Positions 1 through 20,859 of a stretch of DNA of 20,859 nt are shown one piece after another. The position numbers were made by a program, and so were the translations under genes. Origin of the DNA: a virus. Under the pieces are notes generated by a model that was not told where the DNA came from, made no database searches, and worked only from the letters and a program-made list of their open reading frames with translations. Positions within the stretch are counted from its first letter, which is position 1. Every line of letters starts with the position of its first letter. Location of the stretch: positions 1 to 20,859 of the IMG/VR virus record IMGVR_UViG_3300006802_000741. The stretch is one strand, 5' to 3'.

Positions 1-93
1 CAGTGGTACATCGTTGGGGACTCCCTGTCCTGTGATCTGATTGGTGCTGGTACGGCCTTTGCCCTGCCTGTTGCTACTATTACCCAAGGTTGA
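1..93 (+). CDS. C-terminus of a virion protein (partial, unidentified)
   Basis: Frame 1 is open from the window edge to a TGA at 91-93 and encodes 30 residues ending ...ALPVATITQG. The next gene starts 4 nt later, the same tight spacing as elsewhere in this genome. Position just before the terminase cluster matches the place of tail or tail-fibre genes in T7-like phages, so a virion protein is the best guess. This is an inference from position only; 30 residues are too few to name a family. Confidence 0.5.
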   Translation, partial: QWYIVGDSLSCDLIGAGTAFALPVATITQG

Positions 94-97
94 GATT

Positions 98-769
98 ATG
101 CCAAGCGTTACTTCTTCTCGTGATCGCTCCAAGCGGCGGTCCAATAAGCCTGTTACCAAAGGACAGAATCCTCAACGGGCCAATCGTCAAGCTGTTAGCC
201 AAGCAAAGGTTACCTCCGCAAGCAATGGCAAACCCACGGGTGCTGCTGCTTCTCGGGTGACAACTGGTCGTGGTCAATCTTCCAAAAGTTCTGATGCTAA
301 GTCTTGGCAAAAGATGAACCAACTCGGTTCTGCTAAATCCGCAAAGGCTGCTGAACCTAAGCCCCGGACTCCTGCTCCTGGGACTGGCAACGTTCTCAAA
401 GCTGCCCAGCAGTTCAGTAAGGACAAGGCAGCAAAGGATCGGCAAGTCAACCGTGGTGTGGCGGCATTCCGTGCCAAAATGAATCAATCAATGGTAGGAA
501 AAGCTGCCGCATTGGTTGGCGGTGCCAAAGCTCTTGGTCCTAAAGCTATTGCTGAAACCGTGGCCCCGCGTCCTACCGCTGACGGAACCCTCACCGCTGC
601 CATGAAGCGTGGCGACTACAAGCCCCGTCAAGGTCCTGCTGTGCCACAGCGTCTGACGCAAGGTGGCATGGACAAAGGCTCCTTTGACAAGGCGTTTAAG
701 GCTTCCCGCACTGCTGGGAAGAAGACCTTCACCTGGCGCGGTAAGAAGTATACCACCAAGATGAAATAG
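98..769 (+). CDS. Long basic, low-complexity phage protein upstream of the terminase
   Basis: 223 aa. The ATG at 98 is chosen because it lies 4 nt after the upstream stop and has AAGG at 86-89; the frame is open further upstream but only within the previous gene. The protein is rich in Lys, Arg, Ala, Ser, Gly and Pro, very basic, and probably disordered over its first 120 residues. A more ordered C-terminal part ends in FDKAF...[17 protein letters not shown], a terminal motif that I recall from hypothetical proteins of marine podoviruses. There is no signal peptide or membrane helix. T7 has its holin and small terminase subunit at this position, so a DNA-binding packaging partner is possible, but the length (T7 gp18 is 89 aa) does not fit well. 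Function unknown. Confidence 0.8.
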
Positions 770-771
770 TC

Positions 772-906
772 ATGCCCCTATCTAAAGGCAAATCCAATAA
801 GGCTGTGTCTTCTAACATCAGTAAAATGGTAAAGGAAGGTCGCCCAAAAAATCAAGCCATTGCCATTGCCCTTTCCAAAGCTGGCAAGAGTAAGAAGCGT
901 AAATAA
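772..906 (+). CDS. 44-aa basic phage protein (DUF6496-like)
   Basis: An ATG 2 nt after the previous stop opens a 44-aa frame ending at TAA 904-906. The sequence begins [20 protein letters not shown], continues to an [18 protein letters not shown] end, and has 13 Lys/Arg residues. Short proteins of this pattern (KGKS, Sx[10 protein letters not shown], basic tail) are common next to packaging genes in many tailed phages; from memory the family is DUF6496. No function is known. Tight spacing to the gene before, and a hairpin plus the terminase start after it, make it part of the packaging transcript. Confidence 0.8.
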
Positions 907-912
907 CCACCA

Positions 913-943
913 GAGGGGCCTACAAGCGCCATTAAGGCCCCTC
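913..943 (+). terminator. Hairpin between the 44-aa gene and terminase
   Basis: The 9-bp perfect stem GAGGGGCCT (913-921) / AGGCCCCTC (935-943) has a 13-nt loop. No T tract follows, so this may be an RNA processing or stability element, or a weak terminator lowering terminase expression, not a classical intrinsic terminator. The stem is visible in the sequence; the role is inferred. Confidence 0.5.
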
Positions 944-968
944 CACCCCACATTAGGTATATCGTATT

Positions 969-2705
969 GTGAATCAAAAAACAGGCACCTTAGAAAGCCG
1001 CCTAGCGGCCAGTTTCCCTTTGTTCCTTTCCCTTGTATGGAAGTCGCTAGACCTGCCGCGTCCAACAAGGGCTCAACTTGCTATTGCTGGGTATCTCCAA
1101 AACGGCCCCAAGAGACTACAGATCTCCGCATTTCGGGGACTTGGTAAGTCGTGGATTGCTGCTGCTTTTGTTTTGTGGACCCTGTGGAAGGACATCGACA
1201 AGAAAATCCTCGTGGTATCCGCAAGTAAACAACGGGCGGATGACTTCACCATCTTTACTCAAAAGTGTATCCAAGAGTTTGAGTGGCTCGCTCACATGCG
1301 TCCACAAAACGATGACCAACGCTGGAGCAGAGTTTCCTTTGATGTTGCTGGGTGTCGCCCTGCTCAGTCACCATCGGTAAAGAGTGTAGGTATCACAGGA
1401 CAGATCACTGGTTCTCGTGCTGACCTGATTGTGTTTGATGACGTGGAGGTGCCAGCAAACTCCGCAACCGACATGATGCGAGAGAAGCTTCTTCAACTGG
1501 TGACGGAGGGTGAGTCCGTGCTGACCCCCAAAAGGGATTCTAGGATTGTCTTTTTGGGAACCCCACAGACCACCTTCACCATTTATCGGACCCTAAGGGA
1601 ACGGAACTATCGACCATTGGTGTGGCCAGCCAGGTATCCAAAGAGTCTTGTTGGGTATGAAGAGATTCTTGCTCCTCAACTACTGTCCGACATTGAAGAG
1701 AAAGGATTAGACAACATCGCTTGGGAACCAACAGACACACGCTTCTCAGAGATCAACCTTCTTGAAAGGGAACACAGCATGAGTCGAAGCAACTTCATGC
1801 TCCAGTTTATGCTTGACACGAGTCTGTCTGACTCCCTCAAGTTCCCCCTCAAGCTCAGCGACTTCTCAGTGATGCCTCTGGACCCCGGGAAGGGGCCTTC
1901 GGACGTGATTTGGGGTGCTGATAAGGAAACCCTCCTTGACATGCCCGCCGTGGCCCTTCCAGGCGACAGATGGCACCGACCCAAAAGTACCATCGATTAC
2001 GTCCCCTATAATCAGACGATTATCGCTGTGGACCCCTCCGGTCGTGGTAAGGACGAGACTGTTGCTGTGGTCCTAAGCCAAATCAATGGGTTCATCTTTG
2101 TCAGGGACATGCTTGCCACGCAGGATGGTTATTCGGATACTACGCTTCGGGGTATCCTAACACTTGCAAAGAGATACGGAGCCAGTGTGTGTCTCATTGA
2201 GTCTAACTTCGGTGATGGGGCGATCATGGAACTCATGAAGAAACATGCCCAAGAAATGAAGGTTGGTATGATGTTTGAGGAAGTCCGTGCTACGACCCGA
2301 AAGGAAGACCGAATCATTGACACTTTGGAACCCGTCCTAAACCAGCATCGCATCATTATTGACCAAAAGCTCATTGATTGGGACTACCGCAGCAACCCAG
2401 AGATGGCCCCTGAGGAACGGCTTCCCCGTATGCTCATGTACCAACTGACACGGATGTGCCGTGAGAAGGGTGCCGTAAAGCATGATGACCGAGTTGATGC
2501 GCTCGCCTTGGGCGTGAAATATTTCCAAGACATCCTTGCCATCTCGGCAAAGGAACAGGACATCCAGAAGTCCCGACAACAGTGGTCCAACATGGTGGAG
2601 GGGTTCCTTTCTGCTCCGACCTTGGCCACCGATCTCCTTGTGGCGGGAAGCACCTTTGACGACCCCATAACCCAAGAGGAGGGGCCCATTTTTACCTGGA
2701 TGTGA
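969..2705 (+). CDS. terL: Terminase large subunit (T7 gp19-like DNA packaging ATPase/nuclease)
   Basis: 578 aa with a GTG start, close to T7 gp19 (586 aa). This is the packaging motor: it cuts concatemeric DNA and pumps it through the portal into the prohead. An N-terminal ATPase domain carries the Walker A motif SAFRGLGKS (Lys60), the T7-type FRGxGKS form, and Walker B ADLIVFDDVE (Asp157, Asp158). A coupling motif LGTPQTT follows. The C-terminal RNase H-like nuclease starts at IIAVDPSGRGKDET (acidic residue in VDPS) and ends with DDRVDALALG. The GTG start follows TTAGG by about 12 nt; no ATG upstream fits. It ends the late cluster and is followed by more than 500 non-coding bases, as expected near the right genome end of a T7-like phage. 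Confidence 0.97.
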   Translation: MNQKTGTLESRLAASFPLFLSLVWKSLDLPRPTRAQLAIAGYLQNGPKRLQISAFRGLGKSWIAAAFVLWTLWKDIDKKILVVSASKQRADDFTIFTQKCIQEFEWLAHMRPQNDDQRWSRVSFDVAGCRPAQSPSVKSVGITGQITGSRADLIVFDDVEVPANSATDMMREKLLQLVTEGESVLTPKRDSRIVFLGTPQTTFTIYRTLRERNYRPLVWPARYPKSLVGYEEILAPQLLSDIEEKGLDNIAWEPTDTRFSEINLLEREHSMSRSNFMLQFMLDTSLSDSLKFPLKLSDFSVMPLDPGKGPSDVIWGADKETLLDMPAVALPGDRWHRPKSTIDYVPYNQTIIAVDPSGRGKDETVAVVLSQINGFIFVRDMLATQDGYSDTTLRGILTLAKRYGASVCLIESNFGDGAIMELMKKHAQEMKVGMMFEEVRATTRKEDRIIDTLEPVLNQHRIIIDQKLIDWDYRSNPEMAPEERLPRMLMYQLTRMCREKGAVKHDDRVDALALGVKYFQDILAISAKEQDIQKSRQQWSNMVEGFLSAPTLATDLLVAGSTFDDPITQEEGPIFTWM

Positions 2706-2713
2706 CCGTTTTG

Positions 2714-2738
2714 AAACCCGTTGCGCTGGAAGGGGTTT
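2714..2738 (+). terminator. Hairpin just after the terminase stop
   Basis: AAACCC (2714-2719) pairs with GGGTTT (2733-2738) across a 13-nt loop, starting 9 nt after the terminase stop. It lacks a T run. Position suggests a terminator or 3'-end stabiliser for late mRNA. It overlaps the left end of the repeat at 2731-2759. Confidence 0.4.
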
Positions 2739-2759
2739 AGTGGAAGGGCTATTATTACC
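2731..2759 (+). repeat. Repeat copy 1 (shared with the RNA polymerase gene)
   Basis: GGAAGGGCTATTATTACC (2742-2759) is identical to 8422-8439. Extending left to 2731/8411 adds 11 bases with 8 matches, giving 26/29. By a simple random-sequence estimate, an 18-mer match is expected well under once in a window of this size. Copy 1 is intergenic and copy 2 is coding. Confidence 0.85.
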
Positions 2760-2909
2760 CAGAGAAGTGGTGCTCTTTGGGTGTGGAAACAGCGGTTTCG
2801 TAAAGGGGGGACCTCTCTAGGGGGGTTCCTCCGACTTCCAAAGTTTCTTCTTCGTATCCCGTCAAACCAACTGTAAACTCCAGTGGGAACGGGTACGGGT
2901 ATGGACGGA

Positions 2910-2931
2910 CGGACCCCCTCCGGGGGGTTCG
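2910..2931 (+). terminator. Stable UNCG-tetraloop hairpin
   Basis: C2910-C2918 pairs with G2923-G2931 (9 bp, one G-U), closing a TCCG loop with a C-G closing pair: the UNCG class of very stable RNA tetraloops. No T run follows. It could be a terminator, a 3'-end protector, or a DNA hairpin near a genome end. Confidence 0.5.
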
Positions 2932-2958
2932 ACACAAACAGAAAAGCTAGTGTTTACT

Positions 2959-2976
2959 AAGCGAGCGAAGCGAGCG
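2959..2976 (+). repeat. Tandem AAGCGAGCG x2
   Basis: Two perfect 9-bp units, 2959-2967 and 2968-2976, in the non-coding stretch, immediately before the AT-rich island. Visible directly; role unknown. Confidence 0.7.
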
Positions 2977-3047
2977 TCCTACCAGCCCCACAGGGAAACG
3001 CGACCACTGTAAATAAAAACAAGAATAAAAAAAGACAAATTTTATTA

Positions 3048-3175
3048 CTGTTATTAATTGTTTTTATTGTTATTAAGGAAGAATGTATCACGATAGGTAG
3101 TAATATGATATATAGCGACCTATCATGATACGGCTGTTATAGAAAGAAAAATAACAATAGTAACAATAATAACAG
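3048..3175. repeat. Nested inverted repeats in an AT-rich island
   Basis: Outer arms: 3048-3056 pairs with 3167-3175 (CTGTTATTA/TAATAACAG), 3058-3062 with 3162-3166, and 3065-3074 with 3150-3159; together 24 paired positions with one bulged base and two mismatches. Inner arms: 3085-3098 and 3118-3131 (GTATCACGATAGGT/ACCTATCATGATAC), 13 of 14 paired. The whole can form a single long hairpin or cruciform of about 128 nt. Candidate origin, operator for thyX or terminus element. Confidence 0.75.
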
Positions 3176-3224
3176 ATAGTACCTATACTACTAGTACTAC
3201 CGACACACCACTGTTACCCACAAA

Positions 3225-3899
3225 ATGGCACCCGACATCAAACAACCATTTGAATCCCCCTATTCCTCAAACGTTCGTCTGGTCTGGATTACCCCAGCAG
3301 CAGAACACACCATTGAGTATTGTGCTAGGGTTAGTAATCCAAAGGGACAAAACAAGTTAGACACAACCGGAAAGTTGCTTCGCTACCTTGTTGCTAATAA
3401 TCATTGGTCCCCCTTTGAGATGGCAAGTTGCTGCGTGGAGATCAATACCACGAGGGACATAAGCGCACAGATCCTTCGACACAGATCGTTCTCGTTTCAG
3501 GAGTTCTCTCAAAGGTACGCGTCTACTGTGGATGGACTTGGTGGGCTGGAGATTCCGCATCTCCGTAGGCAAGACCTGAAGAACCGTCAGGCTTCCCACG
3601 ACGACCTTACCCGAGAGGAAACACAAGCCTTTTACAGGCGGATCTCTTCGTTGTTTGAAGACCTGGAGCATCTCTACCAAGAAATGCTGAGTTGTGGGGT
3701 TGCTAAGGAGTGTGCTCGTAAGATTCTTCCGATGAATAGTCCAACACGGCTTTACATGTCGGGAACCATCAGGAGCTGGATCCACTACCTTACGGTTAGG
3801 CGTGAAGAAGGTACACAACTTGAACATAGGGTCATTGCTAATCAGATCTATCAAATCCTCAACAAAGAAATGCCAAACCTATGGGAAGTGATCAACTGA
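3225..3899 (+). CDS. thyX: Flavin-dependent thymidylate synthase ThyX
   Basis: 224 aa, full length for the family. ThyX makes dTMP from dUMP using FAD, NADPH and methylenetetrahydrofolate (EC 2.1.1.148). The signature RHRX7S is present as RHRSFSFQEFS (Arg85-Ser95), followed by QRYAS. The upstream HWSPFEMASCCVEI block and the downstream ARKILPMNSPTRLYMSGTIRSW block with the dUMP-binding Arg are also conserved. It stands alone between two non-coding stretches, apart from the main nucleotide cluster at 16-19 kb, and so probably has its own promoter in or near the AT-rich island. No clear Shine-Dalgarno precedes the ATG. The next gene starts 19 nt before its stop. ThyX supplies dTMP for phage DNA and complements the RNR and MazG genes. 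Confidence 0.97.
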   Translation: MAPDIKQPFESPYSSNVRLVWITPAAEHTIEYCARVSNPKGQNKLDTTGKLLRYLVANNHWSPFEMASCCVEINTTRDISAQILRHRSFSFQEFSQRYASTVDGLGGLEIPHLRRQDLKNRQASHDDLTREETQAFYRRISSLFEDLEHLYQEMLSCGVAKECARKILPMNSPTRLYMSGTIRSWIHYLTVRREEGTQLEHRVIANQIYQILNKEMPNLWEVIN

Positions 3900-4180
3900 T
3901 TCTTAATGAGTTTAAAACACTCTATTGGGTATGGAAACGCGGTCTGCCTGATTGGGCCGCGTTCTTGTTGCTTGGGTTTCTTGTTTGGTTAGAAGACAGA
4001 ACCATCAACAAGAGAATTGATAATGTTGTTGATGAGGCTATTAAGGAATATGAAAAGGTTGACCCACCTACTGCTGTTGTGTCGCCTCCTGTTTATTCCG
4101 AATCGGGTAGTGGCTTCTTTGATGAAATGCGTCTCACAGCCCCCTGGAAGGCTCAGGAAGACCCCTCCGACCCTCCGTAG
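3881..4180 (+). CDS. Single-pass membrane protein, possible holin or lysis-related
   Basis: 99 aa, starting inside the 3' end of thyX. One hydrophobic helix (about residues 20-37, LPDWAAFLLLGFLVWLE) is followed by a charged stretch predicted helical (RTINKRIDNVVDEAIKEYEK) and a Pro/Ser-rich hydrophilic tail. A short protein with one membrane helix and a charged helix after it, near the terminase, is reminiscent of T7 gp17.5 (class II holin, 67 aa). There is no detectable identity, so this is inference. A spanin-like or unrelated inner-membrane role is possible. Translational coupling to thyX is likely from the overlap. Confidence 0.75.
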   Translation: MGSDQLILNEFKTLYWVWKRGLPDWAAFLLLGFLVWLEDRTINKRIDNVVDEAIKEYEKVDPPTAVVSPPVYSESGSGFFDEMRLTAPWKAQEDPSDPP

Positions 4181-4236
4181 GTGACATAGCACCTCCGGCC
4201 TCTCGGAGGGCCCTTCTGGGGGCTTCTAGGCGTCAC
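4181..4236 (+). terminator. Branched hairpin structure after the membrane-protein gene
   Basis: GTGAC (4181-4185) can pair with GTCAC (4232-4236), enclosing CCTCCG/CGGAGG (4192-4197/4204-4209, loop GCCTCT) and a short CCC-TTCT-GGG hairpin near 4211-4220. Alternatively CCCTCCG at 4171-4177, overlapping the end of the gene, pairs with CGGAGGG (4204-4210). There is no T run. Probably a 3'-end structure; the alternative pairing would let translation to the stop change the fold. Confidence 0.45.
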
Positions 4237-4433
4237 TCATGAATTTTAACAGAAATTTGTGAAGTCCATACGCATATACGGCGACGCCCAGCACCCCCCA
4301 TGGCCCCCCTTCCTAGTAGATTTGTTCTACTCCCCGGCCCCATCGTGTCCAAACCATGTCCAACCGGCCCTGTCCAGCCCCAAAAGCCAGGCCACCACTA
4401 GGTTGCGTCACTGTCCGATAGGCAGATACGCAA

Positions 4434-4513
4434 GCATTTGGACAGGGATAGCAGTACAAATGCACTATGTGCTACATATAACGCGGGCGCGTGTAGTACG
4501 CGTGTACTTTTTA
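4434..4513 (+). terminator. Three consecutive hairpins ending in a T tract
   Basis: First, GCATTTG/CAAATGC (4434-4440/4457-4463). Second, CTAC plus ACGC (4472-4475, 4481-4484) pairing with GCGT plus GTAG (4489-4496), with a 5-nt bulge and GGGC loop. Third, AGTAC-GCGT-GTACT (4495-4508) followed directly by TTTT. The last resembles an intrinsic terminator with a short stem. The second and third share bases, so they compete. Confidence 0.4.
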
Positions 4514-4521
4514 TATAAAAT
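4512..4521 (+). promoter_or_regulatory. Possible -10 element (TATATAAAAT)
   Basis: A TATATAAAAT block follows the T tract at 4508-4512; a start site would fall near 4526. No good -35 hexamer is seen at the proper distance, as in many cyanobacterial promoters lacking one. It would drive the structured segment downstream. Confidence 0.35.
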
Positions 4522-4525
4522 CTGT

Positions 4526-4814
4526 GCCCTTCGCAATAACGCTTCCTTGTTGAGAATGTTAAAAGATGTGGGTGATTCTCGCGCCTTGGGCCTAGCAGGG
4601 CTTAGGTTGGCTTCGAACCTAGAAAACAGAAGAAGGAAAGCGACGCAGGCCGGGGGTCTCGCGCGATGGGCCATGTTGTGCCCACTTGCGCGTGGTGACC
4701 TTTGGACGGTCTGCAGCCCGATGGTGGCGACCATTGCAAATAAACGCGGAGAGTAGGCAGCTCCAGTCGCGCCTAATTTATTCTTTTATTTGGACAGAAC
4801 GGCCAGCCGTTTTT
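4526..4814 (+). ncRNA. Candidate structured non-coding RNA
   Basis: Downstream of the -10-like block are three hairpins in series: TAGGTT/AACCTA (4603-4608/4616-4621); a long one at 4655-4700 built from GGTC/GACC, CGCGC/GCGCG and TGGGC/GCCCA; and 4719-4725/4730-4736. A terminator-like hairpin with a T run (4798-4814) closes the segment. Start point is inferred from the -10-like block. Not a tRNA: no cloverleaf can be closed. It may instead be merely a structured leader or terminal repeat. Confidence 0.3.
4798..4814 (+). terminator. Intrinsic-terminator-like hairpin
   Basis: AACGG (4798-4802), loop CCAG, CCGTT (4807-4811), then TTT; five consecutive T in all (4810-4814). Lying directly upstream of the early promoter, it could isolate the early operon from upstream transcription. 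Confidence 0.5.
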
Positions 4815-4829
4815 ATCAACGTCGATTCG

Positions 4830-4858
4830 TTGACTGTCCCATTGCCCATAACTATTGG
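4830..4858 (+). promoter_or_regulatory. Candidate host sigma70-type early promoter
   Basis: TTGACT (4830-4835, 5/6 to TTGACA), 17-nt spacer, then TATTGG (4853-4858, weak -10). It lies 24 nt before the first gene of the long operon. Genes upstream of the phage RNA polymerase must be read by host polymerase, so a promoter here is expected. Confidence 0.45.
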
Positions 4859-4868
4859 GCACACACAC
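4854..4868 (+). promoter_or_regulatory. Syn5-like phage RNA polymerase promoter candidate
   Basis: ATTGGGCACACACAC matches the Syn5 RNA polymerase promoter as I recall it (ATTGGGCACCCGTAA) at 11 of 15 positions, including the first nine in a row. I found no other ATTGGGCAC in the window on either strand. It overlaps the -10 of the host-type promoter, so both polymerases could start from the same place. Confidence 0.5.
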
Positions 4869-4873
4869 ACACA
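4860..4873 (+). repeat. (CA)7 dinucleotide tract in the early leader
   Basis: Seven CA units between the promoter candidate and the first start codon. It yields an unstructured, SD-free leader. Confidence 0.8.
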
Positions 4874-4882
4874 AACATCATC

Positions 4883-5197
4883 ATGACTACACTTCACGAA
4901 GCCCTTGCCGCTCGTTTTACCGACAATGATGAGATCCGCGACATAGCTAATCATGGCTGTCCCGGCGGTGTTAATGGTTTCATTTGGAACTATGAAGTCG
5001 CTGAATTCTTCGATCAATATGAAGAAGAGATCTATGATTATCTCAATGATTGCGAGATGTCTATGAAAGATTTTGTTAAAGACAACGGCAACACTATTAC
5101 CACACTCAAAGTTAACATGGTGTGGGCTGTTGTTGAACAATGGTGTCATGTTTCAAACATGATTAATCAAATGGAAGCTGTTGCACTTGCATCCTGA
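4883..5197 (+). CDS. First early gene, conserved hypothetical (DUF7222-like)
   Basis: 104 aa from ATG 4883. The frame is open upstream, but the stretch there contains the promoter and terminator signals, so the later ATG is chosen; no Shine-Dalgarno is visible. The motif IRDIANHGCPGGVNGFIWNY followed by EVAEFFDQYEEEIYDYLND is reminiscent of a small family in phages and plasmids that I recall as DUF7222 (I(R/A)DIANHGC...GGFIY...). Acidic, soluble, predicted helical. Being first after the early promoter, it is likely among the earliest and most abundant products, a typical place for host-takeover proteins. Function unknown. Confidence 0.85.
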   Translation: MTTLHEALAARFTDNDEIRDIANHGCPGGVNGFIWNYEVAEFFDQYEEEIYDYLNDCEMSMKDFVKDNGNTITTLKVNMVWAVVEQWCHVSNMINQMEAVALAS

Positions 5198-5199
5198 TT

Positions 5200-5255
5200 G
5201 TTACACTTAGGGATGAGTTAATCGCCATCCCTTTCTGTAACCCTTCAAGGTTACA
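5200..5255 (+). promoter_or_regulatory. Alternative hairpins in the only interior gap of the operon
   Basis: Form A: GTTACA (5200-5205) pairs with TGTAAC (5236-5241), enclosing AGGGATG/CATCCCT (5209-5215/5226-5232) with a symmetric 3x3 internal loop. Form B: the same TGTAAC pairs with a second GTTACA (5250-5255), loop 8 nt. GTTACACTT occurs twice (5200-5208, 5250-5258). Form A and B are mutually exclusive. Possible attenuator, processing site or RNA switch before the gene at 5277. Confidence 0.55.
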
Positions 5256-5276
5256 CTTCTCACAAACCTCTTATCT

Positions 5277-5477
5277 ATGAAAACCGCAACCTTCCGCATC
5301 ACCACAAGTTATGGCAACATACGTTGCTATCCTGTGGATGCAACTGCCAAGCTATTGTGTGATCTTTCAGGGTTTAAGACCTTACTACCAAACACTTTAA
5401 CTATCATGGAGGATCTAGGTTTCATTTGTATTAATGAGATCAATGATTCCACGATCACACCTTCCCAACTCTACTAA
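5277..5477 (+). CDS. Small early hypothetical protein
   Basis: 66 aa. Contains FRITTSYGNIRCYPVDATAK and a KTLLPNTLTIMEDLGF segment; I recall short phage and bacterial proteins with the pattern TSYGNxRxYP...LxxxKTLTPxxLxxIxxLGF, none with a known function. Mixed alpha/beta, soluble. It lies after the alternative-hairpin gap and 9 nt before the next gene. Confidence 0.8.
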   Translation: MKTATFRITTSYGNIRCYPVDATAKLLCDLSGFKTLLPNTLTIMEDLGFICINEINDSTITPSQLY

Positions 5478-5486
5478 ATCACAACA

Positions 5487-6101
5487 ATGCGAGCCAACAC
5501 GCGCCACATCTCTGGAATGCTTCAATTAGCATCACAAGCTGACATTATGTCTGGTCTTGATTGGTATGATCGCGCCTACAATTTAGCAGTGCGATTCATT
5601 CACACTTACGATGGTTTAACTATGGGTCAAGCTGTAGGCGTGATCAGTGCGCTTAGCCCAAACAACAAATGGGAACGTAACTGTATCGATGCTGAGGCTA
5701 TGATTAAAACCTGGCACATCGGTGGTGATTATAACGCCATCAAGGTGTGTACATTCAACAAAAACAAACAAAAGGCAATTGCTATTCTTAGTTTGGACAT
5801 GGAATCAGTAGACACTGAGGCCATTGCTAACATCCTAAGTGGGCAGAAAGTAGTCGCATTTTATCGCTCAATCATGGGAGATAAGAATGCTGTCTGTGTT
5901 GATGGTCACGCCTACGCTATCTTTATTGGGGAACGTGTTCCTGCAAGCAAGACCCCATCAATCGCGCCTAAGTTGTTTGAAACCATTCAACGTGCCTATC
6001 AACTAGTTGCTAAGCGCAGCGTAGATCTCTGCGGTGTTGAATTGTCCCCAACACAGGTTCAGGCTGTTACTTGGGTCACCTATCGGAGACTAATCAAATG
6101 A
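5487..6101 (+). CDS. Conserved phage protein, possibly HhH-GPD-like (DUF7178-like)
   Basis: 204 aa. The central AVGVISALSPNNKWERNCIDAEAM block and the C-terminal AVCVDGHAYAIFIGERVP...PTQVQAVTWVTYRRL block are the features of a phage family I remember as DUF7178. The helical arrangement with a conserved CVDGHA segment recalls the helix-hairpin-helix glycosylase fold (an Asp after a hairpin), but no HhH hairpin GxG motif is obvious. A DNA glycosylase or lyase role is therefore only a suggestion. No membrane segment. The next gene begins in its stop (ATGA). Confidence 0.85.
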   Translation: MRANTRHISGMLQLASQADIMSGLDWYDRAYNLAVRFIHTYDGLTMGQAVGVISALSPNNKWERNCIDAEAMIKTWHIGGDYNAIKVCTFNKNKQKAIAILSLDMESVDTEAIANILSGQKVVAFYRSIMGDKNAVCVDGHAYAIFIGERVPASKTPSIAPKLFETIQRAYQLVAKRSVDLCGVELSPTQVQAVTWVTYRRLIK

Positions 6102-6367
6102 GCTACTTTCTCAACACTTACGAACTTGACGAGGTATTTCCAATGACTGAAACTGTTTCCCTGCGCTACACCCTTGATGAGGAATGTCCCATTGATGAGT
6201 ACATGGATGAGGGTATTGTTCATGACTATGAGATTCATGGTGGTAACTATGTTGTTCGCTTTAATGGGGTTGATGAAACTTTGATTGAATCAATGAACCC
6301 TGATGATCTTGCTGAGTTCTTTGGTATTGAGTCTGAGTTTGTTATTGCTGTTGAGGTGATAGAATGA
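6098..6367 (+). CDS. Acidic small early protein
   Basis: 89 aa from ATG 6098, which overlaps the upstream stop by 4 nt (ATGA), so translation is probably coupled. Rich in Asp/Glu (DEECPIDEYMDEGIVHDYE; MNPDDLAEFFGIESEF). Strong negative charge is a feature of DNA-mimic inhibitors of nucleases and polymerases made early by phages, which is only a speculation here. No recognised family. Confidence 0.75.
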   Translation: MSYFLNTYELDEVFPMTETVSLRYTLDEECPIDEYMDEGIVHDYEIHGGNYVVRFNGVDETLIESMNPDDLAEFFGIESEFVIAVEVIE

Positions 6368-6516
6368 GTCACCTCAAAAACATTCTATTATTCCTAATCC
6401 CTTTCACGATCACCTATGCTATCATCTCCGATCTTGGGAAGCCCCAACATCATTATCATTCCCCTAATCCTATTGGTGGGTCTGATCAAAATCTATCGCA
6501 ACCTCATGGTAATTAA
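6364..6516 (+). CDS. 50-aa membrane-anchored peptide
   Basis: ATGA overlap with the gene before. The N-terminus MSHLKNILLFLIPFTITYAI forms one hydrophobic helix after two basic residues, followed by a His/Pro/Asn-rich tail. Predicted signal anchor with a periplasmic tail. Runs to TAA 6514-6516, and the next ATG follows immediately. Supported by spacing on both sides; no family known. Confidence 0.6.
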   Translation: MSHLKNILLFLIPFTITYAIISDLGKPQHHYHSPNPIGGSDQNLSQPHGN

Positions 6517-6684
6517 ATGATCATGGCGCAATCCTTAAAACAACAGGTCAGGGCTGCTATCAAACGTGGCAACACTGAGTTAGCTCTTGAGTTACTGAAG
6601 GGGCTTGAGAATCCAAAACCACCAAAACCCAAGAAACCCTCTAAGTTGGATCAACCTTATTACTTCCCATTTGTTTACTACTAA
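6517..6684 (+). CDS. 55-aa small protein with a Pro/Lys hinge
   Basis: Begins directly after the previous stop (MIMAQSLKQQ; the second Met at 6523 is an alternative). A helical N-half (VRAAIKRGNTELALELLKGLE) is followed by a PKPPKPKKPSK hinge and an aromatic C-terminus (QPYYFPFVYY). The stop TAA overlaps the next ATG by 1 nt. Unknown function; placement supports expression. Confidence 0.65.
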   Translation: MIMAQSLKQQVRAAIKRGNTELALELLKGLENPKPPKPKKPSKLDQPYYFPFVYY

Positions 6685-6926
6685 TGAGCAAGGCAACAAA
6701 GGATCAGGAACCTGACTTTGGAGAGTTCCCACCAGAGATAAAGCGTCTCATCATCCAAATAAAGGATCATGGATCAGACACCCTAGATGAGATGCAACGT
6801 ATGCTGGTTGTTCAGATCTTCCGAACAGCAGCAATGACAACAGATCCTAGGATTATCTGGGTTCGTAATAAGATTCAAGAGGCACACCTTGAGTATTGCT
6901 TCCGATTACCAACAAGGAAGCGATGA
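6684..6926 (+). CDS. Small early hypothetical protein
   Basis: 80 aa, starting in TAATG. Predominantly helical, with FPPEIKRLIIQIKDHGSDTLDEMQ and a basic end (RLPTRKR). Not recognised. Its stop overlaps the following start by 4 nt (ATGA at 6923). Confidence 0.7.
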   Translation: MSKATKDQEPDFGEFPPEIKRLIIQIKDHGSDTLDEMQRMLVVQIFRTAAMTTDPRIIWVRNKIQEAHLEYCFRLPTRKR

Positions 6927-7129
6927 TTAAACCTTGGTCGTTTTCTTTTCCTGATGGAACAAAGGGTTGTGTTATGGCGGAGAATAAATCTCATGCCATA
7001 ATGACAATAATTGAACTTAACCCAACACAACTGATTGAAACGCTGTCCCTCTATTTGGAACCTGAATGGACTTCGAATCCGCTTTGCGAATCACAAGCCG
7101 CCAACACCTGCCCCACCCAGAAGAGTTAG
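6923..7129 (+). CDS. Small early hypothetical protein
   Basis: 68 aa from ATG 6923 (ATGA overlap). Begins MIKPWSFSFPDGTKGCVMAENKSHAI, a beta-hairpin-like start followed by a helix. The last third overlaps the next gene by 64 nt in another frame, the longest overlap in the early block. Function unknown. Confidence 0.65.
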   Translation: MIKPWSFSFPDGTKGCVMAENKSHAIMTIIELNPTQLIETLSLYLEPEWTSNPLCESQAANTCPTQKS

Positions 7130-7311
7130 CTACTCACCTGAGTGAGGTATTGACATGGAGGCAACTTAGGAAACTTGCCAAACGCAACAACATCAAACAG
7201 TACAGTTACCTCAACAAAAAGGGATTAGCTACTGTTCTTGCTTATCAAGCCTTTAACAAGGCATCACGTTATCCACAAATACATGGATTGGAAATCGTAC
7301 AAGGGAATTGA
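7066..7311 (+). CDS. Small protein with a Rho-N/SAP-like helical motif
   Basis: 81 aa. The segment LTWRQLRKLAKRNNIKQYSYLNKKGLATVLA follows the helix-extended loop-helix pattern (LxxLAKxxxIxxYSxxxKxxLxxxL) of Rho N-terminal and SAP domains, which bind nucleic acid. The start at 7066 is the only ATG in frame before this domain. It could bind DNA or RNA during takeover; this is inferred from pattern only. Confidence 0.7.
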   Translation: MDFESALRITSRQHLPHPEELATHLSEVLTWRQLRKLAKRNNIKQYSYLNKKGLATVLAYQAFNKASRYPQIHGLEIVQGN

Positions 7312-7603
7312 TTATGAAGCTCAGCTTTATGAACTTCTTCATTGTAGTTTGGATCGTCTCATTGATCTTGGGTCCAGGTTAGAAGCACATGGAGATGTTC
7401 TTGCTACCCATGAAAAAGACATGGAAACAGGAGAACTTACAAAGCTTCCTGATGTTCACCCTGAGGACCTATTGATTGCACAACTAGGATTAGATGGTGC
7501 TGAAGAAGAGATTGAAGCAACACAGGAACTAGTTAAGATTGTGTCTAGGATAATGATAATCCGTAACGCTAGAGAAATCATTCGATCATCTGAAGCATCC
7601 TGA
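7283..7603 (+). CDS. Hypothetical helical protein upstream of RNA polymerase
   Basis: 106 aa from ATG 7283 (MDWKSYKG); an upstream in-frame start at 7238 would overlap the previous gene much further. Largely alpha-helical, acidic, with possible coiled coil in the C-terminal half (GAEEEIEATQELVKIVSRIM). Ends 3 nt before the RNA polymerase start. Unknown function. Confidence 0.7.
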   Translation: MDWKSYKGIDYEAQLYELLHCSLDRLIDLGSRLEAHGDVLATHEKDMETGELTKLPDVHPEDLLIAQLGLDGAEEEIEATQELVKIVSRIMIIRNAREIIRSSEAS

Positions 7604-7606
7604 TTT

Positions 7607-9943
7607 ATGGCAACCACTGAGCAACTCGCCCGTCAGTTACAGCGAGAACTTGATGCCCGTAGTGAGGCAATCAAACGCCTAAGGGAACGTACTAGGACTG
7701 CTGAGGAACGCTGCTATGCCAGTTCGACTGTATATGGATCTGCCTTTATCAGCAAAGGATTAGAACTTATTACAGAGCAAATTAGCAATCAACTTCATGT
7801 AATTAATTTAGGAAGGGCTTCTGATAAAGCAGATGCCATTCTTTCTATTCAAAGTTGTGAACCTTGTGTATTGGCTTTGATTACTGCCAAGGGTGTTCTT
7901 GACATTCTTGGAATGCGTAGAATTGAAGATCTTACTTATAAAGCAGCTACAACTCATATTGGAAATTTGGTTTATCATCAAATGATGTTAGATCAATTTT
8001 GTAATGAGAATGCTGATTTATTTAATAAGACTCGTCTTCACATTCACGATCACAAAGGCTATTCGTACAAGGTTCAACGGTATCGGGCGGTTATGAGGCG
8101 CTACGAAATCACACTTTTGAAATGGAGCAACACCGTAAAACACTTGGTTGGTGCCTGGTTAGTAGATCAACTTGCTCGTGCCACCGGATGGATCACCACC
8201 AGGATCGGCTACAAGGGCAAGAAAGACAAGCTGACCTACCTGGTATACCATCCAGAGTTTTTAGAGGCCAAGGAGGCGCTCCTAGAGCAGGCTGAGGCAC
8301 TTGCGGCATGTATGTGGCCTATGCTGTGCGAACCCAACGACTGGACGACTGTCCACAAAGGGGGGTATTTGACCAATGATTTGAGGAGGCTGACAAAGCT
8401 GATCAGGACTAGGGTTTTGGGGGAAGGGCTATTATTACCAGACAGCAAGGCCCTCGTCATGCTGAACCTGCTCCAGAAGGTGCCCTATCGGATCAACGAC
8501 AGGGTTCTCCAACTAGCCAACTTCTGTATGGAACGCCGCCTTGTGGTGGGTAAATTCCGAGCGGAGGAGCCAACACCTCCACCGCCAAAGCCAGAGCCGT
8601 GGGAAACAGCCTCGGAAGAGGATCAAGTTTCTTATCGGAGAATGAGGACCAAGATTGAAGATCGGAACTCAGCTCTTGCACAGAAGAATTACAGGACAAC
8701 TGAAGCCCTGTATGTAGCTAACAAGTACAAAGGAGAAACCTTTTGGATTCCCTGGTCGTTTGACTTCCGGGGAAGAGTCTATCCAATTCCAACTAGCTTT
8801 AGTCCACAAGGAACAGACTTTGAAAAAAGTCTTATTTACTTTGAGGAAGAAGGGCCAGTTAATGAGTGGTGGTTAGCCTTTCAGGTTGCTACTACTTATG
8901 GACTGGACAAGGCTCCTATGGATGAAAGAATAACATGGGTCAATAACAACCATGAATTCTTGAGTCATCTTGCTGATGATCCTGAGGGAACAATCTCTGA
9001 GTGGTCACAGGTAGAGGAACCTTGGTGTTTTATTGCTGCTGTGTTGGAGTATGATCAATGTGTTATCAAGGGAACTAAGAAGACTTCTGGTCTTCCTGTG
9101 TCTGTTGATGCTACTTGTTCTGGTCTACAACATTTGTCAGCATTGGCATTGGATCGGACTGCTGCTGAAATGGTTAATGTTGTTCCCACTGACAAACCTT
9201 CTGACGGGTATTTGATTGTTGCGGAGAAAGCAAAGGAAGTTCTTCCTGAACAGCTTCACAATCACATCACAAGAAAAGTCACCAAACGAACTGTTATGAC
9301 TACGCCTTACGGTGTCACCCTTAATAGTGCTAGGGACTACATTCGTCAGGAACTCAAGGATGTTGAACTTGAGCAAGGTGAGTTACAGATGATAGTTAAA
9401 GCTATCTATCAGTACGGTGTCAGGCAAGTCTTTGATGGTCCTTGTCGATCAATGGAGTTTATCCAAAAGGTTGCTGGGGAACGTATCAAAAGTGGAGCTA
9501 CATCCATTGATTGGGTTACTCCTTCTGGTTTTCCTGTTCATCAGGAATACCGTTGTAATGAAGTTGAAAGAGTTCGCACAAGATTACTTGGTGAACGCAT
9601 TGCTTCTTACTTGTTGAAGGAGTGGGAAGATCGACAGATTGACCTAAAGAAGGCTAAGGTAGCTGCTAGCCCGAACCTAATCCACAGCCTTGATGCAGCC
9701 CTTCTTCACCTTGTCTTTGCCGAATGGGAGAGGCCCTTCACCGTCATTCACGACTGTGTGTTGGGACGTTCCTGTGACATGGACGACATGGGCAGTGCGA
9801 TCAGGGACAAGTTCATTGAGATCTACTCACAGCCAGTTCTTAAGGATTGGTCCAGGCAACTGGGGGTTGACTTTGATGAGAGTGTCATGTTAAATACTCT
9901 TGACATCAATGATGTCCAACAATCCGCTTATTTCTTTTGTTGA
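7607..9943 (+). CDS. Single-subunit T7-like DNA-directed RNA polymerase
   Basis: 778 aa (T7 gp1 is 883). It transcribes the middle and late genes from phage promoters without sigma factors. Catalytic features by T7 comparison: SFDFRGRVYPI block; motif A with Asp501 in VDATCSGLQH (T7 Asp537); motif B THVTKR-like RKVTKRTVMTTPYG with Lys560 and Tyr568 (T7 Lys631, Tyr639); motif C Asp716 in VIHDC (T7 Asp812). The C-terminus ...SAYFFC matches the aromatic end (FAFA in T7) that sits in the active site. The N-terminal domain is shorter than in T7, and a Pro-rich linker (TPPPPKPEP) precedes the palm. Base composition shifts sharply within the gene (28-33% GC near 7740-7980, 55-58% near 8160-8580), suggesting recombination. 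Lying 2.7 kb from the operon start, it should be an early gene read by host polymerase. Confidence 0.98.
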   Translation: MATTEQLARQLQRELDARSEAIKRLRERTRTAEERCYASSTVYGSAFISKGLELITEQISNQLHVINLGRASDKADAILSIQSCEPCVLALITAKGVLDILGMRRIEDLTYKAATTHIGNLVYHQMMLDQFCNENADLFNKTRLHIHDHKGYSYKVQRYRAVMRRYEITLLKWSNTVKHLVGAWLVDQLARATGWITTRIGYKGKKDKLTYLVYHPEFLEAKEALLEQAEALAACMWPMLCEPNDWTTVHKGGYLTNDLRRLTKLIRTRVLGEGLLLPDSKALVMLNLLQKVPYRINDRVLQLANFCMERRLVVGKFRAEEPTPPPPKPEPWETASEEDQVSYRRMRTKIEDRNSALAQKNYRTTEALYVANKYKGETFWIPWSFDFRGRVYPIPTSFSPQGTDFEKSLIYFEEEGPVNEWWLAFQVATTYGLDKAPMDERITWVNNNHEFLSHLADDPEGTISEWSQVEEPWCFIAAVLEYDQCVIKGTKKTSGLPVSVDATCSGLQHLSALALDRTAAEMVNVVPTDKPSDGYLIVAEKAKEVLPEQLHNHITRKVTKRTVMTTPYGVTLNSARDYIRQELKDVELEQGELQMIVKAIYQYGVRQVFDGPCRSMEFIQKVAGERIKSGATSIDWVTPSGFPVHQEYRCNEVERVRTRLLGERIASYLLKEWEDRQIDLKKAKVAASPNLIHSLDAALLHLVFAEWERPFTVIHDCVLGRSCDMDDMGSAIRDKFIEIYSQPVLKDWSRQLGVDFDESVMLNTLDINDVQQSAYFFC
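8411..8439 (+). repeat. Repeat copy 2, inside the RNA polymerase gene
   Basis: Encodes RVLGEGLLLP in the polymerase N-terminal half; 8422-8439 is identical to 2742-2759 in the terminase 3' flank, and 26/29 match over the longer span. Read in the same frame, copy 1 would encode RGLVEGLLLP. Confidence 0.85.
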
Positions 9944-10206
9944 TGGATTACTCACTGTCTGACATTGCTGAACGGTTGTGTCTTCATGTCTCTGTTGTGG
10001 AGAATTATGAGGAAGAATGGTTGGCACAGCAGGATCAAGTTGATGAGGACTTTATGTCTGAATCGTTTTATGATTTCCTGTGCCGTACCTTTGCTGAGTG
10101 TGCGTTTTTAATTCATGCTGTTGAAACAGAAGCTAATGCAATGGAGTGTCTGGAAGTTTATGATGAGACATACACCAGCATTGCCGGTGCTTTGAATTAT
10201 GAATGA
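9943..10206 (+). CDS. Acidic hypothetical protein after RNA polymerase
   Basis: 87 aa from ATG 9943, overlapping the polymerase stop by 1 nt (TGATG). Strongly acidic (NYEEEWLAQQDQVDEDF; VETEANAMECLEVYDE), soluble, with four Cys. In T7 several small middle-gene inhibitors lie downstream of gene 1, including gp2, an inhibitor of host RNA polymerase; by place and charge a similar job is conceivable but there is no sequence match. Confidence 0.75.
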   Translation: MDYSLSDIAERLCLHVSVVENYEEEWLAQQDQVDEDFMSESFYDFLCRTFAECAFLIHAVETEANAMECLEVYDETYTSIAGALNYE

Positions 10207-10414
10207 CACCGAATCCATGTTGATGGATCTCATCATTCCATCAGATGCTTATGCACTTGAATTGGCTGAGCAATTTAACATTGAGTATGGATTGCGTTGG
10301 ATACCTGAGTACGTCCAGTACTTGGCAACCAAATGTGATCTGCTCTTAGATGACAATCTAATTGATCATCTTTCCCTCTTCGCTACCCACGAACAAATCA
10401 CCAAAAATGTCTGA
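10199..10414 (+). CDS. Small hypothetical protein before SSB
   Basis: 71 aa, starting 8 nt inside the previous gene and ending 8 nt inside the SSB gene. Helical and acidic (DLIIPSDAYALELAEQF; CDLLLDDNLIDHL). No family recognised. The two identical-size overlaps argue that it is translated. Confidence 0.7.
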   Translation: MNDTESMLMDLIIPSDAYALELAEQFNIEYGLRWIPEYVQYLATKCDLLLDDNLIDHLSLFATHEQITKNV

Positions 10415-10985
10415 CTCTCGTTTTATTATCACCACCACCCTTGAAGGGTACATCAACGCTCTGTTGCCTTCTGGTAAGTTCAACAACTGTACCATTGGCT
10501 TCCGCATTCCTGAGGAGGAGCTATCTAAGTTTGATGCTGTCTATGAGCAAGCCCTTGAATGGGGCAAGAACAAGATGGCAGGCAAGCGATTCTCTGCTGA
10601 ACTCCCTAAGTGGGATGAAGAGGGATTCGTTAAGGTGTCTTACGGTGGTGATTCCACAAGCCCTATGTTCCCTTGGGTTGATACTGATGGGGTTCCCATT
10701 GACATGGACACCCAAATCTGGAAGGGCACTGTTGTTAAGCTCATCGTTGATCTGAAGCCTTATGTGTTCGGAGCAAAGGTGGGTTGTTCCCTCAAGGTAC
10801 GTGGAGCACAGATTCTCAAGCTGGTTAGCGGCGGAGGTTCTGATAGTGGCGGCCTTGATGAAAGCAGCGTGGCAGCTCTCTTTGGTAAGTCGGATGGTTT
10901 CAAGACTGGTAGCCCCAGCTTTGAGCCGAATGAGGATCCAGGGAAAGGCCCTGTCGGTTATGATGAAGACGACGTTCCCTTCTGA
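10407..10985 (+). CDS. ssb: Single-stranded DNA-binding protein (T7 gp2.5-like)
   Basis: 192 aa from ATG 10407 (MSDSRF), chosen over an upstream in-frame start that would read through the previous gene. The protein coats ssDNA at the fork and promotes annealing. An OB-fold-like core (DAVYEQALEWGKNKM; WKGTVVKLIVDLKPYVFGAKVGCSLKVRGAQILKL) is followed by a Gly/Ser linker and an acidic tail GYDEDDVPF with a terminal Phe. T7 gp2.5 uses such a tail to bind the polymerase, and bacterial SSB ends similarly (DDDIPF). Position between RNA polymerase and endonuclease I equals T7 gene 2.5. Confidence 0.92.
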   Translation: MSDSRFIITTTLEGYINALLPSGKFNNCTIGFRIPEEELSKFDAVYEQALEWGKNKMAGKRFSAELPKWDEEGFVKVSYGGDSTSPMFPWVDTDGVPIDMDTQIWKGTVVKLIVDLKPYVFGAKVGCSLKVRGAQILKLVSGGGSDSGGLDESSVAALFGKSDGFKTGSPSFEPNEDPGKGPVGYDEDDVPF

Positions 10986-10987
10986 TC

Positions 10988-11131
10988 ATGGATAAGTACG
11001 CCGTCTTGGAACGTATTGCTGATCTTGAAGAGGAGATGCTGATGTATGATTATACCGAACCCAAACGGTATGAGATTGACAAGCAGATCCAAAATCTTGA
11101 AGATTGGCTAGAGGATCTTAGGGCAGGATAA
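10988..11131 (+). CDS. 47-aa coiled-coil peptide
   Basis: ATG 2 nt after the SSB stop; frame runs to TAA 11129-11131, which overlaps the endonuclease ATG by one base. MDKYAVLERIADLEEEMLM and a second helix IDKQIQNLEDWLEDL have Leu/Ile heptad spacing, so a short coiled coil or helical hairpin is likely. Net acidic. Its fixed place between SSB and endonuclease I suggests a partner of one of them, which is inference only. Confidence 0.7.
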   Translation: MDKYAVLERIADLEEEMLMYDYTEPKRYEIDKQIQNLEDWLEDLRAG

Positions 11132-11508
11132 TGCCAAAATACCGTAGCCGACTAGAAGAAAAGCTGGCACGGTGGTTTGAACTGAATGGGCACCAGTTTG
11201 AATATGAAACTCTAAAGCTTAACTACACCTTGTCTGCTGTTTATACACCAGACTTTATCTTGCCCAACGGGGTTATCTTGGAAGCCAAGGGTTACTTCAA
11301 ACCAGAAGATCGGAGAAAGATGTTAGCCATTAAAAAGCAACATCCGAATCTTGATATTCGACTTGTCTTCCAACAGCCCTACAACACGCTCACAAAGACC
11401 AGCAAGACTACCTACGCTAAGTGGGCAGAGAAGTATGGTTTCCTGTGGGCACCCGCACACGCTATTCCACTTGATTGGTTCGATGATCTCAACTGCAACG
11501 GCAACTAA
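11131..11508 (+). CDS. Endonuclease I, Holliday junction resolvase (T7 gp3-like)
   Basis: 125 aa (T7 gp3 is 149). It resolves branched DNA before packaging and helps break host DNA. The catalytic core matches T7: a Glu in SRLEEKL (T7 Glu20), Asp in YTPDFILPNG (T7 Asp55), then Glu and Lys in ILEAKG (T7 Glu65, Lys67). HPNLDIRLVFQ and KYGFLWA follow as in T7. Only a short N-terminal arm is present before the core. AGG lies about 8 nt before the ATG. The following gene starts 26 nt before its stop. Confidence 0.95.
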   Translation: MPKYRSRLEEKLARWFELNGHQFEYETLKLNYTLSAVYTPDFILPNGVILEAKGYFKPEDRRKMLAIKKQHPNLDIRLVFQQPYNTLTKTSKTTYAKWAEKYGFLWAPAHAIPLDWFDDLNCNGN

Positions 11509-11710
11509 GGAACAAATCCTTAAGCAACTTGGTGAGCGTTTCGCTGACACGCTTGTTGAATGTCTGGATTATGTCCATACAAAGGACATTACTCCTGATG
11601 ACATTGCCAAGTTGATTATTGATGAGCTTGAAGACTGGATGGCTTATCACGCTTCAATGACTAATGCTGCTGAATCGGTTCGACATGCACTCCGAGAGCG
11701 AGTTTCTTAG
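11483..11710 (+). CDS. Hypothetical protein between endonuclease and primase
   Basis: 75 aa from ATG 11483 (MISTATATKEQILKQLGERF). Largely helical and acidic (DYVHTKDITPDDIAKLIIDELEDW). Overlaps both neighbours by 26 nt, so three frames are interleaved at its ends. Not recognised; conserved small proteins occur at this place in other cyanopodoviruses as far as I recall. Confidence 0.7.
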   Translation: MISTATATKEQILKQLGERFADTLVECLDYVHTKDITPDDIAKLIIDELEDWMAYHASMTNAAESVRHALRERVS

Positions 11711-13295
11711 GCACGAACCATGTCCTAGTTGTGGTAGTAGTGATGCCCTTGCTCGTTATACTGACGGACATGGGCATTGCTTTTCCTGCCTCTACTACGA
11801 ACATGGGGACGACACCGCACCACCCACCACACCTACCCAAAAGCGATTCATGGACTTTACTGGGGACTTTGTTCCTCTCAAAGGTAGAAACCTAAGGGAA
11901 GATACCTTAAAGAAGTTCAACGTTCGATATGACCACGACACCAAAACCATTCGGTTCCCCTACTACTCTCAAGCTGGCCAACTGGTTGGATTCAAGAGTA
12001 GGGACACCGACAAGGACTTTAGGTGGACTGGTAAGAACGAAGATCACGCCTTGTTTGGACAACAACTATGGGGTCGTGGTAAGGAGATTGTCAGCACGGA
12101 GGGTGAGTTAGATTGCCTTAGTGTGTATCAACTCCGCCCCACCTGGCCGGTAGTTAGCCTACCTAACGGCGCTGCTGGTGCCAAGAAGGCCCTCCAACAC
12201 CAGCTAAAGTGGTTGATGGGGTTTGAATCAATCATCCTCTTCTTCGATAACGACGAGGCGGGACAACAGGCAGCACAAGACTGTGCTAGTTTGTTTCCAC
12301 ATGATCGGCTGTTTATCGCACGACTTGACTCTTACAAGGATGCTAATGAAGCTCTCATCGCAAAGGATTATGAGGCAATCACCTCAGCAATTCTCTGGAA
12401 CAAGAAGCCTTACTCCCCAAAAACTGTCATCGATGGAAGAGACCTATTCTCTCTCGCCACTCGCCCACTTCATGGCAGGGATGCTAATTGGCCCTTTACT
12501 GCTCTTGACAGCATCACTAGTGGTCTTCGAAAAGGAGAACTCGTCACGATCACAGCCGGTTCAGGAGTCGGTAAGAGTACCTTCTGTGGTGAGATAGCCC
12601 AGGCTCTTGTTGATCAGGGTGAGAAGGTTGGATACATTGCCCTTGAGGAAAGTCTTCAACGGACTGCCCTTAGGTTGATGTCCGTCAAAGCCAACAAACC
12701 CCTTCATCTAAACAATGAACTGCCTGAGGAAGATCTTAAAAGGGCTTTTGATGCTTCTCTTGGCACCGGCTCAGTATATCTACGTGATGGCTTTGGGTCT
12801 GTGGATCCTGATAGCATTCTCAGTGATTGTCGTTTCATGGCCCTTGCAAAAGAGGTTGGGTGGATTGTATTGGACCACCTATCTATTCTTATGTCGGGTA
12901 ATGAGAGTCATGACGAACGTAAGCTTATAGATGTAACCATGACCAAGCTCCGCTCCTTTGTGGAGGAGACTGGTATTGGTATGCTCCTGATCAGCCACCT
13001 GAAGCGCCCACAAGGCGACAAGGGGCACGAGGATGGCCAACAGGTTAGCCTTGGGCAGCTACGGGGCAGCCACAGCATCGTACAGCTCTCAGACATGGTG
13101 ATTGCTCTTGAGCGCAACCTCTCTGCTGGAGACAACATGGCCAACATCAAGGTTCTTAAGAATCGCTTTAATGGTCAGACCGGACAGGCCGGAACCATCA
13201 CATTCAACGGATCTACTGGTAGAATGACCGAAGATCTATCAACCGCCTTCAAGCCCACCCCAACCTATGATGACGATGACCCCTATGGATTCTGA
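11685..13295 (+). CDS. DNA primase-helicase (T7 gp4-like)
   Basis: 536 aa from ATG 11685 (T7 gp4 is 566). One protein primes lagging-strand synthesis and unwinds the fork as a hexamer. A zinc site of four Cys (13, 16, 32, 35) has the T7 CX2C-X15-CX2C spacing. TOPRIM motifs: EGELDCL (Glu139) and FFDNDEAG (Asp188, Asp190). Helicase motifs: Walker A GSGVGKST (Lys297), a Glu in IALEES, Walker B GWIVLDHLS, the HLKRP...SLGQLRGSHSIVQLSD block, and an Arg-finger candidate in KNRFNGQTG. The C-terminus YDDDDPYGF is acidic with a terminal Phe, as in T7 where it contacts the polymerase. It is not split or frameshifted. Confidence 0.97.
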   Translation: MHSESEFLRHEPCPSCGSSDALARYTDGHGHCFSCLYYEHGDDTAPPTTPTQKRFMDFTGDFVPLKGRNLREDTLKKFNVRYDHDTKTIRFPYYSQAGQLVGFKSRDTDKDFRWTGKNEDHALFGQQLWGRGKEIVSTEGELDCLSVYQLRPTWPVVSLPNGAAGAKKALQHQLKWLMGFESIILFFDNDEAGQQAAQDCASLFPHDRLFIARLDSYKDANEALIAKDYEAITSAILWNKKPYSPKTVIDGRDLFSLATRPLHGRDANWPFTALDSITSGLRKGELVTITAGSGVGKSTFCGEIAQALVDQGEKVGYIALEESLQRTALRLMSVKANKPLHLNNELPEEDLKRAFDASLGTGSVYLRDGFGSVDPDSILSDCRFMALAKEVGWIVLDHLSILMSGNESHDERKLIDVTMTKLRSFVEETGIGMLLISHLKRPQGDKGHEDGQQVSLGQLRGSHSIVQLSDMVIALERNLSAGDNMANIKVLKNRFNGQTGQAGTITFNGSTGRMTEDLSTAFKPTPTYDDDDPYGF

Positions 13296-13437
13296 AGAGA
13301 CATGTATAACGTGTGGGTGGAACCACTTTATCTACAGTGAGATGGTTCCTGGTGGATGGTTTTGTGAGGAGTGTGGAACTCCTTCTGCTGATACTCAAGA
13401 ACTCCTCGACCGGGAAGAACCCGGCAACTGGTCATGA
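13285..13437 (+). CDS. Small zinc-ribbon protein
   Basis: 50 aa from ATG 13285 (MDSEETCITCGW); in-frame ATGs at 13267, 13270 and 13276 are alternatives. Two CxxC pairs (TCITCG and FCEECG), separated by about 17 residues, form a probable zinc ribbon. Its stop overlaps the next start by 4 nt (ATGA), supporting real translation. T7 has no clear match at this place. Possible roles are nucleic-acid binding or a replisome accessory function. Confidence 0.7.
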   Translation: MDSEETCITCGWNHFIYSEMVPGGWFCEECGTPSADTQELLDREEPGNWS

Positions 13438-13673
13438 CTGACCTCTCACCCGCCGCACAGGCAGTGCTTGATGCTGTGCTGCAAAAGAGCAATCTCAGCC
13501 CCACCGTTCCCGTTGCCGCCGCCGCCCTGCGGGCTGCTGCTGATCAGGTGATTTCGCCATTGCCACCACCATGCGAAGACTTTGATGAGTACGCGCAAGG
13601 CTTCTTGTCAGCTCATGTCAAGTACCGCGCCGAACTCATCACCATCGCCGCCGAGCTGGAGGGTTTTGAATGA
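13434..13673 (+). CDS. Cyanobacteria/cyanophage conserved small protein (LSPAAQAVLDA family)
   Basis: 79 aa. LSPAAQAVLDAVL...AAALRAAADQVI, then a variable middle and ELITIAAELEG, is a pattern I recall in many copies in marine Synechococcus genomes and their phages. No function is known. Ala-rich and locally more GC-rich than its neighbours (GCCGCCGCCGCCCTGCGG-like codons near 13515-13540), suggesting acquisition from a host. ATGA overlaps on both sides tie it to the polymerase gene. Confidence 0.8.
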   Translation: MTDLSPAAQAVLDAVLQKSNLSPTVPVAAAALRAAADQVISPLPPPCEDFDEYAQGFLSAHVKYRAELITIAAELEGFE

Positions 13674-15454
13674 AACTTCTTTTCGACATCGAAACCAACG
13701 GTCTGCCCCGTCAGGGGCTTGATCACATCCACTGTATCGTTATCAAGGACATTGATACCGAACAAACCTTCCGCTTTAATGACACCGGCCTTAGTGACTC
13801 TGTAACCAATGGTATTACCCTTCTCCAAGAGGCTGATGTTCTCATCGGTCATAATATTGTTGGCTTTGACATACCCGTTATTGAAGGCATCTACCCGTTC
13901 TTCAAAACCAAAGCCACCCTATTCGACACATTGATCCTTAGCCGGATGTTCTTTCCGGATATCCTACATCGAGACTTCCGCAAAAAGCCCATTGGAATGC
14001 CAACAAAGCTATTCGGTAGGCATTCTTTGGAATCTTGGGGTTATCGACTTGGCGATTACAAGGGTGAGTTTGCTAAGAAAACTGACTGGGTTTCCTGGTC
14101 CCAAGAGATGGAAGACTATTGTGAGCAGGATGTTCACGTTGTTGGATCACTCTTCAAGTTGTTTGAAAACAAAGGAATTGCCGACTATGAAGATTCCATC
14201 CGCCTTGAACATGACCTAGCCACGATCATGGCTAAGCAGGAAGTATCCGGCTGGCCCTTTGATGTTGTTGCTGCTCAAAAGTTGGAAGCCACTCTCCGAA
14301 CAGAGATGGACCAACTAGCAGACAAGATGCGGGAAACCTTTCCGTATGTTGATGGGGGACAGATGGTGCCAAAGCGGCCCAACCAAACCCGTGGGTACAT
14401 CAAGGATGCCCCCTTCACCAAACTCAAGGAGTTCAATCCCACAAGCCGCGATCACATCGGCTGGGCATTCATGACTTGGAGGAACTGGAAACCAGAAGTC
14501 TTTACCGACACTGGCCGCCCCAAGATTGATGAAGGTATCCTTATGGGTATCGACACTCAAGAATCCCTGATCTTTGCCCGCATCCTTGAACTACAAAAGG
14601 CCCTTGGACAACTGTCTGATGGCGCTAATGCTTGGCTCAAAGTTGTTACCCGCAATGGACGAATCCACCATGTCTGTCAACTCGCTACCAACACAGGCCG
14701 TAATGCACACTCACGCCCCAATCTTGGGCAGACGAGCAGTGATCCGCGTTGTCGGGCGTTGTTCCTACCGGGTGAAGGCATGGCTCAAGTGGGTGCGGAT
14801 GCTTCTGGTTTGGAGCTTCGTATGCTCGGTCATTATCTTTCTTATTTTGATGGAGGGTCTTTTGCTGACGTTGTTGTCAATGGGGACATTCATCAACAGA
14901 ATGCTGATCGAGTTGGCTGCTCGCGCAAGGACGTTAAGACCTTGACGTATGCCTTTATCTATGGAGCATCTGATAAAAAGATCGGTTACTCATTGGATAA
15001 ATCCCTAGATGACAAGAAAGCAGTCGCCTTGGGAAAGGACATCCGCAAGAAGTTTCTTGAGGCCATCCCAGGCCTAGAGGGGCTCCTGACGGCTGTCAGC
15101 AAGAAAGCTGAGAGTGATGTGCTCAAGGGCCTTGACGGGCGTCCTATCCGCCTTCAGGGCAAGAAACACGCTGCCCTCAACTACCTGCTCCAAAGTGCTG
15201 GGGCCATTGTTTGTAAGAGATGGAACGTCATTGCTTATGAACAATTTCAACAACTAGGGTACAGATGGGACATTGACTATCAATGGCTTGGATGGATCCA
15301 CGATGAAATTCAACTCGCTGTTAAACCACAACTCATTAGTGATGCCAAGTTCCAACTCGAATGGGCAATCGTCCAAGCCGGAGAGTACTACAACCTCAAA
15401 GTCCCGCTTGCCTCTGAAGCAAAAAATGGCCTCTCGTGGGCAGACTGCCACTGA
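13670..15454 (+). CDS. Family A DNA polymerase with 3'-5' exonuclease (T7 gp5-like)
   Basis: 594 aa (T7 gp5 is 704). It replicates the phage genome. Exonuclease residues: Asp6 and Glu8 in FDIETNG, Asp67 in HNIVGFD, Asp154 in YCEQD, so proofreading looks intact. Polymerase motif A ADASGLELR (Asp377), O-helix RKDVKTLTYAFIYGA (Lys423, Tyr427), motif C WIHDEIQ (Asp545, Glu546). Tyr427 is the T7 Tyr526 / E. coli Pol I 762 position; Tyr there reduces discrimination against dideoxynucleotides and has been linked to fast-replicating lytic phages. A strong Shine-Dalgarno GGAGGG (13658-13663) lies 6 nt before the ATG, the best in the operon. Shorter than T7, probably in the thumb region (thioredoxin-binding loop); no host processivity factor can be inferred. 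Confidence 0.97.
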   Translation: MKLLFDIETNGLPRQGLDHIHCIVIKDIDTEQTFRFNDTGLSDSVTNGITLLQEADVLIGHNIVGFDIPVIEGIYPFFKTKATLFDTLILSRMFFPDILHRDFRKKPIGMPTKLFGRHSLESWGYRLGDYKGEFAKKTDWVSWSQEMEDYCEQDVHVVGSLFKLFENKGIADYEDSIRLEHDLATIMAKQEVSGWPFDVVAAQKLEATLRTEMDQLADKMRETFPYVDGGQMVPKRPNQTRGYIKDAPFTKLKEFNPTSRDHIGWAFMTWRNWKPEVFTDTGRPKIDEGILMGIDTQESLIFARILELQKALGQLSDGANAWLKVVTRNGRIHHVCQLATNTGRNAHSRPNLGQTSSDPRCRALFLPGEGMAQVGADASGLELRMLGHYLSYFDGGSFADVVVNGDIHQQNADRVGCSRKDVKTLTYAFIYGASDKKIGYSLDKSLDDKKAVALGKDIRKKFLEAIPGLEGLLTAVSKKAESDVLKGLDGRPIRLQGKKHAALNYLLQSAGAIVCKRWNVIAYEQFQQLGYRWDIDYQWLGWIHDEIQLAVKPQLISDAKFQLEWAIVQAGEYYNLKVPLASEAKNGLSWADCH

Positions 15455-16181
15455 TCTTCAATTGCGTGTTGACGCTGACTTCTATGCTTACCGCGCTTGT
15501 CAATCGGCTGAGACTGAACTTGATTGGGGGGATGACCTCATCACCATTGCTAGTAACTTCCGAGTTGTCCTTGACATCTTTGAAGGAGAACTCAACAACC
15601 TCAGAAAAAGATTTGACACCAACAATGTCACCCTCTACTTCTCTGACACCAAAAACTTCCGTAAGGTTGTATGTCCCGACTACAAGGGAAAACGCACTAA
15701 AAGGAAACCTGTGGGGTACAAGCGACTCCTAGATTGGTGTGGTGCTCATTACAAGGTAGTACGGTATCCGAACATCGAAGCAGACGATGCCCTTGGCCTT
15801 GAGTGTCACCTTGACCCTAGAGAGTTTATTCTTGTTAGTCCCGACAAGGACATGAAACAGATCGCTTGCCGGTTGTATAACGGGGAAGAGGAGATCACTG
15901 TGACCCCAGAAGAGGCAGACTACTGGTTCTGGACGCAGTGTTTGACGGGTGATCCTGTTGATGGATACAAAGGTGTGCCCGGCATTGGTGGTGTTGGTGC
16001 CAAGAAGATTCTGGAAAAGGCAGAGAATCCTTGGGAAGCTATCCTTGAGTCTTATATCAAGGCTGGACAGACTGAGGATGATGCCATCCGCAATGCTCGC
16101 TTGGCGCGTATCCTTCGCCCTGGAGAGTATAACTCAACAACGAAGGAACCTATTCTATGGACACCGCCTACATTGGCTTAG
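15426..16181 (+). CDS. 5'-3' exonuclease (T7 gp6-like, FEN/PIN type)
   Basis: 251 aa from ATG 15426 (MASRGQTATD), chosen because the longer frame reads far back through the polymerase gene; overlap 29 nt. It degrades host DNA and removes RNA primers. Acidic metal ligands: VDADFYAYR near the start, IEADDALG, and LVSPDKDMKQI; the helix-3-turn-helix DNA-binding segment is DGYKGVPGIGGVGAKKIL. All are ordered as in T7 gp6 and other FEN-family nucleases. The polymerase-exonuclease pairing is that of T7. Confidence 0.94.
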   Translation: MASRGQTATDLQLRVDADFYAYRACQSAETELDWGDDLITIASNFRVVLDIFEGELNNLRKRFDTNNVTLYFSDTKNFRKVVCPDYKGKRTKRKPVGYKRLLDWCGAHYKVVRYPNIEADDALGLECHLDPREFILVSPDKDMKQIACRLYNGEEEITVTPEEADYWFWTQCLTGDPVDGYKGVPGIGGVGAKKILEKAENPWEAILESYIKAGQTEDDAIRNARLARILRPGEYNSTTKEPILWTPPTLA

Positions 16182-16423
16182 ATCTTGGCTTATTGTTGGC
16201 TATTGTTTACATACTTGAACCCAACCTACCATACTATCTTAAGCTAAAGATAAGTGAACAATTCATCAACCTCAACCTACGCCTCTATCAAGGAGTATTT
16301 AGAATCCGAATCTGGTATGACCAACAATCGTTACGACCGGGACCAGTGGGACGATTTTTACGAGAGCGAGAACTCCGTAACATCCAACGAAAATACAGCG
16401 ACTTTTTCAAAGATCAACCCTAA
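16157..16423 (+). CDS. Small membrane protein overlapping the DUF3310 gene
   Basis: 88 aa from ATG 16157 with AAGGA at 16143-16147 (9-nt spacing), a better RBS than most genes here. MDTAYIGLDLGLLLAIVYIL is a likely membrane helix; the rest is strongly basic and helical (FRIRIWYDQQSLRPGPVGRFLRERELR). The last 107 nt overlap the DUF3310 gene in another frame, so it could be a partly overprinted gene. It fills an otherwise unexplained gap of about 135 nt. No family recognised. Confidence 0.6.
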   Translation: MDTAYIGLDLGLLLAIVYILEPNLPYYLKLKISEQFINLNLRLYQGVFRIRIWYDQQSLRPGPVGRFLRERELRNIQRKYSDFFKDQP

Positions 16424-16616
16424 GCATTACCAACATGGACGAATCCAAGTTTGGGATTTTATTGTGGATCAGCAGCTCGATTTTCTGGCTGGTAATGTCG
16501 TTAAGTATCTCTGCCGTGCTGGCCGAAAGGATAAGGAGTCTACGCTTGACGACCTCCTCAAGGCTCAAGTATACCTCAATAAAAAAATCGAATCCCTGAC
16601 TGATGAAAACCCCTGA
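16317..16616 (+). CDS. DUF3310 protein (related to the T7 gp1.7 group)
   Basis: 99 aa from ATG 16317; an in-frame GTG at 16254 would add 21 residues. The domain occupies residues about 31-90: SKINPKHYQHGRIQVWDFIVDQQLDFLAGNV with VKYLCRAGRKDKESTLDDLLKAQVYL, the typical HY...E/W..D...G...KYL.R.G.K...DL.KA..YL pattern. T7 gp1.7, which contains this domain, is a nucleotide kinase (dTMP/dGMP), so a nucleotide role fits the neighbours MazG and RNR. An N-terminal 30-residue Asn/Ser/acidic stretch precedes it. Confidence 0.88.
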   Translation: MTNNRYDRDQWDDFYESENSVTSNENTATFSKINPKHYQHGRIQVWDFIVDQQLDFLAGNVVKYLCRAGRKDKESTLDDLLKAQVYLNKKIESLTDENP

Positions 16617-16980
16617 GCACCTGATTGAACAAGCGTTTGTCTTTCGACTTGCTGCTGAACAATCAATTGATCCAGATGATGAAGCAGTTCAAGAGATGCA
16701 ACTCACCCTCATTCGGGAAGAGTTTAATGAACTTCTTGAGGCTCACATCAATGAAGAAGAAGAATCCGATAAGGTTCATACCTTAAAGGAACTAGCAGAT
16801 CTCGTCTTTGTCTGTTACCAATATGCCGTTGCTCGCAACTGGAACCTTGACATCGCCCTAACGCGAGTGTTCGAATCCAACATGAGCAAGTTCGTGGACG
16901 GGAAGCCCCTCCGCCGCGAAGATGGTAAGATACTCAAGGGGCCCAACTACCAACCACCTTTCCTTGACGACCTCGTATGA
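16603..16980 (+). CDS. mazG: MazG-like nucleotide pyrophosphohydrolase
   Basis: 125 aa, all-alpha NTP-PPase superfamily. Metal ligands are in REEFNELLEA (ExxE) and LKELADLVFVCYQYA (ExxD), with the C-terminal block RVFESNMSKFVDGKPLRREDGKI...GPNYQPP typical of phage members (HisE/PRA-PH-like). The family hydrolyses (d)NTPs to monophosphates; cyanophage MazG has been proposed to act on (p)ppGpp, but reported biochemistry favours dNTPs such as dGTP and dCTP. The overlaps (14 nt before, ATGA after) tie it to DUF3310 and RNR. Confidence 0.9.
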   Translation: MKTPEHLIEQAFVFRLAAEQSIDPDDEAVQEMQLTLIREEFNELLEAHINEEEESDKVHTLKELADLVFVCYQYAVARNWNLDIALTRVFESNMSKFVDGKPLRREDGKILKGPNYQPPFLDDLV

Positions 16981-18410
16981 CCGCCTTTGCTGACCTCGGG
17001 GACACCCCCAACACTATCGCCCGGACTGGTCGCGTCCAGAATTGGATCGATGATCCGGAATCCCGTTTGCCCGTGTCTTGCACAGTCTTTGTTGTTGAAG
17101 ATGAAATGGAGGGACCCAATGGAATCGAAGCCTCATGGCGCTTTGTCTCACACGCTCTCCGCAACGGAGCAGGAGTTGCTGTTCACCTATCTAAACTCCG
17201 TGAACGAGGCAGCGAAAATGGAAGAGGACTCGTGGCGTCTGGCCCTGTGTCATTCGCCCGCATCTACTCAACCCTCAACGAAATCCTGAGGCGCGGTGGT
17301 GTCTACAAGAATGGTGCCGTGGTGTGTCACCTTGATTACACCCACCCTGATGCTATTGAGTTTATCAAGGCTTCCCGCACTGAACTATCTTGGGTCAAGC
17401 GTTGCCTCAATGTAGATCCTGGGTTCCTCACCACTGCTTCCCCTGAGCTGATTGACGCCACCCTTGAAGGTATTAAGAAGGGTGACATTTGGCTGAATAA
17501 GATCCGCTACGACGCGGAAGGTAATCGAATTTATGGAAATGTCTGCCTTGAAGTTTATCTTCCTAGCCGTGGTACTTGTCTACTTCAGCACATCAATCTG
17601 GGTGCTTGCCGCCTTGAAGACCTCACCCCAGCTTTCGTAGAAGGGATGACTTCTCTTGTTAATCTTCATGCCAAGACTGGTGTGGGAGAAACAGGAGAGT
17701 ACCTGGATCCTGAGGTGGATAAGCAGGTTGGTTTGGGTGTGCTTGGGCTGGCTAACTTTCTTTGTCAGAACAACGTCACCTACAAACAATTTGGAGAAGC
17801 CTTAGATGCTTACCATTCACACCAACCGACACACACACCAGCATACATTCTCGTTTCAGAGCTGGCCAAGTCAATTGAAATTGCGGCGCAGATCGCTCGT
17901 CAAGCAGGTATGCACCGGGCCTTTGCTATTGCTCCTACCGCTTCTTGTAGTTACAACAACATTGATCTTCGGGGCTACACTACCACTCCTGAGTTGGCTC
18001 CTCCTATCAGCCGCCACGTTGACCGCGATTCTGGGACGTTTGGAGTACAATCATATGCGTACCCGCCTGATTGCGAAATCGCGTCGGAAGTAGGGTGGCA
18101 TGATTACCGAAAGGTAGTTGATGGGGTAGTGACGTTGTTCCGCTCAACAATGCTATTTCATGGATACTCCTTCAATAGCTGGTCCGATGTTGTGACTTAT
18201 GACCGAGAGTTCCTTAGGGAATGGATGGCATCATCCCAGACTTCCCTTTACTATGCTCTTCAGGTCATGCCAGATACGCAAGCAAAGGATGATGCTCTTG
18301 CTGCCCTAGATGATGACTTCAAAGATCTCTTCTCATTTGAAGAGGAGGATTGTGGTTGTCCTGTTTCCGAACCAACCAACGACAACATTTGTATTCCTTG
18401 CGGAGAATAA
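16977..18410 (+). CDS. Ribonucleotide reductase alpha subunit (class 0/class I-like, minimal)
   Basis: 477 aa, much shorter than class Ia NrdA (about 760). Converts ribonucleotides to deoxyribonucleotides. Active site: Cys35 (VSCTV) and Cys201 (GTCLL) as redox pair; Asn188-Cys190-Glu192 in GNVCLEV as radical Cys motif; PTASCSYNN loop. Tyr425-Tyr426 in TSLYYAL match the E. coli Tyr730-Tyr731 radical-transfer pair, which class II enzymes lack. C-terminal Cys459, Cys461, Cys472 and Cys475 form the swinging reducing tail. There is no ATP cone, so overall activity is not ATP/dATP-controlled there. Older annotation would say class II NrdJ, but the adjacent beta gene and the Tyr pair argue for the cyanophage clade called class 0 (described around Synechococcus phage S-CBP4). 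Confidence 0.92.
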   Translation: MTAFADLGDTPNTIARTGRVQNWIDDPESRLPVSCTVFVVEDEMEGPNGIEASWRFVSHALRNGAGVAVHLSKLRERGSENGRGLVASGPVSFARIYSTLNEILRRGGVYKNGAVVCHLDYTHPDAIEFIKASRTELSWVKRCLNVDPGFLTTASPELIDATLEGIKKGDIWLNKIRYDAEGNRIYGNVCLEVYLPSRGTCLLQHINLGACRLEDLTPAFVEGMTSLVNLHAKTGVGETGEYLDPEVDKQVGLGVLGLANFLCQNNVTYKQFGEALDAYHSHQPTHTPAYILVSELAKSIEIAAQIARQAGMHRAFAIAPTASCSYNNIDLRGYTTTPELAPPISRHVDRDSGTFGVQSYAYPPDCEIASEVGWHDYRKVVDGVVTLFRSTMLFHGYSFNSWSDVVTYDREFLREWMASSQTSLYYALQVMPDTQAKDDALAALDDDFKDLFSFEEEDCGCPVSEPTNDNICIPCGE

Positions 18411-19141
18411 TGAACGCAACTCTTTCCCCCTATGATCAAGTAATTTCAAGAAAAAGAAAATGGACTCCGGTTGCTGTTCAAAAGGGGAAACTCGTTGACG
18501 GGGCTGAGGATGCACTTTACCGTGCCCTTGGTCTCCGTCATCTTGAATTGCCGGTGCGAGAGTTCCTACAACAGGGACTCGAAAAGGAACTACCTAATAC
18601 CCCTGGTGTTAGAGAAGCTCTTCTGTCTAACCAGTTGGATGAAGAGAGGCATGATCAAGCCCTTAACTATGTAGTGGCTGCTCATGGTTCAAATGAAAAG
18701 TTTGAATCCGAAGCCAAGCACATTCTTAAGGCGTGGCTGGATGCCCCTGAACATCCACTTCTAAAAGCCGCTATCCTTGAACGCAGTGTCTTCTTCGTCA
18801 TCCTCCCCTTCTTCCGATTCAACGGTGACATCGGAATCCGAACCACAGCAGCCGACATCAGCCGAGATGAACAAACGCATGTCGCAATCCACTCGATGGT
18901 CTGCTCCGAGTTGGGCCTTAAGTCCACATCAAGCCTCAATCGACTTCGTAGAGCGACTGTGGGATGGGTAGTAGATGGGCTGGGTAAATCTCAAAATAAG
19001 TATCTTGATAAAGATTTTTGGTTGGCTCAATCTGATTCCCTCTACGAAAGAGGAAAAGCACCAGGACTAAAGGAAACCCAGCGGGCTCGTATGCCTGCTT
19101 TCTTTGAAGCCTCTAACAACGACCTTCCACAATATGGCTGA
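18410..19141 (+). CDS. Ferritin-like RNR beta subunit (metal cofactor, apparently lacking the radical Tyr)
   Basis: 243 aa from ATG 18410 (MNATLSPYDQ), sharing one base with the alpha stop; SD-like GGAG at 18402-18405. Metal ligands: a Glu near 46-51 (ELPVREF), Glu78-xx-His81 (DEERHDQ), Glu124 (ILERSVFF), and Glu154-xx-His157 (DEQTHVAIH), in the ferritin/NrdB order. In E. coli NrdB the radical Tyr122 lies four residues after His118; here that place is Leu85, so no Tyr. The C-terminus ends NNDLPQYG, whose Tyr242 could be the Tyr356-equivalent relay. It provides the oxidising cofactor for the alpha subunit. Confidence 0.9.
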   Translation: MNATLSPYDQVISRKRKWTPVAVQKGKLVDGAEDALYRALGLRHLELPVREFLQQGLEKELPNTPGVREALLSNQLDEERHDQALNYVVAAHGSNEKFESEAKHILKAWLDAPEHPLLKAAILERSVFFVILPFFRFNGDIGIRTTAADISRDEQTHVAIHSMVCSELGLKSTSSLNRLRRATVGWVVDGLGKSQNKYLDKDFWLAQSDSLYERGKAPGLKETQRARMPAFFEASNNDLPQYG

Positions 19142-19337
19142 CGCCTACTTCGACACCGAAACCATTCCCCTCACCAGTGTTATTGGTGGGAGGATTGATC
19201 TGAACACTCTTATTGAAGAGCTTGATCATATGTATCCAGACAACTATCCAGACCACGAGATGACACCGTGGGAGGCTGGACGTATGGCTGGAGTGATTGA
19301 AGTGATTCGATTCCTTAAATCAAAACGTAAGCTTTAA
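19134..19337 (+). CDS. Small hypothetical protein after the RNR pair
   Basis: 67 aa from ATG 19134 (MADAYFDTETIPLTSVIGGR), overlapping the beta gene by 8 nt. Acidic N-terminal part with YPDNYPDHE and a helical C-terminus (AGRMAGVIEVIRFLKSKRKL). No family recognised. It lies between replication/nucleotide genes and the structural block. Confidence 0.7.
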   Translation: MADAYFDTETIPLTSVIGGRIDLNTLIEELDHMYPDNYPDHEMTPWEAGRMAGVIEVIRFLKSKRKL

Positions 19338-19341
19338 CATC

Positions 19342-19563
19342 ATGTGTCTTTCTCCTAAAATGCCACCCCCGCCGGAACCGCCGCCCCCGCCCCCGGCTCC
19401 TGTGATTACGGGAACTCAACCCACCACGGTTAAGCCCACCATGTCTAAGCGGGCTTCGCTGCGTCAAGCAAGCCAAGGCCCCTCTAGCCTGAGCATTCCT
19501 CTTGGCGGTGCTGGTGGTGGAGCATCCTCCACTTCTCTGACTAATCTTAGTATTGGTAAATAA
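19342..19563 (+). CDS. Pro-rich virion-associated protein (T7 gp7.3-like by position)
   Basis: 73 aa. The N-terminus MCLSPKMPPPPEPPPPPPAP contains a polyproline run, followed by a Ser/Arg/Gly-rich region ending SLSIPLGGAGGG...LTNLSIGK. Small proteins of this type (MC + polyproline, then a L-x-I-x-x-x-G-rich end) sit directly before the portal gene in many T7-like phages; T7 gp7.3, a tail-assembly/virion protein at this place, also ends in a basic SLSV...GGGINI tail. Likely an internal or tail-associated virion component. No domain proves it. Confidence 0.75.
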   Translation: MCLSPKMPPPPEPPPPPPAPVITGTQPTTVKPTMSKRASLRQASQGPSSLSIPLGGAGGGASSTSLTNLSIGK

Positions 19564-19566
19564 CAA

Positions 19567-20859
19567 ATGGAAAATCAATCTGCCGCAAGTCGTTACGCAA
19601 AGCTGGCAAGCGACAGAACGATCTTTCTCGATACTGCTAGGGATTGTGCAGCCCTCTCTGTTCCTTATCTTTTGACCCCTACTGGGGTTGTTAATGGACA
19701 GAAGCTGCCAACTCCCTGGCAATCCATGGGCGCTAAAGGCGTTAACGTCATGGCATCTAAGCTGATGCTAAGTTTGTTCCCTGTGAATGCAACTTTCTTC
19801 AAGCTTCAGATTAATGATGGTAAGCTTAGCTTGGACCCCACTTTAAGTGCCTCTGTTAAATCAGAGATTGATCTTTCCCTTTCCAAAATGGAACGGGTGG
19901 TCATGCAAAACATTGCCGAATCACAGGATCGTGTTATCCTCCACCAGGCAATGAAGCACTTGATTGTAACCGGAAATGCTCTGGTATACATGGGCTCAAG
20001 TGGTGTAAAACTTTATCCTCTTGACCGTTTTGTGGTTGTCCGTGATGGAGAGGGTAATCCCACCGAGGTCGTTACTGTTGAATCAATTGACCGTCAATTC
20101 CTTCCTGCTGAGTTTCAAACAGAAGCAATCAGGAATGTCAATGATGTTGCTGATAATACTAGTGCTCCTAGTGTTGATGTGACCGTTGGCGAAAATGAGG
20201 TCGCTGTTTATACTTGGGCCAAGCTCAAGGATGGACAATGGCGTTGGCGTCAAGAAGCCGAAGGTAAGGTTCTTCCTGATTCCTTTGGTAAGGCTCCAAA
20301 GAATACAACTCCGTGGCTTCCTCTCCGATTCAATGTGGTTGATGGGGAAGACTATGGACGGGGCCGAATCGAGGAATACCTTGGTGATCTAAGGTCCCTT
20401 GAGGGGCTCATGCAAGCCATGGTGGAGGGTTCTGCTGCCGCTGCTAAGGTGGTGTTCCTTGTTAGCCCTGCCGCTACTGTGAAGCCTTCTACGCTTGCCA
20501 AGGCGGGCAATGGAGCAATCATCCAGGGCCGTGCTGAGGACGTGACTGCTGTTCAAGTGAGCAAGCAAGCCGACTTCTCCTCTGCCTATCAGATGATCCA
20601 GTCCCTGACTCAACGGCTGTCTGAGGCGTTCCTGATCCTCTCCGTGAGGCAATCTGAGCGTACCACTGCCGAAGAGATCCGTGCTACCCAGCAGGAACTC
20701 AATGAACAACTTGGAGGCATCTATGGTAACCTTACCGTGGAACTGGTTCGCCCGTACCTCCAACGGAAACTGTTTACCCTTCAACGCTCTAAGGAACTTC
20801 CACAACTGCCTAAGGGTATTGTGTTCCCAACCATCATTGCTGGCCTTGAGGGCATTGGC
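19567..20859 (+). CDS. Head-tail connector / portal protein (T7 gp8-like), 5' part
   Basis: Open from ATG 19567 to the window edge (431 codons, no stop). It forms the dodecameric ring through which terminase pumps DNA and to which the tail attaches. MENQSAASRYAKLASDRTIF, TPWQSMGAKGVNVMASKLML, HLIVTGNALVYMG, VDGEDYGRGRIEEYLGDLRSLEGL and RTTAEEIRATQQELNEQLGGIYG are all hallmarks of T7 gp8-family connectors (Head_tail_connect). The remaining 100 or so codons lie outside. It opens the morphogenesis block 3 nt after the gp7.3-like gene. Confidence 0.97.
   Translation, partial: MENQSAASRYAKLASDRTIFLDTARDCAALSVPYLLTPTGVVNGQKLPTPWQSMGAKGVNVMASKLMLSLFPVNATFFKLQINDGKLSLDPTLSASVKSEIDLSLSKMERVVMQNIAESQDRVILHQAMKHLIVTGNALVYMGSSGVKLYPLDRFVVVRDGEGNPTEVVTVESIDRQFLPAEFQTEAIRNVNDVADNTSAPSVDVTVGENEVAVYTWAKLKDGQWRWRQEAEGKVLPDSFGKAPKNTTPWLPLRFNVVDGEDYGRGRIEEYLGDLRSLEGLMQAMVEGSAAAAKVVFLVSPAATVKPSTLAKAGNGAIIQGRAEDVTAVQVSKQADFSSAYQMIQSLTQRLSEAFLILSVRQSERTTAEEIRATQQELNEQLGGIYGNLTVELVRPYLQRKLFTLQRSKELPQLPKGIVFPTIIAGLEGIG

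Follow-up and report, generated by a model that had tools for sequence, protein, structure and literature searches.

The window, by which we mean the whole stretch of DNA analysed here (20,859 bases), is a viral record from IMG/VR. Its gene set is T7-like and includes a terminase, ThyX, a single-subunit RNA polymerase, an endonuclease, a primase/helicase, a DNA polymerase, MazG and a ribonucleotide reductase (RNR) pair. The genes of nucleotide metabolism considered here are:

3225..3899, plus strand: ThyX-type thymidylate synthase (phrog_85), also part of phage nucleotide metabolism
16603..16980, plus strand: MazG-type nucleotide pyrophosphohydrolase, upstream of alpha in the same gene run
16977..18410, plus strand: predicted class Ø RNR catalytic alpha subunit, 477 amino acids (7urg alignment, PF02867)
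18410..19141, plus strand: predicted class Ø ferritin-like radical-generating beta subunit, 243 amino acids (phrog_6799, E 3e-114; predicted fold)

The terminase (969-2705) comes first in the window and a portal-like open reading frame (19567 onward) last, with ThyX and the RNA polymerase in between, an order that might arise if the assembly ran across the termini of a T7-like genome. From ThyX to the phage genes that follow it, the stretch 3900-5480 offers only short or doubtful open reading frames. tRNA and Rfam searches of the window returned no match, and megablast of the window against the annotated phage collection found no match at the nucleotide level. Protein relatives of alpha and beta occur in 56 annotated phage records, from cyanophages, and there are 274 related stretches in IMG/VR. 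Purifying selection acts strongly on the two genes (beta, pN 0.01-0.08 versus pS 0.16-0.72; alpha, pN about 0.04 versus pS about 0.4). Given this selection and the many relatives, we do not regard the pair as a product of chance. The selection shared by the two genes and the single base by which the alpha stop and the beta start overlap (taATG) also speak for the explanation of the pair as a minimal class Ø RNR that is set out below.

Class assignment and the alpha subunit

Judged by its sequence, the pair belongs to the class Ø (“Cyano SP”) ribonucleotide reductases, as the original prediction of a minimal class 0-like enzyme had held, and every class feature tested was found. Specifically; 1) alpha is a full-length homologue of the S-CBP4 alpha, consisting of the barrel only, with no ATP cone; 2) an adjacent tyrosine pair lies near its C-terminus (Y425-Y426); 3) of the C-terminal CXC or CXXC expected, both are present; 4) a ferritin-like gene of the expected size (~240 amino acids) follows immediately downstream; and, 5) the radical tyrosine site of that protein, which carries Phe or Leu in class Ø, is L85, and its chain ends just after a tyrosine. 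Class Ø was defined by Burnim et al. (2022), who solved the S-CBP4 alpha structure (PMC9531940), and according to a 2026 preprint it is still biochemically uncharacterised (PMC12918982).

The window alpha aligns with the S-CBP4 alpha (PDB 7urg) over residues 12-462 (E 1.2e-207, ~70% identity), the next-best PDB match being 6dqw (named ribonucleoside-diphosphate reductase alpha chain, 4.5e-10). It begins directly before the barrel, so that no upstream residues could form an ATP cone. Taking residue numbering and roles for S-CBP4 from PMC9531940, C35, C190 and C201 correspond to S-CBP4 C30, C185 and C196, with the offset constant at 5. The features of interest in alpha are:

17544..17546, plus strand: Cys190, putative finger-loop (thiyl) cysteine, equivalent to S-CBP4 C185 (7urg alignment)
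18249..18254, plus strand: Tyr425-Tyr426, putative radical-transfer dyad, equivalent to S-CBP4 Y420-Y421 (7urg alignment)
18351..18401, plus strand: putative redox tail, C459-G-C461 (CXC) followed by C472-I-P-C475 (CXXC) (alpha alignments)

The tyrosine dyad is invariant across the 12 phage class Ø alphas aligned (12/12). Thus the claims first made for alpha, namely a 477-residue chain lacking an ATP cone, the retained Tyr425-Tyr426 pair and four C-terminal cysteines, all stand.

Published class Ø tails are reported to carry either CXC or CXXC; of the complete ones, Burnim et al. count 10 with CXXC and 14 with CXC (PMC9531940). The S-CBP4 tail has only CXC, whereas the window alpha has CXC plus CXXC, as do most alphas of its uncultured clade. 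Among the alpha tails that we compared, which include a few duplicate loci from one genome, CXC followed by CXXC was seen in 61, CXXC alone in 27 and CXC alone in 15, and in 11 a single cysteine preceded the last pair by four to six residues. As close relatives that lack CXC retain CXXC (e.g. L014 and L044), CXXC is the likelier working redox pair of the tail.

The beta subunit and its putative metal site

The residues of beta on which the interpretation turns are:

18461..18463, plus strand: Trp18, invariant among 118 beta sequences, candidate equivalent of E. coli W48
18545..18547, plus strand: Glu46, putative first metal ligand (conservation)
18641..18652, plus strand: Glu78-xx-His81, first ExxH metal motif, with D77 just before it (conservation)
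18662..18664, plus strand: Leu85, at the place of the class Ia radical Tyr122 and class Ic Phe127 (His81 + 4; weak 1syy alignment)
18668..18670, plus strand: Tyr87, non-invariant (F, M or N in 10/118)
18779..18781, plus strand: Glu124, putative metal ligand equivalent to E. coli E204 (alignment)
18866..18880, plus strand: Asp153-Glu154-xx-His157, second ExxH metal motif, D153 being equivalent to E. coli D237 (alignment)
19133..19135, plus strand: Tyr242, putative intersubunit relay (E. coli Y356), the only invariant tyrosine of beta (conservation; PMC9531940)

Using AlphaFold2 with 22 sequences we obtained a beta model with a mean pLDDT of 87.5, in which the tail (residues 224-243) is poorly modelled, at low confidence. 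When this model was compared with the PDB using Foldseek, the best 50 matches were all class I R2 proteins or class I RNR complexes (E-values from 2e-4); the best four included two chains of Chlamydia trachomatis R2, the Mn/Fe protein of class Ic, with a class Id R2 close behind. A search of the PDB with the beta sequence found no relative. Profile-profile comparison with eight class I NrdB proteins was weak, covering the second metal motif only, and the matches to the class Ic R2 (1syy) were likewise weak, placing L85 on Phe127 and Y87 on Tyr129.

That the radical tyrosine is missing from such proteins is already in print. Harrison et al. (2019) described the P-SSP7 beta as having no Tyr122, first-sphere ligands as in classes Ic and Id and a unique second-sphere pattern (D, D), and they proposed a new subclass (PMC6370689), while Burnim et al. 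reported that in class Ø beta the radical site is occupied by Phe or Leu, that the chain has a terminal tyrosine and that it lacks a docking extension (PMC9531940). Our analysis adds the conservation of these features across 118 beta sequences of full length, drawn from IMG/VR, phage records and bacterial/archaeal assemblies (32 representatives at 90% identity). The Tyr122 place holds Leu in 115 and Phe in three, and never Tyr. Ten residues are invariant (W18, E46, D77, E78, H81, E124, D153, E154, W186 and Y242), and H157 is kept throughout except for one ambiguous base, so that the six ligands are held. Tyr87 is replaced by Phe in six sequences, Met in two and Asn in two, leaving Tyr in 108, and Tyr8 is Phe in eight; the sole invariant tyrosine is therefore Y242, the penultimate residue of a chain that ends Y242-G243. 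The original prediction had described six ferritin-like ligands, Leu85 four residues after His81 in the Tyr122 place and a retained Tyr242, and the wider alignment agrees with it on all three, the ligands being E46, E78, H81, E124, E154 and H157, with D77 and D153 in the second sphere.

The closest described system is the S-CBP4 enzyme, which shares with the window pair its size, barrel, tyrosine dyad, catalytic cysteines and lack of an ATP cone, as well as a short ferritin-like beta that carries Leu/Phe where the radical tyrosine would be and has a terminal tyrosine, although the window alpha is ~70% and the window beta ~55% identical. The ligand order E E H E E H, the second-sphere D, D and the missing Tyr122 are those of the Cyano SP group and the proposed subclass If (P-SSP7; PMC6370689), but the window beta is 66-67% identical to those of Syn5 and SS120-1, its closest relatives among published phages. 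Chlamydia trachomatis R2 has in common with the window beta a redox-inert residue at the radical site, the first-sphere ligands and a similar predicted fold; however, the window beta is ~100 residues shorter and has no docking tail, and in sequence its alpha, which lacks an ATP cone, does not belong to class I. Class Id (Flavobacterium johnsoniae, Mn/Mn) shares the first-sphere ligands and a small alpha without an ATP cone, but keeps the tyrosine and has larger subunits.

Where the oxidising equivalent may be kept

We consider it probable that the window encodes a minimal class Ø RNR of a T7-like cyanophage, in which the oxidising equivalent is stored on metal and passed from Y242 to the tyrosine dyad of alpha. 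The analysis shows sequence, conservation, predicted fold and gene neighbourhood, and we infer the identity of the metals, the storage of the radical, the order of the relay and the activity of the enzyme as follows. Beta would bind two metals through E46/E78/H81 and E124/E154/H157, and these would react with O2 or superoxide. Because L85 replaces the radical tyrosine, the resulting one-electron oxidising equivalent would be kept on the metal cluster itself, the likeliest metals being Mn/Fe, the pair used by class Ic, and failing that Mn/Mn, the pair used by class Id. During turnover the hole would travel via D153 and W18, as putative intermediates, to Tyr242 of the beta tail, then to Tyr426-Tyr425 of alpha and on to Cys190, starting nucleotide reduction, with C35/C201 giving the electrons and the tail cysteines re-reducing them. 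Such an enzyme could supply the infecting cyanophage with dNTP precursors independently of host cobalamin. Several points count against this explanation. The class Ø beta tail is shorter than class I docking normally requires (PMC9531940), and in our model it is of low confidence; the profile comparison with class I NrdB is weak; and in the published beta phylogeny Cyano SP beta branches apart from class Ic (PMC6370689).

A metal-based, class Ic-like store, which was one of the options first proposed, is supported by the Leu/Phe at the Tyr122 place and by Y242 being the only invariant tyrosine, and is itself in print (PMC6370689, PMC9531940). Within it, a Mn(IV)/Mn(III) cluster formed with superoxide, as in class Id, in place of Mn/Fe seems unlikely, though it is the most probable of the alternatives. 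The first-sphere pattern EEHEEH is identical in classes Ic and Id, where the first ligand is Glu, compared with Asp in Ia and Ib (residue table, PMC6370689), a class Id R2 comes up among the top predicted-fold matches, and a non-exhaustive search recognised no NrdI gene among the annotated genes of the window. However, class Id keeps its tyrosine, and class Ø has Leu/Phe there, as the redox-inert site of class Ic does; the second-sphere D77 matches neither class (PMC6370689).

It is improbable, more so than a Mn/Mn cluster, that a different side chain holds the radical, whether Tyr87, a tryptophan or a modified residue of the kind represented by the DOPA of class Ie. The DOPA residue of class Ie occupies the Tyr122 place, and in class Ø beta this is Leu/Phe. 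Tyr87, which the original prediction had offered as a possible site, is indeed common and falls, in a weak alignment, on Chlamydia R2 Tyr129, and both W18 and W186 are invariant. Yet the ten betas with F, M or N at position 87 have all their metal ligands intact and include two close relatives of the window (L067 and L074, both Phe87, 88% beta identity), so Tyr87 can be rejected as an obligatory radical site and storage of the oxidising equivalent on metal is the preferred explanation. By helix geometry Tyr87, at His81 + 6, would also lie on the opposite helix face from His81 + 4. Finally, it is most improbable that alpha is a cobalamin enzyme of class II, as in the first P-SSP7 annotation and other older records, with the ferritin-like gene doing another job, since, although the alpha sequence is closer to class II than to class I (PMC9531940), its dyad is kept in every aligned alpha and the equivalent pair in 7urg is stacked beside the catalytic cysteine, at the site of the class II adenosyl pocket (PMC9531940), and a beta of predicted R2 fold lies downstream of alpha in nearly all loci.

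Class Ø in phages and in cells

In a beta tree built within class Ø only, the window falls in its own uncultured clade (support 100/100), on the Syn5/SS120-1/S-CBS4 side of the tree and apart from the P-SSP7/S-RIP1/S-SRP01 group, and on this placement it adds a new uncultured clade to class Ø. The named phages in the tree are cyanophages, the nearest isolates being those 66-67% identical in beta, and several rows come from metagenome-assembled genomes (MAGs) of other phyla, which may be phage sequence binned with them. One related class Ø beta gene, on a MAG contig, contains a group I intron (RF00028, 86.5 bits; L110:4067-4345) at the second ExxH metal motif, where the reading frame breaks after ..ADISRD.

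Class Ø also occurs outside phages. Two cyanobacterial genomes of the Limnothrix type carry a class Ø pair, namely Limnothrix sp. CACIAM 69d (L109:4582-6711) and G022 (L146:8177-10306, on a 472-kb contig), in a conserved chromosomal order, with neighbours named from their translations, of metE-like, alpha, beta, a small gene and a prolyl-tRNA synthetase-like gene (proS). Between these two genomes the pair is under purifying selection much like that on metE (pN/pS: beta 0.022/0.349, alpha 0.016/0.232, metE 0.020/0.207). It is not the sole RNR of Limnothrix, whose genome (L109) also contains a class II NrdJ. Across the cyanobacterial class, 3/390 genomes have a class Ø beta. In its text the class Ø paper calls these enzymes marine and makes no mention of Limnothrix (PMC9531940). 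A lone beta, with W109 and Y87 changed, is found in Calothrix (L106:5971-6723, genome G002) and in an IMG/VR viral record (L121:1-714), and no class Ø alpha was detected in that genome or that record.

A broader reading, which we advance only tentatively, is that class Ø is a biochemically new RNR class, with a metal-only store and a second sphere and docking unlike those of the characterised subclasses, and that a cellular version is maintained beside metE in some cyanobacterial chromosomes (Limnothrix-type) in addition to the class II enzyme. These cellular copies may be easier to study, in their own host. Burnim et al. have proposed that the clade lies near the root of class I and II RNRs (PMC9531940) and, for an enzyme placed near the split between these classes, conservation narrows the seat of the oxidising equivalent to the metals, with Y242 as the sole invariant tyrosine.
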